Shown piece after piece: positions 1 to 64,000 of a stretch of DNA of 64,000 nucleotides. The position numbers and the translations under genes were made by a program. The notes beneath the pieces were generated by a model. It ran no database searches. It had not been told where the DNA came from and worked only from the letters and a program-made list of their open reading frames with translations. Source of the DNA: Phascolarctobacterium faecium DSM 14760 (lineage in GTDB: Bacteria > Bacillota > Negativicutes > Acidaminococcales > Acidaminococcaceae); NCBI RefSeq assembly GCF_003269275.1, contig NZ_QLTS01000001.1, positions 248,001 through 312,000 on the forward strand. Direction: 5' to 3'. Numbering within the stretch: the first letter of the stretch is position 1; each line of letters starts with the position of its first letter.

Positions 1-299
1 GCAAGGGAACGGCTCCAGACGATGCGGTCTTTAGAAAGATTGCGTACGATAGTATTGCGTTTATTTACTTCCGCATTCTGCTGCTGAGCTTTATCAAAAC
101 GTTCCTGCCAGACTTTCATTGAAACTATACCTTCATTCACATCGCTGAGCTTACTTTCAGTATACTTGAACATTGCCAAATGGTAACCCCACAGTAAAAT
201 GCTCAGTCCTAAAAATACATAAGCTATAATACGATAAAGTTTCCATGTAGGAAACTCACTTTTGCGCCTGTACTCAGGTAAAAGATTGATTCTAATCAT
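1..299 (-). CDS. pilN: PilN-like type IV pilus assembly protein (partial, runs off left edge)
   Basis: The minus-strand frame begins MIRINLLPEYRRKSE, the typical start of PilN/fimbrial assembly proteins. It has one membrane segment at about residues 23-43 followed by a charged, probably coiled-coil region, and leaves the window after about 99 codons. Its ATG overlaps the end of pilM by 8 bases (shared ATGATTAG), which indicates translational coupling. PilN normally links cytoplasmic PilM to PilO in the inner-membrane alignment complex. The remaining C-terminal part and presumably pilO lie outside the window. The family call rests on the N-terminus and the position next to pilM. Confidence 0.85.
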   Translation of the reverse strand, partial: MIRINLLPEYRRKSEFPTWKLYRIIAYVFLGLSILLWGYHLAMFKYTESKLSDVNEGIVSMKVWQERFDKAQQQNAEVNKRNTIVRNLSKDRIVWSRSL

Positions 300-1365
300 C
301 TGCTTCCCCTCCGTACAAAGCAGCGCCTATTGCAACAGTCAGCGCTCCCAGATATTTTTTCAGTTCTCTCTGATCAAGTTTATCTACAAAAGTAACTGCT
401 TGACGCAAATCGTTAACGACAACCTTCATTTCCATACCTTCGCTCAAAAATTCGGACAATCCGGCCATATTTGCACCGCCGCCTGCCAAAACCAGATGCG
501 TAAATCTTGCATCCTTTTTATTGATCAAATAATATTCACAGGTTCTGCGTACTTCACGTCCCAGATTTTCAACCTCGTTGAAAAATTCTGCAAATTTAGT
601 TTTATCTGTTTCCAGGCTGCTCAAAAGCAACTCATCTTCCAGTTTGATCTTTTCAGCAGCCGTCAGGTCAACGCCAGCACCGTTAGCAATAGCGGCATTA
701 AACATCTGCCCTCCCTGGGGAATACTGCGCTGCGCAACAGGAGCACCGTTCTGAAAAATAGTCAGCATCGAATATGAACGCCCTATATCAAGCAAAACGA
801 AGTTTTCCAACTGCCTGGGCAAGGTTCTATAAGCAGACAAAACTTCGATATCAATACCAATAGTATGCCAGGCCAGCGCATCACTGATTTCCAGCAGTGA
901 ATCAATAACATCCTTAGGTGAAGCAACCAAAAGCACAGGCTGCAGACCTTCATTAGTATATGCACCAAATTTAGCCGAATCCACATAATAAGTATCAGCT
1001 TCATAAGGAACATACTGACTGGAATCCCAAGCTACAGACTGTTTCATTTCTTCGTCAGGCATTTCCGGCATATCGATCTCACGTACAAAAGCATTACGAC
1101 CGCCTACAGTAAAAACCGCATGCCTGGCATTAAAATCATATTTTGCCACCAAGCCTTTAATAAAGCTTATCATCGCATCACTGTTACGGACAAATCCATT
1201 ATTGATAAGCTCCAGTGGCAGCTCTGCTACAGCAAAACAACTAACTACAGGCTTACTGCCTGTTTCTATCTGCACCATTTTTATACTTCCGGTGCCGATA
1301 TCGACGCCAACTATTTTTGACGGCTTTGTGTGAAACATTCTTTTTACGATGGCTTGCACATTCAC
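292..1365 (-). CDS. pilM: PilM, actin-like type IV pilus assembly ATPase
   Basis: A 357-residue cytoplasmic protein of the actin/FtsA-like fold. The N-terminal phosphate-1 motif (GVDIGTGSIKMVQ, about residues 19-31), the second phosphate region (LLDIGRSYSML, about 192-202) and the adenosine motif (LVLAGGGANMAG, about 292-303) are visible. PilM binds the PilN N-terminus and connects the pilus motor to the inner-membrane complex. The start is a GTG at 1365 with AGGAGG nine bases upstream. It lies between pilD and pilN on the same strand. The length is normal for the family. Confidence 0.93.
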   Translation of the reverse strand: MNVQAIVKRMFHTKPSKIVGVDIGTGSIKMVQIETGSKPVVSCFAVAELPLELINNGFVRNSDAMISFIKGLVAKYDFNARHAVFTVGGRNAFVREIDMPEMPDEEMKQSVAWDSSQYVPYEADTYYVDSAKFGAYTNEGLQPVLLVASPKDVIDSLLEISDALAWHTIGIDIEVLSAYRTLPRQLENFVLLDIGRSYSMLTIFQNGAPVAQRSIPQGGQMFNAAIANGAGVDLTAAEKIKLEDELLLSSLETDKTKFAEFFNEVENLGREVRRTCEYYLINKKDARFTHLVLAGGGANMAGLSEFLSEGMEMKVVVNDLRQAVTFVDKLDQRELKKYLGALTVAIGAALYGGEADD

Positions 1366-1445
1366 TTGCGCAGACCTCCTTGATTCGTATAAATAAAATC
1401 AGTTTTAATACTATATTTTATAAATTATATCATAAATTCATAAAC

Positions 1446-2213
1446 TCATACAAACAAATTCCAGTAAAAATAAATTAAATATGGAGAAAACAAAAGCGCA
1501 ATATAAGCTCCGATACATAAAAACGGTCCAAACGGAATCGGATCTTTACGCTGCTTGATACCGGAAGCCAGCAGCAGCACCCCGATTATCCCCCCAAAAA
1601 CAAAAGCCAGCATCAGACAGACGATACTCGCCTTAAACCCAAGCCAAACGCCTAAAACAAAACTGAGCTTAACATCGCCAGCACCCATTCCACCGCGACT
1701 CAGCAAAAATATCAGCAGCATCAGCCCACCGGCAAATAAAGCCCCATATAAAGAATCCCACATGTCCGGTAAAGCATAATAGGCATAAATGATACCTGTC
1801 GGCAGCATCAGCATCAAAATTTCATCCAGCAGAATTTGATGATCCAGATCAATAAAAGCCTGCACGATCAGGCAAGCTACAAAAAAGAAAACCAGTATTA
1901 TTTTTAAGCCAGGCAAATAATACAAGCCGCACAAAGCAAATAAAATACCTGTCAAAAGTTCTACCAGCATATAACGGGCGCTATACGCAGCATTACAGTA
2001 GCGGCACCTGCCGCGCAGCAAAAAATAACTTAGAACAGGTATCATATCCAGAGCCCCTAACCTGTGTCCGCAGCTGCCGCAGGCTGACGGAGGGCTGATA
2101 ACAGATTTCCCAAGCGGCAGTCTGTAAATACAGACATTCAAAAAACTGCCGATAACTATGCCGATGACAAAATATAAACCAAATAACAAATACACAAAAC
2201 CACGCTCCAACAT
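1446..2213 (-). CDS. pilD: PilD, prepilin leader peptidase/N-methyltransferase
   Basis: A 255-residue polytopic membrane protein of the A24 aspartic peptidase family. The cytoplasmic loop carries two CxxC pairs (CGSCGHR and CRYC, about residues 45-73). The two catalytic aspartates are recognisable, one in FIDLDHQ (about 122) and one in GMGAGDVKL (about 176-184). PilD cleaves type IV prepilins after the glycine of the KGFTLVEL motif and N-methylates the new phenylalanine. The five pilin-like genes further along this window are its expected substrates. It is separated from pilM by 80 AT-rich bases. Confidence 0.93.
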   Translation of the reverse strand: MLERGFVYLLFGLYFVIGIVIGSFLNVCIYRLPLGKSVISPPSACGSCGHRLGALDMIPVLSYFLLRGRCRYCNAAYSARYMLVELLTGILFALCGLYYLPGLKIILVFFFVACLIVQAFIDLDHQILLDEILMLMLPTGIIYAYYALPDMWDSLYGALFAGGLMLLIFLLSRGGMGAGDVKLSFVLGVWLGFKASIVCLMLAFVFGGIIGVLLLASGIKQRKDPIPFGPFLCIGAYIALLFSPYLIYFYWNLFV

Positions 2214-2333
2214 AAAATATCCTGTAAATTATAGTACTTTCAGTTAATTTCAGCATAAAAAGAACTGTCAAAATATATTACATAAAAGACAAAAACAGAC
2301 ACTACTGCAAGTTTATGCTTATACATCAATAAA

Positions 2334-3677
2334 CTACAACGATTCATCACAATGTAAATATTTTTGATAATAATCACGTTTAGCGTCATACATCGCCTTA
2401 TCGGCAATAGCAATAAGCTTTTCGACAGAAATCTCCTCGTCTGTCCAGACTGCTCCAAGAGAGAAGTTTATTTCTGCATTCTGCTCCGCAAAAGCACGTA
2501 AAGTTTGTTCTCTGCGCATAAATTCTTCACGCATCATTCCAGTACAGATTACAACAAATTCATCGCCGCCGATGCGAAACACCTTCTCCGCAAAAGTTTT
2601 TTTCAGTAAACCACTGATCCTAACAATCATTTGATCACCATAAGCATGACCTCTACTGTCATTGGCTTTCTTCAATCCATTTATATCAATAAAAATAACA
2701 CCGAGAGTACTGTAACTGTTATCTTTCAGCTCATCTAAATATTTAATATAACTGGTCCTGTTGCAAACACCGGTCAATGAATCCCTATAACTAAGTACCT
2801 GCAGCTTTTCAATCAGCAGTCTTTTCTGCAAATCATTGACGATAAAAGAAGTTATCTGCTCCAGTAAACCATAGTGCAAATATTCTACCGAAGGATTATC
2901 CACACCTATAAAACCAATAAGCAAGCCATTATTGAACAATGGTGCTGCTACCAGCGAATCAATATTCTGCGGCCCTAAAATTTTATATTCTTCAGAATCG
3001 TGGTCCAATTCTTTTTTTAAAGAATAAATAATACGGGATTTATGATTGCTGAACCTTTCAATCCACATGTCAAAATAACTGAAAGGCACCTTCTGTAATG
3101 AATCCAGCTGCTGCACAATTTCCTTTTTACACCATTCATAAGTATTAGAAACCGTATTATCAGCTTCGCATCTTTCAAAAATATACGCCCTGTCGCCGTC
3201 ATATGTTTCGCCGACTATTTTAAGCAATTCATTGATAGCTTTATTGACATCGTTTTCATGATTTAAAGTATCGATACATTTGATCAGCGTTTTTTCCATA
3301 TTCAATTTATTTTTAATTTCACGTTTTTCTAAAACCTGATCTGTAATATCAGTGCCAACTTCTACACGAAATTTTCTGTCGCCCAGTATCAGCAGCTTAT
3401 CGTGCAAAACAAAATACCGCTGCATATCCTCGCGAAAAATCTCCCAGTCATAATATTTATTTTCTGAAAGTATGCTGTTAGTGCAAAATTCGCAGGGACA
3501 TTCCTTATCCTGCAAAGCTTGATAACACGGTTTCCCAAATACTTCAGCCTTATTTTTACCAATGACCTGCAAAAGCTTTTTATTCGCAAAAATCACCTCA
3601 TTAGTCTCCATATCAGTCACATAAACCAGGCCGTCATGACTATCAATGATTTTGCAACAAAGTTCTTTATAATCCAT
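2334..3677 (-). CDS. PAS-GAF-GGDEF diguanylate cyclase
   Basis: A cytoplasmic signalling protein of 447 residues. It has an N-terminal PAS domain (about 8-115) with a cysteine cluster, CPCEFC, that might bind metal or sense redox. A GAF-like domain (about 130-285) follows, then a C-terminal GGDEF domain (about 290-440) with an intact active site, RIGGDEFVV. It should therefore synthesise cyclic di-GMP. I chose the ATG at 3677, which has GGGAGA eight bases upstream. An ATG 18 bases earlier lies within the ribosome-binding region and is less likely. It sits directly before pilD; c-di-GMP often controls type IV pili, but a functional link here is inference. Confidence 0.85.
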   Translation of the reverse strand: MDYKELCCKIIDSHDGLVYVTDMETNEVIFANKKLLQVIGKNKAEVFGKPCYQALQDKECPCEFCTNSILSENKYYDWEIFREDMQRYFVLHDKLLILGDRKFRVEVGTDITDQVLEKREIKNKLNMEKTLIKCIDTLNHENDVNKAINELLKIVGETYDGDRAYIFERCEADNTVSNTYEWCKKEIVQQLDSLQKVPFSYFDMWIERFSNHKSRIIYSLKKELDHDSEEYKILGPQNIDSLVAAPLFNNGLLIGFIGVDNPSVEYLHYGLLEQITSFIVNDLQKRLLIEKLQVLSYRDSLTGVCNRTSYIKYLDELKDNSYSTLGVIFIDINGLKKANDSRGHAYGDQMIVRISGLLKKTFAEKVFRIGGDEFVVICTGMMREEFMRREQTLRAFAEQNAEINFSLGAVWTDEEISVEKLIAIADKAMYDAKRDYYQKYLHCDESL

Positions 3678-3746
3678 CGAGAACATCTCCCGCATTCAGC
3701 TATATTAACTAATATTTATTATATCATACAAATAAAATATTACTTA

Positions 3747-3869
3747 TTAATTTTCAAAACATACCTGATACAAAAATATATAAAGATTTTCGATATCTAT
3801 AGGCTTTGCCAAATGCTCATTCATACCTGCGGCAAAAGATTTATGCACATCATCGCTGAATGCATAAAA
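3747..3869 (-). pseudogene. Receiver (REC) domain remnant
   Basis: Downstream of the hairpin at 3871-3901, a minus-strand frame without a start codon encodes about 40 residues that match the C-terminal end of a response-regulator receiver domain. Key elements are AFSDDVHKSFAAGMNEHLAK followed by PIDIENLY: the F-x-x-D-V helix, the AGMN turn and the conserved Lys-Pro pair. It ends at a TAA at 3747-3749. Nothing upstream continues the domain, so it looks like the tail of a deleted hybrid sensor kinase or response regulator. Confidence 0.7.
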
Positions 3870-3870
3870 T

Positions 3871-3901
3871 GAACACATTCCTTGAATTCAGGAATGTGTT
3901 C
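3871..3901 (-). terminator. Hairpin after sugar-binding lipoprotein gene
   Basis: A 31-base inverted repeat with arms GAACACATTCCT and AGGAATGTGTTC lies 20 bases after the lipoprotein stop codon. There is a short T-rich run on the minus strand. Confidence 0.6.
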
Positions 3902-3920
3902 AACAATAGTACACTATTAT

Positions 3921-4934
3921 TTAATTAGTACCGTAAATTTGCTCTCTCGTATAGTAACCGCTTTCGATTAAAACTTTATCGATATTTTCTTTTGTTACCA
4001 TTTCACCTGTAATCAAATAAACCTGGATTTTCTCGCCTTTATCATTAGTTATTTCTGAATTAGCAGTTACTTTTTCACCTTTCGCCAGGGCATAAGCCTG
4101 ATCAACTGCAGCTGAAGCCATATTTTTTAAGTCCATATACACTGTTGCATCCTGCGTTCCTGCAACAAGTCTTTTGACCGCTGCCAGTTCAGCATCCATA
4201 CCGACGATGATCACATGATTTTTCAATCCCAACTCCTGCACAGCAGCTGCTGCACCGCCGGCCAACCCATCGTTAGGGCATAAAACAGCGTCTAATTTCA
4301 TATCATTAGCGATAACAGCCTTTTTTACCATTTCCTTAGCCGTCTCAGCAGACCAGCCGGGAACATAATCATTTAAGATAACATTGACCCCGGCGCCAAG
4401 CATTGGCTCAATGTATTTATTAGCACCATCATATAAAAAGTGAGTATTAAAATCGCCTTTATCACCCTTTAAAACAATAAAGTTCCCCTTATAAACACGC
4501 TCCGATAAATGCTTACCCAGATTCTGCCCTATTTTATAGGTGTCATAACCAATAAACAATTCCGTCTTGGGATTTAAAATAGCCCGACCGTAAGAAATAA
4601 CCTTAACATTTTTCTTTTTAGCATAATCTACGATATCATCAACCTGACGTAAATCTCTGGGAATCATAATCAGGACGTCAATACCGCTGTCAATCAGCTC
4701 AAAACAATCTTCCCGCCAGCTCTTCGGTGTATCGTTAGTGTTAAAACGAATCATGAAATCTGCACCAAGCTCCTTAGCCCGTTCTTCCATAAACTGTTTT
4801 TCTTTCACCCATCTGGTAGCGCCGCCAACTCCAAAAGAGACACCCAGCTTCGGTTTATGCGGCTCACTGCCACATCCCACAGCGAGTATCAGGATTATCA
4901 CAGCACTTATAAGGCATACGATTTTTCTCAGCAT
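3921..4934 (-). CDS. Periplasmic sugar-binding lipoprotein (XylF/RbsB-like, PBP type 1)
   Basis: A 337-residue exported lipoprotein. The signal peptide ends in a lipobox, LAVGC, with the modified cysteine at residue 21. The rest resembles xylose/ribose-type solute-binding proteins: LGVSFG beta-strand (30-35), FELIDSGIDVLIMIPRD, an FIGYDTYKIGQNLGKHL hinge region and a VIIVGMDAE segment near 245. No ABC permease or ATPase gene is near. Instead its start overlaps the end of the upstream GGDEF/EAL gene by 7 bases, so the two are co-translated. It may be the ligand sensor for that receptor rather than a transport component. The specificity for xylose is only a family resemblance. Confidence 0.82.
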   Translation of the reverse strand: MLRKIVCLISAVIILILAVGCGSEPHKPKLGVSFGVGGATRWVKEKQFMEERAKELGADFMIRFNTNDTPKSWREDCFELIDSGIDVLIMIPRDLRQVDDIVDYAKKKNVKVISYGRAILNPKTELFIGYDTYKIGQNLGKHLSERVYKGNFIVLKGDKGDFNTHFLYDGANKYIEPMLGAGVNVILNDYVPGWSAETAKEMVKKAVIANDMKLDAVLCPNDGLAGGAAAAVQELGLKNHVIIVGMDAELAAVKRLVAGTQDATVYMDLKNMASAAVDQAYALAKGEKVTANSEITNDKGEKIQVYLITGEMVTKENIDKVLIESGYYTREQIYGTN

Positions 4935-7156
4935 AACTTTCCCTCCCTGAAAAGTTCGGCAAATTTACTTTCTTCCATCGGTCTGGCAAAATAGTATCCC
5001 TGTGCTATATTACAGCCGCATTCGCGCATCAGGCTAACATTCTCTCCCGTTTCCACACCTTCTACTACCAGACTGATATTCAGCTTACGTGCCATTTCTA
5101 CGACTGAAACGAAAATGATGTTACGTTTTTCATTGTCTGCAGCTTCTTCTAAAAATGCTCTGTCTATTTTCAAAGTATCGATAGCCAGATCTTTCAACAT
5201 ATTCAAAGAAGAATAACCGGAACCGAAATCATCCATTGCCACAGCGACGCCATATTCACGAACTTTCTCTGTAAAATCATAAATAATACTGAAATTATCA
5301 AAAATAGCGCTTTCCGTTAGCTCCAATTCAATCAAATGCGCTGGTACCTGATATTTTTCCATTTTCTGTAAAAGTGTCGGTAAAAATTTTTCATTTGAAA
5401 AATGCAAACGTGAGAAATTTACAGAAATCGGCACACATTCAACACCGGCATCCAATGAACTTCGCAAGAAAGCTAATACTTTTTCAAAAACAATCATATC
5501 CAAATCTGTAACTAAACCTGTTTTTTCGCTTAAGGGTATAAAATCGCCCGGCGCAATCAGTTTATTATCTCTGGTCCGCCAACGGATCAATGCTTCTGCA
5601 CCAACCAGCTTCCCACTGTTGATGTCAACTTTAGGCTGGTAGAAAGCTACAAACTCATCATTTTTAATTGCAAGTTTTAAATCCCGTTTCAGTTCTTCAT
5701 TATGAGCAGTCATATCATCAAATTTCTTGGAATAATAGACCACGTGCTGATTCAGCACACCTTTAATCGTCTGCGCCGCAACGCTGGCCTTGTCGACCAT
5801 AAGATTAATATTTTCATCGTAGTCTTTGATAACATAAACGCCAGCCGAAAAATGCAGTATCAGATTTTCTTCTGTAATATTTCTGATCGCTGAAAATAAC
5901 GCTTCGATTCTTTCTTCATCTGCATCCAGTAAGAAACATACAAAACGGTCACCGGAAATACGTGCCGCAGTTTCGCCTGGCTGCATCCAGACGCTGACTG
6001 AACTGTATATTTGCCGCAAAATCTTATCGTCGCAGGCAAACCCGTAAAAATTGTTGATATATTTAAAGTTATCTACATCAAAACTCAGGATATAAAATTG
6101 CTTGTTTATTTTGTTGCTTAACGTCTCCTGTACATCAACAAGAAATTTATTATAGGTATTGCCCCCTGTCACATTATCTACAAAAGCAATTTTTTCCAAA
6201 ACCCGTTTCTGTCGACGCTTGTTCCAGGCAAAATAACAGATACTTACCAAAAAGATAAGTACAAGCGAAACCATAACCATGTAAAAAATCTTCATAACTA
6301 TATTTCCGTTTTCGGCAATGACATCAGTAGGAACGCTCGTTACCAGATACCAGTCATGTACCTGTTCAATAGGAGTATAAGCAGAGAAGGTTTTTTCACC
6401 ATTGACCGCATTTTCCATAAAACCGCTTTTATTGGCTTTAATGTCATCTTTCATTTTACGAACAGCTTCAACGTTTCCGTATTCGTAAACATCACGAAAA
6501 TAATTATCCGATTTTAAAGCACAATTAATGTGTTTGGTATGCAGGATAATATAACCTTCACTATTGATAACATACATATACCCTTTAGACGAAAATAACG
6601 AAGCCGCAAACAGCTCATTCATCTGTTTATCCGTATAGATTTTCTGAATCGTACCGATGATATTATTATCGTAATACAACGGCACGCTGCCGACAAAAAT
6701 ATATTCGCCGTTGATTCTTGAAATAGTACGTTCAGAAATATTAGAAATACCATCAATAGCTAATTTAAAATATCGGCGTCCTGAAATATCTATATGCGTG
6801 TCGCCATCTACATAGGCAAGCCCATTTTTATTCGCTAAGAATAAACTATCATCAATGCTGTTTTTAGAATAATCCTCTAAAAATTTATTGATATCCGCTT
6901 CTTTGGTGATATTCTTATTTTTCAGTCCGTCAGATATTTTATTACTGATAATATCCAGACGATTAAGATCTAAAAGCAGTTTACTGGTAATAACGTTCTT
7001 ATTTTGCGAAACTATTTCTTCAAGGTTATTTCTGGAATCACTGTCAAGTAAATTTTGAACATATCCCAACAAAAAAACAATAACACCAAATAAAATGATG
7101 TTAAATACAAAAACAGATATCAAAAAAGGTTTTTGTAAAATTTTATCAAAATTCAT
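4928..7156 (-). CDS. Membrane GGDEF/EAL protein with extracytoplasmic Cache-like sensor
   Basis: A protein of about 742 residues with a transmembrane segment near 11-32, a large periplasmic sensor resembling dCache (about 35-275), a second membrane segment near 285-310, a GGDEF domain (about 335-475) and an EAL domain (about 490-740). The GGDEF signature is degenerate (ISGDRF), so cyclase activity is doubtful. The EAL side keeps GAEALIRWR, DDFGSGYSS and LKIDR, consistent with a c-di-GMP phosphodiesterase. I prefer the ATG at 7156; a second ATG 12 bases upstream is possible. The gene is coupled to the sugar-binding lipoprotein, which suggests a ligand-gated phosphodiesterase. Confidence 0.88.
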   Translation of the reverse strand: MNFDKILQKPFLISVFVFNIILFGVIVFLLGYVQNLLDSDSRNNLEEIVSQNKNVITSKLLLDLNRLDIISNKISDGLKNKNITKEADINKFLEDYSKNSIDDSLFLANKNGLAYVDGDTHIDISGRRYFKLAIDGISNISERTISRINGEYIFVGSVPLYYDNNIIGTIQKIYTDKQMNELFAASLFSSKGYMYVINSEGYIILHTKHINCALKSDNYFRDVYEYGNVEAVRKMKDDIKANKSGFMENAVNGEKTFSAYTPIEQVHDWYLVTSVPTDVIAENGNIVMKIFYMVMVSLVLIFLVSICYFAWNKRRQKRVLEKIAFVDNVTGGNTYNKFLVDVQETLSNKINKQFYILSFDVDNFKYINNFYGFACDDKILRQIYSSVSVWMQPGETAARISGDRFVCFLLDADEERIEALFSAIRNITEENLILHFSAGVYVIKDYDENINLMVDKASVAAQTIKGVLNQHVVYYSKKFDDMTAHNEELKRDLKLAIKNDEFVAFYQPKVDINSGKLVGAEALIRWRTRDNKLIAPGDFIPLSEKTGLVTDLDMIVFEKVLAFLRSSLDAGVECVPISVNFSRLHFSNEKFLPTLLQKMEKYQVPAHLIELELTESAIFDNFSIIYDFTEKVREYGVAVAMDDFGSGYSSLNMLKDLAIDTLKIDRAFLEEAADNEKRNIIFVSVVEMARKLNISLVVEGVETGENVSLMRECGCNIAQGYYFARPMEESKFAELFREGKLC

Positions 7157-7363
7157 GACAGATCCCATCCGGCTTCGTTAGAAGTATAAAAAAATTAAAT
7201 ATCACTTTTTTCACTATGGCATTACATTGAACAATTACTTATCAATAAATTTCAATATCTTTATTTCTTTTTATTTAGCAACTAAATATTATTTTCATAA
7301 ATATATTTTTAAGTTTTATTTTAAATATTTTATCACTTTATTTATCTTTTATCAACTTAAAAT

Positions 7364-7398
7364 AATAACCCCGTTCCCTTTTTGGGAACGGGGTTATT
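7364..7398. terminator. Strong bidirectional hairpin terminator
   Basis: A perfect 15-bp stem (AATAACCCCGTTCCC with its complement) around a five-T loop lies 30 bases after the symporter stop. The spacer 7157-7363 is very AT-rich and I see no gene in it; it should hold the promoter of the GGDEF/EAL gene. Confidence 0.85.
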
Positions 7399-7427
7399 AT
7401 AAAAATAGTTTGATTTATAAATTTGAT

Positions 7428-8618
7428 TTATAAAATAGAAGCTTCATTTACTTCTTCAATATCATTTTTTTCAGCATAGCCTGTCAGGACCAAAGTCAAA
7501 GCACCGTCACCAGTTACATTGCAGGCAGTACCAAAGCTGTCCTGCAGTGCAAAAATCGTCAACATCAAAGCCGTACCAGTAGCATCAAAACCCAGTACAC
7601 TGATGATAAGGCCTAAAGAAGCCATAACTGTACCACCTGGAACACCGGGGGCACCAATAGCAAAAATACCCAGCAACAGACAGAATAAAATCATCGTACC
7701 TAATTCCGGCAAAGCACCATATAAAATCTGCGAAACAGTCATAACAAAAAATACTTCAGTCAAAACACTGCCACATAAATGAATACTGGCAAACAGTGGA
7801 ATGCCAAAATTTACCAAGTCTTTGCGCAGCACTTTTGATTTACGTGCACATTCCAACGCCACTGCTAAAGTAGCCGCCGATGACATTGTACCTACGGCAG
7901 TAATATAAGCCGGCCAGTAATGCTTCAGCACTTCCATTGGATTAGCGCCGGCATAAAGACCTGCCAAACCGTACAACAATGCCAGCCAGATATAATGTCC
8001 CACCATTACTATCAGCACTACAATCAGGAACACAGGCAGCTGTTTGGTAATCGTACCTTCGTACGACAATGCGCAAAAAGTGCAGGCGATAAAAATCGGC
8101 AGCAGAGGAATAACAATATTAGTAACGATAGCCAGAACAATTTTTTGAAATTCTTCCAAAAATTTAGTAATCACAGCAGCCTTAGTCCAGGCAGCTGCCA
8201 CACCAATCAAAACAGAAAAGACCAAGGCGCTCATTACACTCATGATCGGGTCGATCTTTAGATCAAACAACAGCTTTGGCAGTTCTTTTAAACCATCTAC
8301 AGAAGAAACAATATTCATATGGGGAATAATACCATACCCTGAAAACATTGCAAAAAATGCTGCTCCAACCGAAGAAACATAAGCTAAAGTAATAGCAACA
8401 CGCAGCATTGTCGACGCATGCTGGCCCAAACGCGTGATAGACGGGGCAATGAACCCGATAATAATCAGCGGTACACAGAAAATAATCAATGAACCAAGTA
8501 AATTTTTGATGGTTAATATAACCTGCATCAAAGCTTCATTGGCATATAAGCCTACCAGAATACCTGCAATAACACCCAGTAAAAGTCGGGCAGGCAAACT
8601 TCCCAGTATGTTTTTCAT
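7428..8618 (-). CDS. DAACS-family dicarboxylate/amino acid:cation symporter
   Basis: A 396-residue integral membrane protein of the GltP/DctA family, with about eight hydrophobic segments and two re-entrant hairpin regions. The APGVPGGTVMASLG hairpin is recognisable. In the last helix the NVTGD motif is kept, but the arginine that binds the substrate side-chain carboxylate in GltPh (DMGRT) is glycine here (DSFGT). The NMDGT motif reads HLCGS. Plain aspartate or glutamate transport is therefore unlikely and the substrate is unknown. The ATG at 8618 has AAAGAG eight bases upstream, preferable to a GTG three codons earlier. Confidence 0.85.
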   Translation of the reverse strand: MKNILGSLPARLLLGVIAGILVGLYANEALMQVILTIKNLLGSLIIFCVPLIIIGFIAPSITRLGQHASTMLRVAITLAYVSSVGAAFFAMFSGYGIIPHMNIVSSVDGLKELPKLLFDLKIDPIMSVMSALVFSVLIGVAAAWTKAAVITKFLEEFQKIVLAIVTNIVIPLLPIFIACTFCALSYEGTITKQLPVFLIVVLIVMVGHYIWLALLYGLAGLYAGANPMEVLKHYWPAYITAVGTMSSAATLAVALECARKSKVLRKDLVNFGIPLFASIHLCGSVLTEVFFVMTVSQILYGALPELGTMILFCLLLGIFAIGAPGVPGGTVMASLGLIISVLGFDATGTALMLTIFALQDSFGTACNVTGDGALTLVLTGYAEKNDIEEVNEASIL

Positions 8619-8767
8619 TAGCGTCACTCTTTTCTTGGATAAAATATTTTACTATATACTAAAATAGCATATACTAATCAATTCCTCAACTGTTTTTCAC
8701 TTTTTCTCTCAAAATATTATTATTTTCTTAAATAAAAGTACTGAAAATAGTATTTTAGACTTTTTTA

Positions 8768-8873
8768 CTACCGTGGAGCCCACATCATCAGACCCACACC
8801 ACTGCCATACAAAATAACCGCCGCCGATTTCAGCCAGACCTGCCAAAATAAAAATCATAATCGAACTAAACAT
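8768..8873 (-). pseudogene. ynfA: ynfA (UPF0060) with internal deletion
   Basis: A good ribosome-binding site (AAAGGA) precedes an ATG at 8873 and the typical YnfA N-terminus, SSIMIFILAGLAEIGGGYFV. After VWQW the frame breaks. In the next frame the sequence reads GVGLMMWAPR followed by a TAG at 8768-8770, which matches the normal C-terminal end of this small membrane-protein family. YnfA is about 108 residues, so roughly 70 central codons are missing and the ends are joined out of frame. A longer frame-shifted reading continues to 8709 but has no family character. Confidence 0.75.
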
Positions 8874-8932
8874 AAAATTTTCCTTTCCAAATACGCAATC
8901 CATCTAATATTATAGCCATAAAATAAAAAATT

Positions 8933-8963
8933 AAAAGTCTGGCTAACTAAAATCCAGACTTTT
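8933..8963. terminator. Hairpin terminator after RpiR gene
   Basis: Arms AAAAGTCTGG and CCAGACTTTT around an 11-base loop lie 14 bases after the stop of the RpiR-family regulator. The symmetry suggests it works in both directions. Confidence 0.75.
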
Positions 8964-8976
8964 ATCATTTTCACAT

Positions 8977-9825
8977 TTAATATAAATTATTTTTGCTAAT
9001 ATAAAAATCTAAATCTGCCAGCCGCTGTTTAGAATCAGTTCCAATTTTCTGACCAATCAAGATTGCTAACGACTCTGCAACACATAATGGAACTACATAA
9101 GAATTTGTAAAACCAACTCCGTCTATTTTTACCGTTAACAAATAATCAGCATATGGCACTAATGGTGACGTTACTCTGTCTGTAATGAGAATGATTTTAC
9201 TACCACGCTTTTTAGCCAGCTCTAAAATAGAATAATTAATCTCAGAGTAGCGCGGGAACGAAAACATCACCAAACAATCTTCTTCATTAAGATCAATCAA
9301 TTTTTCTATAACACTGCTTTCTGCCATATTGCACAAAATCAAATGCGGCACAAAAAACACTGCTTTACGTGTAAAATAATCAGCACAACAAGATGTTCCT
9401 CTAAAACCAATAATATATTTATTCCGACTTTTTATAATACACTCAGCGATACTATTCACTAATTTGTCATCTAAATTAAGCATCGTCGAAGATAAATTAT
9501 CAATAGCCTTATAAAAAACATCGTTTACTACGTTATCACTATTTATTTTATCTTTGGTATTAGTAAATTTCTGGCTTGGCGATAAATTCAAATTATAATG
9601 TTCAAGCATCCGTTCTTTCATAGTATTTTTAAAATCAGCAAACCCAGCAAATCCAAGTAATCTAATAAACCTAATAATAGAAGTATCACTTACACCTAAC
9701 TTTAAAGATATATCAGTCACTGTACTAAGACCAATGTTATTAATATTATCAAGAATATAATCTGCTATAACTTTTTCTGTTTTAGTTAAATTCATAGACT
9801 GGATCTTACTAATCAAATTATCCAT
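8977..9825 (-). CDS. RpiR-family transcriptional regulator
   Basis: A 282-residue regulator with an N-terminal helix-turn-helix (about 1-75; LKLGVSDTSIIRFIRLLGF is the recognition region) and a C-terminal SIS domain (about 120-265) that binds phosphosugars or related ligands in this family. It is transcribed in the same direction as the aldolase-transporter-aminotransferase operon just upstream, but behind that operon's terminator. It is the obvious candidate regulator of that operon. Whether it represses or activates cannot be seen. Confidence 0.88.
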   Translation of the reverse strand: MDNLISKIQSMNLTKTEKVIADYILDNINNIGLSTVTDISLKLGVSDTSIIRFIRLLGFAGFADFKNTMKERMLEHYNLNLSPSQKFTNTKDKINSDNVVNDVFYKAIDNLSSTMLNLDDKLVNSIAECIIKSRNKYIIGFRGTSCCADYFTRKAVFFVPHLILCNMAESSVIEKLIDLNEEDCLVMFSFPRYSEINYSILELAKKRGSKIILITDRVTSPLVPYADYLLTVKIDGVGFTNSYVVPLCVAESLAILIGQKIGTDSKQRLADLDFYISKNNLY

Positions 9826-9880
9826 AACAACATTCCTTTAAATATTAAGTATTATGTTAATATTATACACCATAAAATAA

Positions 9881-9912
9881 AAAGAAGCAGGGATAAATTT
9901 CCCTGCTTCTTT
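9881..9912. terminator. Hairpin terminator after aminotransferase gene
   Basis: Arms AAAGAAGCAGGG and CCCTGCTTCTTT with an eight-base loop lie six bases after the aminotransferase stop. It separates the operon from the RpiR gene. Confidence 0.85.
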
Positions 9913-9917
9913 TTATT

Positions 9918-11105
9918 TTATTCAAGTTCTCTTACAAAAGACTGTATTCTATCCATTGCTTCCTTTAAATTCTCCATAGAATTAGAATAAGACAATCTTA
10001 CTTTGCCCTTAATATTAAATGCTTCCCCTGGAACCAATGCCACCAGAACAGCTTCTAATAGAATATTAGCAAAATCAACGGCATCTTTTATTTCACGGCC
10101 ACGATATTTTTTGCCAAAATAACAACTGAAATCCGGCAATAGATAAAAAGCTCCTCTAGGTTTCGCACAGCTTACCCCCGGCATTTCGGCCAAACGCTGC
10201 AATAAATAAATTCTTCGTTTATCGAACTCTGCAACCATTACTTCCAAATCATGCTGCGGTCCACTCAAAGCAGCAACAGCAGCCTTCTGAGATATAGCAC
10301 TGGTAGCTGAAGTTGTTTGACTTTGAATTTTCTTTATTGCATCTATAATAGTTTTATTGGCAGCTACATATCCAATACGCCAGCCAGTCATTGCATAAGC
10401 CTTAGAAAAGCCATTTACAGTTAAAGTCCTGTTCCAAACATCTTTAGAAATAGAAGCTATTGAAAAGTGCTTTGCATCGTCATAAATAAGCTTTTCATAA
10501 ATTTCATCTGTAATAATATAAAAATCATATTTACAAGCTAAATCAGCTAATTTACGCAAAGTACCTTCGCTATAAACAGCTCCAGTTGGATTATTAGGAG
10601 TACAAATAACAATAGCTTTTGTCTTCGTAGTTACAGCCTTCTCTAAAGCCTCAATATCCAAATCAAAAGTTTCTGCTTCTACATCTACAAAAACTGGTTT
10701 CGCTCCTGCAAACTTAATCATCTCAGTATAACTAACCCAGCAAGGAACTGGCAAAAGCACTTCATCTCCAGGATCTACTAAAGCCATGATCGAATTAAAA
10801 ATTGCCTGCTTAGCTCCTACAGTCGCGCAAATTTCATCTGTGGTATATTCTAAATTATTATCTTCATGTAATTTTTTAGAAATCAAACGGCGTAATTCTA
10901 TAATACCGTTACCAGCAGTATACTTACTGAAGTTATCAACTATTGCCTTGATAGCTCCGCATTTAATATAATCAGGAGTCCCAAAATCAGGTTCACCCAC
11001 ATTTAAAGAAATAATATCTTTTCCCTCTGCTCTCAACTCAGCTACTTTCGCAATCAATGCAGAAGTTGGCGAACCTGAAAAAGTATTCATTCTTTCTGCT
11101 AACAT
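9918..11105 (-). CDS. Class I/II pyridoxal-phosphate aminotransferase (aspartate aminotransferase-like)
   Basis: A 395-residue fold-type I aminotransferase. Typical features are the N-terminal NVGEPDFGTPDYI, the CTPNNPTGAVYS segment with the PLP-contacting asparagine, ITDEIYEKLIYDD, and the PLP-binding lysine in NGFSKAYAMTGWRIGY (about 232-247). The substrate-carboxylate arginine is in VRLSYSNS near the C-terminus. It would interconvert an amino acid and its 2-oxo acid. Lying between a DAACS transporter and an RraA-like aldolase, it probably deaminates the imported amino acid rather than serving aspartate biosynthesis. The ATG has a perfect AGGAGG. Confidence 0.9.
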   Translation of the reverse strand: MLAERMNTFSGSPTSALIAKVAELRAEGKDIISLNVGEPDFGTPDYIKCGAIKAIVDNFSKYTAGNGIIELRRLISKKLHEDNNLEYTTDEICATVGAKQAIFNSIMALVDPGDEVLLPVPCWVSYTEMIKFAGAKPVFVDVEAETFDLDIEALEKAVTTKTKAIVICTPNNPTGAVYSEGTLRKLADLACKYDFYIITDEIYEKLIYDDAKHFSIASISKDVWNRTLTVNGFSKAYAMTGWRIGYVAANKTIIDAIKKIQSQTTSATSAISQKAAVAALSGPQHDLEVMVAEFDKRRIYLLQRLAEMPGVSCAKPRGAFYLLPDFSCYFGKKYRGREIKDAVDFANILLEAVLVALVPGEAFNIKGKVRLSYSNSMENLKEAMDRIQSFVRELE

Positions 11106-11121
11106 TATAATTCCTCCTATC

Positions 11122-12357
11122 CTAAACTAAAGTTTTATTAAAATCTTCACCAGTCCAAATATTTTCATTTTTGGCAACCAGCATCGTTCCTAAAACATCA
11201 CCCGATACATTTACTGTAGTATGTGACATATCAATAAGTCTGTACATTCCAGCAATAGGCCCCATTAAATCCATTGGCAAACCTAAAAGATTTAAAAAAA
11301 TCGCACCTGTTACAATACCACCACCGGGGATACCTGGTGCCGCGATAGACATAATAGTCGAAATAATAATAACCATTAAAATCTGATCAATAGTGAGCTG
11401 CAAACCATAGATCTCAGCTACAAAAAACGCCAGTATCGTTTTATATAAAGCGGCTCCAGTCAAATTTATCGTGGCTCCCAAAGGTATAGAAAATGAAGCA
11501 ATAGACATCGGTACCTTTAACCTTTCTGTAGTAACATTTAGAGTTATAGGTATCGTACCTGCGCTGGAATTAGTAGCAATAGTATTTACCCAGATCGGTA
11601 TCATTGATTTACACATTTCCAGATAATTTACTTTAGTATATAACCAGACGATACCACTAAAGAAAAACCAAATCAAAAGACAGCCAACCCAATCTGTAAA
11701 AACAAACTTAGCCAGAACCCCAAAAAGCTTAGGTCCAAATACAGCCGTAGTATTCGCCATCAGTGCTAATACACCAATAGGAGAATATAACATAACTATA
11801 TCCAGCATTTTATAAATAATACTTGCACATTGATCAAAAATTTTAGTAACCCCAGCTACCTTCTCACCTAAAGACACCAGTGCCACACCTACAAGAACAG
11901 TAAAAAAAATCATTTGCATAATCTGATTTTTAGCCATACTGTCAACAATATTAACTGGTACCATATCAAACAAAAAATTTACAAATGATGGGGTTTTCAC
12001 TTTTGAAGTATCAAATGCCTGCATATTATCAAGTGTAAATCCCACACCTGGATGAGTCATATTAACCATAACAATACCAACAATACAAGCACTAACTGTC
12101 ATAAGGAAATAGACAATGACTACTTTACTGCCAATTCTTTTCAACCGCTGCACATCACCAATAGCAGCAATGCCGCTTGTAACGCTAAAAAAGATAACCG
12201 GAACAATTAACATTTTAATCATATTCATAAATAAATCTCCGGCAGGTTTTACCCAAATAGAAAAATCATGGAAAAACAGTCCGGCTATAATACCTATGAT
12301 AAAACAAACGCCTACTCTATGCGGCAAATATTTTTTATTTAACAAAAACGTACTCAT
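11122..12357 (-). CDS. DAACS-family amino acid/dicarboxylate symporter with altered substrate site
   Basis: A membrane symporter of 411 residues of the glutamate transporter family: conserved serine-rich hairpin 1 (TNSSAGTIPIT), NLTGAALY in place of NMDGT(A)LY, the hairpin 2 APGIPGGG motif, and the last-helix motif IDMSHTTVNVSGD. By alignment to GltPh, the amino-group aspartate (394), the asparagine (401) and the sodium aspartate (405) are kept. The side-chain-carboxylate arginine (397) is histidine. An amino acid with a modified gamma or side-chain carboxylate region is a reasonable guess. The ATG at 12357 follows GAGGGG. It lies 16 bases before the aminotransferase gene. Confidence 0.87.
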   Translation of the reverse strand: MSTFLLNKKYLPHRVGVCFIIGIIAGLFFHDFSIWVKPAGDLFMNMIKMLIVPVIFFSVTSGIAAIGDVQRLKRIGSKVVIVYFLMTVSACIVGIVMVNMTHPGVGFTLDNMQAFDTSKVKTPSFVNFLFDMVPVNIVDSMAKNQIMQMIFFTVLVGVALVSLGEKVAGVTKIFDQCASIIYKMLDIVMLYSPIGVLALMANTTAVFGPKLFGVLAKFVFTDWVGCLLIWFFFSGIVWLYTKVNYLEMCKSMIPIWVNTIATNSSAGTIPITLNVTTERLKVPMSIASFSIPLGATINLTGAALYKTILAFFVAEIYGLQLTIDQILMVIIISTIMSIAAPGIPGGGIVTGAIFLNLLGLPMDLMGPIAGMYRLIDMSHTTVNVSGDVLGTMLVAKNENIWTGEDFNKTLV

Positions 12358-12390
12358 ACTATCCCCTCGTTTCCCAAACAACTTGCTTTA

Positions 12391-13086
12391 TTAATAGTAA
12401 TCGTCAATTATTTCAATCTTTTTTGTCTCGATAGCTTTAACTACCCACTCACGCTTAGCAGTTCCATTCCCAGCGGCAACCACTTTAGCTTCATCAGTTT
12501 CTTGCAGTTTTTGCGCTGCTGCAAGTACCGCAGAAGCATCCTTCAATGGAATAATTATTACACCATCATCATCCATAACAACTATATCTCCTGGGTTTAC
12601 GCTAATACCACCACAAGAAATTGGTACATTTATTTCTCCCGGTCCTTCTTTATAAGGACCACCTGGTGTAGAACCTGTCGCATAAATAGGTAATGGTATT
12701 TCCTTTGCGGATTTTACATCCCTTATCGGGCCATCTAATACTAAACCATTAAGTTTTTTATAAGCAGCATATGTAAACATAATCTCTCCCATCAACGACC
12801 TGTTATCTACACCGCCCTCATTAGAAACAACAATCACATCACCTTCTCTAGCCATATCCAAAGCTGCGTGTATAAGAAGGTTATCTCCCCCACGAGATTT
12901 GACAGTAAGGGCAATTCCTGCCCATACCGTTCCATGCGGACTGGAAAACAACTTAATTCTTGGATGCATAGCACAAGAACGTCCCATCGTATCAGCAATA
13001 TTAGCTGTAGGTATCTTGGCAAACGCTTTAACTAATTCCAATCCACTGTTGTCCTTTTTTAAATAAATTCTTCCGCCAACTGTCAT
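12391..13086 (-). CDS. RraA-like 4-hydroxy-4-methyl-2-oxoglutarate aldolase family protein
   Basis: A 231-residue member of the RraA/HMG aldolase family, which splits 4-hydroxy-4-methyl-2-oxoglutarate or 4-carboxy-4-hydroxy-2-oxoadipate into pyruvate plus pyruvate or oxaloacetate, and also decarboxylates oxaloacetate. The family core is present: NIADTMGR near the N-terminus, GDVIVVSNEGG, GEIMFTYAAYKKLNGLVLDG, and IRDV, which supplies the Arg-Asp metal/substrate pair (about 118-123). It is the first gene of a tight operon with the symporter and aminotransferase. True RraA (RNase E inhibitor) is unlikely in this context. Confidence 0.82.
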   Translation of the reverse strand: MTVGGRIYLKKDNSGLELVKAFAKIPTANIADTMGRSCAMHPRIKLFSSPHGTVWAGIALTVKSRGGDNLLIHAALDMAREGDVIVVSNEGGVDNRSLMGEIMFTYAAYKKLNGLVLDGPIRDVKSAKEIPLPIYATGSTPGGPYKEGPGEINVPISCGGISVNPGDIVVMDDDGVIIIPLKDASAVLAAAQKLQETDEAKVVAAGNGTAKREWVVKAIETKKIEIIDDYY

Positions 13087-13218
13087 TTGCTACACCTCAC
13101 TTGATATTATATTAGTCACTTTCTTGTTTATTTAACAACATTTTAACTTCAAAAAGAATATTATTCAACATATTTCTGTAAACATTTAATAATATTTTAT
13201 TTTTCTACCTAAAAAGTA

Positions 13219-13235
13219 AAATTTGTAACAAATTT
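13219..13235. promoter_or_regulatory. Palindrome upstream of aldolase operon, candidate operator
   Basis: AAATTTGT-A-ACAAATTT is a perfect 17-base palindrome with a single central base, 133 bases upstream of the aldolase start. The rest of 13087-13365 is AT-rich with no gene seen. RpiR proteins bind dyad sites, so it is a candidate operator, but AT-rich palindromes also arise by chance. Confidence 0.35.
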
Positions 13236-13365
13236 CTAGCCATTTCATTTATTATTTCTATTATGTATTCAAACTTTAATTATTTCTATAAATTCAGTGT
13301 TCTCAAATCAACTATAAATATTACAGATGCAATTATCGAAAAGCCTTTCATTATAACAAAAACAA

Positions 13366-13398
13366 AAAACCATTTCTGAAAATATCAGAAATGGTTTT
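13366..13398 (-). terminator. Terminator of the tRNA cluster
   Basis: Arms AAAACCATTTCTGA and TCAGAAATGGTTTT form a 14-bp stem 18 bases beyond the 3' end of tRNA-Arg, followed by T residues on the minus strand. Confidence 0.85.
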
Positions 13399-13415
13399 AA
13401 TTCATCTTATTTTGT

Positions 13416-13492
<77 letters not shown>

Positions 13493-13498
13493 AAAAAT

Positions 13499-13572
13499 TG
13501 GAGCGGGCGATGGGAATCGAACCCACAACATCAGCTTGGAAGGCTGAGGTTTTACCACTAAACTACACCCGC
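13499..13572 (-). tRNA. tRNA-Gly (TCC anticodon)
   Basis: Minus-strand cloverleaf with acceptor GCGGGTG/CGCCCGC, anticodon stem TCAGC/GCTGA with loop CTTCCAA, and T loop GGTTCGATTCC. CCA is encoded. It is six bases from tRNA-Arg. Confidence 0.95.
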
Positions 13573-13599
13573 AATTTACTAAGCAATGCTCTATGTATT

Positions 13600-13676
13600 T
13601 GGTCGGAGCGGCAGGATTCGAACCTGCGACCCCCTGCTCCCAAGGCAGGTGCTCTACCAAGCTGAGCCACGCCCCG
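13600..13676 (-). tRNA. tRNA-Pro (TGG anticodon)
   Basis: Minus-strand cloverleaf with acceptor CGGGGCG/CGCTCCG, anticodon stem CCTGC/GCAGG with loop CTTGGGA, and T loop GGTTCGAATCC. CCA is encoded. It is first in the cluster. Confidence 0.96.
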
Positions 13677-13768
13677 AATACAAAGGATATTATATAGATT
13701 TTTGATCCTAAAGTCAAGTCTTTTCGTATTTTACCTGACAGATTCTTCAAATAAAGTTTTCTGCAATC

Positions 13769-13797
13769 AAAAAGGCAGTCATAAAAACTGCCTTTTT
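13769..13797. terminator. Terminator after AGCS symporter
   Basis: Arms AAAAAGGCAGT and ACTGCCTTTTT with a seven-base loop lie 23 bases after the symporter stop codon. Confidence 0.85.
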
Positions 13798-13819
13798 GGG
13801 TCTAACCATTTACTAAAAC

Positions 13820-15199
13820 TTAAGCTTCTTCAGCCACTTCTTCAGCAATAGAGTCCTTTTCTTTTTGTTTTGCCAGATGTGCGGTATAACGTTTTGTTTC
13901 GGCTACGATAACTCCAGTAAGGCCCAGAAGCGCGATCAAATTAGGAATAGCCATCAAACCGTTAACTATATCTGCTAAAACCCAGATTGCTTCCAGTTTC
14001 AAGAATGCACCGCAGGCAATCAGGCAAATAAAAATAATACGGTACGGCAAAATTGCTTTAACACCCAGCAAATATTCGATGCAGCGTTCACCATAGTAAT
14101 TCCAGCCTAAGATCGTAGTAAAGGCAAACAGTACCAGGCCAACCATCAATAGATATTTGCCCCACACCGGGAAGCCCATCGTAAAGGCAGCCTGAGTCAA
14201 AGCTGCACCATTCAAATCACCAGTCCAGACATTAGTAACAACCAGCGTCAACCCAGTCAGTGTACAAATAATGATCGTATCAATAAAAGTACCGGTCATA
14301 GAAATCAGCCCCTGTTCGGCGGGCCATTTTGTTTTAGCAGCAGCAGCAACGATCGGGGCACTGCCAAGACCGGATTCGTTAGAGAAAACACCACGGGCAA
14401 TACCATTACGCATTGCTATCATAACAGTTGCGCCCAAAAAGCCGCCAGCGGCAGCCGTAGGACTAAAAGCATTACTAAGCACTGTGGAAATAGCTGCAGG
14501 CACCTGATCTGCAAATATAAGTAAAATACCTACGGTAGTAACAACATATAACAAGGCCATAAAAGGAACGATTTTACCTGCTACGCTGGCGATAGATTTA
14601 AGACCGCCAATAGTAACGACAGCAACCAGCACTGTCAGCGCAATCGCAGTATAAATAACAGGAATGCCAACAGACAACTGCGTGATCTCAACTATAGCGT
14701 TGACCTGAGCAAAAGTACCGATACCAAAATAAGCACACAACACACCGGACACGGCAAAGAAAACAGCCAGCGGTTTATAAGATTTACCTAAACCGTTTTC
14801 AATATAATACATAGGTCCGCCGGCAATATTGCCATTAGCGTCAACTGTACGGTATTTTACCGCCAAAAGACCTTCGGCATATTTGGTAGCCATACCAAAA
14901 AATGCCGCCAGCCACATCCAGAACAAGGCACCGGGACCACCTGCTTTGATAGCAGTAGCAACACCGACTATATTACCTGTACCGACAGTAGCTGCCAAAG
15001 CTGTACACAATGCTTTAAAACTGTTGACGTCGCCGTCACCATCATTTTTAGCCGAAAAAATCAATTTTAAAGCCATTGGCAGTTTAAGCACCTGCAATAA
15101 ATTCAAACGCAGGGTCAACCAGATACCGGTACCAACCAATAATACCAATAACGGCGGTCCCCACACAAAACTGTCGATCTCATTCAAAAGCTCCAACAT
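13820..15199 (-). CDS. AGCS-family sodium:alanine/glycine symporter
   Basis: A 459-residue membrane protein with about eleven hydrophobic segments and the family signatures ALAATVGTGNIVGVATAI (about 69-86), FWMWLAAFFGMATKYAEG and RGVFSNESGLGSAPI. AGCS proteins take up alanine or glycine with sodium. The 5' leader holds a tandem glycine riboswitch and an intrinsic terminator, so glycine is the likely substrate and expression should rise when glycine is abundant. It is probably used for uptake into glycine or one-carbon catabolism. The ATG has GAGGGAG nearby. Confidence 0.93.
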   Translation of the reverse strand: MLELLNEIDSFVWGPPLLVLLVGTGIWLTLRLNLLQVLKLPMALKLIFSAKNDGDGDVNSFKALCTALAATVGTGNIVGVATAIKAGGPGALFWMWLAAFFGMATKYAEGLLAVKYRTVDANGNIAGGPMYYIENGLGKSYKPLAVFFAVSGVLCAYFGIGTFAQVNAIVEITQLSVGIPVIYTAIALTVLVAVVTIGGLKSIASVAGKIVPFMALLYVVTTVGILLIFADQVPAAISTVLSNAFSPTAAAGGFLGATVMIAMRNGIARGVFSNESGLGSAPIVAAAAKTKWPAEQGLISMTGTFIDTIIICTLTGLTLVVTNVWTGDLNGAALTQAAFTMGFPVWGKYLLMVGLVLFAFTTILGWNYYGERCIEYLLGVKAILPYRIIFICLIACGAFLKLEAIWVLADIVNGLMAIPNLIALLGLTGVIVAETKRYTAHLAKQKEKDSIAEEVAEEA

Positions 15200-15237
15200 A
15201 AAATTCTCCCTCTTCCCCTTATGTGAAATGAAAAACT

Positions 15238-15275
15238 AAAAGCCCACCGGAATAACGACAACTCCGGTGGGCAAA
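15238..15275 (-). terminator. Riboswitch expression-platform terminator
   Basis: A perfect stem GCCCACCGGAGTT/AATTCCGGTGGGC-type hairpin (arms at about 15242-15253 and 15261-15272) followed by TTTTAGTTTTT on the minus strand. It lies between the glycine aptamers and the AGCS start, as in ON-type riboswitches. Confidence 0.85.
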
Positions 15276-15320
15276 AAAACGATATAAGTACTCCCCTGCC
15301 TAAAAGGCAGCGGAACTACT

Positions 15321-15487
15321 GCTATTGCTCTGTCCATTGGCCTGAGAGATAAGAACATCAACGATATTCGTGCACCTTCGGCGCCCATTCAAGGGACTCT
15401 CCAGAGTTGTGTCCGCATACGGTTCCGCCTGATTTCCAGGCACCTGAGAGTTTAGCTCCTTCGGTAGACGCATCGTCTTCTCCCATA
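15321..15487 (-). ncRNA. Tandem glycine riboswitch (gcvT element)
   Basis: Two consecutive aptamers can be read on the minus strand. The first, about 15487-15400, contains GGGAGAAGACGATGCG, TACCGAAGGAGC and CTCTCAGGTGCC, and ends GGACACAACTCTGGAGAG. The second, about 15412-15321, has GCGCCGAAGGTGCACG, CTCTCAGGCCAATGGACAG and the closing AGAG. These are the conserved elements of the cooperative glycine riboswitch. With the following terminator it should control the AGCS symporter. Confidence 0.93.
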
Positions 15488-15577
15488 TGTTTCATCCACG
15501 CATTATTCACTTGTGATGTTAGTTATTATAGCAGATAGTTAAAAAAAAGCAAGTACTTTTGTATTGTATACATGTAT

Positions 15578-15835
15578 TCAATTGACCAAAGTATCGAAAT
15601 AGCCTGCCTCTATCAGCTTAGCCAAAGCCAGCTCGCCGCCCTGCGGTTTAAAATCAGCTGATAAAACAGGTGCCGCCAGGCCCTCTGCACCAAGCGACAT
15701 GCCGACAGCACGGGTATTATAGCCTCCGGCGACTGCTTCCACAAAATGGGGCAGACAGAACCCGCCCAAAACGCCCGCGATCAGCAGAACTACGAATACT
15801 TTGAGACAACGATCACTCAATTTACCGTATGTCAT
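15578..15835 (-). CDS. Small hypothetical membrane-anchored or secreted protein
   Basis: An 85-codon frame that I do not recognise. It has a basic N-terminus and one hydrophobic segment (about residues 12-33, LKVFVVLLIAGVLGGFCLP), followed by a soluble tail of about 50 residues with LGAEGLAAPVLSADF and LALAKLIEAGYFD. A weak ribosome-binding site (AAAGGA) lies upstream of the ATG at 15835. It is transcribed towards the riboswitch. Codon use looks coding but there is no other support. Confidence 0.45.
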   Translation of the reverse strand: MTYGKLSDRCLKVFVVLLIAGVLGGFCLPHFVEAVAGGYNTRAVGMSLGAEGLAAPVLSADFKPQGGELALAKLIEAGYFDTLVN

Positions 15836-15949
15836 ACTGTATCACCGTCCTTTACTATCTTCATTATACAAAAATATTCACTTCTGTGAACATTTTGAAA
15901 ACTACAATACTGCTTTCATTATCTACAAAATTATTTTTCTGTGGTTTAC

Positions 15950-15960
15950 TTGTGTCTTAC
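15950..15960 (+). repeat. Direct repeat TTGTGTCTTAC, left of integrase gene
   Basis: TTGTGTCTTAC occurs here and again at 17095-17105 just after the integrase gene. The core GTCTTAC occurs a third time at 17110-17116. Short direct repeats around a tyrosine recombinase gene often are arm-type binding sites. Confidence 0.4.
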
Positions 15961-16010
15961 AGTTTTAAAGCTAAAATAATCTGCTAAGATAAATAAAAAG
16001 GAGGTATACT

Positions 16011-17093
16011 ATGAAAAATCCTAACGGTTACGGCGGCATCAGCAAACTGCCCGGCAACCGCCGCAAACCCTATCGTGTACGACTGACAGCAGGCTGGCAG
16101 TATCAAACAGATGGCAAACCACTGCAAAAATATCACACACTTGGTTACTATACCAGCAGACGCGCTGCCCTAATCGCACTTGCCGACTACAACAAACGCC
16201 CTTACGACTTAAATCTGCAGCATATCACTTTAGGCGAGCTTTACAACCAGTGGTATGACAAACATACCGTCCGCCTTTCACGTTCCTCACGCTGCAGTTT
16301 TACGGCAGCCTGGAAAAAATGTACTGATATTGCCAACGAACCAATCAAAAAAGTAAAAAAAGCACAAATGCAGGCAGTCCTGGATAATAATCATCACCTT
16401 TCCCCCAGTGTGCAAACGCGCTTAAAAACTATTTTCAACGGTATTTTTCGTCTCGCACTTGAAAATGATCTTATCAACGTAGACTATTCGCGTTATCTGG
16501 AAAAGAACGCTACTGCCAAACAAACATCCCGAAGTATTTTTACTCACAGTGAAATCAAATGTTTATGGAAAAATCTTGAACTGACACTGCCGCTTGCTGA
16601 CGGCAGCCGCCATCATTACAATGACGTCAGGCTGGTCGATACGGTACTGATCATGCTTTACAGCGGTATACGCATCGGCGAGCTGCTGGAAATACAAACG
16701 GCACATATCGACCTCAAAAAGCAGATTATTGACCTGCACGGTACTAAAACAAAAGCAGCACACCGTATCCTGCCACTGCATAAAGATATCGTGCCGCTTG
16801 TCGCCGCCCGTATGCACGGTAAATATCTGATCGAAACAGAAAATGGACAGCCAATAATCTACGATACCTACAAAAAACGTTTTTTTGACCTGTTAATGTC
16901 AACATTAAAAATGCAGCATAAGCCCCATGACTGCCGCCATACCTTTATCAGCGGTATGGACTCCTGCGGGATCAGCGCCGGCAGCGTTATTTTAAAACGC
17001 ATAGTTGGTCACGCCAATGCCGATGTCACCGAAAGCTACACTCACAAAAATATCCGGCAGCTTTTAACTGCAATCAACAAACTAAAATATTGA
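16011..17093 (+). CDS. Tyrosine recombinase / phage-type integrase
   Basis: A 360-residue integrase. The N-terminal AP2-like arm-binding domain (about 1-65) is followed by a SAM-like core-binding domain (about 72-165) and the catalytic domain (about 175-355). The catalytic residues are visible: Arg in LYSGIRIGELL (about 222), His-x-x-Arg in HDCRHTF (about 307-310), His in VGHANAD (about 330) and Tyr in ESYTHKN (about 339). The start has AAAGGAGG. It is immediately followed by pilin genes and a phage replication pair. It may be the integrase of a decayed mobile element, or the enzyme acting on local repeats. Confidence 0.92.
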   Translation: MKNPNGYGGISKLPGNRRKPYRVRLTAGWQYQTDGKPLQKYHTLGYYTSRRAALIALADYNKRPYDLNLQHITLGELYNQWYDKHTVRLSRSSRCSFTAAWKKCTDIANEPIKKVKKAQMQAVLDNNHHLSPSVQTRLKTIFNGIFRLALENDLINVDYSRYLEKNATAKQTSRSIFTHSEIKCLWKNLELTLPLADGSRHHYNDVRLVDTVLIMLYSGIRIGELLEIQTAHIDLKKQIIDLHGTKTKAAHRILPLHKDIVPLVAARMHGKYLIETENGQPIIYDTYKKRFFDLLMSTLKMQHKPHDCRHTFISGMDSCGISAGSVILKRIVGHANADVTESYTHKNIRQLLTAINKLKY

Positions 17094-17094
17094 T

Positions 17095-17116
17095 TTGTGT
17101 CTTACCAGAGTCTTAC
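17095..17116 (+). repeat. Direct repeats TTGTGTCTTAC and GTCTTAC, right of integrase gene
   Basis: The second copy of the 11-base repeat begins at the integrase stop codon, followed within five bases by a further GTCTTAC. See the copy at 15950. A small perfect palindrome, GCGTTTA-A-TAAACGC, lies at about 17149-17163. Confidence 0.4.
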
Positions 17117-17202
17117 AAAACGTTATAAATTTAATAAATAACCCCTGCGTTTAATAAACGCTCAGACTGCTGATACTAACTTAATGGAAATTATTAATCC
17201 TC

Positions 17203-17685
17203 TTGAATTTTACTAAAAACAGAAAAGGTTTCACTTTGGTGGAATTGGTAGTAGTAATCGCCATTATCGGTATCCTTGCCGGCATTGCTGTACCGCGCTT
17301 TTTGGATGCTACAGCATCTGCCCGTGGCTCTAAAATCATAGCAGACATGCGCACTATTCAGGCCGCAGAAATGATTTATTATGCTAAAAATGCTAAATAT
17401 CCAGCAGCGCAAAATGATTTAAATTCTTTGGTGCAAGGTAGTTGGCCTGTTCCTCCTACCGGAAAATTTATTATTGCTCAGGTTCTTAAATCAAAGTCAA
17501 CATCTCCTACTGAAGGTACTGTATCAGACACAGGCGCATATCTTTATACTCCTGATACTGCTCAAGGAGGAACAGTAACTTTAACAAATGCAACTATCAG
17601 TGCTGGCGGTGTAAGCGGTGATTTAACTTTAAATAAGCTTTTAGGTGGTACCGAAACTACAACTACTCCAGAAACTGGCAATTAA
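17203..17685 (+). CDS. Type IV pilin-like protein, weak start (variant copy)
   Basis: A 160-residue class III-signal prepilin: short basic leader, cleavage motif KGFTLVELVVVIAIIGILAG, N-terminal hydrophobic helix and a variable, threonine- and glycine-rich C-terminus. The only usable start is a TTG at 17203 without a clear ribosome-binding site, and the conserved pilin DNA stops at that point. From codon 8 to about codon 90 it is very close to the pilin at 20936-21415, while the C-terminal third differs. It could be a poorly expressed minor pilin or a silent donor cassette. It is the first gene after the integrase. Confidence 0.75.
   Translation: MNFTKNRKGFTLVELVVVIAIIGILAGIAVPRFLDATASARGSKIIADMRTIQAAEMIYYAKNAKYPAAQNDLNSLVQGSWPVPPTGKFIIAQVLKSKSTSPTEGTVSDTGAYLYTPDTAQGGTVTLTNATISAGGVSGDLTLNKLLGGTETTTTPETGN
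17223..17282 (+). repeat. Pilin N-terminal 60-bp repeat, plus-strand copy
   Basis: This stretch matches the reverse complement of 21333-21392 with a single mismatch. A 49-bp block, 17210-17258, is identical to the reverse complement of 20640-20688. The copies are in inverted orientation about 4.1 and 3.4 kb apart. Confidence 0.85.
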
Positions 17686-17695
17686 TTTATAAATA

Positions 17696-17733
17696 AATTT
17701 AAAAGAGTCAGCTAATGCTGGCTCTTTTAAATT
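17696..17733. terminator. Hairpin between two pilin genes
   Basis: Long imperfect arms AATTTAAAAGAGTCAGC and GCTGGCTCTTTTAAATT around a four-base loop, ten bases after the first pilin and 16 before the next. Confidence 0.8.
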
Positions 17734-17748
17734 ACGTTGGAGGTAATC

Positions 17749-18210
17749 ATGTTTAAAAATAATAAAGGTTTTACTTTAGTCGAATTAGTCGTAGTTATTG
17801 CAATAATCGGTATTTTAGCGGGTATCGCAATTCCTATGTATACTGATGCTACAGCAACTGCAAGAGGCGCACGCATAGTTGCCGATATGGCTACTATTCA
17901 AGAAGCATACACCGCCTATCTGGTCAAAAATGGTGGAGCACAGAAAGTAACAGGATTGCCTACCAGTGAAATCTATGATGATATCCTTCCAATGTTAGTC
18001 GAGCAAGGTTATCTAGATTTTATTCCAATTCCTCCGATCGGAAATGCTATCTTTGTTAATGCAGACGAATATTATCGTGAATTACCAGTTCCTTCTGGAG
18101 CTTATTATACATTTATTAACCATTCTGATATATCTACCTCTGATGTTTTAGTTGCTATAGAATTAGGTTGGGGTCCACAGCCTATTAACAGATTTACAAA
18201 CAAATATTAA
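17749..18210 (+). CDS. Type IV pilin-like protein
   Basis: A 153-residue prepilin starting MFKNNKGFTLVELVVVIAII with a perfect GGAGG five bases before the ATG at 17749; a start four codons earlier lies across the ribosome-binding site and is rejected. The N-terminal helix is conserved (ending AIPMYTDATATARGARIVADM), and the globular part differs from the other copies (ends ELGWGPQPINRF). PilD should process it. It follows a terminator, so transcription must come from read-through or a promoter inside the 16-base gap, which is hardly possible. Confidence 0.85.
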   Translation: MFKNNKGFTLVELVVVIAIIGILAGIAIPMYTDATATARGARIVADMATIQEAYTAYLVKNGGAQKVTGLPTSEIYDDILPMLVEQGYLDFIPIPPIGNAIFVNADEYYRELPVPSGAYYTFINHSDISTSDVLVAIELGWGPQPINRFTNKY

Positions 18211-18250
18211 ACTTATAAAAACAAGTCTTAAAGATAAGGGGGTGTTTTAT

Positions 18251-18279
18251 TTGACAAACACCGTTAACAAGCGCATACT
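18251..18279 (+). promoter_or_regulatory. Sigma-70-type promoter for the phage replication pair
   Basis: TTGACA at 18251-18256 and CATACT at 18274-18279 with the ideal 17-base spacing. The following 280 bases (18280-18550) have no complete gene. They are richer in GC than the surroundings and contain short open stretches without starts (for example one ending at a TAA near 18353), which look like decayed phage coding sequence. Confidence 0.55.
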
Positions 18280-18560
18280 TAACAGGTTGCCTTCAAACCA
18301 CAGCTTGTGCGGCAAGGCTTCAAAAAACAGGACAAGACGCTGAGCAACGTGTAAAATAATTCGACTGATGGCAAACTAAAGCGGCGACGTTATAAAATCC
18401 TATGCAACGGCAATAAACAAGCATTGTGCAACGGTGAGCCTTAGCCAGATAAAAAACGCTTTTAAGCGGTAGTGCGCCTGCAAGCAGACATTATTACACT
18501 CAGCCAGCCGGGAATCCCTTGTTTTTTATATCCAAAATATAAAAAATTGAGGTGCTGTCC

Positions 18561-19121
18561 ATGAACAATGGCTTCTTTAAGATTTATCGCGAACTTTGGG
18601 ATAAACCTATCTGGAAACAATCTACTCCGATTCAAAAAACTGTTCTTCTTACTTTGCTGTCTATGGTCAACTTCGCTCCCGCCGAATGGGAATGGCAGGG
18701 GCAAAAGTTCAGCGTGCAGCTAGGACAGACTATTACCAGCTTACAGCATATTGCCGAACGTTGTGGCAAAGGTGTCAACGCAGGTAATGTTAGGGGAGCT
18801 TTAGACCGATTTGTAAAACTTGGTTTTTTGGCAAACGAATCTACAAAGACCGGACGCCTGCTGACTGTCGTGAATTGGGGCGCTTACCAGTACCTTGATG
18901 ACGAACGGTGCACAGCTGACTGCAAAGACCTTACAAAGGCAATGCAAAGCGACTGCAAAGGCTCTGCATCTAATAAGAAGAATAAGAAAGAAGAGAAAGA
19001 TAAGAAAAATAATTTTTATCAAAACTCTTCTTTTACTTCCTTTTCCCAACAAGCCAAACCCGTACTTTCTGCTGGTGCAGCACAAATCCGTGCTTTAGCG
19101 CAGGGAGGCTGCCATGAATAA
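18561..19121 (+). CDS. Phage-type replication initiator / replisome organizer (winged helix)
   Basis: A protein of 186 residues. The N-terminal domain (about 1-110; NNGFFKIYRELWDKPIWKQS, then QTITSLQHIAERCGKG and RGALDRFVKLGFL) matches the winged-helix N-terminal region common to phage replisome organizers and DnaD-like initiators. The middle is lysine- and asparagine-rich (KKNKKEEKDKK). The ATG at 18561 has GAGGTG six bases upstream. It overlaps the next gene by 8 bases. This pair is the replication module of a phage or integrative element, presumably linked to the integrase at 16011. Confidence 0.75.
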   Translation: MNNGFFKIYRELWDKPIWKQSTPIQKTVLLTLLSMVNFAPAEWEWQGQKFSVQLGQTITSLQHIAERCGKGVNAGNVRGALDRFVKLGFLANESTKTGRLLTVVNWGAYQYLDDERCTADCKDLTKAMQSDCKGSASNKKNKKEEKDKKNNFYQNSSFTSFSQQAKPVLSAGAAQIRALAQGGCHE

Positions 19122-19629
19122 TCAGGTCACGCTGCAGGATGCAGCCAAGATCATTGATCGTTTGGGCCGTTATTTCCCTATGCTGGTAAGAAACGGCAGC
19201 GAAGTCGTAAACGACTGGTATCCGTTTATTGCGCAGTTTCCGCTAGATGTGGCGCAGGCTGCGGCGATGTATGTTATTGAAAACACCGCCTTTGATCCGC
19301 CTAAGCCTGCTGTTTTTGTGCAGGCGGCCAGAATGTTGCTGCAACATCAAACCGGACAGCGTGAACTGACTGCCGCAGAAGCATGGCACGCAGCTTGCAG
19401 GCAGCTGAACCCTTATAAAAAACCTCATTACGAAAACGAACTTGTTTCTCAGGCAGTACACGACATCGGTTATCTGAATCTCTGTACTGCTGAACACGAT
19501 ATGTTTTCCCGTTTTGAGCATGTCTATAACATTTTGCTGCAGCGTGAAAAAGATGAGTTTAAGATCGAAAGTACTCTTGCCAGTATCGGCCTGTATCAAA
19601 GTAATATCGCAAAAATCGAAGCCAAATGA
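19114..19629 (+). CDS. Phage replicative helicase loader/inhibitor-like protein
   Basis: A 171-residue, probably helical protein resembling the G39P-type helicase loader family seen next to phage replisome organizers. It has an N-terminal helix bundle (QDAAKIIDRLGRYFP, NDWYPFIAQFPLDVAQAA) with the characteristic NTAFDPPKPA segment, then a helical C-terminus. It would load or regulate the host DnaB-type helicase. The start is coupled to the preceding gene. The family call is moderate because the proteins are small and divergent. Confidence 0.6.
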   Translation: MNNQVTLQDAAKIIDRLGRYFPMLVRNGSEVVNDWYPFIAQFPLDVAQAAAMYVIENTAFDPPKPAVFVQAARMLLQHQTGQRELTAAEAWHAACRQLNPYKKPHYENELVSQAVHDIGYLNLCTAEHDMFSRFEHVYNILLQREKDEFKIESTLASIGLYQSNIAKIEAK

Positions 19630-19668
19630 AATAATCCCCGTTGACGCATAGCGTCAGCGGGGATTATT
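19630..19668. terminator. Hairpin terminator after phage replication pair
   Basis: Outer arms AATAATCCCCG/CGGGGATTATT enclose an inner stem TGACGC/GCGTCA. It lies immediately after the loader stop. Confidence 0.8.
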
Positions 19669-19680
19669 CTTTAAAGCTTG

Positions 19681-19709
19681 TTTTATTAAATTTCAGGTAT
19701 TTTTAAAAT
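19681..19709 (+). repeat. 29-bp inverted repeat, left copy
   Basis: The reverse complement of this stretch matches 20851-20879 with one mismatch in 29. The two copies bracket a 1.14 kb segment that holds two minus-strand pilin genes. Confidence 0.75.
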
Positions 19710-19719
19710 CGTTTATAAT

Positions 19720-20208
19720 TTACCAATTTCCTAAAATATACTGTTCGATAAAAATTGAGTATGGAACACCGCTAGTGCCAGTACCTAATCCATTAATAAA
19801 AGATACTGTTATTTTTCTCTTATTTTCACTGCTGCCTACACCACTGCTTGCTTTCTCTATGCCGTATGAACAATTATTTAGTGCTATTCTATTACCGCTA
19901 ACTGCATAGTAATAATCGCCTTGAGGAGCTGTTGGCACTGCATATAAAAAACCTTTATCAACAATGTCTTTAAAAACTTTTGCACCGTTAGCTTTTTGAT
20001 CATCCGTAAGGCCATCAATGGTATTACCTGCTGCCATATATTGTTCAACAGCGCTCTGCAAAGTACGCATATCGGCCGCCGCTCTGGCGGTTCTGGTTTT
20101 AGCCTGCGAATCAAGAAAATGAGGAATCGCAAGTCCTGCCAATATCCCAATAACAGCAATGACTATCACAAGTTCAACTAAAGTGAAACCTTTATTATAT
20201 TTGCACAT
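19720..20208 (-). CDS. Type IV pilin-like protein
   Basis: A 162-residue prepilin, MCKYNKGFTLVELVIVIAVI, with AAGGAG properly placed before the ATG at 20208. The hydrophobic N-terminal helix ends LAIPHFLDSQAKTRTARAAAD, and the globular part is distinct (ADMRTLQSAVEQYMAAGNT; C-terminus IFIEQYILGNW). It is the most divergent of the five pilins here and so may be a minor pilin. It lies inside the 29-bp inverted repeat and follows the terminator of the next pilin copy. Confidence 0.85.
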   Translation of the reverse strand: MCKYNKGFTLVELVIVIAVIGILAGLAIPHFLDSQAKTRTARAAADMRTLQSAVEQYMAAGNTIDGLTDDQKANGAKVFKDIVDKGFLYAVPTAPQGDYYYAVSGNRIALNNCSYGIEKASSGVGSSENKRKITVSFINGLGTGTSGVPYSIFIEQYILGNW

Positions 20209-20232
20209 AACTTCTCCTTCTAGTATTAAAAT

Positions 20233-20271
20233 AAATAGGCAGATAGGCTGTAATTTCCTATCTGCCTATTT
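20233..20271. terminator. Hairpin terminator after start-less pilin
   Basis: A perfect 15-bp stem, AAATAGGCAGATAGG with its complement, lies five bases beyond the stop codon of the pilin at 20276. Confidence 0.85.
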
Positions 20272-20275
20272 GAAA

Positions 20276-20692
20276 TTAGTTATTTTTTCTAGTCATTAAA
20301 GTTTTTAAATCTATATTTGTGCCAGCGTTAATGGTAACAGTTTTAGGAGTAACACCATTATTCGGTGTTACGGTATAAGATGTTACAGCAGCTTTGATTT
20401 CACCAGCTTGATTAGTTTCAGCCACTTTAAAAGCACCAATCGGTGGAATCGGTTCAACTGCTAAATATCCATTATCTACTAATTCTTTCATAGTAGCAAA
20501 TTGACCTTTTTCTGCATAATACATAGATTCTGCACTTTCGATAGTTCGCAAATCAGCAACTAATCTTGAACCACGAGCATTAGTTGTAGCATCCATAAAC
20601 CGTGGAATCGCCAACCCTGCTAAAATACCTAAAATGGCAATTACTACTACCAATTCCACCAAAGTGAAACCTTTTCTGTTTTTAGTAATCAG
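20276..20692 (-). CDS. Type IV pilin-like copy without a start codon (silent cassette candidate)
   Basis: The pilin frame extends back to 20692 and reads ITKNRKGFTLVELVVVIAIL, but a TAA (20693-20695) precedes it and there is no ATG, GTG or TTG before the cleavage site. The first GTG, at 20662, lies inside the signal motif. The body is otherwise an intact pilin (MDATTNARGSRLVADLRTI, then a variable C-terminus ending LKTLMTRKNN) with its own terminator. The truncated 5' end falls at the same place as in the copy at 17203. It is best explained as a silent donor copy, or a pseudogene. Confidence 0.7.
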   Translation of the reverse strand: MITKNRKGFTLVELVVVIAILGILAGLAIPRFMDATTNARGSRLVADLRTIESAESMYYAEKGQFATMKELVDNGYLAVEPIPPIGAFKVAETNQAGEIKAAVTSYTVTPNNGVTPKTVTINAGTNIDLKTLMTRKNN

Positions 20693-20850
20693 TTAGTTTG
20701 TTCAGAAGTAAATATATTTATAATAAAAATACTTATGTATTAGCGTCATTAGGGATCTTTTACCTTGTAGTTTAATTTAATGCACAACTTATAATTTGCT
20801 AATTAATAGAGAAGCTGTTTAGTGTGATCTTTATTTAAGTGAAAAATAAC

Positions 20851-20879
20851 ATTTTAAAAATACCTGAAATTTTATAAAA
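20851..20879 (+). repeat. 29-bp inverted repeat, right copy
   Basis: Matches the reverse complement of 19681-19709 with one mismatch. It lies in the 240-base AT-rich spacer 20696-20935, where I see no gene. Confidence 0.75.
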
Positions 20880-20887
20880 TTGGTCAA

Positions 20888-20917
20888 AAAAACGACTGAC
20901 AAATGTCAGTCGTTTTT
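20888..20917. terminator. Hairpin terminator after major pilin
   Basis: Arms AAAAACGACTGAC and GTCAGTCGTTTTT with a four-base loop lie 18 bases after the pilin stop at 20936. Confidence 0.88.
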
Positions 20918-20935
20918 AAACATTGAAAATTATTA

Positions 20936-21415
20936 TTAACTTTCAGGTGTAGTAACCTGTTGATCTCCACCTAAAAGAACCGTTAACGTATAACTTGAGC
21001 CGTCAACACCTGTAAGACCAGTAGCACCTGTTAATGTAATTGTTCCCGAAGCACCATCTTTTCCTGCAGTATAAGTATATGCCGCACCATCACCAGCAAC
21101 ACCTTCTGTAGTACCGCCACCTTTTTTTAATACTTGGGCGATAATAAATTTACCAGTTGGAACACCAGGCCAGTTACCTTGGACTAAATCAGCAAAATCA
21201 TTTTGTGCAGTTGGGTATTTAGCATTTTTGGCATAATAAATCATTTCTGCCGATTGGATGGTACGCATGTCAGCTACGATTTTTGCGCCGCGGGCAGATG
21301 CAGTAGCATCAAGAAAACGCGGAACTGCGATACCGGCAAGGATACCGATAATGGCGATTACTACTACCAGTTCCACCAAAGTGAAACCTTTTTGGTTTTT
21401 AATAAAATTTTTCAT
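20936..21415 (-). CDS. pilA: Type IV major pilin (complete, expressed copy)
   Basis: A 159-residue prepilin, MKNFIKNQKGFTLVELVVVI, with the helix ending GIAVPRFLDATASARGAKIV and a threonine/glycine-rich C-terminus. This is the only copy with all expression signals: a promoter with ideal spacing 80 bases upstream, a ribosome-binding region (AAGGGATG), an ATG and a strong terminator. It lies just downstream of pilC in the usual assembly-gene order. It is therefore the likely major subunit, polymerised by PilB/PilC and retracted by PilT. The symbol is by role, not by proven orthology. Confidence 0.88.
   Translation of the reverse strand: MKNFIKNQKGFTLVELVVVIAIIGILAGIAVPRFLDATASARGAKIVADMRTIQSAEMIYYAKNAKYPTAQNDFADLVQGNWPGVPTGKFIIAQVLKKGGGTTEGVAGDGAAYTYTAGKDGASGTITLTGATGLTGVDGSSYTLTVLLGGDQQVTTPES
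21333..21392 (-). repeat. Pilin N-terminal 60-bp repeat, minus-strand copy
   Basis: Inverted partner of 17223-17282 (59 of 60 identical). It encodes KGFTLVELVVVIAIIGILAG of the expressed pilin. Confidence 0.85.
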
Positions 21416-21493
21416 TGGATTTCATCCCTTCTTAATATAGCGTTGCTACCATTATTTGCATAATAATATAGCCGCTATTTTATTTATATTTTA

Positions 21494-21522
21494 ATAATAA
21501 CTCTTTTTTAAACTTTTATCAA
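21494..21522 (-). promoter_or_regulatory. Promoter of the major pilin gene
   Basis: On the minus strand, TTGATA (21522-21517) and TATTAT (21499-21494) are separated by exactly 17 bases, 79 bases upstream of the pilin ATG. None of the other pilin copies has so clear a promoter. Confidence 0.65.
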
Positions 21523-21551
21523 GTATTTTTATCATAAAACTTTTATTTTAT

Positions 21552-22766
21552 TTATAAGCTCCCTACTTTTGTAACTATTTCAAACATCGGCAGTAAAAGA
21601 GCTACTGCCAGCGTACCGATAATGACGCCTAAAATAACTATCAGGATCGGGTCCATGGTAGTCTGCAGTCTTCCGATAGTATCATCTACCTCGGCGCCGT
21701 AGAAGTCGGCGACCTTATCAAGCATGGTATCCAGAGCGCCGGTTTCTTCGCCAATATTTACTAAGCTGATAACGATTGGCGGAAACATACCGCTGGCTTC
21801 CATAGGATCTGCCAAAGTACGGCCTCGCCTTAAGCTGCCGCGGGCCTGATTAAGTACTCTTTCAGCCTGCAGACTTCCTGTAGCCTTGCTGACAATGGTC
21901 ATAGCGTTTAAGATCGGCACGCCGCTGCGTGACAAGCTGGCAAAAGTACGGGCAAAACGGGTAATGATGATTTTGTTATATAAGTCTCCGAAAATAGGTA
22001 CTTTCAAATAAACACCATCACGCCACAGGCGAAAACTTTCTTTAGTACCGGCCCATTTATAAAGCAGGAACAGGCCGATCAGTGCGGCAATAACCAAATA
22101 CCAGTAATGGCCAAGGAAATTGCTGATGCCGATAACGACACGGGTGACAAATGGAAGTTCGATTTTAAGCTGTTCAAACAAGCCGACAAAAACCGGCATA
22201 ACGAACATCATAATAATAGCAACCACAATAGCAGCTACCGATAAAACTATTGCCGGATAAATCATAGCTGATTTAAATTTGGCATTCATTCGATAATCTT
22301 TTTCAAACTGTGCTGCCAAACGATCCATAACGATTTCTAAAATACCGCCGGCCTCGCCTGCTGCTACCATGTTAGTCATCAGCTCGGGAAAGACTTTAGG
22401 GAACTCGGCCATAGCTGCCGACAATGCTTTACCTTCACGGACACTGGTAGTTATCTGCCCTAAAACAGTACGCAGACGCTCTTTAGCAGATTGCTGAGTT
22501 AGTATCTCCAGCCCTGTTAAAAGCGGTACACCGGCTCCCAGCAGAGTTGCAAACTGGCGGGCAAAAATCGAGATGTCATAAAGATTGATACTTTCCTCAA
22601 AAAGTACTCCCGAAAACAGCCCTTTCTTTTTAGAAGCTTCAATGCCAGCCACATACATGTCCTGTTTACGGATAAAGGCGGCTACGGCAGCTTCGTTAGG
22701 GGCGTTGACTGTGCCATAAACTACAGCACCATCACGTTTACGTGCTTTATATTTAAATTGCTCCAA
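21552..22766 (-). CDS. pilC: PilC, type IV pilus inner-membrane platform protein
   Basis: A 404-residue GspF-family protein with two homologous T2SSF domains (about 68-191 and 271-393), each followed by membrane segments near 170-195, 220-240 and 377-400. The repeated motifs FARQFATLLGAGVPLLTGLE and FARTFASLSRSGVPILNAM mark the domains. It anchors the extension and retraction ATPases at the pilus base. The start is TTG at 22766 with AGGAGG nine bases upstream. It follows pilT by 21 bases. Confidence 0.93.
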   Translation of the reverse strand: MEQFKYKARKRDGAVVYGTVNAPNEAAVAAFIRKQDMYVAGIEASKKKGLFSGVLFEESINLYDISIFARQFATLLGAGVPLLTGLEILTQQSAKERLRTVLGQITTSVREGKALSAAMAEFPKVFPELMTNMVAAGEAGGILEIVMDRLAAQFEKDYRMNAKFKSAMIYPAIVLSVAAIVVAIIMMFVMPVFVGLFEQLKIELPFVTRVVIGISNFLGHYWYLVIAALIGLFLLYKWAGTKESFRLWRDGVYLKVPIFGDLYNKIIITRFARTFASLSRSGVPILNAMTIVSKATGSLQAERVLNQARGSLRRGRTLADPMEASGMFPPIVISLVNIGEETGALDTMLDKVADFYGAEVDDTIGRLQTTMDPILIVILGVIIGTLAVALLLPMFEIVTKVGSL

Positions 22767-22787
22767 ACTGCGGTTCCTCCTTTAGCC

Positions 22788-23843
22788 TTATAGTCCATGC
22801 ATATAGCGTTCTAATGATAATGGGTCATAACAGCGTTCTTCCGCTATACTGCGGTCGATCTTATTTTTACGTACCAGCTGCGCCAGATAGGCATCCATAC
22901 AAATCATCCCGAATTTGGAACCAGTCTGGATATATGACGGTATCTGATGTGTTTTGCCTTCGCGGATCAAGTTCCGCAGCGCCGGTGTGGCAACTAATAT
23001 TTCAAAAGCAGCCAGACGTCCGGTTTGTTCGCGATTCATCAGCAGTTGCTGGGCAACGATGCCCTGCAGGTTGCCAGCCAGCTGAATGCGAATCTGCTGC
23101 TGCTGGTGTTCGGGAAAGACGTCGATGATACGATTCACTGTCGATGCCGCATCCTGAGTATGCAGAGTTGCCAAAACAAGATGTCCGGTTTCGGCAGCAG
23201 TGATAGCGGTGGCGATAGTTTCAGTATCACGCATCTCGCCTACCAGAATAACGTCAGGATCTTCACGTAATGCTGCCCTAAGGCCATTGGCAAAGCTTTT
23301 GGTATCACTGCCGACTTCGCGCTGGTTGATAATGCTGTTGATATGGTTATGCTTATATTCGATCGGATCTTCCAGAGTGATGACATGATCTTTGCGGTGT
23401 TTGTTGATTTTATTGATAACAGCCGCCAGTGTCGTTGATTTACCGCTGCCTGTAGGCCCTGTCACCAATACCAGACCACGCGGCAGCATGGCAAGGTCGC
23501 TGATAACGTCAGGCAGGCGCAGGTCCTCAAAGCTGGGTATATTATTGGAAATCAAACGCAGCGCTGCTGCCACACAATTACTCTGCTTAAAAACATTAAC
23601 ACGGAAACGGCATACATTTTCAATTTCATAAGAAAAATCAGCTTCGCCGTTATCAAGAAACTGCGTGCGGCGCCGATCGTCCATCAGTTCCATGGCCATA
23701 TTATAGGTATCCTCACGGCGCAGAGGTTCTTCACCCGCCTGCCGCAGCACGCCATTGACACGGAACATTGGCGGCAAGCCTACCGTTAAATGGATATCCG
23801 AAGCGTTGACATCAAAAGCGTCACGCATTAACTCTTTGATCAC
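22788..23843 (-). CDS. pilT: PilT, type IV pilus retraction ATPase
   Basis: A 351-residue hexameric ATPase. It has an N-terminal PAS-like domain (ASDIHLTVGLPPMFRVNGVL), Walker A GPTGSGKSTTLAAVI (about 126-140), Asp box ITLEDPIEY, Walker B VILVGEMRDTET, and His box GHLVLATLHTQDA. The C-terminal AIREG-like motif reads NLIREGKTHQI, which is diagnostic of PilT rather than PilB. Its presence predicts twitching motility or DNA uptake. The start is GTG at 23843, behind GGAGA. Confidence 0.93.
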   Translation of the reverse strand: MIKELMRDAFDVNASDIHLTVGLPPMFRVNGVLRQAGEEPLRREDTYNMAMELMDDRRRTQFLDNGEADFSYEIENVCRFRVNVFKQSNCVAAALRLISNNIPSFEDLRLPDVISDLAMLPRGLVLVTGPTGSGKSTTLAAVINKINKHRKDHVITLEDPIEYKHNHINSIINQREVGSDTKSFANGLRAALREDPDVILVGEMRDTETIATAITAAETGHLVLATLHTQDAASTVNRIIDVFPEHQQQQIRIQLAGNLQGIVAQQLLMNREQTGRLAAFEILVATPALRNLIREGKTHQIPSYIQTGSKFGMICMDAYLAQLVRKNKIDRSIAEERCYDPLSLERYMHGL

Positions 23844-23855
23844 TTTGTCATCTCC

Positions 23856-25526
23856 TTACGCATACGCTACGCGCAGCAATTCTGAAGCAGTTGTCTCTCC
23901 ATCCAATACTTTGCGGATACCGTCTTCTTTCATAGAAGTAACGCCATAAGAACGTCCGGCAGCAAAAATTTCCGTATCTGGAGCATTTTTCAAAATCAGT
24001 TCCTTCATTTCAGGAATGATAGGCAGAACTTCATGGATCGCCATACGTCCGGCATAACCGGTAAAATTACATTTACCGCAGCCGGCACCTTTATAGAGTT
24101 TTACTTCTTCATCAAGTGCAATACCCATATAGGCCCTTTCTGCCGCGTCAGGAGCATAGGTTTCTTTGCAATGCGGACAGATACGGCGCACCAGCCGTTG
24201 AGCTACGACACCTCGCAAAGCGGAAGCTACAAGGAAAGGTTCTACACCCATATCGATCAGTCGCGTGATCGCGCCTGCAGCATCGTTGGTATGCAGGGTA
24301 CTGAAAACCAAATGACCTGTCAATGCGGCGTGAATGCTGATACGAGCCGTTTCAACGTCACGAATCTCACCGACCATGATTATATTCGGGTCTTGACGCA
24401 AAATACTGCGTAGTCCGTTGGCAAAGGTAAGGCCCGCTTTATTATTGACAGCTACCTGATTGACGCCTTCAATACGATATTCGACCGGATCTTCAACAGT
24501 AATGATGTTTTTATTAGGATTGTTGATATTGGTGAGCGTAGAGTACAGAGTTGTCGATTTGCCGCTGCCGGTAGGACCTGTGACAAGTACGATGCCATAG
24601 GAAGAGTTGAACAGACTGCTATACAGCTCCATATTCTTCGCTGTGAAAGCCAGATCATTGATATCAATAGAAGCCGCCGTTTTATCAAGAATACGCATAA
24701 CGACCTTTTCACCTAAAATAGTCGGCAAAGTCGAAATACGCAGATCAATATCACGTCCACCCTGTTCAATATTTATACGACCATCCTGCGGCAGACGTTT
24801 TTCGGCAATATCCATTTCCGCCATGATCTTGATACGCGAAATAATAGCGCTGTGACTGTTTTTCGGAAGTGTTACCGCATTACGTAAAACGCCGTCAACA
24901 CGAAAACGCACCCTCGTATCATCCTCCTGGGGTTCGATATGGATATCACTGGCCTTATCTCGGACAGCCTGCTCAATGACGGAGTTGACGATTTTTATTA
25001 TCGGCGCGTCCTCACTGCTGTCTTCAACTCTGCGAATGACAGGAGCAAAAGAATCTTCTTTCAATTTGTTGAGGCTGCCGCCTACGCGGCCGCTGACACC
25101 ATAAAAATTATTAATGGCGTTAATGATATCCTGCTGTTCGGACAACACGATAGAAATGTCACAGCCACTGACCATGCGCACATCATCAATCGCATAGAAA
25201 TTTGTCGGATCATTCATCGCTATCGTCAGACGGTTGCCATCTTTTTTCAGCGGTACTAAAGTGTAGCGCTCTGCCAGAAAGATTGGTACTGCCGCAACAG
25301 CTTCCGGCATAATTTCGATATCACTCAAAAACATATATGGTATGGAAAGCTGTTTTTCTAAAGTTTTAAGCATTTTACGCTCAGTCAAAAAATTCAGACT
25401 GATCAGAGTCTCACCAAGTCTTTTGCCATTTGTTTTTTGTTCAGCCAAGGCTTGATCCAGCTGGGACTGCGTTATTTCTCCCGAGGTAACAAGAATCTCG
25501 CCCAAGCGTCTTTTCTGAGTTGCCAC
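23856..25526 (-). CDS. pilB: PilB, type IV pilus extension ATPase
   Basis: A protein of 556 residues: N-terminal T2SSE-N domain (about 1-140), then the ATPase domain with ASDIHIEPQEDDTRVRFRVD, Walker A GPTGSGKSTTLYSTL, Walker B IIMVGEIRDVETA and LHTNDAAGAI. A zinc-binding tetracysteine loop (CPHCKETY and GCGKCNFTGY) is typical of PilB/GspE. It powers pilus extension. I chose GTG at 25526, with GGAGGAG eight bases upstream; upstream ATGs overlap the ribosome-binding site. It is the first gene of pilB-pilT-pilC. Confidence 0.93.
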   Translation of the reverse strand: MATQKRRLGEILVTSGEITQSQLDQALAEQKTNGKRLGETLISLNFLTERKMLKTLEKQLSIPYMFLSDIEIMPEAVAAVPIFLAERYTLVPLKKDGNRLTIAMNDPTNFYAIDDVRMVSGCDISIVLSEQQDIINAINNFYGVSGRVGGSLNKLKEDSFAPVIRRVEDSSEDAPIIKIVNSVIEQAVRDKASDIHIEPQEDDTRVRFRVDGVLRNAVTLPKNSHSAIISRIKIMAEMDIAEKRLPQDGRINIEQGGRDIDLRISTLPTILGEKVVMRILDKTAASIDINDLAFTAKNMELYSSLFNSSYGIVLVTGPTGSGKSTTLYSTLTNINNPNKNIITVEDPVEYRIEGVNQVAVNNKAGLTFANGLRSILRQDPNIIMVGEIRDVETARISIHAALTGHLVFSTLHTNDAAGAITRLIDMGVEPFLVASALRGVVAQRLVRRICPHCKETYAPDAAERAYMGIALDEEVKLYKGAGCGKCNFTGYAGRMAIHEVLPIIPEMKELILKNAPDTEIFAAGRSYGVTSMKEDGIRKVLDGETTASELLRVAYA

Positions 25527-25707
25527 GTTGTTCTCCTCCATTTTAAATATTGCCAATAACACGGTTATCTTAGTTTTTTTATTGCTTTCAAAACAAATAA
25601 TACCCCTATATTATTTTATATTTAATTATACTACGCTATGTATTCTAAAACAAACTTATTTTAATAAAAAGAATAAGAATATTTATTTGCTTTTTTTCAT
25701 CTTGTGG

Positions 25708-25713
25708 TATAAT
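25708..25713 (+). promoter_or_regulatory. Extended -10 box upstream of PilP-like/secretin operon
   Basis: TGGTATAAT, an extended -10 element, lies 54 bases upstream of the PilP-like ATG in the 240-base divergent spacer between pilB and that gene. Confidence 0.5.
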
Positions 25714-25766
25714 AAGTATATTAAGATTTTATAATTATCAGTTTAATTTATATTGGAGGAATTATT

Positions 25767-26285
25767 ATGCGAAAACAGCAAGAGAAAACTGATCGTTTGT
25801 CACTTATCATTCTGGCAGCCTTCCTGGTTTTGAGCACCTCGCATTTCATGTGCCGCTTTGATGCCAGTGGTTATATAGAAGGCCTGTTCGAAAAAGCATG
25901 GGCCGGACAAGTACAGTCAGAAGCTCAGGTTCAGCCTGCTGCAGCAGTTGTACCTGCCGCAGATGCTTTAGCTGCGGCACCAAAAGTACAAACTATAGCC
26001 CGTAATCCTTTTATGGCTCCGGCAGCAATGCTCAACAAGCCAACTGTGCATCCCGGTGCAGTTATCGGAGGCGGTGCACCTGTTTATGCAGCTCAGCCTG
26101 TTTTACGCGGCATCATCAATAACGGAGTCAAACAGCTGGCCATTATCGAATTTAACAACACCAGTAATTATTACAAAGATGGTCAAAGCTTCGGCGATTA
26201 TACTGTTGCCGCTATCGGCATCGATTCTGTTGACCTGAGCCATCCGCAAAATCCGCTTCATTTGACCCTAGGGAGGAATAACTAA
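25767..26285 (+). CDS. PilP/GspC-like type IV pilus protein (putative)
   Basis: A 172-residue protein with an N-terminal membrane anchor or signal segment (about 10-30), an alanine/proline/glutamine-rich linker (about 45-75), then RNPFMAP and a small beta domain (PVLRGIINNGVKQLAIIE ... YKDGQSFGDYTVAAIGIDSV). The RNPF motif followed by GII/IE strands resembles the HR domain of PilP/GspC proteins, which connect the inner-membrane complex to the secretin. It overlaps the secretin start by one base (TAATG), which supports that role. It has a good GGAGG. Confidence 0.65.
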   Translation: MRKQQEKTDRLSLIILAAFLVLSTSHFMCRFDASGYIEGLFEKAWAGQVQSEAQVQPAAAVVPAADALAAAPKVQTIARNPFMAPAAMLNKPTVHPGAVIGGGAPVYAAQPVLRGIINNGVKQLAIIEFNNTSNYYKDGQSFGDYTVAAIGIDSVDLSHPQNPLHLTLGRNN

Positions 26286-27730
26286 TGCATTCTTGGAAAA
26301 AATCGCTGCGAAGCACTACTCTCGCCGCACTTTTGGCCTTCAGCAGCACTACTGTTGCTTTGGCCGCACCTAACGTTACCTTAAATGTGCACGACGGCGA
26401 AGTTCGCGATGTTTTGACTGCTATTTCCGCTCTTTCGGATGCCAGTATCGTTACTGACGAATCTGTTAAAGGTAAAATTACTATTGCCTTAGATAATGTG
26501 CCGTTCAACACTGCTATCAAGCTTATCACCAGTGCCAAAGGACTGGCATATCGCATGGTCGACGGCGTTATTTTGGTTTCCACCCAGGAAAATCTGAACA
26601 AGTTCAACGGCAGTGTCAATGTTTTTAAGCTGAATTATGCCAAAGCAGAAGATGTTAAAAATGCTTTGAATGATATTCTGGAAAGTGAAAAGAAAATCAG
26701 TATCGACCCTATCACCAATTCTATTCTGTTCAGCGGCAGCAGCACAGATGAAGAGCGTGTACGCTCGGCAATCAAAGCGATGGACGTTGCTACCAAACAG
26801 ATCACTTTGGAAGCCAAGATCATTTCTATCAACAAAGAAGACAGTAAAAACCTGGGCATCAACTGGAATTGGGATAAGATACCACAGAACAGTGAGGACA
26901 GCAATAATAGCAGCAATAACGATGATGATGAAGATTTCGGCGGCGTAGTTCACTTTGGCGCCAGCTATGAATTCCGTTTTAATGCGACACTCAACGCACT
27001 GTTTGCTAATGGCAAGGCCAAAATTTTAGCGACTCCGCGAATCATCACCGTTCCCGGTAAAGAAGCAAGTATCTTTATCGGTGACCATATTCCTGTTTTG
27101 ACTGAGAAAATCGAAAACGGTATTACCGTCAACACTACCGAATATGTAGATGCCGGTATCAAGCTCACCTATACTCCGCTCGTCAGCGAAGACGATATGA
27201 TCACCTCAGCCGTACATACCGAAGTCAGCACGCCGACACTGGTTTCTGAAATCAAAAATTATAAGATCACCAGCCGTACTGCCGATACTTATGTAAGAAT
27301 GCGCAATGGTGAAACACTGATCATCGGCGGCCTGATCAATGAAGAAGAGCAGAAAAATATTCAGAAGATCCCCTTCCTCTCCAATATTCCTATTTTAGGT
27401 GAACTGTTCAAAAACCGCAGTACAACTAAAAATAAAACTGAGGTTATGATGATCCTGACGCCGCATATTACAGAAGCAGGCGCGTCCCCGGCTATTTATG
27501 ATACTCAGTCCCTGGAAAATGAATTTAAGGATTTCGATGATAACAGATTCCTGAAAGATATCAAAAAATCCGAGCGTTCTCAGGCTGAAGCTAAAATCAA
27601 AGCCCAGCAGAAAGAACTGGCAAAGGAAATGAAGGAACTGCAAAAAGAGTTTGGCGACGATAAGGCCAAGGCTCCGCAGTCAGGTTCGATGCGTGACCGC
27701 GTCAACCAAATCTTAAACGAAGATAAATAA
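26285..27730 (+). CDS. pilQ: Type IV pilus secretin (PilQ/GspD family)
   Basis: A 481-residue outer-membrane channel protein. The signal peptide (about 1-27, ending ALAAP) is followed by an STN/N0-like domain (LNVHDGEVRDVLTAISAL), an N1 domain (VFKLNYAKAEDVKNALNDI) and the secretin domain (about 180-400). The signatures KAKILATPRIITVPGKEASI and the terminal VPxLG-type motif IPFLSNIPILGELFKNR are visible. The C-terminal tail is lysine/glutamate-rich and probably a coiled coil. A polar Asn/Ser/Asp stretch (about 200-218) replaces part of a loop. The presence of a secretin proves an outer membrane. Confidence 0.9.
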   Translation: MHSWKKSLRSTTLAALLAFSSTTVALAAPNVTLNVHDGEVRDVLTAISALSDASIVTDESVKGKITIALDNVPFNTAIKLITSAKGLAYRMVDGVILVSTQENLNKFNGSVNVFKLNYAKAEDVKNALNDILESEKKISIDPITNSILFSGSSTDEERVRSAIKAMDVATKQITLEAKIISINKEDSKNLGINWNWDKIPQNSEDSNNSSNNDDDEDFGGVVHFGASYEFRFNATLNALFANGKAKILATPRIITVPGKEASIFIGDHIPVLTEKIENGITVNTTEYVDAGIKLTYTPLVSEDDMITSAVHTEVSTPTLVSEIKNYKITSRTADTYVRMRNGETLIIGGLINEEEQKNIQKIPFLSNIPILGELFKNRSTTKNKTEVMMILTPHITEAGASPAIYDTQSLENEFKDFDDNRFLKDIKKSERSQAEAKIKAQQKELAKEMKELQKEFGDDKAKAPQSGSMRDRVNQILNEDK

Positions 27731-27735
27731 AAAGT

Positions 27736-27766
27736 AAGAGCTATCGCAGTAAAAGCGATAGCTCTT
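27736..27766. terminator. Bidirectional terminator between secretin and thiE
   Basis: Arms AAGAGCTATCGC and GCGATAGCTCTT with a seven-base loop sit between converging genes, with T runs on both sides. Confidence 0.88.
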
Positions 27767-27779
27767 TTTGTCTGTCTTC

Positions 27780-28427
27780 TTATATATTTTTATACCTGTC
27801 AGCTATTGTTTTGAATTTACGTACCTCTGCTTCAATATCATCTGCTGCCAAAATCCCGCTGACAATAGCTGCGCCGTTGGCACCGGTTTGCAGTACCTGT
27901 TCAAAATTGGTGCTGTTGACGCCTCCGATACCGACAAGAGGTGCCGTAACAGCCTGTCTGATACTTTGCAGTCCGTCAAGACCTAAATAACCGGCATCAT
28001 TTTTGGTAGTGGTGCCAAACACCGCACCGCAGCCCAAATAGTCAGCACCATCCGCAAGCGCTTGCCTGGCTTCTTCAGGGTTATGAGCCGATGCGCCAAT
28101 AACTGCCTGCTCGCCTAACAGCCTGCGCACTACAGTAACCGGCAAATCGCTTTGCCCCACGTGCACACCGTCTGCCTGAACAGCCAACGCGATATCAAGC
28201 CTGTCGTTGATCAGCAGAGGTACATGATAAACAGCACACATTTTTTTCAGCAGCAGCGCCCGTTCAAGCAGCACACGACTGTCAGCATTTTTATCGCGAT
28301 ATTGCAGCAGGGTCACGCCGCCTTTAAGTGCGGCTTCAATGCAGGCAGCGAAATCACGTCCCTGCAAAAATCCGGTATCTGTTACCAAATATACACTGTA
28401 ATCTATTTTCAGCTTCATTTTCTCCAT
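27780..28427 (-). CDS. thiE: Thiamine-phosphate synthase
   Basis: A 215-residue TIM-barrel enzyme joining HMP-diphosphate and thiazole phosphate to thiamine phosphate. Motifs: VTLLQYRDKN with the diphosphate-binding residues, LINDRLDIALAVQADGVHVG, GASAHNPEEA, YLGCGAVFGTTTK and VGIGGVN. I chose the ATG at 28427, one base after the thiM stop, with GGAAG seven bases upstream. It is the last gene of thiD-thiM-thiE, a salvage operon, and no thiC or thiG is present here. Confidence 0.93.
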   Translation of the reverse strand: MEKMKLKIDYSVYLVTDTGFLQGRDFAACIEAALKGGVTLLQYRDKNADSRVLLERALLLKKMCAVYHVPLLINDRLDIALAVQADGVHVGQSDLPVTVVRRLLGEQAVIGASAHNPEEARQALADGADYLGCGAVFGTTTKNDAGYLGLDGLQSIRQAVTAPLVGIGGVNSTNFEQVLQTGANGAAIVSGILAADDIEAEVRKFKTIADRYKNI

Positions 28428-28428
28428 C

Positions 28429-29250
28429 TCACTGCTTCCGTTCCGGGTCCAAATGCAGCACGTTCCATTTTGTCGTAACGTGATAAACACCGTCAAACAG
28501 CCTTGTTTTAAACATTCCCGGTCCGTCTTTTGTTTCCATAAACCCTGCGGCCAGTTCTGCCGCCTGCCCCATTATGACTATACCTAAAGCGGCTGCCAGC
28601 AATGGGTCTTTTGTTACTGCAGCGCAGCAGGCACATAACGTCGTTGTCATACAGCCGGCTCCTGTGATCTGCGTCAGCAGCTCATGTCCGCCAGTCAGAA
28701 CTAAAGCCTGTTTCCCGTTGCTGACATAATCAGTAACGCCTGTAACAGCAAAAACACAGTTATATTTTTCCGCAGCGTCCTTCGCTACCCTTAACCCATC
28801 AGTCACATTGCCATTTGAATCTACGCCTCTGCCTTCAGCTTTTTCTTCCAATAATGCCAGACATTCAGCGTAATTACCGCGCACGATAGTTACCAGCCCT
28901 TCGTTTAAAAGCTTCAGCGCAAAAACTAAACGCAGCTTGGACGCCATAACTCCTACAGGATCTAAAACTACTGCGATGCCTTTATTTTTAGCTGCTGCAG
29001 CCGCTGTTTCCATTGCCTGCATTTTTGCTTTGGCAATAGTTCCCAGATTCAATACCAATGCATCAGCATTAGAAGTTATTTCAGCTACTTCCTCTGCTTC
29101 ATCGGCCATTACCGGCGAAGCACCTGCACACAAAGTGATATTGGCGCAGTCTCCCGCCGTCACATAATTAGTCAAATGATGGATAACAGGCCTTTTTTCA
29201 CGTACAGCATCAACGATCAAGCCAAATTGCCCTTTGATGACCAAACTCAT
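28429..29250 (-). CDS. thiM: Hydroxyethylthiazole kinase
   Basis: A 273-residue ribokinase-like enzyme that phosphorylates the thiazole alcohol salvaged from thiamine. Family motifs are HHLTNYVTAGDCANITLCAG, GASPVMADEAEEV, VVLDPVGVMAS, ITGAGCMTTTLCA (the anion hole with catalytic Cys in place of the more general Asp) and VAVTG-like FAVTGVTDYV. Its ATG overlaps the thiD stop (ATGA). Confidence 0.93.
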   Translation of the reverse strand: MSLVIKGQFGLIVDAVREKRPVIHHLTNYVTAGDCANITLCAGASPVMADEAEEVAEITSNADALVLNLGTIAKAKMQAMETAAAAAKNKGIAVVLDPVGVMASKLRLVFALKLLNEGLVTIVRGNYAECLALLEEKAEGRGVDSNGNVTDGLRVAKDAAEKYNCVFAVTGVTDYVSNGKQALVLTGGHELLTQITGAGCMTTTLCACCAAVTKDPLLAAALGIVIMGQAAELAAGFMETKDGPGMFKTRLFDGVYHVTTKWNVLHLDPERKQ

Positions 29251-30050
29251 TTTAACCAGCCTGCCTTTCTGTACAAATCAACAAAATGATGTGTCGGGCC
29301 ACAGCCGCCGCCGATCGGCAAACTGTATTCTATCGCTTCTGTTACATAAGCCTTCGAAGCCGCAACGGCATCCGCCAGGCTCAGACCCTGGGCAAGGTTT
29401 GCCGCCAGCGAACTGGATAATGTGCAGCCGGTACCATGTGTATTTTTTGTGTCGATGCGATCTCCCATAAACCAGCGTTCTGTACTGCCATCAAACAGCA
29501 GGTCATCAGCGCTGCCGTTCAAATGACCGCCTTTGACCAAAACAGCTTTAGCACCTAACTCTAAAATACGTTCGGCAACAGGTCGCATTTCTTCCTTCAT
29601 CGTCACCTTCATACCGCTGATAACTTCTGCTTCCGGCAAATTAGGTGTTACCAGCGTTGCCAGTGGCAGCAGCTCTTGGACCAGTGTCGCACAGGCTTCC
29701 GGTGCCAGCAGCGGATAACCGCTTTTAGAAATCATTACCGGGTCCAGCACCACGATCTGCGGTTTATAATAACGCAATCTATCGGCAATCGTTTTGATGA
29801 TTTCCGGCCTTGATACCATACCTATTTTTACCGCATCAACGCGTATATCGTCAAATACCGCATCGATCTGCGCCTCGATCACCCCAGCGTCTATATCCTG
29901 CACCATCGTCACACCCTGTGTGTTTTGCGCTGTTACAGCAGTAATAACGCTCATACCAAAGGTGCCATGTGCGGCAAAGGTTTTCAAATCGGCCTGTATT
30001 CCGGCTCCGCCGCTGGAATCACTGCCTGCTATCGTTAATAAATGTTTCAT
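29247..30050 (-). CDS. thiD: Hydroxymethylpyrimidine/phosphomethylpyrimidine kinase
   Basis: A 267-residue ribokinase-fold kinase that phosphorylates HMP twice. Motifs: [18 protein letters not shown] (7-24), [47 protein letters not shown] and the catalytic region [17 protein letters not shown]. It is first in the thiamine salvage operon. No TPP riboswitch is recognisable in the 100 bases upstream. Confidence 0.93.
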
Positions 30051-30107
30051 TTCTTCTCCTATCTGCAGACTGTCTTACTAAAATCTTCAGATTCAGTACC
30101 GCAAGCA

Positions 30108-30146
30108 AAACGGGCACGGGCCTAAGAGTAAGCACCATGCCCGTTT
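30108..30146 (-). terminator. Terminator after transketolase
   Basis: Arms AAACGGGCA-CGG and CCA-TGCCCGTTT around a loop follow the tkt stop by 12 bases and precede thiD. Confidence 0.75.
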
Positions 30147-30157
30147 AAATTATAAAA

Positions 30158-32143
30158 TTAAAGAACGCTTTTTACTTTAGCAACCAGATTCTCAACAGTA
30201 AAACCATATTTTTCCATCATTACATCGCCAGGCGCCGACGCGCCAAAACGATTGATACCCAAAACATTGTCTTCACTGCCGGTATAACGGCTCCATCCTA
30301 AAGTAACGCCGGCTTCAACAGCAATCTTCGGCAAACCTTCAGGCAAAACGGAAGCTTTATAATCTGCGCTCTGCATTTCAAAAGTATCCCAGCTAGGCAT
30401 CGAAACTACACTGACTGCAGTTCCTTCCTTAGCCAAAACAGCCTGCGCCTCCAAAGCCAAATGCACCTCGCTGCCGGTAGCAATAAGCACCGCTTTTGTT
30501 TCTCCCTGTCCCGGGTTCAGCACATAAGCGCCTTTATAAGCATTTTCGTGAACGATTGCCGCATATTCGTGTAATACCGGCAATTTCTGACGGCTCAAAA
30601 GCAATGCCGTCGGTTTATGTAGATTCATACAAGCCATTTGCCAGGCTGTAGCAGTTTCTAAAGCATCTGCCGGACGGAATACAGACAGTCCCGGAATCAT
30701 CCGCAGACTCATAGTTTGTTCGATCGGTTGATGAGTTGGGCCATCTTCACCCAAAGCAATACTATCGTGCGTTAAGACAAAAATGGAACGTAATCCCATC
30801 AAAGCTGCCATACGGATCGCCGGACGCATAAAGTCGGCAAAAACAAGGAACGTACCACCGAATGGAATAAAACCGCCGTGCAAAGCAATACCATTAAGAA
30901 CTGTTCCCATAGCATGTTCGCGCACACCGAAATGAATATTACGGCCGCTGCGGTCTGTTTTCGAGAAATAACCGACATTTTTCATCACAGTTTTATTAGA
31001 AGGACCCAGGTCGGCACTGCCGCCAACCAGATTCGGCAGCTGCATAACAAGCTTCTGCAGGATATCGCCAGAAGCTTCACGGGTAGCAGTTTTAGCAACA
31101 TCTTTAAAGATCGCTTCCAAATCGTGCAGATTTACCAGAGCATTGCCGCTGATACGTTCTTCAAGTTCCATTCCCAATTCAGGATAAACAACTTTATAAT
31201 CAGCCATCAATGCTTCCCAGGCTTTTTGATCGCCTTCGCAATCTTCAATTTTATTTTTGAAATACTGGCTGACAGTCAAAGGCACATAGAACGGTTGACC
31301 AACAGGCCAGCCGGCTTTTTCTTTAGTCAGTGCCAAAGCTTCAGCACCCAAAGGCTCGCCATGGCAGGAAGCACTGTCCTGTTTCGGGCTGCCATAACCG
31401 ATATGAGTACGCACAATGATCAGACTGGGATGCTCGGTATCTGCCTGAGCTTCTTTAACGGCAGCTTCCATAGCTTCAATATCTTCTGAATCAGCTACAC
31501 GCAGCACCTGCCAGCCATAAGCCTTAAAGCGGGCTTCCACATCTTCAGTGAAAGCGATATCGGTAGAACCTTCAATAGTAATTTTATTATCATCATAAAG
31601 GTAGATCAATTTACCCAGACCCAAAGTCCCTGCCAAAGAAGCAGCTTCGCTGGCAACGCCTTCCATCAGGTCACCGTCGGAAGTGAGTCCATAGGTATAG
31701 TGATCAATAACAGTAAATTCAGGCTTATTATATTTTGCTGCCAGCATAGCTTCGGCAACAGCAAAACCTACACCCATTGCAAAACCATGTCCCAACGGAC
31801 CTGTAGACGCATCAACACCTGCTGTATGACCATATTCAGGATGCCCCGGAGTTTTGCTGCCCCATTGACGGAAGTTTTTCAATTCCTCCATCGAAACATC
31901 GTAGCCGGCCAGATGCAGCATTGCATACAACAAAGCGCTGCCATGTCCTGGCGACAAAACAAAACGGTCACGATTGAACCAGTTAGGATCTTTTGGATTG
32001 TAGTGCATAAAACGGTCCCACAAAGTATACATCAACGGCGCCGTGCCCAAAGGGAAACCAGGATGTCCCGATTTAGCCTTTTCTACCTGGTCAGCCGCCA
32101 AAAAGCGTAAAGTATTAACAGATGCATGATCAATAGCCTGCAT
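30158..32143 (-). CDS. tkt: Transketolase
   Basis: A full-length 661-residue thiamine-diphosphate enzyme of the pentose phosphate pathway. It has HPGFPLGTAPLMY, the ThDP motif (GDGDLMEGV ... YDDNKITIEG), the pyrimidine-domain motifs GVREHAMGTVLNGIALHGG and THDSIALGEDGPTHQPIEQ, and the C-terminal GWSRYTG. It transfers two-carbon units between sugar phosphates. It needs the cofactor whose salvage genes lie next to it, though these are separated by a terminator. Confidence 0.96.
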   Translation of the reverse strand: MQAIDHASVNTLRFLAADQVEKAKSGHPGFPLGTAPLMYTLWDRFMHYNPKDPNWFNRDRFVLSPGHGSALLYAMLHLAGYDVSMEELKNFRQWGSKTPGHPEYGHTAGVDASTGPLGHGFAMGVGFAVAEAMLAAKYNKPEFTVIDHYTYGLTSDGDLMEGVASEAASLAGTLGLGKLIYLYDDNKITIEGSTDIAFTEDVEARFKAYGWQVLRVADSEDIEAMEAAVKEAQADTEHPSLIIVRTHIGYGSPKQDSASCHGEPLGAEALALTKEKAGWPVGQPFYVPLTVSQYFKNKIEDCEGDQKAWEALMADYKVVYPELGMELEERISGNALVNLHDLEAIFKDVAKTATREASGDILQKLVMQLPNLVGGSADLGPSNKTVMKNVGYFSKTDRSGRNIHFGVREHAMGTVLNGIALHGGFIPFGGTFLVFADFMRPAIRMAALMGLRSIFVLTHDSIALGEDGPTHQPIEQTMSLRMIPGLSVFRPADALETATAWQMACMNLHKPTALLLSRQKLPVLHEYAAIVHENAYKGAYVLNPGQGETKAVLIATGSEVHLALEAQAVLAKEGTAVSVVSMPSWDTFEMQSADYKASVLPEGLPKIAVEAGVTLGWSRYTGSEDNVLGINRFGASAPGDVMMEKYGFTVENLVAKVKSVL

Positions 32144-32180
32144 TTACTGAACCCTCCCAATAACTCATAGTAATATATTA

Positions 32181-32186
32181 ATTATA
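32181..32186 (-). promoter_or_regulatory. Extended -10 box of tkt
   Basis: TGCTATAAT on the minus strand, 38 bases upstream of the tkt ATG. The 425-base divergent spacer (32144-32570) is otherwise AT-rich without a gene. It also contains repeated ATAGTGT/ACACTAT-like words between about 32360 and 32440 that could be an operator for dcuB. Confidence 0.5.
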
Positions 32187-32570
32187 GCATAAGTTGAAGA
32201 AATAAACATCGTGTATTTTCCTGTGTTTTTTATCTTTAGCGGCTTTTATAAGCTTATTCCTTATTTTATTCTGCCGCTTCACTATAATTATAAAACTCAC
32301 TTTATCTTTATAAGCGTGATTTTCAGTTAAAATAAAATTTTTTTAGGGCTAGCAATAAACACCATAATAGTGTATACTAATACCCGTATTACAGCCACTA
32401 TTATCATACACTTTATTTATATAGTGTCACTATTGCTTTGTACCTTTGCAGCTTAATCACAGTTATCCTGTAACAGGACATCTCCGACTGCGGTATATCA
32501 TTTCAATCTGTATACCTTGACGTCGTTAGATATATTTTTAATTATTATTTTATTTCTCGGAGGTGTCTTG

Positions 32571-33917
32571 ATGTTAATGTTTTTAGGTTTTATCGTTTTG
32601 ATAGCCTGCCTGGTAATCGGCGTTCGCCGCGGCGGTATCGGTCTGGCTACTATTTCTGGTATCGGCCTTGTTTTCTTCATTTTTGTTATGGGCCTGAAAC
32701 CCGGTAAACCGCCGGTAGACGTTATGCTGACAATTATGGCGGTGGTTACCTGTTCAGCATTTTTACAGGCTTCCAAAGGGCTTGATGTAATGCTGAAATA
32801 TGCTGAAAAATTCTTGCGCAGCAACCCCAAATATATTACTATCCTTGCTCCGCTCACAACCTGGCTGCTTGCAGTTTTATGCGGCACCGGACATGTAGTT
32901 TACGCTATGTTCCCTATTATTTACGATATCGCTATCAAACAAAATATCCGCCCGGAACGGCCGATGTCTGTTGCTTCCATTGCTTCACAAATGGGTGTCT
33001 GCGCTTCGCCTGCTTCGGTAGCTGTTGTTTCGGTAGTTGCCATCCTCGGCGCTACAGATCACCCTTTCGGAGTTATGCAGATTCTTTCTATTTCCATTCC
33101 TGCTACCTTCATCGGTGTTGTGATAGCCGGCCTTTGGAGCATCAACCGCGGCAAAGATCTTGATAAAGACAGTGAATTCCAGGAAAAAATCGCTGATCCT
33201 GAACAAAAAGAGTTTATTTACGGCGGCCTGCAGGAACAAAGCCTTTTAAATATTATCCTGCCTAAAAGTGCCTATCAGGCAGCATTAGTTTTTCTTCTGG
33301 GTATCGTTGTGATTGCTATCTTTGGCAGCTTCCCACAATTATTGCCGCACTTTCCCAACGCCAAAGGCGTTTTGAAGCCGTTTTCCATGACACCGACAAT
33401 CCAGCTGATGATGCTTTCTATTGCCGCTGTCATTATGATCCTGTGCAATGTTAAAACTTCGGAAGTCGCTTCCGGTTCTGTTTTTAAATCAGGTATGACC
33501 GCCATTGTTTCAGTTTACGGCGTAGCCTGGATGGCCGATACCTATTTCGGTGCCTATCTGCCCGTAATGAAAAAATCCTTAAGTGACATCGTACTTACTT
33601 ATCCCTGGATGTATGCGATCGTTCTGTTTTTGGTTTCCAAGCTGATCAATTCACAGGCAGCGGCCGTGACCGTCATCGTACCGATGGCATTAAGCGTTGG
33701 CGTCGATCCCTTAGTAATAGTAGGTTTTATGCCGGCAGCTTACGGTTATTTTGTTCTGCCGACTTATCCTTCCGATCTGGCCTGCATCGGCTTTGACCGT
33801 TCGGGAACAACACATATCGGTAAATTTATCATCAATCACAGCTTCCTGGTGCCGGGGCTTATTGGCGTAGGCAGTGCCTGCTTTGCCGGGTATATGCTCG
33901 TACATATGGTATACTGA
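32571..33917 (+). CDS. dcuB: Anaerobic C4-dicarboxylate antiporter, DcuB type
   Basis: A polytopic membrane protein of 448 residues. The diagnostic segments are close to DcuB rather than DcuA: GKPPVDVML, RNPKYITILAPLTTW, LCGTGHVVYAMFPIIYD, IRPERPMSVASIASQMG, VSKLINSQAAAVTVIVPMAL and LPTYPSDLACIGFDRSGTTH. It would exchange external fumarate, malate or aspartate for succinate in anaerobic metabolism. I chose the ATG at 32571 with GGAGGTG five bases upstream; a frame extension to 32517 lacks a ribosome-binding site. Confidence 0.93.
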   Translation: MLMFLGFIVLIACLVIGVRRGGIGLATISGIGLVFFIFVMGLKPGKPPVDVMLTIMAVVTCSAFLQASKGLDVMLKYAEKFLRSNPKYITILAPLTTWLLAVLCGTGHVVYAMFPIIYDIAIKQNIRPERPMSVASIASQMGVCASPASVAVVSVVAILGATDHPFGVMQILSISIPATFIGVVIAGLWSINRGKDLDKDSEFQEKIADPEQKEFIYGGLQEQSLLNIILPKSAYQAALVFLLGIVVIAIFGSFPQLLPHFPNAKGVLKPFSMTPTIQLMMLSIAAVIMILCNVKTSEVASGSVFKSGMTAIVSVYGVAWMADTYFGAYLPVMKKSLSDIVLTYPWMYAIVLFLVSKLINSQAAAVTVIVPMALSVGVDPLVIVGFMPAAYGYFVLPTYPSDLACIGFDRSGTTHIGKFIINHSFLVPGLIGVGSACFAGYMLVHMVY

Positions 33918-33953
33918 TCTAATAAGCTTTTGACCCAATCTGTAACAACAAAA

Positions 33954-33987
33954 GAGTTTATCTCAATAATTGAGATAAACTCTTTTT
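33954..33987 (+). terminator. Terminator after dcuB
   Basis: Perfect stem GAGTTTATCTCAA/TTGAGATAAACTC followed by TTTTT. Confidence 0.88.
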
Positions 33988-34023
33988 ATTTACTCACACC
34001 AACAGCAACGCACAAGCATAAAA

Positions 34024-34054
34024 AAGCGGTTTGCCATTTTAGCAAACCGCTTTC
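34024..34054 (-). terminator. Terminator after EF-G paralogue
   Basis: Arms AAAGCGGTTTGC and GCAAACCGCTTT with a seven-base loop; T run on the minus strand. It lies 28 bases after the EF-G paralogue stop. Confidence 0.85.
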
Positions 34055-34081
34055 AGCTTAGTTTTGCAGAAACTACATAAA

Positions 34082-36145
34082 TTATTGAGCTTCCTTAGCT
34101 TCGGCAATGATCTTTTCGGCCATTTTCATCGGTACGTCCTCATAATGGTCAAACTTCATTTCAAAAGTACCCAAGCCCTGAGTCAGAGCACGCAGGTCAA
34201 CCGCATATTCGGAAATCTCGGCATAAGGAACCTGCGCTTTTACGCAGCCCATACCGTCTTCCAAACTCTGCATACCCAAAATACGTCCGCGTTTAGAGTT
34301 CAAATCGCCAATAACATCGCCCATCATTGATTCGGCGCAATAAACATCCAAATTATAAACAGGCTCCATTAAAACAGGTTTCGCCTGTTCCATAGCTTTT
34401 TTGAACGCCATATTGGAAGCGATCTTAAACGCCATTTCTGAAGAATCGACAGTATGATAAGAACCGTCAAGCAACGTAATGCGAACATCGACTACCGGAT
34501 ACCCGGCCAAAATGCCGTGTTCCATGGACTCACGCATACCTTTTTCAACAGCCGGAATATATTGCCGCGGCACAGCACCGCCGAAAATCTTGTCAACAAA
34601 CTCAAAGCCTTCTCCTGGCGGCAAGGGTTCCATCTTGATCACAACGTGACCATACTGGCCATGTCCACCGGATTGTTTCTTATGCTTGCCTTCAACCTCC
34701 GCCGTTCCGCGGATAGTTTCTCTGTATTCAACGATAGGCGCACGCAAATCGGCTTCCACACCGAATTTACGTTTCATACGCTCCATAATGATCTCGATAT
34801 GCTGATCGCCCATGCCACTGACCAGAGTTTCCTTCGTCACACTGTTCTTAGTAACAATGATAGTCGGGTCCTCGTCCATCAAACGGTTCAAAGCAGTGGC
34901 GATCTTCTCTTCCTCGCCTTTCTTTTTAGCGTAAATGGCACGAGTATACATCGGCAGCGGGAATGCGATCGGCGCAAACAAAACAGGTGAGTTCTTGTCG
35001 CTGAGCGTATCGCCGGTAGACGTAAACTGCAATTTAGTAGTAACGCCAATATCACCGGCAACAACTTCCTTCATCGGGATCTGAGTTTTACCACGCATCG
35101 TAAAAATACCGCCAATACGTTCTTCTTTTTCACGGCTGGCATTATAAACCATGCTGTCACTCTTGATCGTGCCCGAGAATACTCTAAAGAAGCTCAAACG
35201 GCCAACAAAAGGATCAGACGTAGTTTTGAAAACCAAAGCTGCCATAGGTGCGTTAGCATCGCGGATCTCTTCTTCTTCAGTTTCCGGATTCGTAACAACA
35301 AAGTCATTCAGAATAGCCGGATAGGTAAAATCGATAATCGCGTTCATAACGCGTCCCAAGCCAATATCTTTATATGCGCTTCCGCAAAGGACAGGGAAAA
35401 TAATCGCTTGACGAATGCCTTTGATCAGGCAATCCATAATTTCCTCATCGCTGATAGTTTCGCCTTCCAGATAACGCATCATGCAGTCATCATCAGCCTC
35501 AACAGCAGCTTCGACCATTTTTTCATGCGCTTCTTTGGCATACTCCAGCATATCTTCAGGAATGTCCATTTCGATGGAATCGTTGCCGTTAGCTTTATAA
35601 GCCTTCATTTTGTAGAGGTCGATAACACCGCAGAAATCGGCTTCCTTACCGAGAGGTAATTGCAACGGCAATACACGTTTACCGATCTTAGCACGCAGGT
35701 TGTCAAGAATACTATCAAAATCAGCATTTTCACGATCCATCTTATTAACGAAAATGATACGCGGCAAATGTGCTTCTTCTGCCAGCTTCCAGCACTGCTC
35801 AGTGCCAACCTGCACGCCCGAAGTAGCGCATACAACGATCAAAGCGCTGTCAACGGCACGGAAAGCGCCTTTGACCTCGGCTACAAAGTCGGCAAAACCT
35901 GGTGTATCAATAAAATTGATTTTGGTATCACGCCATTCAACAGGCGCCAAAGTTGCATTGACAGATACGCCGCGTTTGATTTCTTCCGGCTCATAGTCAG
36001 TGGTGGTAGCCCCGTCTTCTACCTTGCACATTCTGGAAATTGCTCCCGAACGATACAGTAAGGCTTCGGTAACAGACGTCGTTCCAGCCCCACCGTGACC
36101 CACAATGGCCACGTTTCTGATCCTATCTCCAGTATACTCTTTCAT
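34082..36145 (-). CDS. EF-G-like translational GTPase paralogue (FusA2 type) with altered P-loop
   Basis: A 687-residue protein with all EF-G domains: GTPase (1-275), beta-barrel domain II, and domains III to V ending GMEMKFDHYEDVP-like. G3 (DTPGFADF) and G4 (NKMD) are intact. The G1 P-loop reads GHGGAGTTS where GxxxxGK(S/T) is expected, so the lysine that holds the phosphates is threonine (codon ACG; AAG would be lysine). The switch I region reads EIKRGVSV instead of EQERGITI. It belongs to the second EF-G group rather than the canonical fusA, and is not in an rpsL-rpsG operon. GTP hydrolysis may be impaired. Confidence 0.85.
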   Translation of the reverse strand: MKEYTGDRIRNVAIVGHGGAGTTSVTEALLYRSGAISRMCKVEDGATTTDYEPEEIKRGVSVNATLAPVEWRDTKINFIDTPGFADFVAEVKGAFRAVDSALIVVCATSGVQVGTEQCWKLAEEAHLPRIIFVNKMDRENADFDSILDNLRAKIGKRVLPLQLPLGKEADFCGVIDLYKMKAYKANGNDSIEMDIPEDMLEYAKEAHEKMVEAAVEADDDCMMRYLEGETISDEEIMDCLIKGIRQAIIFPVLCGSAYKDIGLGRVMNAIIDFTYPAILNDFVVTNPETEEEEIRDANAPMAALVFKTTSDPFVGRLSFFRVFSGTIKSDSMVYNASREKEERIGGIFTMRGKTQIPMKEVVAGDIGVTTKLQFTSTGDTLSDKNSPVLFAPIAFPLPMYTRAIYAKKKGEEEKIATALNRLMDEDPTIIVTKNSVTKETLVSGMGDQHIEIIMERMKRKFGVEADLRAPIVEYRETIRGTAEVEGKHKKQSGGHGQYGHVVIKMEPLPPGEGFEFVDKIFGGAVPRQYIPAVEKGMRESMEHGILAGYPVVDVRITLLDGSYHTVDSSEMAFKIASNMAFKKAMEQAKPVLMEPVYNLDVYCAESMMGDVIGDLNSKRGRILGMQSLEDGMGCVKAQVPYAEISEYAVDLRALTQGLGTFEMKFDHYEDVPMKMAEKIIAEAKEAQ

Positions 36146-36332
36146 GATTACTCCCCCTTGTCCTACAAAATTTGATGTTATTACAATTCGCTGGTTACAA
36201 GGGCTTTTCCTGCATTTTAGCTGAAATTTAAGAATTTACCGTTTTTAAAACAACAAAGTGTAACGCAAGTAACAATAATGAAAAATGTATCTGCATTCGC
36301 AAAAGCTCTGACCAAACTTATAATTTACCCGT

Positions 36333-36361
36333 AAAAAAAGCGCAGAAGCAATCTCTGCGCT
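36333..36361 (-). terminator. Terminator after TpsA gene
   Basis: Arms AGCGCAGA and TCTGCGCT followed by seven T on the minus strand. The spacer 36146-36332 holds no recognisable gene. Confidence 0.85.
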
Positions 36362-36374
36362 CAAAAAACTGTCT

Positions 36375-39110
36375 TCACTCTGTTTTTATACCGTCACCTT
36401 CGATCGTTACTTTGACCTGCTCTTCTTTGTCACTGATGCGGCTGTCCGTAACACGCCGCTTGATACTTTGCTGTTCCGGCCTGTTTTCCCGCTCGGCAAC
36501 AGCAAGATTGACCAGTGCATTCTGATAGATACCTTCCTGCGGCAAGTTAGAAAGATCAGGCGGCTGCGGCGGTTTATCATTTTTATTGACTACCAGCGCG
36601 GCAGCATTGCTGTCTGCCTGTTTGATTTCATAATTAGCCAGCGTCTTATCCAAACTGCCGTTAATAGCAAATTTTCCCGCAGTTTTACCATCTGCGTCAG
36701 TAGTAAAATGCAGATCACTATCAAGTTCTACACCCAAATCTTCCCAACGTTCACCGCCAACTAAACCGCTGATAGAACCTGTAAAATCAGGCAATACTGA
36801 ATTCGCATCTATTTCAAATCCATCGGCAGTTACAGTCAGCTGCGCTTTATTGATAATAAATTTAGTCCCATCATTGACGATTTCTATATCATAGCCGTCC
36901 TGCCCGGAATACAGTAAATCATTCAAATCATAATCACCGGCGTTCTTTTTAGATCCCACCAAAATACCGTCTGCCAACCCACTCAAACCGGCATTTTGTT
37001 CAGAACCATTGTAAACAGTATCGCCCCCTGTAATAGAGTCTCCGTCAATAGTGATTTTTTTCAAAAACCCTTCTAAAAGCGGGTCTGTGTAACCGTTATA
37101 GAATTTCCAGGAATCTTTGGAAGCTGTATCTAACCCTTTTTCAAAATCTTTACCAAATTCTGCCAGAGTGAGCAACGTACCACTACCAAATTTTTTATAA
37201 CCTAAGATTGTATCGCCGCTTCTGACTGCATAATAGGCATTAGAAACAGCACCGCTATTTTCAACAACAATAACATTTCTATAATCTCCACCTGAAACTT
37301 TACCAATATTATAAACGTTTTTTATTTCGCCATCATTAATTGCAGCAATACCACCAACATACTCACTACCGTTACCATTAATAGTACCTGTATTATAAGC
37401 ATTACTTAGAGTCCCGCTATAATTTTGGCCTACGATACCACCAACATTATATCCCATACTATCAACAATTCCACTATTATAAACGTTATTAATATTACCG
37501 CTATCATTAATCCCAGTAATTCCGCCAGTTACCGTATCATAACCCTTTCCTTTAATCTCGCCTTTATTGTATGAATCAAAAATATCTTTTATATTCTCGC
37601 CTACTATTCCGCCAAGATAATCACCATAACCCGTAGCATTCCCATTATTAAAGCTGTTCTTTATGCTACCATTATTATATCCGACAATTCCACCTGCAGC
37701 AGAATAATCACCTTTACCTGTAACTGCACCATCATTATCAGAATAACTGATCACACCGCCGTTATCATTATAGCCGGCAATACCGCCAATACGTGCACTT
37801 GTATTAGTTTTATCATTGACTGAGCCGCTATTATGTGCATCAGTTACAGTTCCTTTATTATAACCGACAATGCCGCCAATATTGGCACTATCATTCTGAC
37901 TGCTTATTTCCATTTCAATATTGAAAACATTTTTCAATGACCCAAGATTTTCCCCTGCAATGCTGCCGACGCTCCCACCACTGGAATTAGTATAATTAGT
38001 TATGCTTCCATCCTGCAGAGTCAGATTATGCACAAAGGCATTTGTATTCAAGACATCAAATAGCCCCGCATTACTCTGCGTTCCATCGGCAGTATTAATA
38101 TTGATATGCAAATCTTTAATAACAAAACCCGCCCCATCAAGGCTGCCATTAAAGCCGCCTATATTAAATGGCATGCTTGTAAAATTACCAATTGGATTAA
38201 ATCCACTGCCGCTATTCCAGCGCTTGGTCACATCGGCATCAATGTCGCCAGCAAGCATATAATCACCCTGAATGTAATCGCCGTTTATATTCTTATCGAT
38301 CGCCTGCAGTTCATAAATATCATGTACCAGCATAGCATCGGTTATATTTTTACTGTTACCGCGCAGATCCTGCACAGCAGCTCCAGCCAAAACAGTACTG
38401 CCTTTAGTACCGGTGCCAGTCGTATAATCGCTGACCGTATGTCCGCCAGGCGCATCGTCACCAACATTTATTGTAGTCTTATCCGTAACTTCATAGCCTA
38501 CTGTCACTTTATTATCAGCACGCAGAGTAATATTGCCATTACCGCTTGATTTCAGCATATGGGCATTGAGCAGCGAAATATTATCTCCTTCAAGAAGGAT
38601 TTTATCAGCAGTCAGCTCACCCAGATTAATAATATCGCCACGAACTTTTTGCGCAGCTTCAGGACTCAATGTGCTAAAAGCAGTCCCGTCAAAACTTTTT
38701 CTGTTATCTATCGTCCGGGTCGATGCCGTCAGCTCGCCTACATTGACACTGGCTGTTGCACCAAACAGGATACCGTTGGGGTTAACTAAAAATACATGTA
38801 CGCCGCTGCCGCTGATGTTACCAAAAATCTCGCTTTTAGTATTGCCTGTAACGTAATTCAACACGGCCTGCATCCCACTAAACTTAACCGATTCGCCCTG
38901 AGCCACGTTAAAACTGTTCCAGTCGATCGCCACATTACCACTGCCAGTGATATTCATCTGATCACCGCCAGGCGTGCCTATACTGCCAGTTCCGGCCACG
39001 ACCTGCCCACCCTGCGGTAAAGCATAACCCCAATTAGGCAGCAGCAGTATTCCACCGCTCAACACCGCTGCCAATATCTGTTTATGTAATAATAATTTAT
39101 TTTTCTTCAT
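36375..39110 (-). CDS. TpsA-type secreted adhesin (filamentous haemagglutinin family, GLUG repeats)
   Basis: A 911-residue two-partner secretion exoprotein. A signal peptide (about 1-30) precedes the TPS secretion domain (about 31-270) with GNVAIDWNSFNVAQGESVKF and the motif VNPNGILFG. Then come about eight GLUG-type repeats (about 375-600; each like GGIVGYNKGTV with a following YNSG), then an MBG-like domain (about 715-800; QLTVTADGFEIDANSVLPDF). There is no beta-barrel of its own. It is exported by the TpsB protein encoded directly upstream (26 bases apart). It probably mediates adhesion or aggregation. Confidence 0.9.
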   Translation of the reverse strand: MKKNKLLLHKQILAAVLSGGILLLPNWGYALPQGGQVVAGTGSIGTPGGDQMNITGSGNVAIDWNSFNVAQGESVKFSGMQAVLNYVTGNTKSEIFGNISGSGVHVFLVNPNGILFGATASVNVGELTASTRTIDNRKSFDGTAFSTLSPEAAQKVRGDIINLGELTADKILLEGDNISLLNAHMLKSSGNGNITLRADNKVTVGYEVTDKTTINVGDDAPGGHTVSDYTTGTGTKGSTVLAGAAVQDLRGNSKNITDAMLVHDIYELQAIDKNINGDYIQGDYMLAGDIDADVTKRWNSGSGFNPIGNFTSMPFNIGGFNGSLDGAGFVIKDLHININTADGTQSNAGLFDVLNTNAFVHNLTLQDGSITNYTNSSGGSVGSIAGENLGSLKNVFNIEMEISSQNDSANIGGIVGYNKGTVTDAHNSGSVNDKTNTSARIGGIAGYNDNGGVISYSDNDGAVTGKGDYSAAGGIVGYNNGSIKNSFNNGNATGYGDYLGGIVGENIKDIFDSYNKGEIKGKGYDTVTGGITGINDSGNINNVYNSGIVDSMGYNVGGIVGQNYSGTLSNAYNTGTINGNGSEYVGGIAAINDGEIKNVYNIGKVSGGDYRNVIVVENSGAVSNAYYAVRSGDTILGYKKFGSGTLLTLAEFGKDFEKGLDTASKDSWKFYNGYTDPLLEGFLKKITIDGDSITGGDTVYNGSEQNAGLSGLADGILVGSKKNAGDYDLNDLLYSGQDGYDIEIVNDGTKFIINKAQLTVTADGFEIDANSVLPDFTGSISGLVGGERWEDLGVELDSDLHFTTDADGKTAGKFAINGSLDKTLANYEIKQADSNAAALVVNKNDKPPQPPDLSNLPQEGIYQNALVNLAVAERENRPEQQSIKRRVTDSRISDKEEQVKVTIEGDGIKTE

Positions 39111-39136
39111 GCTTCCCTATCTCCTTCTGCTGTTTT

Positions 39137-40753
39137 TTAGAACAGTTTATAGGCTAAAAACCATACCCGACCGTTTTTATCGTTTTCTTCGCTTTGATAA
39201 ACTTCGCCATTAAGCTTGCGGGCATAATCAACTCTCAAATAATAGTCATTTGGTCTGGCATATTGCACGCCAACTCCCCAGCCTGCCAAGTTCCGATGAT
39301 CGCCTATATTTTTATTTAACTCTACCTCGCCCCAGTCGATAAAAGTTGCCAGACTGAGATTAGCTATAGGCGTAGCGTAGCGCAGCTCTGCAGTTGCCTG
39401 ATAACCGCTGCTGCCGCTGGCTTCGCCCTGCGGATAGGCGCGTATGCCGTCAGCGCCGCCTAAACTGAACTGTTCACTGCCATCCAGATCTTTGCTGGCT
39501 AACTGACTGTGCAAATTGATATGCAGGTTCACTGTGTGTCCCAAACTTTGGATATGATTAATATCTGTATTGAATTTATGATAAGTACCTTCGTTGCCAA
39601 CATTGATATCGTCGTAAGTCAATCTGCCGGTATAATACAGCGCGCTGTAACCAGTATAACTGCCCATACCTCTGCTGTTGCCAACAATGCCCAAGTGCAG
39701 GGCGTTACTGTGTTTTTCAGTACTGCTGCCAAACGTCCGCAATTCATCTTGCAGTTGCCGGTTATCGTAACCATAAGCCGCTGCCAAATAGTTACGGCTG
39801 GTATTGATAAAAGGCGTACTGCCGTAGATACTGAAGGTCTTGGCCCTGCCGACAGCGTCCAGAATATTATAAAAACCGCTCAGACTATAATCCATCAGAC
39901 TGTAGCTTATTCCTAACCGGCTGCCGCTGCTGCCCAAAGGCATTTCATACCCCAGGTTGTAGTTATGCAGATCGCTGTTAGTCAGCATCCCGCCCAAAAA
40001 CAATTTATCACCGATATGTCCAGGATCGTTGAACGTTGTCTGAAAACCATAACGGTAGCGGCCGCTATACTTACCGCCATGATTATCTGTATATAAAATA
40101 GTATCTGCCTGCTTTTTATCGGCCAGCGTCACTGTTAAATCGCTGCTGCCTCCTTCTGTCCCAGCACTGAGAATACCGGCCGCAGCGATTCCCGGCAAGT
40201 CATTCAGATTATTCAGCACTGTTTCCAAAGGTCCATTTTTGATAATGCTGCCCGCTTTAAGACCGCTCAAAAATCTTTCTGCCTGCCCTCCACTGAGCCG
40301 GGATCGATTATTTATTTTTATTTCTCCTATCGTCCCAAGCAAAATACGGATCTCTACCACGCCATTTTGGATATCCTGCTGAGGTAAAAAAGCTGTAGCA
40401 ACTGTATATCCCTGATTACGGCAATAGTCTGTAACTAAGTCAGCCGCCTGCTGCAATTCACTGATAGTTATATCTCTACCCATATAGTCTTTAGTAAGTT
40501 CTGCAAAAACCGTCGTGTCGATTTTATCCTGCCCGGTAAACTTAAAGCAGCTGAGCATAAACGTCTGCTCGCCCTGCACCTTACTATCGGCAGCAGTACT
40601 ATATACTTCTGCCTGCTGCTCTGCCTGGCTGCGGTTCTGCTCCAATGCCCGCACCTGCGGATCGCTGCCTGGTAAAGCTGCCGCCGCCCAGACGGTTGAT
40701 GTCATGCCTAAAGTTAAAGCTACTGCCATACTTTTTCCTGCTAATTTTAACAA
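39137..40753 (-). CDS. TpsB outer-membrane transporter (ShlB/FhaC family)
   Basis: A 538-residue Omp85-superfamily pore. The signal peptide (about 1-24, ending TVWAAA) is followed by a helix plug, POTRA domains (FMLSCFKFTGQDKIDTTVF; VEIRILLGTIGEIKINNRS) and a 16-strand beta-barrel (about 210-538). The barrel includes the conserved IRAYPQGEASG (equivalent to the tip motif of loop 6) and ends in an aromatic C-terminus, FLAYKLF. It secretes the TpsA protein encoded immediately downstream. It is further proof of a diderm envelope. Confidence 0.92.
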   Translation of the reverse strand: MLKLAGKSMAVALTLGMTSTVWAAAALPGSDPQVRALEQNRSQAEQQAEVYSTAADSKVQGEQTFMLSCFKFTGQDKIDTTVFAELTKDYMGRDITISELQQAADLVTDYCRNQGYTVATAFLPQQDIQNGVVEIRILLGTIGEIKINNRSRLSGGQAERFLSGLKAGSIIKNGPLETVLNNLNDLPGIAAAGILSAGTEGGSSDLTVTLADKKQADTILYTDNHGGKYSGRYRYGFQTTFNDPGHIGDKLFLGGMLTNSDLHNYNLGYEMPLGSSGSRLGISYSLMDYSLSGFYNILDAVGRAKTFSIYGSTPFINTSRNYLAAAYGYDNRQLQDELRTFGSSTEKHSNALHLGIVGNSRGMGSYTGYSALYYTGRLTYDDINVGNEGTYHKFNTDINHIQSLGHTVNLHINLHSQLASKDLDGSEQFSLGGADGIRAYPQGEASGSSGYQATAELRYATPIANLSLATFIDWGEVELNKNIGDHRNLAGWGVGVQYARPNDYYLRVDYARKLNGEVYQSEENDKNGRVWFLAYKLF

Positions 40754-40874
40754 TGTCTTCTCTCCTTCGCTGTCTTATTATATTTACGTTTAGATTTTAT
40801 TTTATGTTCTTTAATTATCAACTGTTTTTTATAGCTAAAATATTTAAAACATTTGTTTTAGCAATATACATTAT

Positions 40875-41135
40875 CATTATAGCACTTGTGTACCCCCCCA
40901 CAAGACATACAAGAACTTTTTTACGACGCAGTTTGTTGCCGTTATTGCCCATAAGGTTTGCTAGCCGCCAAAGTTTTAAATTATTATCAGCCTGCAACTG
41001 CCATTACGGTGCAGCTTATTTATTAAAACCGCTTTCAATAAACAAAAACCGCCTGCATTTTAAACAGGCGGTAAAAACAACAAAAAACGCAGACTGTCAG
41101 AAGCAGTCTGCGTTCAAATCACTTATTAAGTTTTA
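40875..41135 (+). repeat. 261-bp direct repeat, left copy
   Basis: Nearly identical to 44025-44285 (about a dozen substitutions and two compensating one-base A-run indels). It contains a run of seven C, and two hairpins. The repeats flank the autotransporter gene. The remaining spacer 40754-40874 is AT-rich and holds the promoter region of the Tps pair. Confidence 0.93.
41049..41114 (-). terminator. Paired hairpins after autotransporter gene
   Basis: Two stems: CCGCCTG/CAGGCGG (41049-41071) and AACGCAGACTG/CAGTCTGCGTT (41086-41114), the latter followed by T residues on the minus strand. They lie inside the left 261-bp repeat. Confidence 0.8.
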
Positions 41136-41174
41136 GGCTTATATCTTTCAAGCTTTACTTTGAGCTTATACAGT

Positions 41175-43859
41175 TCAGAATTTAAAGACAACGTTCACAC
41201 TTGCTGTCACACCCTGTTTTTTGCCTAACCAATTCTGCAGCCCCAATTCTATATCAGTCCCGTTTTCTCCATCAGCTTTCAAAACATAGCCAATTTCAAA
41301 CATTCCACTGCTGCCTTTAATGCTTGGTGAAGGCGTACTTAACCCCTTGACTGTTGCACGTGCTGTTCCATCAAATTCATATTCGTATGCCATACCAACA
41401 TAACCCGTGCCATGCTTGCCGAAGTCCTTGCTCAACCTGCCGCCGACACGTGCTCTGGTACTGTCCACAGCGTCAAATTCATACACCTCTCCATTGCCTT
41501 TCCCACCCAAAGCTACACTGTCGCTTCCCTGATGGTTATAAAGCACTTTTAAATATATGTCGGATCGTACCTTTTCATCCAGACTGCTAACTTTACCGAC
41601 GCCTAAATGCGCCCCATAATAACTGCTGCTGCTGTCATAGCTGCTATAAACCTTATTCCCGTCCGCGCCGATCATATCACCGCTTCTATAATCAGATTCA
41701 AGGCGGCCATATCTTAAACTGCCATCGTAGTAAACACCATTATTATTATCCTGACGTACAAACGCTCCTACACCATAGTATTTGGTATTACCGTCACTGC
41801 GGACCCCACTGTCAAGATGACTAGTGTAATTGCCCCAGCCATATTCTGCAAAGGGACCGTAGGTTAGCTTACCAGCGTTATTTTTAACGGCTTTTGCTGC
41901 CCCTAATGCCAGGTTATAGCCGTGAACATCAGTATACGACCCACTTTTATAACGCATATTGCCGCCACTTGAAGCGCCAAACATTTCGGCCTGCCCATTG
42001 CCGCCCGCTGCCTGAACTGCATTGGCAATGCCTGTACCGCTGACATTGTCCGCACCACTATTCACAACAGCCGATGCCGCCGCTCTGGTCTCTACGGGTG
42101 ATTTACTTTGCTCTGTCACTTTACCGCCTGTTCCGCCAGTCCCTCCAGTCCCATCAGTACTGCCTATACTATTGACTGTTGCAGATAATTTCTTCCCGTC
42201 ATCTTCAACTAACGCGCCAAAATCATAAATGACACTTACACCCTGCTGGATTTTACCATAAGTGAGACCAGCGTCAGCCTTGATGCCATTTTTATTTGCA
42301 AACAAATAAATCTTGTCCCCTGCCTGCAGTGCCGGTGCAGAGCCAACCACACCGACATTTATCTTGCTTCCTGACAGATCAGTGCCACTCTTATCTGTCA
42401 GCGTCAGAACCGTTTCACCCGCACTTATATCTTCCGGTAAATAGAAATTATAGTATTCAAAATTTTTAACATTTACTGTTGTCAAATTCTTGGTATGAAT
42501 ATTCAGTGTATTGCCCGAAAAAACGTCTTTATCTGCATTTCCTGAAAAACCGCCGTAAATCACAGTATCAAAAAGTGGATCTACGCCATCACGGCTGGCT
42601 ATCGTAACACTATTTCCAGTAGCTGAACCATTCTTACTGTAGCCGCCATAAAAACCTCCCCAAACCTTTCCCCAATCTCCGTCAATAAAATTACCGCCAT
42701 TGATCACCAGCGTATTACCTGTGGCATCACCGTTACTTGTACTGTAACCGCCATAAATACTGCCATATTCCCCTGATGTAAAACTGCCGCCGTTTATTTC
42801 TACATAATTATTATTAACGTTACTTTTGCCGTAGCCGCCATAAACAGATTTTAATGTTCCTGCATTTATGATTACACGGTTCTCCTCTACAACACCACTG
42901 CCCTTACTATAGCCGCCATAAATGTTTGCATTGGCAGTACCGCTGTTAAAGGTAAGTACATTCCTGCGGACCGCACCGGCGCCGTTATCAATAAAGCCAC
43001 CAATAACCATCTGAACAGAAGCGTTCTCCGTGATCGTTACCGTATTTTCTGTAACGTCACCACTGCCAGCCTCGATATAGCCGCCAATAACACGCCCCAT
43101 TTGAGCTAAAACAGCATTACCGCCGACAATTACCTGGTTGGCTGTGACAGAGCCGTTTGCCCCGCTGCCGCCGTAAATATAATTTACCTTGGTATCTCCG
43201 GTAGCTGTAACGATATTTTTCTGAACAAGCGCATCATAATCACTATTCCCTCCGCAAAGATCTGATACTATCTTGCCGCCATTGCACACTATCTCATTTT
43301 CTTCAACGACCTTACTCCCGGCTGCACCTTTTCCACCATAAACAGGTCCGCTGATATCACTGTCTCTTTCTATCACGACTTTATTTTTTCTGACGCTGCT
43401 GCCGCCATCACCGCCGGTGATGCCTGCTGCAATACCGGCAATAGTAACAGTATTAGCCTCTACTACACCGCTGCCCGTAGTAAGACCACCTTTTATATAA
43501 CGCACTTCAGCACCTTGTTCAATACTAATGCTGTTGTTTTTTACATCATTATCGTTCGCTGAAGTTTCTATTATCCCACCGGTAATATCCTTTGCCACTG
43601 CGCCAGCTACTACAGTAACTGTATTATCAGTCACGGCATTTGTAGCATCTGTGCCGCCATAAATACTTGTACTGCTGTTGTTTTCATCAATGACTACATC
43701 AGATCCGCTGCTGCTGTTGCCGATATAACAATCTTTCCATTCAACAAGCGTACCTCCGCTGTTAGCCCAAGCTGTATTATAGTTACAGCTGCTGAGCATT
43801 GCCCCTGCCAGCAATGCATTCAAAATTTTTTTGTTTAAAATTCTCCCATTTTTTCTCAC
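41175..43859 (-). CDS. Classical autotransporter with beta-helix passenger
   Basis: A protein of 894 residues. A long signal sequence (about 1-32) has a hydrophobic core and a possible lipobox-like SSC. The passenger (about 35-545) is built of repeated units of about 20-25 residues with the pattern ENxVxI-GxxxxIYGG (GGYSKGSGVVEENRVII is one), as expected of a beta-helix. A GTGGTGGTGG linker near 585 precedes a C-terminal autotransporter barrel (about 625-894) ending NVVFKF. I chose GTG at 43859 with GGAG eight bases upstream; an upstream in-frame ATG lacks a site. It lies between two copies of a 261-bp repeat. Confidence 0.87.
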   Translation of the reverse strand: MRKNGRILNKKILNALLAGAMLSSCNYNTAWANSGGTLVEWKDCYIGNSSSGSDVVIDENNSSTSIYGGTDATNAVTDNTVTVVAGAVAKDITGGIIETSANDNDVKNNSISIEQGAEVRYIKGGLTTGSGVVEANTVTIAGIAAGITGGDGGSSVRKNKVVIERDSDISGPVYGGKGAAGSKVVEENEIVCNGGKIVSDLCGGNSDYDALVQKNIVTATGDTKVNYIYGGSGANGSVTANQVIVGGNAVLAQMGRVIGGYIEAGSGDVTENTVTITENASVQMVIGGFIDNGAGAVRRNVLTFNSGTANANIYGGYSKGSGVVEENRVIINAGTLKSVYGGYGKSNVNNNYVEINGGSFTSGEYGSIYGGYSTSNGDATGNTLVINGGNFIDGDWGKVWGGFYGGYSKNGSATGNSVTIASRDGVDPLFDTVIYGGFSGNADKDVFSGNTLNIHTKNLTTVNVKNFEYYNFYLPEDISAGETVLTLTDKSGTDLSGSKINVGVVGSAPALQAGDKIYLFANKNGIKADAGLTYGKIQQGVSVIYDFGALVEDDGKKLSATVNSIGSTDGTGGTGGTGGKVTEQSKSPVETRAAASAVVNSGADNVSGTGIANAVQAAGGNGQAEMFGASSGGNMRYKSGSYTDVHGYNLALGAAKAVKNNAGKLTYGPFAEYGWGNYTSHLDSGVRSDGNTKYYGVGAFVRQDNNNGVYYDGSLRYGRLESDYRSGDMIGADGNKVYSSYDSSSSYYGAHLGVGKVSSLDEKVRSDIYLKVLYNHQGSDSVALGGKGNGEVYEFDAVDSTRARVGGRLSKDFGKHGTGYVGMAYEYEFDGTARATVKGLSTPSPSIKGSSGMFEIGYVLKADGENGTDIELGLQNWLGKKQGVTASVNVVFKF

Positions 43860-44024
43860 ATGCAACTCTCCTTGTATTATATACTCAGGGTTTAAAGATA
43901 ACCCGCAAAACCAGCAGTCTGATATGTACCTCATAAAATAATACAGCTTTTAGCTAACTGCTCTTTATTTGCATCATATTTTTGATTTAAAATAATATTT
44001 TATTTGTAATAGTTTTATTTTTAC

Positions 44025-44285
44025 CATTATAGCACTTCTGTACCCCCCCACAAGACATACAGGAACTTTTTTACGACGCAGTTTGTTGCCGTTATTGCCC
44101 ATACGGTTTGATAGCCGCCAAAGTTTTAAATTATTATCAGCCTACAACTACCATTACGGTGCAGCTTATTTATTAAGACCGCTTTCAATAAACAAAACCG
44201 CCTGCATTTTAAACAGGCGGTAAAAACAACAAAAAAACGCAGACTGTCAGAAACAGTCTGCGTTCAAATCACTTATTAAGTTTTA
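44025..44285 (+). repeat. 261-bp direct repeat, right copy
   Basis: Second copy of 40875-41135, spacing 3150 bp. Its right edge reaches into the stop codon (44283-44285) of the Nudix gene, so its hairpins (44236-44264 among them) act as that gene's terminator. The spacer 43860-44024 is AT-rich without a gene. Confidence 0.93.
44236..44264 (-). terminator. Terminator after Nudix gene
   Basis: AACGCAGACTG/CAGTCTGCGTT stem followed by seven T on the minus strand, inside the right 261-bp repeat. Confidence 0.82.
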
Positions 44286-44831
44286 TTTCAGCATTTCCAA
44301 TACACATAAAGCGCTTAGAGTTTTAGAATCGAAGATATCTCCTTCCAGCACCATTTCCCTGACCTGCTGCGGCGTTAATTTTACGACATCGATAAACTCA
44401 TCTTCATCAGTATGCTGGTCGTGTTTTTCCAAACCGCGCGCCGCATACAGGTGAATAACTTCATCAGTGAAGCCAGGTGTAGTAACGATAGAAGTCAGCC
44501 TTTGCCATTCCTTCGCACTATAACCGGTTTCTTCCGACAGTTCCCGCTCAGCACATACGTCCGGTTCTTCACCCGGGTCAAGTTTCCCTGCCGGGATCTC
44601 ATACATTACTGTTCCCACAGGATAACGGTATTGTTTTACAAAAATAATACTGCCATCGTCTAAAATAGGAACAATAGCTACAGCCCCCGGATGATGGATC
44701 AGTTCACGTGTCGTTTCTCTTCCGTTCGGCAAGATTACCGAATCAATATTCACCTGCAGCAGACGTCCTGAAAATCCCACTTTACTGCAGATAAAGGTTT
44801 CATCTAAATTTGCCTGATGAATTTTTTTCAT
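44283..44831 (-). CDS. Nudix hydrolase, ADP-ribose pyrophosphatase family
   Basis: A 182-residue hydrolase whose Nudix box is GKLDPGEEP followed by AERELSEETGY (about 87-110), with the proline-containing region VFVKQYRYPVG typical of NudF-type ADP-ribose pyrophosphatases. It splits ADP-ribose into AMP and ribose-5-phosphate. I chose the ATG at 44831, with AAGGTGA upstream, close behind recN. The stop codon lies at the edge of the 261-bp repeat; the C-terminus (ALCVLEMLK) looks normal. Confidence 0.88.
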   Translation of the reverse strand: MKKIHQANLDETFICSKVGFSGRLLQVNIDSVILPNGRETTRELIHHPGAVAIVPILDDGSIIFVKQYRYPVGTVMYEIPAGKLDPGEEPDVCAERELSEETGYSAKEWQRLTSIVTTPGFTDEVIHLYAARGLEKHDQHTDEDEFIDVVKLTPQQVREMVLEGDIFDSKTLSALCVLEMLK

Positions 44832-44836
44832 AGCTC

Positions 44837-46519
44837 TCACCTTGCCTGTTTATTTTTAGCAGCCGCTGCTAAAAGCTCTTTAGCATTAGCGTAGGCTACT
44901 TCGCTGACATTATCGCCGACTGTCATCCTCATCAGTTCCTGGATACGGCCTTCTTCATCCAGTACAGTCAACCCTGTTGAAGTTCGTCCGCCTGTACTTT
45001 CCTTGCGGATCAGAAGATGCCTGTCAGCAAAAGAAGCTATCTGTGGCAAATGCGTGATACACAGTACCTGTCCTACCTTGGCAATAACGGCGATCTTTTC
45101 GGCCATTTTCTGTGCGGTAACGCCGCCGACGCCTGTATCGATCTCGTCAAAAACCATTGTCGGTACACCGCTGGCATTTAGAAGCACCGTTTTAATAGCC
45201 AGCGCCACACGTGACAGCTCGCCGCCGGAAGCGACTTTTAACAAGGGTCTGATCGGTTCTCCCAGGTTAGCTGTAAACAGGAAGGTCAATTCATCCTTAC
45301 CTGTTTTAGTCAGGGTGTCTTTAGCAGTTACCTCGATCTCAAACCTGCCTTCCGGCATTGCCAGATCATGGATATGTGCCGTAACTTTAGATGCCAGCCG
45401 CCCGGCATATTTAGCGCGCAGCTGAGATAAGCTTTGCGCCTGCTGTTCTAATTCACCTTTTTGCTGCGCCAGCAGCTGTTTGGTTTTAGCAATGTTGCTT
45501 TCCAGCTGCGCCAATTCATCGGCCTGCTGCTGTGCCTGCTCTAAGTATGCAGTGATCGCTTCATAGCTGTCGCCGTATTTTTTCTGCAGACGATACCACA
45601 GATCCAAGCGTTCCTCTACATAAGCTGCTCTTGCAGCATCATATTCCTCGCTGCTTAGATAATCGCTCAGCTCACGCCGGCATTCATCCAATGCGATCCA
45701 GCTGCCTTCCAGGCTTTCACACGCATTATGCAGCCGTTCATCATAACGCACAACTGCCGCCAGCTGATCTTTAGCTGCCGCCAAATTATCAAGAATACCT
45801 CTTTCGCTGTCAAGATATTCATGAGCACTGTTGACTGCTGTCATGATCTTGCCGCTGTTCTGCAGACGTTTTACCTCTTCCTGTAAGGCTTCAAGTTCGC
45901 CTGCTTCCAATGCGGCCTCAGTAATTTCTTTGATTTCCCATTCCAGACGGTCTAAAATGCGTTCCCGCTCACTGCCGGTTTGCTCCAGCTGTGTCAGCTT
46001 CGCCTGCGTAGTCAGATAGGCTGTATACAGCTCCCGATACGTTTTACGCACAGGAGCAATCTCTTCCCGTCCATACAAATCGACCAATGCCAACGGTGCA
46101 TCAGACTTTAGAAGCGCCTGGTTTTCATGCTGGCCATGAATATCGACCAAAAGTTCGCTGAAGCTTTTGAGTACTGCCAATGGTACCTGCACGCCGTTAA
46201 CTGTAGCCTGGCTTTTGCCGTTGGCTAAAATACGCCGCCTCAAAAACAGTTCGTCCTCTTCGTCTATCCCCTGCTCTGCCAGCAAAGACTTAACTGCTTC
46301 TATCCCGCTGATATCGAATACCGCCTGCACCCAAAAGGAATCAGCTCCGCTGCGGATATAGTCCGCCGAAGCCCGATTACCCAGCACGACGCCAAAAGCA
46401 TCGATCAGAATAGACTTACCTGCACCGGTCTCACCTGTAAAAATATTGAAACCGGGGGCAAAATCTATTTTCGCATCTTCAATTAAAGCAAAATTATGCA
46501 CATGCAAAGATTGCAGCAT
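44837..46519 (-). CDS. recN: DNA repair protein RecN
   Basis: A 560-residue SMC-like ATPase of double-strand break repair. Walker A is GETGAGKSILIDA (30-42) after FALIEDAKIDF. Long coiled coils span about 155-365. The ABC signature (VASGGELSRVALAIK) and Walker B (MVFDEIDTGVGGVTAQ) are near 425-475, followed by CITHLPQIASFAD. It follows argR by 20 bases, an order common in Firmicutes. Confidence 0.96.
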   Translation of the reverse strand: MLQSLHVHNFALIEDAKIDFAPGFNIFTGETGAGKSILIDAFGVVLGNRASADYIRSGADSFWVQAVFDISGIEAVKSLLAEQGIDEEDELFLRRRILANGKSQATVNGVQVPLAVLKSFSELLVDIHGQHENQALLKSDAPLALVDLYGREEIAPVRKTYRELYTAYLTTQAKLTQLEQTGSERERILDRLEWEIKEITEAALEAGELEALQEEVKRLQNSGKIMTAVNSAHEYLDSERGILDNLAAAKDQLAAVVRYDERLHNACESLEGSWIALDECRRELSDYLSSEEYDAARAAYVEERLDLWYRLQKKYGDSYEAITAYLEQAQQQADELAQLESNIAKTKQLLAQQKGELEQQAQSLSQLRAKYAGRLASKVTAHIHDLAMPEGRFEIEVTAKDTLTKTGKDELTFLFTANLGEPIRPLLKVASGGELSRVALAIKTVLLNASGVPTMVFDEIDTGVGGVTAQKMAEKIAVIAKVGQVLCITHLPQIASFADRHLLIRKESTGGRTSTGLTVLDEEGRIQELMRMTVGDNVSEVAYANAKELLAAAAKNKQAR

Positions 46520-46539
46520 CGTTAAACGACCTCGTCCTA

Positions 46540-46986
46540 TCAGCGATTATTAAAGCGTTCCATAAAGGTTACAGTGTTATCTTTTGAATCGACAGCAACA
46601 AAAATAGTATCATCACCAGCAACAGTCCCCAAAACCTCCGGCCATTTCATATAATCAATAGCATAAGCTACCGATTGTGCAGTACCGGGAAGGCTGCGGA
46701 CAACTACCAGATTTTCTGAGGCACGCATACCTATGATAGAATCCTGGAAAGTACGTTCCAGACGTCCGGGAGTCAGCAGCATATTATGTTCTTTAGGAAA
46801 AGCATAATGATAATTGCCTTCGGCATCCGGAACTTTAATGAGCATCAGCTCTTTGATGTCGCGGGAAACAGTAGCCTGAGTTACCTCGATACCGTCGTGG
46901 CGTAAAGCAGCCGCCAAATCTTCCTGAGTTTCGATTTTGCTGTGTTCGATGATTTCTTTGATCTTGCCGTGTCTGATACCTTTCAC
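46540..46986 (-). CDS. argR: Arginine repressor ArgR/AhrC
   Basis: A 148-residue regulator. The N-terminal winged helix (RHGKIKEII ... TQEDLAAALRHDGIEVTQAT, VSRDIKELMLIKV) is followed by the C-terminal hexamerisation and arginine-binding domain (RSLPGTAQSVAYAIDYM, GTVAGDDTIFV). It represses arginine synthesis and activates catabolism in response to arginine. I chose GTG at 46986 (GAGGTGA five bases upstream) over a GTG three codons earlier. Confidence 0.94.
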   Translation of the reverse strand: MKGIRHGKIKEIIEHSKIETQEDLAAALRHDGIEVTQATVSRDIKELMLIKVPDAEGNYHYAFPKEHNMLLTPGRLERTFQDSIIGMRASENLVVVRSLPGTAQSVAYAIDYMKWPEVLGTVAGDDTIFVAVDSKDNTVTFMERFNNR

Positions 46987-47027
46987 GTCTCTCACCTCAT
47001 ATCTGTATTTGTAAGCGGTTGGGTATT

Positions 47028-47894
47028 TTAAAGCATTTCCGTATTACGGATCAGCTTTTCCTGCCAGGTTTCATAATAACTGCGGCCATTGAGCCTGATA
47101 AAAGTTACTTTGTCAGGGCTTTTGGCAATTCTTACTGTATCATTTTCCGCTATCGATGCTACTATTTCTCCATCCGCCGAAAGCAACAGTTCTTCATAGG
47201 GTGGAATAGCATTCAGTTCTATGACCCTGTCCATCGGAATCAAAAGCGGTCTTGTATAAAGCGCATGAGCGCAGATAGGTGTAATAATAGTAACATCGAG
47301 GCTGGGATGTACAAGCGGCCCCCCTGCCGATAACGAATACGCAGTAGAGCCTGTAGCCGTTGCCATGATGATACCGTCAGCGGCATAATTGCCCGAACGT
47401 TTGCCATTGACCTTCAGACTGAGATGCGCCAGCTTTGAAAAATGCCCCTTGGCCACTACCATATCGTTTAAGGCGTGAGCGTCAATCAAAACCTTACCGT
47501 CACGCCAAACACAGGCCTGCAGCTGACTGCGCTCTTCCAGCACATATTCTCCGGCCGTCAGCTTGGATAAGGCTTCCGGCAGTTCTTTGAGTTCTATTTC
47601 CGCTAAAAAGCCTAATTTCCCAAAATTGACACCAAATACAGGGATTTTCAGCGGCGCCAAAAATCTCGTCATCTGCAGCAGCGTACCATCGCCGCCTAAA
47701 GATACCGCCATATGCATCTGCTTCAGGCTTGCCCTGTCGCAAACGTCGTAGCTGGGCCTGTCCTGATAATCCAGACGCTGCGGCAGTACCGCCTCGATCT
47801 CAGCCTTATCGCACAAATCCAACACTTTCGGCAAACTGTTTTTGACATTTTCTTTTTTCATATTGGGGAATATCCCCAACCGTAATTTATTCAT
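47028..47894 (-). CDS. nadK: NAD kinase
   Basis: A 288-residue enzyme phosphorylating NAD to NADP. The GGDGT motif (SLGGDGTLLQMTRF), FGVNFGKLGFLAE, the NDMV region (ALNDMVVAKG) and ATATGSTAYSLSAGGPLVHP are present. I chose ATG at 47894 with GAGG five bases upstream; the open frame extends further but overlaps tlyA. It is part of the dxs-tlyA-nadK-argR-recN gene order. Confidence 0.95.
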   Translation of the reverse strand: MNKLRLGIFPNMKKENVKNSLPKVLDLCDKAEIEAVLPQRLDYQDRPSYDVCDRASLKQMHMAVSLGGDGTLLQMTRFLAPLKIPVFGVNFGKLGFLAEIELKELPEALSKLTAGEYVLEERSQLQACVWRDGKVLIDAHALNDMVVAKGHFSKLAHLSLKVNGKRSGNYAADGIIMATATGSTAYSLSAGGPLVHPSLDVTIITPICAHALYTRPLLIPMDRVIELNAIPPYEELLLSADGEIVASIAENDTVRIAKSPDKVTFIRLNGRSYYETWQEKLIRNTEML

Positions 47895-47910
47895 AAAAGC
47901 CTCGCTGTTT

Positions 47911-48729
47911 CTACTCCTGGGTCTGTGGTTTATCCAAATCACCATGTGATTTGGATACAAGCTCGTCAATCATAGTTTCACTTACCGCATTGTCATCACC
48001 CAGTGTCAGATGCAGTAAGTACTCAATATTGCCTTCAGGCCCTTTGATAGGAGAAAAATCCAGTCCGGCAATACCAAAACCTTCTTCTTTAGCAAAAGCT
48101 ACTACTTTTTTGATAACGTCGGCATGTACCTTAGGGTCGCGTACGACACCTTTTTTTCCGACGTTTTCTTTGCCGGCCTCAAACTGCGGCTTAACAAGCG
48201 CAATAACAAATCCAGTTGGCTTAAGCAGTTTATGTACCGCCGGCAGCACCTTATCCAAAGAAATAAATGCCACGTCGATAGTTGCTGCGTCTACCAGTTC
48301 TCCCAAGCTTTCAGCTTCAAGATAGCGCACGTTAGTGCGTTCCATATTTACGACACGCTCATCACTGCGCAGCTTCCAGGCCAGCTGACCATAGCCTACA
48401 TCAACGGCGTACACTTTAACAGCGCCATTCTGCAGGGCACAGTCGGAAAATCCGCCTGTGGAAGCGCCGATATCCGCAACAGTTTTACCTTCTACGCTGA
48501 TGGGGAATATCTGCAATGCCTTTTCCAATTTCAGCCCACCGCGGCTCACATATTTAAGTTTTTCGCCCAGCAGGCGTATCGCTGCCTCTTCGGGAACCTG
48601 TGTCCCCGGTTTATCTATTTTCTGTTCATTGACCAGCACCTGACCTGCCATAATAGCAGCCTGAGCCCTTGCCCGGCTTTCAAAAAGTCCTCTGGCTGTC
48701 AGCAGTGCGTCTAATCGTTCTTTTTTCAC
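47911..48729 (-). CDS. tlyA: TlyA-family rRNA 2'-O-methyltransferase / haemolysin A-like
   Basis: A 272-residue protein with an N-terminal S4 RNA-binding domain (RLDALLTARGLFESRARAQA) and an FtsJ-like SAM domain (about 85-245) with the motif I VADIGASTGGFSDCALQ. In its family it 2'-O-methylates rRNA cytidines. Haemolysin activity is reported for some members but cannot be judged here. Its start overlaps the dxs stop (ATGA). Confidence 0.93.
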   Translation of the reverse strand: MKKERLDALLTARGLFESRARAQAAIMAGQVLVNEQKIDKPGTQVPEEAAIRLLGEKLKYVSRGGLKLEKALQIFPISVEGKTVADIGASTGGFSDCALQNGAVKVYAVDVGYGQLAWKLRSDERVVNMERTNVRYLEAESLGELVDAATIDVAFISLDKVLPAVHKLLKPTGFVIALVKPQFEAGKENVGKKGVVRDPKVHADVIKKVVAFAKEEGFGIAGLDFSPIKGPEGNIEYLLHLTLGDDNAVSETMIDELVSKSHGDLDKPQTQE

Positions 48730-50624
48730 TTTGCTTCTCCGGCACCTTTCACCAAAGCAGTAATTTTTTCTTTTATACTTTCTGTATCTAAACCCAGATC
48801 CCGGAACAAATATTTTTTGTCACCATGCGGTACAAATTCGTCAGGGAGTCCCAAATTTAAGACCTGCACCTTTTGCATCAGACCGGCTTTATTAAGCAGC
48901 TCTAAAACTGCAGAGCCAACACCGCCAGCCAGCACGCCTTCTTCCAGGGTGACCAGTTTTCCATATTTTTCGGCCGCCTGAACGATCAATTCTTCATCAA
49001 GAGGTTTGGCAAAACGCAGATTGATCACACCAGCCTGAATACCGTTTGCCGCCAAAGCATCAGCAGTCCGCAAAGCTGTTTGCACCATGCTGCCGATCGC
49101 CAGCAGGCAAACATCGGTACCTTCCCGCAAAAGCTCACCTTTACCAATAGGAAGTTCTTTCAGTTCGTCTTCACAGTCAACGCCAATACCGCTGCCGCGC
49201 GGATAACGGATCGCGATCGGTCCGTTGAATTGTAATGCCGTGTTCAGCATCTGACGAAGTTCGTTTTCGTCCTTAGGTGCCATAATCGTCATCCTGGGCA
49301 TCGAACGCAGATAAGCATAATCAAAAACACCATGATGTGTAAAACCGTCGTCACCGACGATACCGGCACGGTCAAGGCACATCGTTACATGCAGATCCTG
49401 CATGCAGATATCGTGCAGCACCGAATCATACGCTCTTTGTAAAAATGTAGAATACACCGCAACAACGGGCTTCATTCCAGCAGCCGCCATACCGGCAGCC
49501 GCAGTAACAGCATGCTGCTCAGCGATACCTACGTCCAAAAAGCGCTGCGGATAGCATTCGGCAAATTTGTTAAGACCTGTGCCGTCAGGCATAGCCGCTG
49601 TGATAGCAACAATATCTGCATCTTGTTCAGCTAGTTCGACCAAAGTTTTACCAAACATTTCCGTGTAAGCGATCGGAGCCTGCGGATCGGTGATTTTTTT
49701 ACCTGTTGCAATCTCAAACGGACCCGTGCCATGAAATTTATTCGGACTTTTTTCTGCAGGTTCATAGCCTTTACCTTTTTTAGTGATCACATGCACTAAA
49801 ACAGGACCATCGACATGCTTTGCCGCTTCCAAAACCTCCAGCAGCTTATTCAAATCATGGCCGTCAATCGGGCCAAGATATTTAAAGCCCAACTCTTCAA
49901 AAACAGAGCTTGGTACCATCAGGTACTTTACACTGCCTTTAACACGTTCGATAGCATTTAAAACATCAGTGCCGAAGTCCAGGCTTTTCAGCCAGCCTTC
50001 AACATCGTGTTTGATTTTGTTATAGGTTTCACCTGTGCGCAGATCGCACAAATACTGTGACATCGCGCCGACATTTTTAGAAATAGACATTTCGTTGTCG
50101 TTTAAAATAACGATCATTTTTTTATGCAGATCGCCGGCATTATTCAAAGCTTCAAAAGACATACCGCCAGTCATCGAACCATCACCGATAACGGCAATAA
50201 CATTATTATCTTCACCTTTAAGATCACGTGCTACAGCCATCCCCAAAGCAGCTGAGATGGATGTGCTGGAATGTCCTGTACCAAAAGCATCGTGCTCGCT
50301 TTCTTTACGCTTCGGGAATCCTGACAGGCCTTTATATTGCCGCAGCGTCGGAAACTGGTCCTTACGCCCCGTCAGTATTTTATGGATATATGACTGATGG
50401 CCTACGTCCCAGATAATTTTATCCTTCGGTGTCGTAAATACTTTATGCAAAGCCAAAGTCAGTTCTACCACACCTAAATTAGGAGCTAAGTGGCCGCCGT
50501 TTTTAGAAACGACATCAATGATCAGCTGCCTGATCTCGCCTGCTAAAAGCTTCATTTCATCCAGAGTCAGCATTTTCAGATCTGCGGGAGAATTTATTTT
50601 TTGCAATAATTGCTCATTTTGCAT
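48726..50624 (-). CDS. dxs: 1-deoxy-D-xylulose-5-phosphate synthase
   Basis: A 632-residue thiamine-diphosphate enzyme, first step of the MEP isoprenoid pathway, condensing pyruvate and glyceraldehyde-3-phosphate. Motifs: IWDVGHQSYIHKILTGR, the ThDP-binding VIGDGSMTGGMSFEALNNAG, DVGIAEQHAVTAAAGMAAAG with the catalytic Glu, and DRAGIVGDDGFTHHG. Full length. Upstream ispA supplies the next stage of prenyl synthesis. Confidence 0.96.
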   Translation of the reverse strand: MQNEQLLQKINSPADLKMLTLDEMKLLAGEIRQLIIDVVSKNGGHLAPNLGVVELTLALHKVFTTPKDKIIWDVGHQSYIHKILTGRKDQFPTLRQYKGLSGFPKRKESEHDAFGTGHSSTSISAALGMAVARDLKGEDNNVIAVIGDGSMTGGMSFEALNNAGDLHKKMIVILNDNEMSISKNVGAMSQYLCDLRTGETYNKIKHDVEGWLKSLDFGTDVLNAIERVKGSVKYLMVPSSVFEELGFKYLGPIDGHDLNKLLEVLEAAKHVDGPVLVHVITKKGKGYEPAEKSPNKFHGTGPFEIATGKKITDPQAPIAYTEMFGKTLVELAEQDADIVAITAAMPDGTGLNKFAECYPQRFLDVGIAEQHAVTAAAGMAAAGMKPVVAVYSTFLQRAYDSVLHDICMQDLHVTMCLDRAGIVGDDGFTHHGVFDYAYLRSMPRMTIMAPKDENELRQMLNTALQFNGPIAIRYPRGSGIGVDCEDELKELPIGKGELLREGTDVCLLAIGSMVQTALRTADALAANGIQAGVINLRFAKPLDEELIVQAAEKYGKLVTLEEGVLAGGVGSAVLELLNKAGLMQKVQVLNLGLPDEFVPHGDKKYLFRDLGLDTESIKEKITALVKGAGEAK

Positions 50625-50659
50625 TCAGCAATCCGCCTTTCTTCTCAATAACAAATAAC

Positions 50660-51535
50660 TTAGCTTTTACGCCCGCACATCATTTTTGTAATCTCACGCA
50701 GAGCTTCGGCATTTTCTCCAAACATTTCCAGACAGCCCAGCGCCTCGTCAACAGTTTTCTGAGCCAGCGCTTTGGCGCCTTCCAGAGTATATAAGGTCAC
50801 ATAAGTGGACTTATGCTTTTTCTCATCACTATGCGCTGCCTTGCCCATCTGAGCAGCATCACCCTCGACATCAAGGATATCGTCTGTGATCTGGAAAGCA
50901 AGACCCAGAAGATCGGCAAATTTTGTCAAAGCCAGCAGTTCATCACTGGCAGCACCAGACAATCGCGCACCACTGCGAACTGCCGCAATGAAAAGTGCTC
51001 CTGTTTTGCCTGCATGCAGCTTACGCAGTTCTTCTTCACTGATCTGCCTGCCTTCGGAATCAAGATCAATGACCTGACCGCCGACCATACCGAAGTTTCC
51101 GGCACACATTGCCACTTCGCGCACAGTTTCGACCAAAACTTCCGCCGGTACGTTTTTTTGTTCCAGCATCACTTCAAAAGCAAGGGTCAGTAAAGCGTCA
51201 CCAGCCAAAAGCGCCAGCGCTTCCCCAAAAACCTTGTGGTTGGTCAAACGGCCGCGACGATATTCATCATCATCCATACAAGGCAGATCATCATGGATCA
51301 GCGAATAGGTGTGGATCATTTCTAAACCACAGGCTACCGGCAGAAAATTATAACCGCTGACACCCAAAGCATCGGCTGTTGCCATTAAAATTATGGGACG
51401 GATACGCTTGCCACCTGCCAGCAGGCTGTAAGCCATTGCTTCATCGACACGCGAGATGCCCTTTTTTTCCAAACGTTTTTCCAGAAAAGTATTGACCAGC
51501 TTCTGCCTGTCTTCGTAATACTTATTAAAATCCAT
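50660..51535 (-). CDS. ispA: Geranylgeranyl/farnesyl diphosphate synthase
   Basis: A 291-residue all-helical prenyltransferase. The first aspartate-rich motif is LIHDDLPCMDDDEYRRG with the FARM-type DDxxxxD; the second is ITDDILD; GGKRIRP binds diphosphate. It makes C15 or C20 prenyl diphosphate. I chose ATG at 51535 (GGAGG six bases upstream), directly after xseB; a longer frame overlaps xseB and is rejected. Confidence 0.94.
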   Translation of the reverse strand: MDFNKYYEDRQKLVNTFLEKRLEKKGISRVDEAMAYSLLAGGKRIRPIILMATADALGVSGYNFLPVACGLEMIHTYSLIHDDLPCMDDDEYRRGRLTNHKVFGEALALLAGDALLTLAFEVMLEQKNVPAEVLVETVREVAMCAGNFGMVGGQVIDLDSEGRQISEEELRKLHAGKTGALFIAAVRSGARLSGAASDELLALTKFADLLGLAFQITDDILDVEGDAAQMGKAAHSDEKKHKSTYVTLYTLEGAKALAQKTVDEALGCLEMFGENAEALREITKMMCGRKS

Positions 51536-51536
51536 G

Positions 51537-51791
51537 TCAATCCTCCAGCTCTGCGAATGTTTCCAGTTCATATTCGTTATCGTCGTCAGCAGCAACGACG
51601 ATTTTTTCTACTTCCTGCTGCACCGTATTGAGTTTAGTCATGCATACCTTACTCAAAGCAACGCCCTGCTGAAACGCTGCCAGCGCTTCTTCCAGCGGCA
51701 GTTCTCCACTTTCCAGCAGCTGTACCTGCTGTTCCAGCTCGGCCAACGCTTCTTCAAACTTTATGTTTTTGGCGATTTTTTTCATCGTCAT
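51537..51791 (-). CDS. xseB: Exodeoxyribonuclease VII small subunit
   Basis: An 84-residue coiled-coil protein with the family core FEEALAELEQQVQLLESGEL and PLEEALAAFQQGVALSKVC. It stabilises the XseA nuclease. Its ATG overlaps the xseA stop (ATGA), and it ends one base before the ispA start. Confidence 0.94.
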   Translation of the reverse strand: MTMKKIAKNIKFEEALAELEQQVQLLESGELPLEEALAAFQQGVALSKVCMTKLNTVQQEVEKIVVAADDDNEYELETFAELED

Positions 51792-53002
51792 TGTTTTTCA
51801 CGCCTTTCTACCTGCTGCACAACCGATATCACATCACCGTCAGCAACCTGAGTCCTGAGTTCTTCTCCCCAGCGCACATCTGCGATACTGCGCAAAGCCC
51901 TGCCTGAGTCTGTCTTGGTTATCGAATAACCTCTGGCAAGTACCGTCAGCGGTGATAAAGCATCAAGCCGCGCTGCCAGCAGTCCAAACTTGTGCTGCCG
52001 TTTCTGCAGAATACTTTCCATCCTGCCCTGCAGCTGCCGCATCGCCATATCCGTACGCTGCTGCAATGGCTCCAGCCAGCGTTCCGGCTTGGCTAAAGCC
52101 CATGATCCCTGAAGACGCTGCAGCTTATGCTGCGCCTGTTCCAGTTGATGCACAAGCACCCGCTCGCCGCGTGCTGTCAGTTCCTCAACATAGCGCAGAT
52201 ACGAATCAGCATCTGCAACAACCAGCTCAGCAGCCTGTGAAGGCGTAGCTGCCCTGCGGTCAGCAGCAAAATCTGACAATGTAAAATCAGTTTCGTGCCC
52301 TACTGCTGAAACTACTGGTATTTCAGACGCAGCAATAGCACGCACAACAGGCTCTTCATTAAAAGCCCACAATTCTTCTATGGAACCGCCGCCGCGTCCA
52401 ACGATCAGGACATCAGCCAAACGGTGTTTATTCATAAACCGGATCGCCCTGACAATTTCAGCACCAGAACCATCTCCCTGCACCTTGACAGGAAACAGCA
52501 ACAGCTTGATGCCGCGATTGCGCCGCTGCGCGACAGTAATCATATCACGTACAGCAGCACCGGAAGGCGATGTTATCATTCCAACTGTTTTAGGGTTCAG
52601 CGGCAGTTCACGTTTACGTTCACTGTCAAACAACCCCTCCTCAGTCAGTTTTTTCTTTAATTCTTCATAAGCCAGCATCAGATCTCCAGCACCTAACGGC
52701 AGCAGCAGGTCTGTATAAAGCTGATAAACGCCATCGCGCTCGTACACTCCGACACGCCCGATAGCAACAACAGTATCACCGTTTTGCGGTTCAAATCGCA
52801 GACTGCGCGCCTGATTGCGAAACATAACTGCTTTAAGTACGCCGCCGGCATCTTTCAAGGTAAAATAACAATGCCCTGAAGAATAACGTTTAAAATTAGA
52901 GATTTCACCCTGGATCTGGATATTAGTAAAAGTACGATCGCCCTCCAGCAGGCTTTTGATCATCAAATTCAATTCACTTACGGAATAAATTACTTCATTC
53001 AT
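51788..53002 (-). CDS. xseA: Exodeoxyribonuclease VII large subunit
   Basis: A 404-residue nuclease subunit: N-terminal OB-fold (IQIQGEISNFKRYSSGHCYF), catalytic domain (PKTVGMITSPSGAAVRDMIT, VLIVGRGGGSIEELWAFN, VSAVGHETDFTLSDFAADRR) and a C-terminal coiled coil. It degrades single-stranded DNA. I chose ATG at 53002 with GGGAG nine bases upstream. It overlaps the end of the preceding gene by 8 bases. Confidence 0.95.
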   Translation of the reverse strand: MNEVIYSVSELNLMIKSLLEGDRTFTNIQIQGEISNFKRYSSGHCYFTLKDAGGVLKAVMFRNQARSLRFEPQNGDTVVAIGRVGVYERDGVYQLYTDLLLPLGAGDLMLAYEELKKKLTEEGLFDSERKRELPLNPKTVGMITSPSGAAVRDMITVAQRRNRGIKLLLFPVKVQGDGSGAEIVRAIRFMNKHRLADVLIVGRGGGSIEELWAFNEEPVVRAIAASEIPVVSAVGHETDFTLSDFAADRRAATPSQAAELVVADADSYLRYVEELTARGERVLVHQLEQAQHKLQRLQGSWALAKPERWLEPLQQRTDMAMRQLQGRMESILQKRQHKFGLLAARLDALSPLTVLARGYSITKTDSGRALRSIADVRWGEELRTQVADGDVISVVQQVERREKQ

Positions 53003-53954
53003 AACTGCTTTCTCCCTGCCTGAACGCATAAGCAGCGCAGCCGGCAGCATTATCGGGGCTAAACCGGCTTTCGGGTATCCAGACCCTGATCCTGCGTTTA
53101 GCAAGCTTTTCTATCATATGACGGCGGATATAAGCATTAGAAACCACACCGCCTACCAGCAAAACATCAAAAATTTCTTTCTGCGCTGCCACGTTACGGA
53201 TCATCCTGACAAAGGTTTCTGCCAGGGCATATTGCACACCTGCCGCCAAAGCTGCAGGATCAGCGCCAGCCTCGATTTTACGCAAAGCAGCAGTAGCAGG
53301 CCCGGATAAACTGACGTCACCCTGACGTACTGCTACCGGCAATTCGATGCAATCGGCCGCAGTTGCCGCCAGTTGTTCTAAAGCGGCTCCTGCCGGAAAC
53401 TGCAGTCCCAACGCAACACCTACTCTATCAACAAACTGACCGGCATGCAGATCTTTGCTGCCGCCTGCCTGTGTCAGTGCATAAGTGCTGTCAGTTTGTT
53501 TTTCCGCTAATAATAAGTCAGTAGTACCGCCGGAAGCATGTAAAAGCAGAAAACGGTCGGCATCAGGCCCCTGCGCTGACCACAATCCGGCTTCCAAATG
53601 ATTTTCCTGATGGCTGATCTGCCATAACGGAATTTCGTTTACAGCCGCTAAAGAGCGCGCCAGGCCCAACCCAACCAAAAATGCTGGCATATACGAATCT
53701 TCCAAGGGCCGCGGGCGGGCAGAAACACCGATACCGATGACTTTCAGCGGCTTTTTTAAAACCTCTTCCAGCAAAATCGGCAGGTTACGCGTATGCTGAA
53801 ACACCATCTCCGACTGCTGCAGACCTCTGCAGCCCGGTTTCACTTGTAAAATCCTGCGGGCCTCACCTACCAGTCCGCCTTCTCTGCCGATCAGTGCGAC
53901 CGACGTTGTATAGCAGCTGGTATCAATGCCCAGATAGACCTCATTTTTAGACAT
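52995..53954 (-). CDS. Kae1/TsaD-like protein (O-sialoglycoprotein endopeptidase paralogue)
   Basis: A 319-residue ASKHA-fold protein similar to TsaD. It has GIDTSCYTTSVALI (phosphate-1-like), the metal-binding HxxxH as SHQENHLEAG (about 115-124), LLLHASGGTTDLLL and VLLVGGVVSNAYIRRHM (adenosine). It is shorter and more divergent than true TsaD, which makes t6A37 in tRNA; this paralogue is common in clostridia and Negativicutes and its function is not known. It overlaps nusB by 8 bases and xseA by 8. Confidence 0.8.
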   Translation of the reverse strand: MSKNEVYLGIDTSCYTTSVALIGREGGLVGEARRILQVKPGCRGLQQSEMVFQHTRNLPILLEEVLKKPLKVIGIGVSARPRPLEDSYMPAFLVGLGLARSLAAVNEIPLWQISHQENHLEAGLWSAQGPDADRFLLLHASGGTTDLLLAEKQTDSTYALTQAGGSKDLHAGQFVDRVGVALGLQFPAGAALEQLAATAADCIELPVAVRQGDVSLSGPATAALRKIEAGADPAALAAGVQYALAETFVRMIRNVAAQKEIFDVLLVGGVVSNAYIRRHMIEKLAKRRIRVWIPESRFSPDNAAGCAAYAFRQGESSYE

Positions 53955-54357
53955 CACTGCGAACCATTTTACCTAGAACTCCGTTGATAAACCGCGGAGT
54001 ATCATCTGTTCCATAAATTTTCGCTATTTCCACAGCTTCGTTGATTGCCACATTAGGCACCAGCTTTTCTGCTGCAAAAAACATTTCATAAACGGCGACC
54101 CGCAAAATATTACGGTCGACAGCCGGCATACGCTCCAAGGTCCAGTCAATAGCATACTCACTGATCCTGGCATCTATCGCTTCACTATTAGCCAAAACAC
54201 CATTTAAAACATCTTGTGCATACTCTTTGGCTTTTTCAGCACTTTTATCAGACCGTTCTTCAACAGCAGCATTCAACGCTGCCTCACAGTCGACCTGAGC
54301 AAAATCTATCTGAAACAAACTTTGTAAAACCAATTCCCTTGCAATCCTGCGAATCAT
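53947..54357 (-). CDS. nusB: Transcription antitermination factor NusB
   Basis: A 136-residue helical protein with R-x-x-A-RELVLQSLFQIDFAQ at the N-terminus, DWTLERMPAVDRNILRVAVYE, and the C-terminal AINEAVEIAKIYGTDDTPRF with GVLGK. It joins the BoxA-binding complex in rRNA antitermination. Confidence 0.95.
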   Translation of the reverse strand: MIRRIARELVLQSLFQIDFAQVDCEAALNAAVEERSDKSAEKAKEYAQDVLNGVLANSEAIDARISEYAIDWTLERMPAVDRNILRVAVYEMFFAAEKLVPNVAINEAVEIAKIYGTDDTPRFINGVLGKMVRSDV

Positions 54358-54380
54358 ATTAGCCCTCTCTTGTCTGAAAT

Positions 54381-54608
54381 TTATTTATGATAGCCTGGCG
54401 GCAGCAGTCTGTCCAGCCATTCCATCAGGTCTTCTTTTTTGTCCAGCTTATTGCCGAGGAAGAACCCGGCAGTAATACATATGAGCAGAAAAATCGTCTG
54501 CAGAAAGCCTAAGATCAAAAACATTACGCCGATAAACAGACCAAATATAGACCCCAGCAGCCGGCCACGGTAATTCTTCCAAAGATCACTGAAAATTTCG
54601 TTAAGCAT
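54381..54608 (-). CDS. DUF2273 small membrane protein
   Basis: A 75-residue protein with two hydrophobic segments (about 15-33 and 36-53) and the family pattern YRGRLLGSIFGLFIGVMFLI followed by GFFLGNKLDKKEDL. DUF2273 genes commonly stand with AmaP and Asp23, as here, and probably act at the membrane in the same complex. The molecular role is unknown. Confidence 0.9.
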   Translation of the reverse strand: MLNEIFSDLWKNYRGRLLGSIFGLFIGVMFLILGFLQTIFLLICITAGFFLGNKLDKKEDLMEWLDRLLPPGYHK

Positions 54609-54621
54609 GCCGTCTACCTCC

Positions 54622-55140
54622 TCAGCCTTTCGCTTTGATCTGCTTGAAGAACAGATCTATGTCCTTGATCTCCATACCCAAGACCTTTTTGATCGTATCA
54701 CGTACATTATATTTAATTTCATCTGTAGTTTCAGGAATATTTATACCAGGCTCTATCGACGCATTGATGCGAATGCTGATATGTTCTTCGCCCATTTTTG
54801 CCTCGACCTTAACGCCATAAACACCATAAACCTCTTTAGCGATCTCCGCTACATAATCTTCAATAGCGCTTTTACCGACAGATACTTTACCGGAATCGGC
54901 ACTGCTGATCGTCAGCGAAGTCATTCCAGTCGCGCCAATACCTGCAATAAGCAGGCGGATACTTACCAGCAGAATGATGATCCCGCCCACCGCATACTCC
55001 CAGTTGCCGGGAATAGTAGCAAAGAAAGCAGTGATAGCAGTCTGGCCGATAACGCCCAAGCTGCAAAGCACTACCAAAACGGCCACTACTGCCATCAAAA
55101 AAGTGTATAAAGTTAAAATTATTCTATCAGGTATTCCCAA
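54622..55140 (-). CDS. amaP: Alkaline shock response membrane anchor protein AmaP
   Basis: A 172-residue protein with two membrane segments (about 9-30 and 48-70) and a C-terminal Asp23-like cytoplasmic domain (SLTISSADSGKVSVGKSAIEDYV-type, about 75-165). In staphylococci AmaP recruits Asp23 to the membrane. It lies between DUF2273 and an Asp23 gene. Confidence 0.88.
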   Translation of the reverse strand: MGIPDRIILTLYTFLMAVVAVLVVLCSLGVIGQTAITAFFATIPGNWEYAVGGIIILLVSIRLLIAGIGATGMTSLTISSADSGKVSVGKSAIEDYVAEIAKEVYGVYGVKVEAKMGEEHISIRINASIEPGINIPETTDEIKYNVRDTIKKVLGMEIKDIDLFFKQIKAKG

Positions 55141-55146
55141 AATAAC

Positions 55147-55641
55147 TCACTCCTCACCAAAGAAATTTTCATGGGCGGCGTCCATTTTTTCCAGGCTCTC
55201 TTCCAATTCGCTCTTGGGTCGGCGCGCCACGCCCTGTATATGCACATCGACGAATTTGACTTCATAACCGGTCATGTTCTCGATTGCTTCTTTAACCTTT
55301 TCCTGTATTTCCAAAGCTATTTCAGGGATACATGAACCATATTCAACATTAACATAAACTGCGGCTGTCACAACATGCCCATCGACGGTGATCCATACAC
55401 CCTTGGCAAAACTTTTCTTACCTAAAAATTCATTCAGGCCTTCGGCAAAACTGCCGCTCATACCAATAACACCGTTGACTTCCTGCGCAGCCAGGCCTGC
55501 AACGATACTGATTACTTCGTCGGCAACTTTCACATCACCGATTTCGTCAGGCAGCTGTTCTTCTGCCTCAGCTGCATCGTCTGCATTCACAAACTCCCCT
55601 GTACCGGTTTCCAATTCTTTATCTTCAGAATCTGATTTCAA
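55147..55641 (-). CDS. Asp23/Gls24 family envelope stress protein
   Basis: A 164-residue soluble protein. An acidic N-terminal stretch (about 1-35) precedes the Asp23 domain (GDVKVADEVISIVAGLAAQE, then GVIGMSG, VTAAVYVNVEYG and YEVKFVDVHIQGV). The start is a TTG at 55641, behind GGAGGTGG; no in-frame ATG is available. Asp23 proteins form membrane-anchored networks linked to envelope homeostasis. Confidence 0.9.
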   Translation of the reverse strand: MKSDSEDKELETGTGEFVNADDAAEAEEQLPDEIGDVKVADEVISIVAGLAAQEVNGVIGMSGSFAEGLNEFLGKKSFAKGVWITVDGHVVTAAVYVNVEYGSCIPEIALEIQEKVKEAIENMTGYEVKFVDVHIQGVARRPKSELEESLEKMDAAHENFFGEE

Positions 55642-55746
55642 CTACCATGCCACCTCCTGTCTGTGCGGCAACAGAATATACTTACCCTATTTTGCTTTTA
55701 ATTATACCATAACTACTACGTGAATACTATGTATAAATGCATAAAA

Positions 55747-55778
55747 AAACAGCGGCGAAAGTAAATTCACCGCTGTTT
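55747..55778 (-). terminator. Terminator after efp
   Basis: Arms AAACAGCGGTGAA/TTCGCCGCTGTTT (minus strand) followed by a T run, 17 bases after the efp stop. Confidence 0.85.
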
Positions 55779-55794
55779 AAACAGTCGCTTTTAA

Positions 55795-56352
55795 TTATGC
55801 ACGTTCGATATATTCGCCAGTTCTGGTATCGATACGAAGAACATCGCCTTCGTTGATGAACAGAGGAACTTTTACAACATAACCGGTATCCATTTTAGCC
55901 GGTTTGCTGCCGCCGGTAGCGGTATCGCCGCGGATGCCGGGATCGGTTTCAACTACGGTCAGTTCAACAGTATTCGGCAGGTCAACACCGAGAATACGGC
56001 CTTCGTAAACCATGATTTTAACATCCATATTTTCTTTCAGGAAGTTCAAAGCATTACCCAACTGCTCTTTTGTCAATTCGGTCTGCTCATAGTTTTCGTT
56101 ATCCATAAAAACATATTGTCCGTCAGATTCATATAAATATTGCATTTCACGACGGTCAACACGTGCTTTCGGCAGACGTTCGCCTGCATTAAAGGTACGT
56201 TCAACAACAGAACCAGTACACATGTTACGCATTTTAGCGCGGACAAAAGCTGCACCCTTACCAGGTTTTACATGCTGGAACTCAACGACTTGCCAGGCAT
56301 CGCCGTCAATAGTAACAGTCACATTAGTTTTAAATTCGTTAGTAGAAATCAT
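55795..56352 (-). CDS. efp: Translation elongation factor P
   Basis: A 185-residue, three-barrel protein. The loop [11 protein letters not shown] carries the lysine (about 32) that contacts the peptidyl-transferase centre. [20 protein letters not shown] and the C-terminal [17 protein letters not shown] are conserved. It relieves stalling at polyproline. The ATG has a perfect AGGAGG. Confidence 0.96.
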
Positions 56353-56375
56353 AAATAGTCCTCCTATATAAAAAA

Positions 56376-57434
56376 TTAAACAATTTCCATCAGCTGTTTT
56401 TTAACCCCGGTCAGCACTTTTGCGCCTTCGTCGGTCAACACAACCGTGTCTTCTATACGTACACCGCCCTTGCCGGGGATGTAAATACCAGGTTCAACAG
56501 TAAATGTCATACCGGGCTGCAAAATTACATTCTGACCGCGTTTGTTGATATTCGGCATTTCATGGATCTCAAGACCGATACCATGTCCCAGCCCATGCAC
56601 ATAGTTTTCGCCATACCCCCGGGAAGTTATATAATCCCTGACAACAGCGTCCAGCTCTGCACCGGTAATACCGGGTTTAGCATTTTTCAAACCGCGCCAC
56701 TGGGCTTCTTCAACAATGGTATAAATTTCTTTATGCCATGAGTTGGCCATTCCCAAGACAACGGTACGGGTCATATCAGAATGATAGCCGTCATAAACGG
56801 CACCGAAATCAAAAGTAATAAAGTCGCCGATCTCCACTTCTTTATCGGAAGCGATACCATGCGGCAGCGCAGAACGTTCACCCGAAGCTACGATAGTTTC
56901 AAAAGCGAGTTTTTCTGCTCCCAGGCTGCGCATATAGTATTCCAGACGGCCAGCCAGAGTTTTTTCAGTCATGCCGGGCTGTAATTCATCCAGCAACCGT
57001 AAATACGCCTCGTCGGCAATTTTTACAGCGCGCCACATCAATTCCAGCTCGCGTTTATCTTTGACCATACGGATATATTTCAGGTCAATGACCTTCAGTT
57101 CTTTGCCGCATAGAAGCTCCTGCAAAGTATTGAAGTCATTATAAGTGAAATAATCGCCGTCAAAACCAACTGTTTTAGCATCCTGCGCCAATTCGGCAAC
57201 TGTATGCCAGATGTTTTCCGCATATTCGACGATATGGCAGCATTTGGCTTCTGCCCTTGCTTGATACAAGTATCTGCCATCAGTGACAAGGACAGCCCGA
57301 CGGTCATCGGCATAAAGAATGCTCGAATCACCTCTGAAGCCGGTCAAATAGCGAATTGTATTAACGTCTTTAATAACGACGCAATCCAAATGTTCTTTTT
57401 CCAGAAAATCAAAGATTTTACCGATACGCGGCAT
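56376..57434 (-). CDS. Xaa-Pro aminopeptidase (M24B)
   Basis: A 352-residue metallopeptidase with a creatinase-type N-terminal domain (about 1-130) and the pita-bread catalytic domain. The metal ligands can be seen: Asp in [17 protein letters not shown] (two), His in [13 protein letters not shown], Glu in FTVEPGIY and Glu in VRIEDTVVL. It removes N-terminal residues preceding proline. Next to efp, as in many Firmicutes. Confidence 0.94.
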
Positions 57435-57505
57435 AAATCCTTACCTCACTTTTTTTATAAAATAATACGATACCCAAATATTTTATCACACTTTTGACAA
57501 TTTGC

Positions 57506-57736
57506 CTACAAAGCTTCATTAAAACTTTCAAGAATTTCTACTGAAAACGGCATATTTTCAACAATTTCTAAAACATCATTATAGGTATCAGGCGTACCAC
57601 GCAAAAGAATGATGCCTTCCTGATGATCAATCGTGCTGACTAAGGCCAGATGCTCATAGCCCTCCATGATCCAGTTTACGTCTGCTATACGCTCAGGCGC
57701 CACCTTCGCGTAGATGGTACTTCGGTCTTCTAACAT
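57506..57736 (-). CDS. DUF4911 family protein
   Basis: A 76-residue protein with RIADVNWIMEGYEHLALVST and IILLRGTPDTYNDVLEIVEN, matching the DUF4911 family found next to U32 peptidase genes. It overlaps the U32 gene end by 7 bases. Function unknown. Confidence 0.8.
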   Translation of the reverse strand: MLEDRSTIYAKVAPERIADVNWIMEGYEHLALVSTIDHQEGIILLRGTPDTYNDVLEIVENMPFSVEILESFNEAL

Positions 57737-58965
57737 ATTACCTTCCTCCGCAGCAGCGAATCAGGCATCAAAGCCCTGTCGCTGACGATAGAAAATTTTT
57801 GTTGAGCATGCGGTGCACAGTCGATACTTTCTCCGTCTGCATTACGCATATCCTCTAAAGTTAGCGGGAACAGTTCCCCGTCCGGCATCAGCAGTTCCAA
57901 TACCTCGCCGTTTTTCACATTGTTGCGCTGTTCAATATAAGCGCGTTTAGCGTCAGCATCATATGCAAGCACGATACCGACAAAATCATGTGTCTGTTCA
58001 TAACTGGAGGTCGTATAGACCTGTCCGTCACTGCCTGGTTTGCCAAAAGCAAACCCTTTCGTATACGGCCGGTGAGAAACTTTTTCCAACTCCTGACGCC
58101 ATTCATCCGTGACCTGATATTTTTTGGGATCGTTACAGTAAGCGTCGATCGCTTTACGGTATACGCTGACCACAGTCGCTACATAATGGATACTTTTCAT
58201 ACGCCCTTCGATTTTCAGGCTGCAAATGCCCCCCTCTATCAAATCAGGAATATGATCGATCAGACACAGATCTTTTGAATTCATTACATAAGTACCGCGT
58301 TCATCCTCTTCAATATCAAAGCCTTCATCAGGACGGTTCTTTTCGATAAGGCTGTATTCCCAGCGGCAGGCCTGCGCACAGGCACCACGGTTGCCGTCGC
58401 GTCCAGTCAGATAACTGCTGAGCAGACAGCGGCCGGAATATGAGATACACATTGCTCCATGCACAAAGGCTTCCAGCTCAACATCAGTCCTTGCACCGAT
58501 TTCCCGGATTTCCTCCAGTGACAGCTCGCGTGCCAGCACGACACGTTCAGCTCCCAGTGCCTTCCATGCCTGCACTGCTGCCCAGTTACTTGTATTAGCC
58601 TGCGTACTTACATGCAGCGGCATTTCAGGTACAGTCTGACGTGCCACGTTCCAAACACCCAGATCAGAAATAAGCAAAGCGTCAACTCCGGCCTGCTGCA
58701 ATTCCAGCAGATAGTCCGGCAGTCTGGCCAAATCTTCGTTATGGGCAAAAATATTAACCGTCACATAGACCTTTTTGCCAAGTCCGTGCGCGTAAGCAGC
58801 CGCTTCTGCAATTTCTTCAATACTGAAATTATTGGCAAAAGCCCGCAGCCCAAACATCTTACCACCCAAATAAACGGCATCAGCGCCATAACGCAAAGCT
58901 ATTTTACATTTTTCCATATTTCCTGCCGGCGCCAAAAGCTCCGGCTTATTTTTCATTCTCGTCAT
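57730..58965 (-). CDS. U32 family peptidase / tRNA-hydroxylation-type protein
   Basis: A 411-residue protein with a TIM-barrel N-terminus (ELLAPAGNMEKCKIALRYGA, DAVYLGGKMFGLRAFANNF) and the U32 signature ELEAFVHGAMCISYSGRC. The cysteine series after it (CLLSSYLTGRDGNRGACAQ ... CRWEY) is typical of Fe-S-dependent U32 proteins. Some U32 members hydroxylate uridine in tRNA (TrhP) or rRNA (RlhA); protease activity is known for others. The C-terminal barrel (about 320-400) is present. Confidence 0.88.
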   Translation of the reverse strand: MTRMKNKPELLAPAGNMEKCKIALRYGADAVYLGGKMFGLRAFANNFSIEEIAEAAAYAHGLGKKVYVTVNIFAHNEDLARLPDYLLELQQAGVDALLISDLGVWNVARQTVPEMPLHVSTQANTSNWAAVQAWKALGAERVVLARELSLEEIREIGARTDVELEAFVHGAMCISYSGRCLLSSYLTGRDGNRGACAQACRWEYSLIEKNRPDEGFDIEEDERGTYVMNSKDLCLIDHIPDLIEGGICSLKIEGRMKSIHYVATVVSVYRKAIDAYCNDPKKYQVTDEWRQELEKVSHRPYTKGFAFGKPGSDGQVYTTSSYEQTHDFVGIVLAYDADAKRAYIEQRNNVKNGEVLELLMPDGELFPLTLEDMRNADGESIDCAPHAQQKFSIVSDRALMPDSLLRRKVIC

Positions 58966-58974
58966 ATTACTTCC

Positions 58975-59985
58975 TTATTGTGGTCCATGAATATCTTCGA
59001 TTGCCTTCAAATGCTCGGCATAAGTTTTCGTAAAACGGTGATGTCCGTCTTTTTCAGCAACAAAGTATAAATACTCCGTTTTTTCAGGATTTAAAACAGC
59101 CTTGATCGCACTCATCCCAGGACTGGAAATCGGTCCCGGCGGCAAACCTGGATTTTGATAAGTGTTATAAGGGTTTTGGATCCTGGTATCTGCAATTGTA
59201 ATTTCTTCTTTTTGAGTCCCCAAAATATACTGAATAGTAGTATCTGACTGAATCGGCATATAAATCTCTAAGCGACGCAGAAAAACTCCGGCAATGCGCG
59301 GCTGTTCTTCTTTAAAAACAGCTTCCATCTCTACCAGGGCTGCCATATTTACCAGATCTCTGATCGACATTTTCTGTTTTTCTGCTTCTTCCGGAATATT
59401 TTCTTTGTTCATCTGCGTATTGAATTCCTTGACCATCATGGCCAGCATATCTTTTTCATTCATACCGATGTCAAACATATAGGTAGAGGGAAAAATAAAT
59501 CCTTCCGCCTTATAAATAACATTAGGATCACTGGTTTCCATATAGGGATATGGAGTATAATTACGCGCGGCTTCGATGAACTTTTCAGCAGAACCAAGAC
59601 CTTCAGCCTCAATTTTTTTCGCAGTTTTAACTACGGTAAAGCCTTCTGGAACCGTAAACCTCACCCGCTGCACCTGTCCCTTTGACAGAACTTCAACGAT
59701 CTCACTGTTAGACATCCCGGCTGTTATTTCATAACGCCCGGCCTGCAGATCGCGTTCCAATCCACGGAATTTGGCTTCCAGTCGAAACGCTTCCGGAGTT
59801 TTCACCAATTTCTGCTTATGCAGAAGATTTGCGATATCCGCAGTAGTCATCCCCGGCTCAACCGTAATCAGATACGGGCTTCCAGTCGCCAGATCTTTAT
59901 TGCTGCCAGTGTAGTTCAATACCCAGTAAGCACCTACTACAACTACCAGAAAGATGCCTAAAAAAAATGGCAGTACCTTCCTCAT
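58975..59985 (-). CDS. mltG: Endolytic murein transglycosylase MltG
   Basis: A 336-residue protein with one N-terminal membrane helix (about 5-25), a LysM-like domain (about 40-110) and the YceG catalytic domain. The catalytic Glu is in NMAALVEMEAVFKEEQPRIAG (about 217). NPYNTYQNPGLPPGPISSPG near the C-terminus is the family signature. It cleaves nascent peptidoglycan strands at the inner membrane. Confidence 0.95.
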   Translation of the reverse strand: MRKVLPFFLGIFLVVVVGAYWVLNYTGSNKDLATGSPYLITVEPGMTTADIANLLHKQKLVKTPEAFRLEAKFRGLERDLQAGRYEITAGMSNSEIVEVLSKGQVQRVRFTVPEGFTVVKTAKKIEAEGLGSAEKFIEAARNYTPYPYMETSDPNVIYKAEGFIFPSTYMFDIGMNEKDMLAMMVKEFNTQMNKENIPEEAEKQKMSIRDLVNMAALVEMEAVFKEEQPRIAGVFLRRLEIYMPIQSDTTIQYILGTQKEEITIADTRIQNPYNTYQNPGLPPGPISSPGMSAIKAVLNPEKTEYLYFVAEKDGHHRFTKTYAEHLKAIEDIHGPQ

Positions 59986-60025
59986 TTTTCCATTCCCTTC
60001 ACACCAGAGATAATAAAGCTCAAAA

Positions 60026-60050
60026 AGTGCCGGACAGTATGTCCGGCACT
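60026..60050 (-). terminator. Terminator after DUF1292 gene
   Basis: An 11-bp stem AGTGCCGGACA/TGTCCGGCACT with a three-base loop and TTTT on the minus strand. Confidence 0.85.
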
Positions 60051-60058
60051 AGTAGTTG

Positions 60059-60406
60059 TTATTCTTCGTCCCAGTCTTCCATGAGTTTTTCGTAAGCAGC
60101 TTTTACTTCATCAAACTCTTCGTCTGTAGGAGCTAAATAAACTTCTTCGCCGTTTTCATCAAACTCAATACGGGCGATAATCACATTTTCTTCTTCGTCT
60201 TCCTCATGTTCATGGCAGTGACAATCTTCATCTTCACATTCGCAGTCTTCCAAATTGATCTGCGCTAAAATAGCGAAATTTTTCTTGCCTACAGGTACTA
60301 CCATTTCTTCACGAAAATATAATTCGTTGCCTTCATCGTCAGTAATAACTACGATTTGTTCTTCTTCCATAGCTTCCATATTTTCTTTATTTTCTGTTTG
60401 GTCCAT
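60059..60406 (-). CDS. DUF1292 protein with Cys/His-rich acidic insertion
   Basis: A 115-residue acidic protein. The DUF1292 core is visible on both sides: VVITDDEGNELYFREEMVVP and the ending NVIIARIEFDENGEEVYLAP. Between them (about 53-72) lies an unusual stretch, EDCECEDEDCHCHEHEED, with four Cys and three His. It may bind metal. DUF1292 genes usually lie near alaS-ireB-ruvX, as here. Function unknown. Confidence 0.85.
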   Translation of the reverse strand: MDQTENKENMEAMEEEQIVVITDDEGNELYFREEMVVPVGKKNFAILAQINLEDCECEDEDCHCHEHEEDEEENVIIARIEFDENGEEVYLAPTDEEFDEVKAAYEKLMEDWDEE

Positions 60407-60468
60407 TACGACACCTCGTTTCTAAATTATATACATTTTATATCATTTACAGTAATGCTGTCAATTTA

Positions 60469-62061
60469 TCATTTTTCACCAAGCTGTGCAGCTAAAAAAC
60501 CTTTATCCAGATCAAATCCAAGCTTACCGTTATCTTTAACTATGATATTAGTATCAAAGCTGCCGACAGCGGTAGCGATCTTGATATTGGAAAAAGCAAA
60601 TTTTCCCTGCTGTCTGGTGATCGAACCTTTGATGGAACGGAACGGCAGCATCATGTACTTGCCTTCCTCGATGCGGAAGCTGCCCGCACCTGTGGCACTG
60701 CCTGCATCAGCAGTTCCTATCGCCAGCATTTTAAATGACAGCGGACCGTCGACCTGCGTTTCCGTAACTACGGAGCTGTCGAGGTCTATACCCTGTACTT
60801 CCAGTTTGAAGTCTTTGGTTTTAGTATCAATCTGACCATTGACATTGACCTGACCAGCATAAACATTACCAATAGCATCACCGATATTAAGCTTTCCGTC
60901 TTTATACAGAAACTTGCCGCTGAGCGCAGTAATATAAAGCGGATCGTAGGCCAGCTTATCAAGTCCGAAGGTGCCTTCAGCCTCAGGTTTGTCGATAGTA
61001 CCCTTGACCTTACCCAAAGCGGTAACAGCATCCTTCAAGCCCAGGCCCGGACTCAAAGCTTCTATCACAAAGCTCGGCGCATTAACAGTCAAAGCATATG
61101 TCTGTTTTGCCTCCGGCTTTTCAGCATAATAAACATTGCCGTCTATGATCACCGTCTGTCCGGCAACCTCCAGATTCAGTCCGGCAAACTTCAAAGCCTC
61201 GGTATCAGCCGAAAACTTGCCGCTGCCTTTCGTTACAGGATAATTGATCAAAGAACCTTTCAAACCGTCGATCGTACCGTCGATATTCAAAGTCCATTTA
61301 TCATCGGCTTTATCAGCCCTGATTTTTACGTCAGGCAGATTGCCTTCAGTGATCACCACATCAGCAGCCTGCGGCAAAACATTCAGGATATTCTGCAGCG
61401 GCATTTTCTTTACCTCTGCCACAACTGCCGTCGTGCTTGAATCATTTTGGATGTCAGCGATAATATCGCTTTTACCATCTTTAACACGCAGACCGTATTT
61501 GATTTTTGGATATTGTTTAAAATTTCCCTGGAACTGTACTTTATCAAAATCCAGCGGCTTGTTCTCCAGCAGCAGATTCACCTTCGCGTCCTTGATTTCC
61601 ATCAAACCGCGGAACTGCGTTGCTGCAGCCGCCTTTTTTACAGTCAGCAGCTCATTGTTCTTCTGCTCTTCTTCAACCTGAAAATTGATATAATTGACAA
61701 TGTTCAAACCGTCTTTTTTATTATAAGACACAAAAAAACTGGGCTTATCGATCACCACATCACCAACAGAAGCTCCGGTACCGCCTTTCAGCAAAGCGTC
61801 AAATAAATTGACAGATACCGTAGCCAGAGGTATTTCGGCAATCGTTTTGCCATCCGGCCCTACCCAGACGACATTTTTGAAAATAACATCACCCGACCAG
61901 TTAGCCTGAATTTCTTCAGCTTTTAAAGTCCCCTGCAGCGCAGTCTGCTCTGCCAGAAGCTTTTTAGTGAGCTCTTCGGCAGCACGGCCTCCGAACTGGA
62001 ACAGCAGCACGAAAGCAACCAGAACCAGCGCAACAAAGCCGATAAATATTTTTTTCGCCAT
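60469..62061 (-). CDS. AsmA/TamB-like envelope protein
   Basis: A 530-residue protein with one N-terminal membrane helix (about 5-22) and a long periplasmic region of repeated beta-strands, typical of AsmA-like repeating beta-groove proteins: FKNVVWVGPDGKTIAEIPL, VGDVVIDKPSFFVSY, LNLEVAGQTVIIDGNV, GSFRIEEGKYMMLP. Such proteins bridge inner and outer membranes, probably to move phospholipids. It sits between DUF1292 and ruvX in an otherwise Firmicute-type cluster, which fits a diderm Firmicute. Family assignment from pattern only. Confidence 0.7.
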   Translation of the reverse strand: MAKKIFIGFVALVLVAFVLLFQFGGRAAEELTKKLLAEQTALQGTLKAEEIQANWSGDVIFKNVVWVGPDGKTIAEIPLATVSVNLFDALLKGGTGASVGDVVIDKPSFFVSYNKKDGLNIVNYINFQVEEEQKNNELLTVKKAAAATQFRGLMEIKDAKVNLLLENKPLDFDKVQFQGNFKQYPKIKYGLRVKDGKSDIIADIQNDSSTTAVVAEVKKMPLQNILNVLPQAADVVITEGNLPDVKIRADKADDKWTLNIDGTIDGLKGSLINYPVTKGSGKFSADTEALKFAGLNLEVAGQTVIIDGNVYYAEKPEAKQTYALTVNAPSFVIEALSPGLGLKDAVTALGKVKGTIDKPEAEGTFGLDKLAYDPLYITALSGKFLYKDGKLNIGDAIGNVYAGQVNVNGQIDTKTKDFKLEVQGIDLDSSVVTETQVDGPLSFKMLAIGTADAGSATGAGSFRIEEGKYMMLPFRSIKGSITRQQGKFAFSNIKIATAVGSFDTNIIVKDNGKLGFDLDKGFLAAQLGEK

Positions 62062-62065
62062 ACTT

Positions 62066-62494
62066 TCATTCCGTCCTTTTACTTTGTGGACTATCCAGAT
62101 AATTTTGCAGAATCACCACAGCCGCCATCATGTCAATAACTTTTTTGCGTTTGCTGCGGCGCAGGTCGGCATCTATCAAAACTTTTTCAGCGGCAACTGT
62201 CGAAAGACGCTCGTCCCATAAGACGATTTTAAGCTGCGGGAACATTTCGCCGATCACTCTGGCAAAATCCTCGCAGCTCTGCGCACGTTCGCCTACACTG
62301 CCGTTCATATTCTTAGGATAACCTACCACCATCGTATCTACTTCATATTCAGCGATAAGCTCGCCGATACGCTGCAGATCACGTTCTTCACTGGTACGAC
62401 GGATTGTTTCCACCCCGTTGGCGATCATCCCCATCAGATCACTGGCGGCTACGCCGATAGTCCGCGTGCCGACATCCAGAGACATACTTCTCAT
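62066..62494 (-). CDS. ruvX: Holliday junction resolvase-like / pre-16S rRNA nuclease RuvX (YqgF)
   Basis: A 142-residue RNase H-fold protein. SLDVGTRTIGVAASDLMG holds the first catalytic Asp, VVGYPKNMNGSVGERAQ is conserved, and LWDERLSTVAAEKVL holds the other acidic residues. It takes part in 16S rRNA 5' maturation. Confidence 0.94.
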   Translation of the reverse strand: MRSMSLDVGTRTIGVAASDLMGMIANGVETIRRTSEERDLQRIGELIAEYEVDTMVVGYPKNMNGSVGERAQSCEDFARVIGEMFPQLKIVLWDERLSTVAAEKVLIDADLRRSKRKKVIDMMAAVVILQNYLDSPQSKRTE

Positions 62495-62513
62495 GTAAGC
62501 AGCTCTCCCCGTC

Positions 62514-62774
62514 TTATTTTGTGTTTTTTTCCAAATATTTTACTACCAGTTCTTCAATAAGCTCATAACGTTCAAAACGACGCAGCTTCGTGCGTGCGTC
62601 ATCATGACTGGTAATATATGTAGGATCGCCGCTGAGCAGATAACCTACGAGCTGGTCAATAGGATTATAGCCTTTTTCTTCCAGCGCTTTGCACACCTCG
62701 CTGATTGTTTGCGAGACGTCTTTATTTTCATTGTTGCGCTTAAACATCATTGTTTCCTGCGATACCTGAGTCAT
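62514..62774 (-). CDS. ireB: IreB family regulatory phosphoprotein
   Basis: An 86-residue protein (formerly DUF965) with [38 protein letters not shown] and [19 protein letters not shown]. In enterococci IreB is phosphorylated by the IreK Ser/Thr kinase and influences cephalosporin resistance. The alaS-ireB-ruvX order is typical of Firmicutes. It has a good GGAGG. Confidence 0.94.
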
Positions 62775-62892
62775 CGTTGATCCCTCCTTGATACAAAATT
62801 CCCTTGTTGAACAACCGTTTGATATAGATACATTACTATTGTAGCATACCTTGAGACAAAAAAATATAAAATAACTGTGAACTTGTATAAAT

Positions 62893-62918
62893 AAAGGCCG
62901 AGAATACTCTCGGCCTTT
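62893..62918. terminator. Terminator after alaS
   Basis: A perfect 11-bp stem AAAGGCCGAGA/TCTCGGCCTTT with a four-base loop, 20 bases after the alaS stop. Confidence 0.88.
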
Positions 62919-62938
62919 AAGTTTTTTTGCACAATTTA

Positions 62939-64000
62939 TTATTTTACCTGTGTTTCGATAACGCCCCAGGCTGCTTCCAACGCTTCACCTAATTTAGAAG
63001 CATCTTTACCGCCTGCCTGTGCCATATCAGGACGTCCGCCGCCGCCGCCGCCGCAGATCCTGGCAACCTCTTTGACAATGTTGCCGGCATGGATACCTTT
63101 AGCGACAGCATCTTTCGTAGCCATAGTCAGAATACTGATCTTGCCGTCGGCAAATACTGAAGCCAGCACAACGACGCCGCCGACCTTATCACGCATCTGG
63201 TCACCCAGATTACGCAGTGCTTCGATATCATCGACACTGACCTGCTGCACTAAAGCTTTGATACCTTTGATGTCGCGAATCTGACTGTCAACGTCACTGA
63301 CCTGAGCTTTAGCGATCTTATCGGCCAGCTCGGCAGCTTTTTGCTCAACAGCTTTCAGTTCGCCCTGCAGAGCTGTCAAACGTGCAGGCACATCAGTTAC
63401 ACGGCATTTCAAGCTTGCAGCCAGGCCTTTTACCATAGCTTCCATTTCGTTGACATGAGCCACAGCACCATGCCCTGTCACAGCTTCGATACGGCGAACG
63501 CCAGCACCGGTGCTGGACTCGGAAATTATTTTAAACATACCGATCTGAGCGGTATTAGTCACATGAACGCCGCCGCAGAATTCCATAGAGAAACCCGGTA
63601 CAGTAACGACACGCACGATATCGCCATATTTTTCGCCAAACAGCGCCATCGCACCACGTTTTTTAGCTTCTTCAATCGGCAGTTCTTCAATGGTCACACC
63701 CTTGGCTGCCAAAATCTCTTCATTAACAATAGCTTCGACGCGGCTCAGTTCTTCTTCTGTTACCGGCGAGAAATGCGAAAAGTCGAAACGCAGACGGTCC
63801 GGACCTACATAACTGCCTGCCTGATTGACATGACCGCCTAAGACAGATTTCAAAGCTGCGTGCAGCAAATGCGTTGCCGTATGATTACGGGCAATATCGC
63901 TTTTGCGGCAGCTGTTTACTTCGTAAGTTACCGCATCTCCCACATTGACTGTACCTTCAACTACACGCCCAATCTGGATCGTAGCGCCGTCCGGCAGTTT
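62939..64000 (-). CDS. alaS: Alanyl-tRNA synthetase, C-terminal part (runs off right edge)
   Basis: About 353 C-terminal residues of AlaS, open at the window edge. It has the editing-domain metal motif [13 protein letters not shown] (HxxxH), the second ligand region [13 protein letters not shown] (Cys-x-x-x-His), [19 protein letters not shown], a coiled coil (about 200-230 of this fragment) and the C-Ala domain with [19 protein letters not shown]. It charges tRNA-Ala; the N-terminal catalytic domain lies beyond the window. Confidence 0.96.

Follow-up and report, generated by a model that had tools for sequence, protein, structure and literature searches.

A conserved aldolase, symporter, and aminotransferase operon of Phascolarctobacterium faecium as a possible route for the breakdown of gamma-hydroxy amino acids

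In a window of 64,000 nucleotides from Phascolarctobacterium faecium DSM 14760, we found an operon that we regard, with slightly better than even confidence, as a cassette for the catabolism of a single type of gamma-hydroxy alpha-amino acid. The basis of this reading is gene content, conservation, complementarity of the genes, fold, and residues. The features concerned are as follows:

13124..13168, minus strand: promoter-like TTGAAT-17-TAAAAT (13168-13140), directly followed by GTTGTTAAATAAACAA (13139-13124), a candidate RpiR operator
12391..13086, minus strand: predicted RraA-fold class II pyruvate aldolase, 231 aa (PF03737, 151 bits; 3NOJ, Z 26.3)
11122..12357, minus strand (TTG at 12381 as alternative start): SDF/DAACS symporter (PF00375, 365 bits)
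9918..11105, minus strand: type I-beta aspartate-aminotransferase-like enzyme, 395 aa (PF00155, 260 bits)
9872..9921, minus strand: strong hairpin, probable operon terminator (-30.7 kcal/mol, z -8.1)
8977..9825, minus strand: RpiR-family regulator (HTH_6 plus SIS; PF01418, PF01380), predicted operon repressor

The aldolase, symporter, and aminotransferase genes all lie within 9881-13235, with gaps of 9 bases between RraA and the symporter (start at 12381) and 16 bases between the symporter and the aminotransferase, which agrees with the original prediction that the three are tightly linked beside an RpiR gene. The likely start of the symporter is the ATG at 12357, better than the TTG and preceded by the Shine-Dalgarno-like GAGGGGAT. 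The hairpin 3' of the aminotransferase gene has 22 pairs and was equaled in 0 of 200 shuffles, indicating that the RpiR gene, which runs in the same direction immediately beyond 9881-13235, forms a unit of its own.

In the proposed pathway, the SDF symporter, with a rewired side-chain pocket, would import the gamma-hydroxy amino acid, which the I-beta aminotransferase would convert to a 4-hydroxy-2-oxo acid, a 2-oxo acid serving as acceptor of the amino group. Judged from fold and residues, a metal-dependent RraA enzyme would then split C3-C4 into pyruvate and an aldehyde or oxo acid, the second product being glyoxylate from 4-hydroxyglutamate or a second pyruvate from 4-hydroxy-4-methylglutamate. 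The order of uptake, transamination, and aldol cleavage to pyruvate had been proposed before, and it is supported by the RraA fold, the presence of nearly all named active-site residues, and the conserved gene set. RpiR may repress the promoter via the candidate GTTGTTA...ACAA site. In relatives, a similar importer and regulator would serve a class V PLP lyase, for which we predict a cut of the amino acid at the same bond, directly giving alanine and the same second product. The substrate may be a 4-hydroxyglutamate-type acid, a gamma-hydroxy amino acid of neutral or basic character, or plain aspartate.

The transamination and aldol chemistry itself is not new, since mammals degrade 4-hydroxyproline via AspAT and 4-hydroxy-2-oxoglutarate aldolase, with transamination to 4-hydroxy-2-oxoglutarate and aldol cleavage to pyruvate and glyoxylate (PMC3188589). 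In contrast to the mammalian route, the aldolase in the window is a class II enzyme of the RraA fold and is accompanied by a dedicated importer and by a regulator. HOGA is a member of another aldolase family.

The best match of the RraA protein in the structure comparison was 3NOJ, the HMG/CHA aldolase of Pseudomonas putida (LigK/PcmE group; rmsd 3.4, 220 aligned residues), and the next match scored Z 22.6. Window residues R122-D123, N69, H73, E101, and K146 correspond to R123-D124, N71, H75, D102, and K147 of 3NOJ, so that the Arg-Asp pair and the pocket Asn, His, and Lys are shared and the metal site has an acid, though Glu for Asp; the roles of residues in the RraA-fold aldolase active site are described in PMC5065237. 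The Arg-Asp pair, which concerns the enolate and the metal (Arg-123/Asp-124 in 3NOJ), was kept in 10/10 operon RraAs aligned. At the position of Asp-102, the window protein has Glu (E101-X20-R122-D123), and the ten operon RraAs have Glu in eight cases, Asp in one, and Ala in one. We take the spacing of Asp-102, Arg, and Asp to be the D-X20-R-D motif; RraA motifs were reportedly treated by Mazurkewich in 2014. Unlike 3NOJ, the window protein also has Pro for T145 and Leu for R195, and its partner is an aminotransferase, whereas that of the HMG/CHA aldolase is a ring-cleavage pathway. It scored below the NCBIfam cut-offs for 4-carboxy-4-hydroxy-2-oxoadipate aldolase (TIGR02798, 123.5 vs 304.5 bits; NF006731, 130.5 vs 179 bits), and thus is not filed as a CHA aldolase. 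Two results count against the cassette reading. The same active-site set occurs in three of four aligned RraA homologues outside the operon (the fourth is without the His and Lys), so the residues that fit the job are family-wide; and RraA relatives at 55-60% identity adjoin hydroxyacid dehydrogenases and other transporters. The window RraA is predicted to be an aldolase splitting a 4-hydroxy-2-oxo acid to pyruvate.

The symporter passed the Pfam SDF cut-off of 27.9 bits by far, and has D394, T398, and N401 (GltPh numbering) and the HP1 serines in common with GltPh; the conservation of these three residues makes an amino acid the probable cargo. Its pocket is altered, with R397H, T314A, D390Y, D312T, Q318K, T92M, and M311L in the window and R397H/N, T314A, D390Y, loss of D312, T92M/L, and mostly M311L and Q318K in the clade. 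R397, T314, and D390 are all altered, and D312 is absent, in 14/14 clade members aligned, while Lys occupies position 318 in 12 of them (the residue table covers 14 of 15 clade loci, with the G441 symporter left out, and 70 of 71 non-clade loci). His in place of the GltPh arginine had been noted in the original prediction; the alignment agrees, and the change is not private to the window, as 13 of the 14 have His and one has Asn. Three remoter relatives with no partner genes (L068, L069, L070) also have His at 397. The other pocket changes, like the alternative class V partner, lie beyond that first reading. R397 reads the side-chain carboxylate in the SDF family and sets acidic versus neutral specificity (PMC12668577). 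The Glu/Asp marks Arg-397, Thr-314, and Asp-390 are H, A, and Y in the window symporter, which scored 215.7 bits against the GltP equivalog (cut-off, 638), and the alteration of all three is evidence against an ordinary acidic substrate. The marks of sodium coupling are likewise absent, as the NMD motif (D312) reads NLT and T92 is Met; a hydrophobic residue at T92 and M311L are listed among the marks of proton-coupled members in PMC12668577.

The aminotransferase belongs to the type I-beta family by PF00155, and scored 426 bits against asp_aminotase_Arch (NCBIfam equivalog), under the cut-off of 550. K99, the counterpart of the distal-carboxylate Lys of Thermus AspAT, was kept in 8/8 aligned aminotransferases. 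The enzyme also resembles GntC of guanitoxin (308 bits; cut-off, 415). GntC uses hydroxyarginine.

Each of the 15 clade symporter loci that we examined adjoins a partner module, the aldolase and aminotransferase in 10 and a class V PLP enzyme in 5. The co-occurrence check proposed for the three genes thus found the set in 10 loci, some of them in other orders, in Lachnospiraceae, and in Halomonadaceae, with differing gene orders, and such recurrence across distant lineages argues that the linkage is more than chance. In a scan with two peptide patterns, partner genes were present at 9/9 clade loci and 0/71 other relatives among the matches listed (Fisher p 4e-12, relatedness ignored); the clade list comprises at least those loci, and the G414 locus stands outside the count. 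Genes in the relatives' loci were called by a simple ORF picker, so that part of the calls at high-GC loci are wrong. On the tree, the RraA label needs 5 changes, all forced by starred branches; judged from these sequences, RraA is repeatedly recruited or lost and the gene set assembled more than once. Neither RraA nor aminotransferase orthologues were found in the class V genomes G057, G035, G011, and G051 (98-100% complete). These four belong to the window's family, Acidaminococcaceae. We rejected the idea that the two modules strictly exclude each other, as locus L074 has an aminotransferase fragment together with a class V gene, and genomes G042 and G020 each have both module types in separate places.

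The desulfurase Cys is absent from the loop of the class V PLP enzyme in 7/7 sequences. The class V profile matches Fgm3 (9x4u) of the fusaoctaxin cluster over its whole length with 85 bits, and similar C-terminal SKR and RVS..H stretches appear in the alignment; SufS scores higher, at 92.5 bits. Fgm3 cleaves the C-beta/C-gamma bond of 4(R)-hydroxy-Arg to L-Ala, with Y225 as the proposed base (PMC10967133 and PMC10367076). However, the class V enzyme is distant from Fgm3, the equivalent of Y225 is uncertainly placed and may be Phe, and the class V loci look catabolic whereas the context of Fgm3 is biosynthetic. It also counts against this likeness that the family is at least as close in sequence to cysteine desulfurases. 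When the structural model of the class V enzyme (pLDDT 73) was compared with known structures, desulfurases came up, and Fgm3, which may be absent from the database, was not among the 50 matches listed. Beside a remoter class V relative lie a D-2-hydroxyacid dehydrogenase and, at 513 bits against a cut-off of 392, an alanine dehydrogenase. The class V enzyme probably cuts the same bond as the aldolase route, in one step. More tentatively, and at somewhat less than even confidence, the two modules may represent a widespread undescribed bacterial route in which one importer clade and regulator feed two unrelated C-beta/C-gamma cuts, one giving pyruvate by way of the aminotransferase and the class II aldolase and the other giving alanine through a PLP lyase of retro-aldol type, with the importer clade having possibly traded the carboxylate-reading Arg and the sodium site for a new pocket Lys.

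The class V partner, which resembles a gamma-hydroxy amino acid lyase, independently favors the gamma-hydroxylated part of the predicted substrate, while "glutamate analogue" and "branched" may or may not hold, the residues pointing both for and against an acid. It is rather unlikely that the cargo is neutral or basic (homoserine, 4-hydroxynorvaline, or 4-hydroxyarginine, giving pyruvate with formaldehyde, acetaldehyde, or a guanidino aldehyde), a non-acid form of the gamma-hydroxy cassette whose probability is contained in that of the cassette itself. The loss of the carboxylate-reading Arg and of the Thr, the hydroxyarginine substrate of Fgm3, and the resemblance of the aminotransferase to GntC speak for such a cargo, but K318 of the symporter, K99 of the aminotransferase, and K146 and H73 of RraA point to an acid, as does the gene for a true sodium/glutamate symporter (350 bits) that one Salinicola operon contains.

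Also unlikely, and a little more so, is that aspartate is imported and converted by the aminotransferase to oxaloacetate, which RraA decarboxylates to pyruvate, the class V enzyme being an aspartate beta-decarboxylase that yields alanine. RraA-fold aldolases are said, in a 2014 RraA paper, to decarboxylate oxaloacetate, and this activity also appears in profile-family names; the closest matches of the aminotransferase are aspartate aminotransferases, no aspartase above cut-off was found in the window's genome, and aspartate with an oxaloacetate intermediate would also account for much of the gene content. However, the side-chain site is altered throughout the aligned clade, two matches above cut-off to Na+-pumping decarboxylase beta subunits in the genome point to another possible oxaloacetate outlet, and the 2-hydroxyacid dehydrogenase beside class V relatives suggests an oxo-acid co-product. 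That RraA is an RNase E regulator, as the family name and the same fold in E. coli RraA (Z 19.4) would allow, or that the three genes are neighbors with no shared pathway, is very improbable; the regulator reading was dropped on account of the conserved catalytic residues, and the best structural score, to an aldolase, and the recurrence of the gene set in distant lineages with differing gene orders also stand against these alternatives.

No described bacterial operon of RraA, aminotransferase, and symporter was found in the open-licence PMC literature, though one may be published elsewhere, and among the papers listed that literature likewise gave no such bacterial operon for hydroxyglutamate or methylglutamate and no relevant work on Phascolarctobacterium. 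The gamma-hydroxy cassette would give a concrete function to proteins loosely named "RraA family," "dicarboxylate/amino acid:cation symporter," and "cysteine desulfurase-like protein." If it is true, gamma-hydroxy amino acids, such as could derive from hydroxyproline-rich or plant material, serve as nutrients for some Acidaminococcaceae, Lachnospiraceae, and Salinicola, and the transporter clade would be a natural experiment in the change of SDF substrate and ion coupling.

Relatives of the RpiR gene adjoin both module types, RraA with aminotransferase and class V. The candidate operator pattern is weak alone, with 0.21 matches expected in the window and 17/100 shuffles reaching it. The arrangement of promoter-like site and GTTGTTAAATAAACAA is repeated upstream of the symporter in two relatives' loci (L060 and L061), and the extended form of the candidate operator has one match in the genome.

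The original prediction placed an RraA-like aldolase, a glutamate-family symporter and an aminotransferase in one operon beside an RpiR regulator. The features, in a genome of 2.3 Mb, are as follows:

13416-13676, upstream of the operon: three tRNAs
13086-12391, minus strand: RraA gene
12381-11122, minus strand: symporter gene (better start, ATG 12357)
11105-9918, minus strand: aminotransferase gene
between the aminotransferase and RpiR genes, minus strand: hairpin
9825-8977, minus strand: RpiR gene

This operon is real and conserved. RraA and aminotransferase genes were present together at 10 of the 15 loci examined for the symporter clade, a group of relatives with a rewired pocket (the window, G020, G042 (C19), G302, G303, G288, Hungatella L076, Salinicola L077 and L079, and G441), and a class V PLP enzyme gene was found at 5 of the 15 (G057, G035, G011, L074, and Lutispora L075). 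The sister transporters L066 and L067 (38-42% identity) also lie beside a class V gene, with an amidohydrolase in L067 as well. Among the 80 loci listed in a scan of named genomes, some of them short contigs, all nine clade loci carried one of the two modules, while no RraA or class V gene above 60 bits was seen beside the 71 non-clade relatives. RpiR homologues adjoin RraA in G020 and G042 (315-329 bits) and the class V gene in G057 and G035 (364-373 bits); at the Salinicola loci a LysR-like gene, judged from its N-terminus, takes the place of RpiR. The Salinicola operon begins, ahead of rraA, with a genuine sodium/glutamate symporter gene (L077 4761-5942; PF03616, 350 bits). The record titles of L071 (Acholeplasmataceae) and L074 (Prevotellaceae) do not match their gene content and likely reflect misnamed bins; that of L071 (G020) is also at odds with its kinship to the window's family.

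The two modules largely alternate. Profile searches detected no RraA at E 1e-5 in G057, G035, G011, and G051 (98-100% complete) or in the genome of L074, whose completeness is not established, and no aminotransferase orthologue at 1e-80 in the former four. Lutispora has one divergent RraA copy (195 bits) and more distant aminotransferase copies (best 481 bits) elsewhere in its genome. There are exceptions: at the start of L074 the tail end of an aminotransferase gene directly precedes the symporter and class V genes, G042 carries both modules, each with a separate symporter, and G020 and G302 also carry a class V relative in a different context.

A search of 380 genomes of the window's class gave four symporter orthologues at 73-77% identity, one further match at 52% and three at 44-45%, the next being at most 42%; the matches listed in the scan added Lutispora (62%), Hungatella (49%), two Salinicola (46-47%), and a rumen contig (74%). 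In an alignment to GltPh, the replacement of R397 by His in the window symporter was confirmed, with H397 in 13 of 14 clade members and Asn in the other. A314 and Y390 were invariant (14/14), position 318 was Lys in 12 and Leu in both Salinicola, position 92 was Met in 13 and Leu in 1, and D312 was found in none of the 14; D394, T398, and N401 were retained. The 70 alignable relatives outside the clade (31-36% identity) all had T314, R397, and D312, and 69 had D390. According to excerpts of PMC12668577, R397 binds the side-chain carboxylate and D394 the amino group, both residues set the choice between acidic and neutral amino acids and between amino acids and dicarboxylates, and marks of proton-coupled members include M311L and a hydrophobic residue for T92. 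Read against these roles, the clade residues suggest that an amino acid is the probable cargo, that its side chain would be read in an unusual way, and that ion coupling probably departs from the standard use of three sodium ions. The window's second SDF-family transporter, a highly divergent one (7428-8627, minus strand; no NCBIfam match), also lacks the R397 equivalent, judging from its TM8 (QDSFGTACNVTGD).

The window aminotransferase is nearest to I-beta aspartate aminotransferases, below the equivalog cut-off. Among eight aligned proteins, Lys-99 was kept in all, the SPT motif in 6, and the Tyr of PxPYW was Cys in 7 and Tyr in Salinicola, whose aminotransferases are of a different lineage (280-285 bits vs at least 460 in other loci). 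The operon enzyme looks dedicated, since the genome also encodes a more distant copy (289 bits).

The AlphaFold model of the window RraA (pLDDT 82) best matched HMG/CHA aldolase (3NOJ; Z 26.3, 220 residues). R40, N71, H75, G101, R123, D124, G144, and K147 of 3NOJ are all identical in it, with Glu in place of D102 and Asp in place of E199; Tyr replaces H75 in the three Salinicola-type proteins. According to PMC5065237, R123 stabilises the enolate, D124 and E199 bind metal, and N71, H75, and K147 line docked phosphate sites. The same set occurs in 3 of 4 RraA homologues aligned from outside the operon, and thus does not point to a particular substrate. In other genomes of the same order, RraAs at 55-60% identity adjoin hydroxyacid dehydrogenases and transporters of the citrate or glutamate type, consistent with a general role in splitting a 2-oxo acid once it has been made. 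On the RraA tree, the operon label (10 of 38 rows) needed 5 changes, each of them required by starred branches; the mean for shuffled labels was 9.0 (0/500 as low as 5), so the aldolase entered, or dropped out of, such operons repeatedly.

The class V enzyme best matched TIGR01976, below cut-off, and none of seven proteins had Cys in the desulfurase catalytic cysteine loop. In a profile search, SufS (5vpr, 92.5 bits) and Fgm3 (9x4u, 85 bits over the full length) were the top two solved structures. Fgm3 breaks the C-beta/C-gamma bond of 4(R)-hydroxy-L-arginine, releasing L-alanine together with another product (excerpt of PMC10967133), in a retro-aldol reaction (excerpt of PMC10367076). In G346, an alanine dehydrogenase (TIGR00518, 513 bits, cut-off 392) and a D-2-hydroxyacid dehydrogenase flank a more distant class V relative, as expected if the products are alanine and an oxo acid. 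L205 3231-9129 encodes a class V enzyme, both kinds of dehydrogenase, an MFS transporter of the aromatic-acid type, and a protein of 321 aa that matched neither Pfam nor NCBIfam. A cassette of class V enzyme, SDF transporter (DIxHTTANVSG; two copies in L207), RidA, and a threonine-dehydratase-like gene (L207 2240-8407, L213 944-4500) is a possible sign of a hydroxy- or enamine-forming amino acid.

Taken together, the predicted scheme is still the most likely: the symporter would import an amino acid, the aminotransferase would transaminate it, and RraA would split the product by aldol cleavage. Of the proposed gamma-hydroxylated or branched glutamate analogue, the gamma hydroxyl gains in odds from the class V alternative partner. 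The side chain may be acidic (4-hydroxyglutamate or its 4-methyl form), neutral or basic, or the substrate may be plain aspartate, via oxaloacetate. The chemistry is not new in itself, since mammalian AspAT and HOGA provide a precedent (excerpt of PMC3188589).

In the rraA promoter region, TAAAAT is followed directly by GTTGTTAAATAAACAA; ahead of the symporter gene in loci L060 and L061, TATAAT is followed directly by GTTGTTAATACAAC and GTTGTTAGTACAAC, respectively. The simplest reading is a candidate repressor site overlying the transcription start, a pattern not rare enough by itself. Elsewhere in the window, a glycine riboswitch aptamer (15320-15414, minus strand; RF00504, 52 bits) precedes an AgcS sodium:alanine-type symporter gene (13820-15199), and 16011-18210 (plus strand) holds a 360-aa ORF that looks integrase-like by eye and then a tandem pair of ORFs whose pilin-type N-termini are nearly identical (GFTLVELVVVIAIIGILAG).

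Follow-up and report, generated by a model that had tools for sequence, protein, structure and literature searches.

The region from 17.2 to 21.5 kb of a 64-kb stretch of Phascolarctobacterium faecium DSM 14760 DNA (the window, meaning the whole 64,000 nucleotides analysed) has about an even chance of being a pilin-variation locus, in which one complete pilin gene (pilin E) would act as the expression site, while two silent tail cassettes, pilin A with pilin B and pilin C with pilin D, would be exchanged into it at a block of coding sequence common to A, C and E. This reading draws on the anatomy of the locus and on codon patterns in one genome, which is also the one genome that represents the genus.

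Five pilin genes lie within 4.2 kb, A and B on the forward strand and D, C and E on the reverse strand (Table 1). All five carry the prepilin methylation motif and encode short GspG/PilA-like pilins of approximately 140–160 residues. Each of the headless genes, A and C, is followed by a hairpin and then by a second pilin that has a ribosome-binding site of its own and lacks a clear promoter, so that A+B and C+D look like two cassettes, each made up of a major-type and a second pilin. A TTG start is conceivable for pilin A, although it would be without a ribosome-binding site. In a scan of approximately 60 pilin starts of relatives with a rough script, a single one lacked both an ATG and a ribosome-binding site, compared with two of the five here. 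Upstream of the recombinase gene, a small minus-strand open reading frame (ORF, 15578–15835) has a hydrophobic N-terminus and a pilin-like tail, lacks the GFTLVE motif and is preceded by a strong promoter-like site (TTCACA-16-TATAAT); a glycine riboswitch (RF00504, 15320–15414) is located upstream of a sodium:alanine/glycine-type symporter gene.

Table 1. Positions in the window, strands and properties of the pilin genes, repeats, signals and neighbouring genes.
Feature	Position	Strand	Properties
Tyrosine recombinase, phage-integrase type	16011..17093	+	PF00589, 4.2e-16; phrog_1 integrase, 7.1e-41; GIRIGE, HDCRH, GH and Y motifs by eye
Pilin A, headless	17203..17685	+	No ATG, no Shine-Dalgarno; intact 160-codon frame; 71% amino acid identity to E
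49-bp perfect inverted repeat, 5' end of pilin A	17210..17258	+	Candidate crossover block
Pilin B	17749..18210	+	Own Shine-Dalgarno and ATG; directly after hairpin at ~17700-17728; no obvious promoter
DnaD-like helicase loader, phage type	18561..19121	+	phrog_2514, 1.2e-23
Phage-type replication protein	19114..19629	+	phrog_9804; weak match to helicase loader
Hairpin terminator of ORF 19114-19629	19630..19668	+	Just outside left 29-bp arm
Left arm of 29-bp inverted repeat, TTTTATTAAATTTCAGGTATTTTTAAAAT	19681..19709	+	10 bp beyond pilin D stop
Pilin D	19720..20208	-	Own Shine-Dalgarno and ATG; after hairpin at ~20233-20270; no clear promoter
Pilin C, headless	20276..20692	-	TAA immediately 5' of CTG ATT ACT AAA; no ATG or Shine-Dalgarno; intact frame
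49-bp perfect inverted repeat, 5' end of pilin C	20640..20688	-	
Right arm of 29-bp inverted repeat	20851..20879	-	Between pilin E terminator and headless pilin C
Hairpin terminator of pilin E	20886..20918 (approximate ends)	-	Just outside right 29-bp arm; read from sequence
Pilin E, complete gene, likely expression site	20936..21415	-	Ribosome-binding site and ATG; adjoins pilC
Matching 5' block of pilin E	21333..21409	-	Exact 22- and 37-bp stretches common with A
Predicted sigma-70-like promoter of pilin E	21494..21522	-	TTGATA-17-TATTAT, 10/12; consensus match only
pilC, type IV pilus/T2SS inner-membrane protein	21552..22766	-	pilT then pilB upstream

Pilins A and C share, in opposite orientations, a block at their 5' ends that is identical at all 49 positions; no exact inverted repeat elsewhere in the window is as long. 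The DNA 5' of this block is unrelated in the two genes, and the sequences diverge quickly 3' of it. Only three copies of the block are present in the genome, those of A, C and E, and pilin E departs from the other two at 4–5 positions within it. A matches C exactly over 17210–17258 and E exactly over 17246–17282, and it is 83% identical to E over 285 bp in inverted orientation. Within the block, 11 of 12 synonymous codons are common to A and C, compared with 12 of 27 just after it (Fisher p ~0.01). B and D encode the same amino acids in this region and have only 4–5 of 11–12 synonymous codons in common with A, C and E, so conservation of the protein fails to explain the identity of the block. 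The codon pattern thus points to a common joining point in the three genes that would need one (A, C and E), and to none in B and D, each with a start of its own. The 49-mer contains no clear half-site dyad, its symmetry being no greater than that of shuffled sequences. Identical in A and C and near-intact in E, the block appears a better candidate for a crossover site than the 29-bp inverted repeat around C and D, which is the weaker repeat of the locus, although matching synonymous codons could also stem from past duplication or conversion and have no present function. Elsewhere in the window, a near-perfect direct repeat of approximately 250 bp occupies 40889–41135 and 44039–44285, 3150 bp apart.

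The absence of an ATG and a Shine-Dalgarno sequence in A and C is consistent with a second explanation, that these genes are decaying duplicates that became pseudogenes after losing their 5' ends. This is quite improbable, since neither frame contains stops or frameshifts, the dN/dS ratio between A and E is low, and the perfect A/C block stands against a synonymous codon identity of only ~40–50% beyond it. Over codons 26–90, dN between A and E is 0.10 and dS is ~1.0, which indicates that the protein sequence of pilin A has been conserved even though it now seems to lack any means of initiating translation. Silent cassettes with occasional expression should have intact frames, as A and C do; recent decay would also fit.

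In a pilin-variation locus of the proposed kind, headless A and C would be tails, intact pilin frames that open with the same 5' coding block. A crossover within the block would leave the promoter, ribosome-binding site and ATG of E in place and swap the sequence downstream. Because A is inverted relative to E, exchange between the two would take the form of a reversible 4.1-kb inversion, bringing A, together with B, behind the E head. The orientation of C relative to E is direct, and a simple crossover between them would therefore delete the E tail with loss of its DNA, whereas gene conversion would not. Speculatively, a flip of C+D at the 29-bp repeat would invert C and so make its exchange with E reversible too. 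A fuller version of this mechanism is a chromosomal shuffling of the major pilin, in which a phage-type tyrosine recombinase acts on the 5' coding block, the cassettes hold two genes, and a nested inversion at the 29-bp repeat sets the orientation, and hence the reversibility, of one cassette; as a whole, this version is unlikely. That recombination takes place, that it is carried out by the adjacent tyrosine recombinase or by RecA, and that the 29-bp repeat serves in crossover are all steps that we infer.

The tyrosine recombinase gene is intact and its 3' end is located 117 bp from the block of pilin A. The match to phrog_1 and to phage integrases covers the protein up to residue 358 of 360, so that a C-terminal extension is absent. 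In the window, the 9-mer GTGTCTTAC is found only in the two flanks of the recombinase gene (15950–15961 and 17095–17117), with a further GTCTTAC 11 bp beyond the copy in the 3' flank; these copies could be integrase arm-type binding sites, a weak pattern that was picked out after looking. Relatives of the recombinase within the class are approximately 35% identical, and none of the homologues in the family and the class is located beside pilins. Two phage-type replication genes (18561–19629) sit between the two pilin cassettes, and no other phage genes were recognised nearby. Searches of viral contigs with ORF 19114–19629, pilin C, the recombinase and both repeat cores returned no relatives or matches, and a distant DNA search of phage records with the phage-like genes found none. 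The integrase and the neighbouring phage replication genes may be a prophage remnant.

Since the integrase is of phage type, has its class relatives away from pilins and may belong to such a remnant, RecA-dependent exchange has to be considered as an alternative. In this case, the silent copies would be converted into E in the manner of Neisseria and the integrase would be an unrelated remnant of a prophage, as the DnaD-like and loader genes near it suggest. The headless donors have 5' homology with E, and A is a mosaic of stretches exact to C (17210–17258) and to E (17246–17282), both of which suit conversion. However, there are only two donors, and their identity is limited to the 5' block, whereas the silent copies of Neisseria are without the 5' constant region and have later blocks in common (PMC6796969). 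Gene conversion also needs neither the inverted orientation nor the adjacency of a recombinase, and on this evidence it is a possible but somewhat unlikely account of the locus.

The same phage-type genes could instead record a phage or island that integrated within a pilin gene at its 5' end, much as some integrases target the dusA 5' end, with the headless pilins being gene ends displaced at att sites. The 3' end of the integrase gene lies beside the block, and the phage-type replication genes stand between A/B and C/D, as such an event would predict. Sites of this kind must be direct repeats, however, and the A–C and A–E pairs are inverted, so that a later inversion would be needed, and no related phage was found in the phage records and viral contigs searched; this origin is quite improbable, about as much so as decay of A and C.

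The points counted in favour of a pilin-variation locus are the sharing of the block by A, C and E and not by B and D, the missing starts and their rarity in relatives, the intact frames, the pilC loci of the nearest relatives with no opposite-strand pilins, the start signals of E and the recombinase close by. Those counted against it are the class relatives of the recombinase that stand away from pilins, the phage neighbours, the lack of a clear dyad in the 49-mer, the mismatches in the E block and the possible TTG start of A.

The 29-bp inverted repeat was the starting point of the sequence-only reading, which had proposed it as a possible crossover site of an invertible segment with two minus-strand pilins. 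The reported agreement of the two arms at 28 of 29 positions was reproduced, and it is far above chance: the best inverted 29-mer match was 23 of 29 in 300 dinucleotide shuffles of the 1.8-kb region, and also 23 in 2000 mononucleotide shuffles restricted to the AT-rich intergenic stretches (22% GC). Two minus-strand pilins, D and C, do lie in the 1141-nt spacer, although the earlier account did not mention that the second of these, C, is without ATG and Shine-Dalgarno sequence. The arms were also rightly described as separate from the pilin frames and terminators, since they overlap no reading frame and lie slightly inward of the terminators that end the neighbouring genes. A terminator hairpin stands ~10 bp outward of each arm, belonging to ORF 19114–19629 on the left and to pilin E on the right, so that the enclosed segment is one terminator-bounded unit. 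The recombinase, placed by the same reading 3 kb away, ends 2.6 kb from the left arm.

Across the 2.3-Mb genome, the 22-bp exact core of the repeat, with up to three mismatches allowed, occurs in two places only, the two arms, and no further complete copy of the 29-mer was found. Being real and unique in the genome, the repeat is not a common intergenic element scattered over unrelated sites. One weak third look-alike (C4:53427–53466, or L013:1035–1075) is 85% identical with a 3-nt gap, resembles the right arm and its inner flank, and stands just before a hairpin; as a single, gapped copy it was dropped as a candidate dispersed element.

The idea that the repeat is itself the crossover site, with segment 19710–20850 flipped by the nearby tyrosine recombinase, is possible but unlikely. 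The uniqueness of the 28-of-29 match, its symmetric placement just inside two terminators, the intact recombinase and the setting in what may be a rearranging pilin locus fit this proposal, and the repeat can be read as a recombinase site with two AT-rich arms around TTCAGGT. The half-site symmetry of the 29-mer is nevertheless not above that of shuffled sequences (27% of shuffles were as good). Promoter-like matches inside the bounded segment reach 9 of 12 at best and show no excess over shuffles beyond ~2 standard deviations. Above all, inversion of this segment alone would join neither pilin to a promoter or start codon, as a terminator stands outside each arm and C is without an ATG in either orientation. 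The proposal is thus not accepted as it stands, because the flip by itself would leave both C and D off.

The inverted ends also raise the question of whether the C+D pair is an insertion with 29-bp terminal inverted repeats, such as a non-autonomous transposon or cassette, in which the repeat has no role today. TTG is present at both flanks (19678–19680 and 20880–20882) and could be a 3-bp target duplication, and one arm has the weak look-alike elsewhere in the genome. A 3-bp flank match is weak, however, there is no transposase, a second complete copy is absent from the genome and viral contigs gave no matches, which makes an insertion of this kind improbable. Within a pilin-variation locus, the 29-bp repeat would mark the ends of the C+D cassette, which it brackets exactly, and may let that cassette flip.

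No pilins on opposite strands were found at the seven nearest pilC loci; the nearest relatives have one pilin, or one and a second, after pilC and on the same strand. In a search of genome contigs with PilC, the best relative outside was 42% identical, which is too distant for synteny at the pilin locus. Two methanotroph genomes contain long, exact inverted repeats at a distance of at most several kb from pilC (L048:11017–13554 and L079:16001–17378), and no pilin was recognised inside either of them.

If the pilin-variation reading is true, pilin switching by DNA rearrangement would reach a lineage outside the proteobacteria, where a literature search found no such report, and the switch would change a protein on the surface hairs of the bacterium. 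The main pilin and a second one would then travel in the same cassette, and a phage integrase would have been co-opted to work within pilin coding sequence.

Several known systems share parts of this arrangement. In Moraxella bovis and M. lacunata, the C-terminal part of the type IV pilin is exchanged by inversion between inverted repeats located in and downstream of the expressed gene, giving two variants (PMC9585708, PMC4073114), and a second version goes unexpressed. The locus here, known from one genome sequence and with its inversion inferred, is similar in that inverted repeats lie in the 5' coding regions of pilins and set an expressed against a silent tail (49 bp between A and C; 83% over 285 bp between A and E), and in that the silent copies A and C are without a start. 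It differs in its pair of headless cassettes, one of which is direct and the other inverted relative to E and each of which includes a second pilin, and in the additional 29-bp inverted repeat. The enzyme encoded next to the cassettes belongs to the tyrosine recombinases (PF00589) and is not Piv, the Moraxella enzyme, which is related to IS110-type enzymes rather than to tyrosine recombinases.

In the R64 shufflon, the tyrosine recombinase Rci is encoded beside startless ends of a type IV pilus gene, which are present in both orientations and have a common recombination block (PMC11852207). Here too, a tyrosine recombinase gene adjoins the cassettes at a distance of 117 bp from the block, although it encodes a phage-type integrase without the C-terminal extension of Rci. 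The shufflon is plasmid-borne, and its 31-bp sfx sites (12-7-12) serve to vary the C-terminal end of PilV, a minor tip protein, whereas the variable genes of this locus are short GspG/PilA-like pilins with a 49-bp common block of 5' coding sequence, present in three copies, in which inspection recognised no 12-7-12 structure.

Neisseria has one complete pilin gene that is expressed (pilE), and its silent copies (pilS) have neither promoter nor ribosome-binding site (PMC6796969); A and C likewise have no ribosome-binding site and lie beside one complete pilin, E. The silent copies of Neisseria number up to 19, are without the 5' constant region and act by gene conversion, whereas there are two donors here, the 5' region they contain is their most identical part, and a recombinase gene lies next to them. 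The RecV switches of C. difficile (PMC5903667) also combine short inverted repeats flanking a segment with a tyrosine recombinase, and the segment bounded by the 29-bp repeat is alike in both respects. In such switches the inverted DNA is usually a promoter or a 5' untranslated region, whereas the 29-bp repeat encloses coding sequence and no clear promoter, with terminators outside both arms. The locus may function as the Moraxella, shufflon and Neisseria systems do but is placed in none of them, because it has no Piv, has neither PilV nor an Rci-type extension, and its donors hold the 5' region; in design it appears closest to the pilin inversion of Moraxella bovis and the R64 shufflon, and it resembles Neisseria pilE/pilS.
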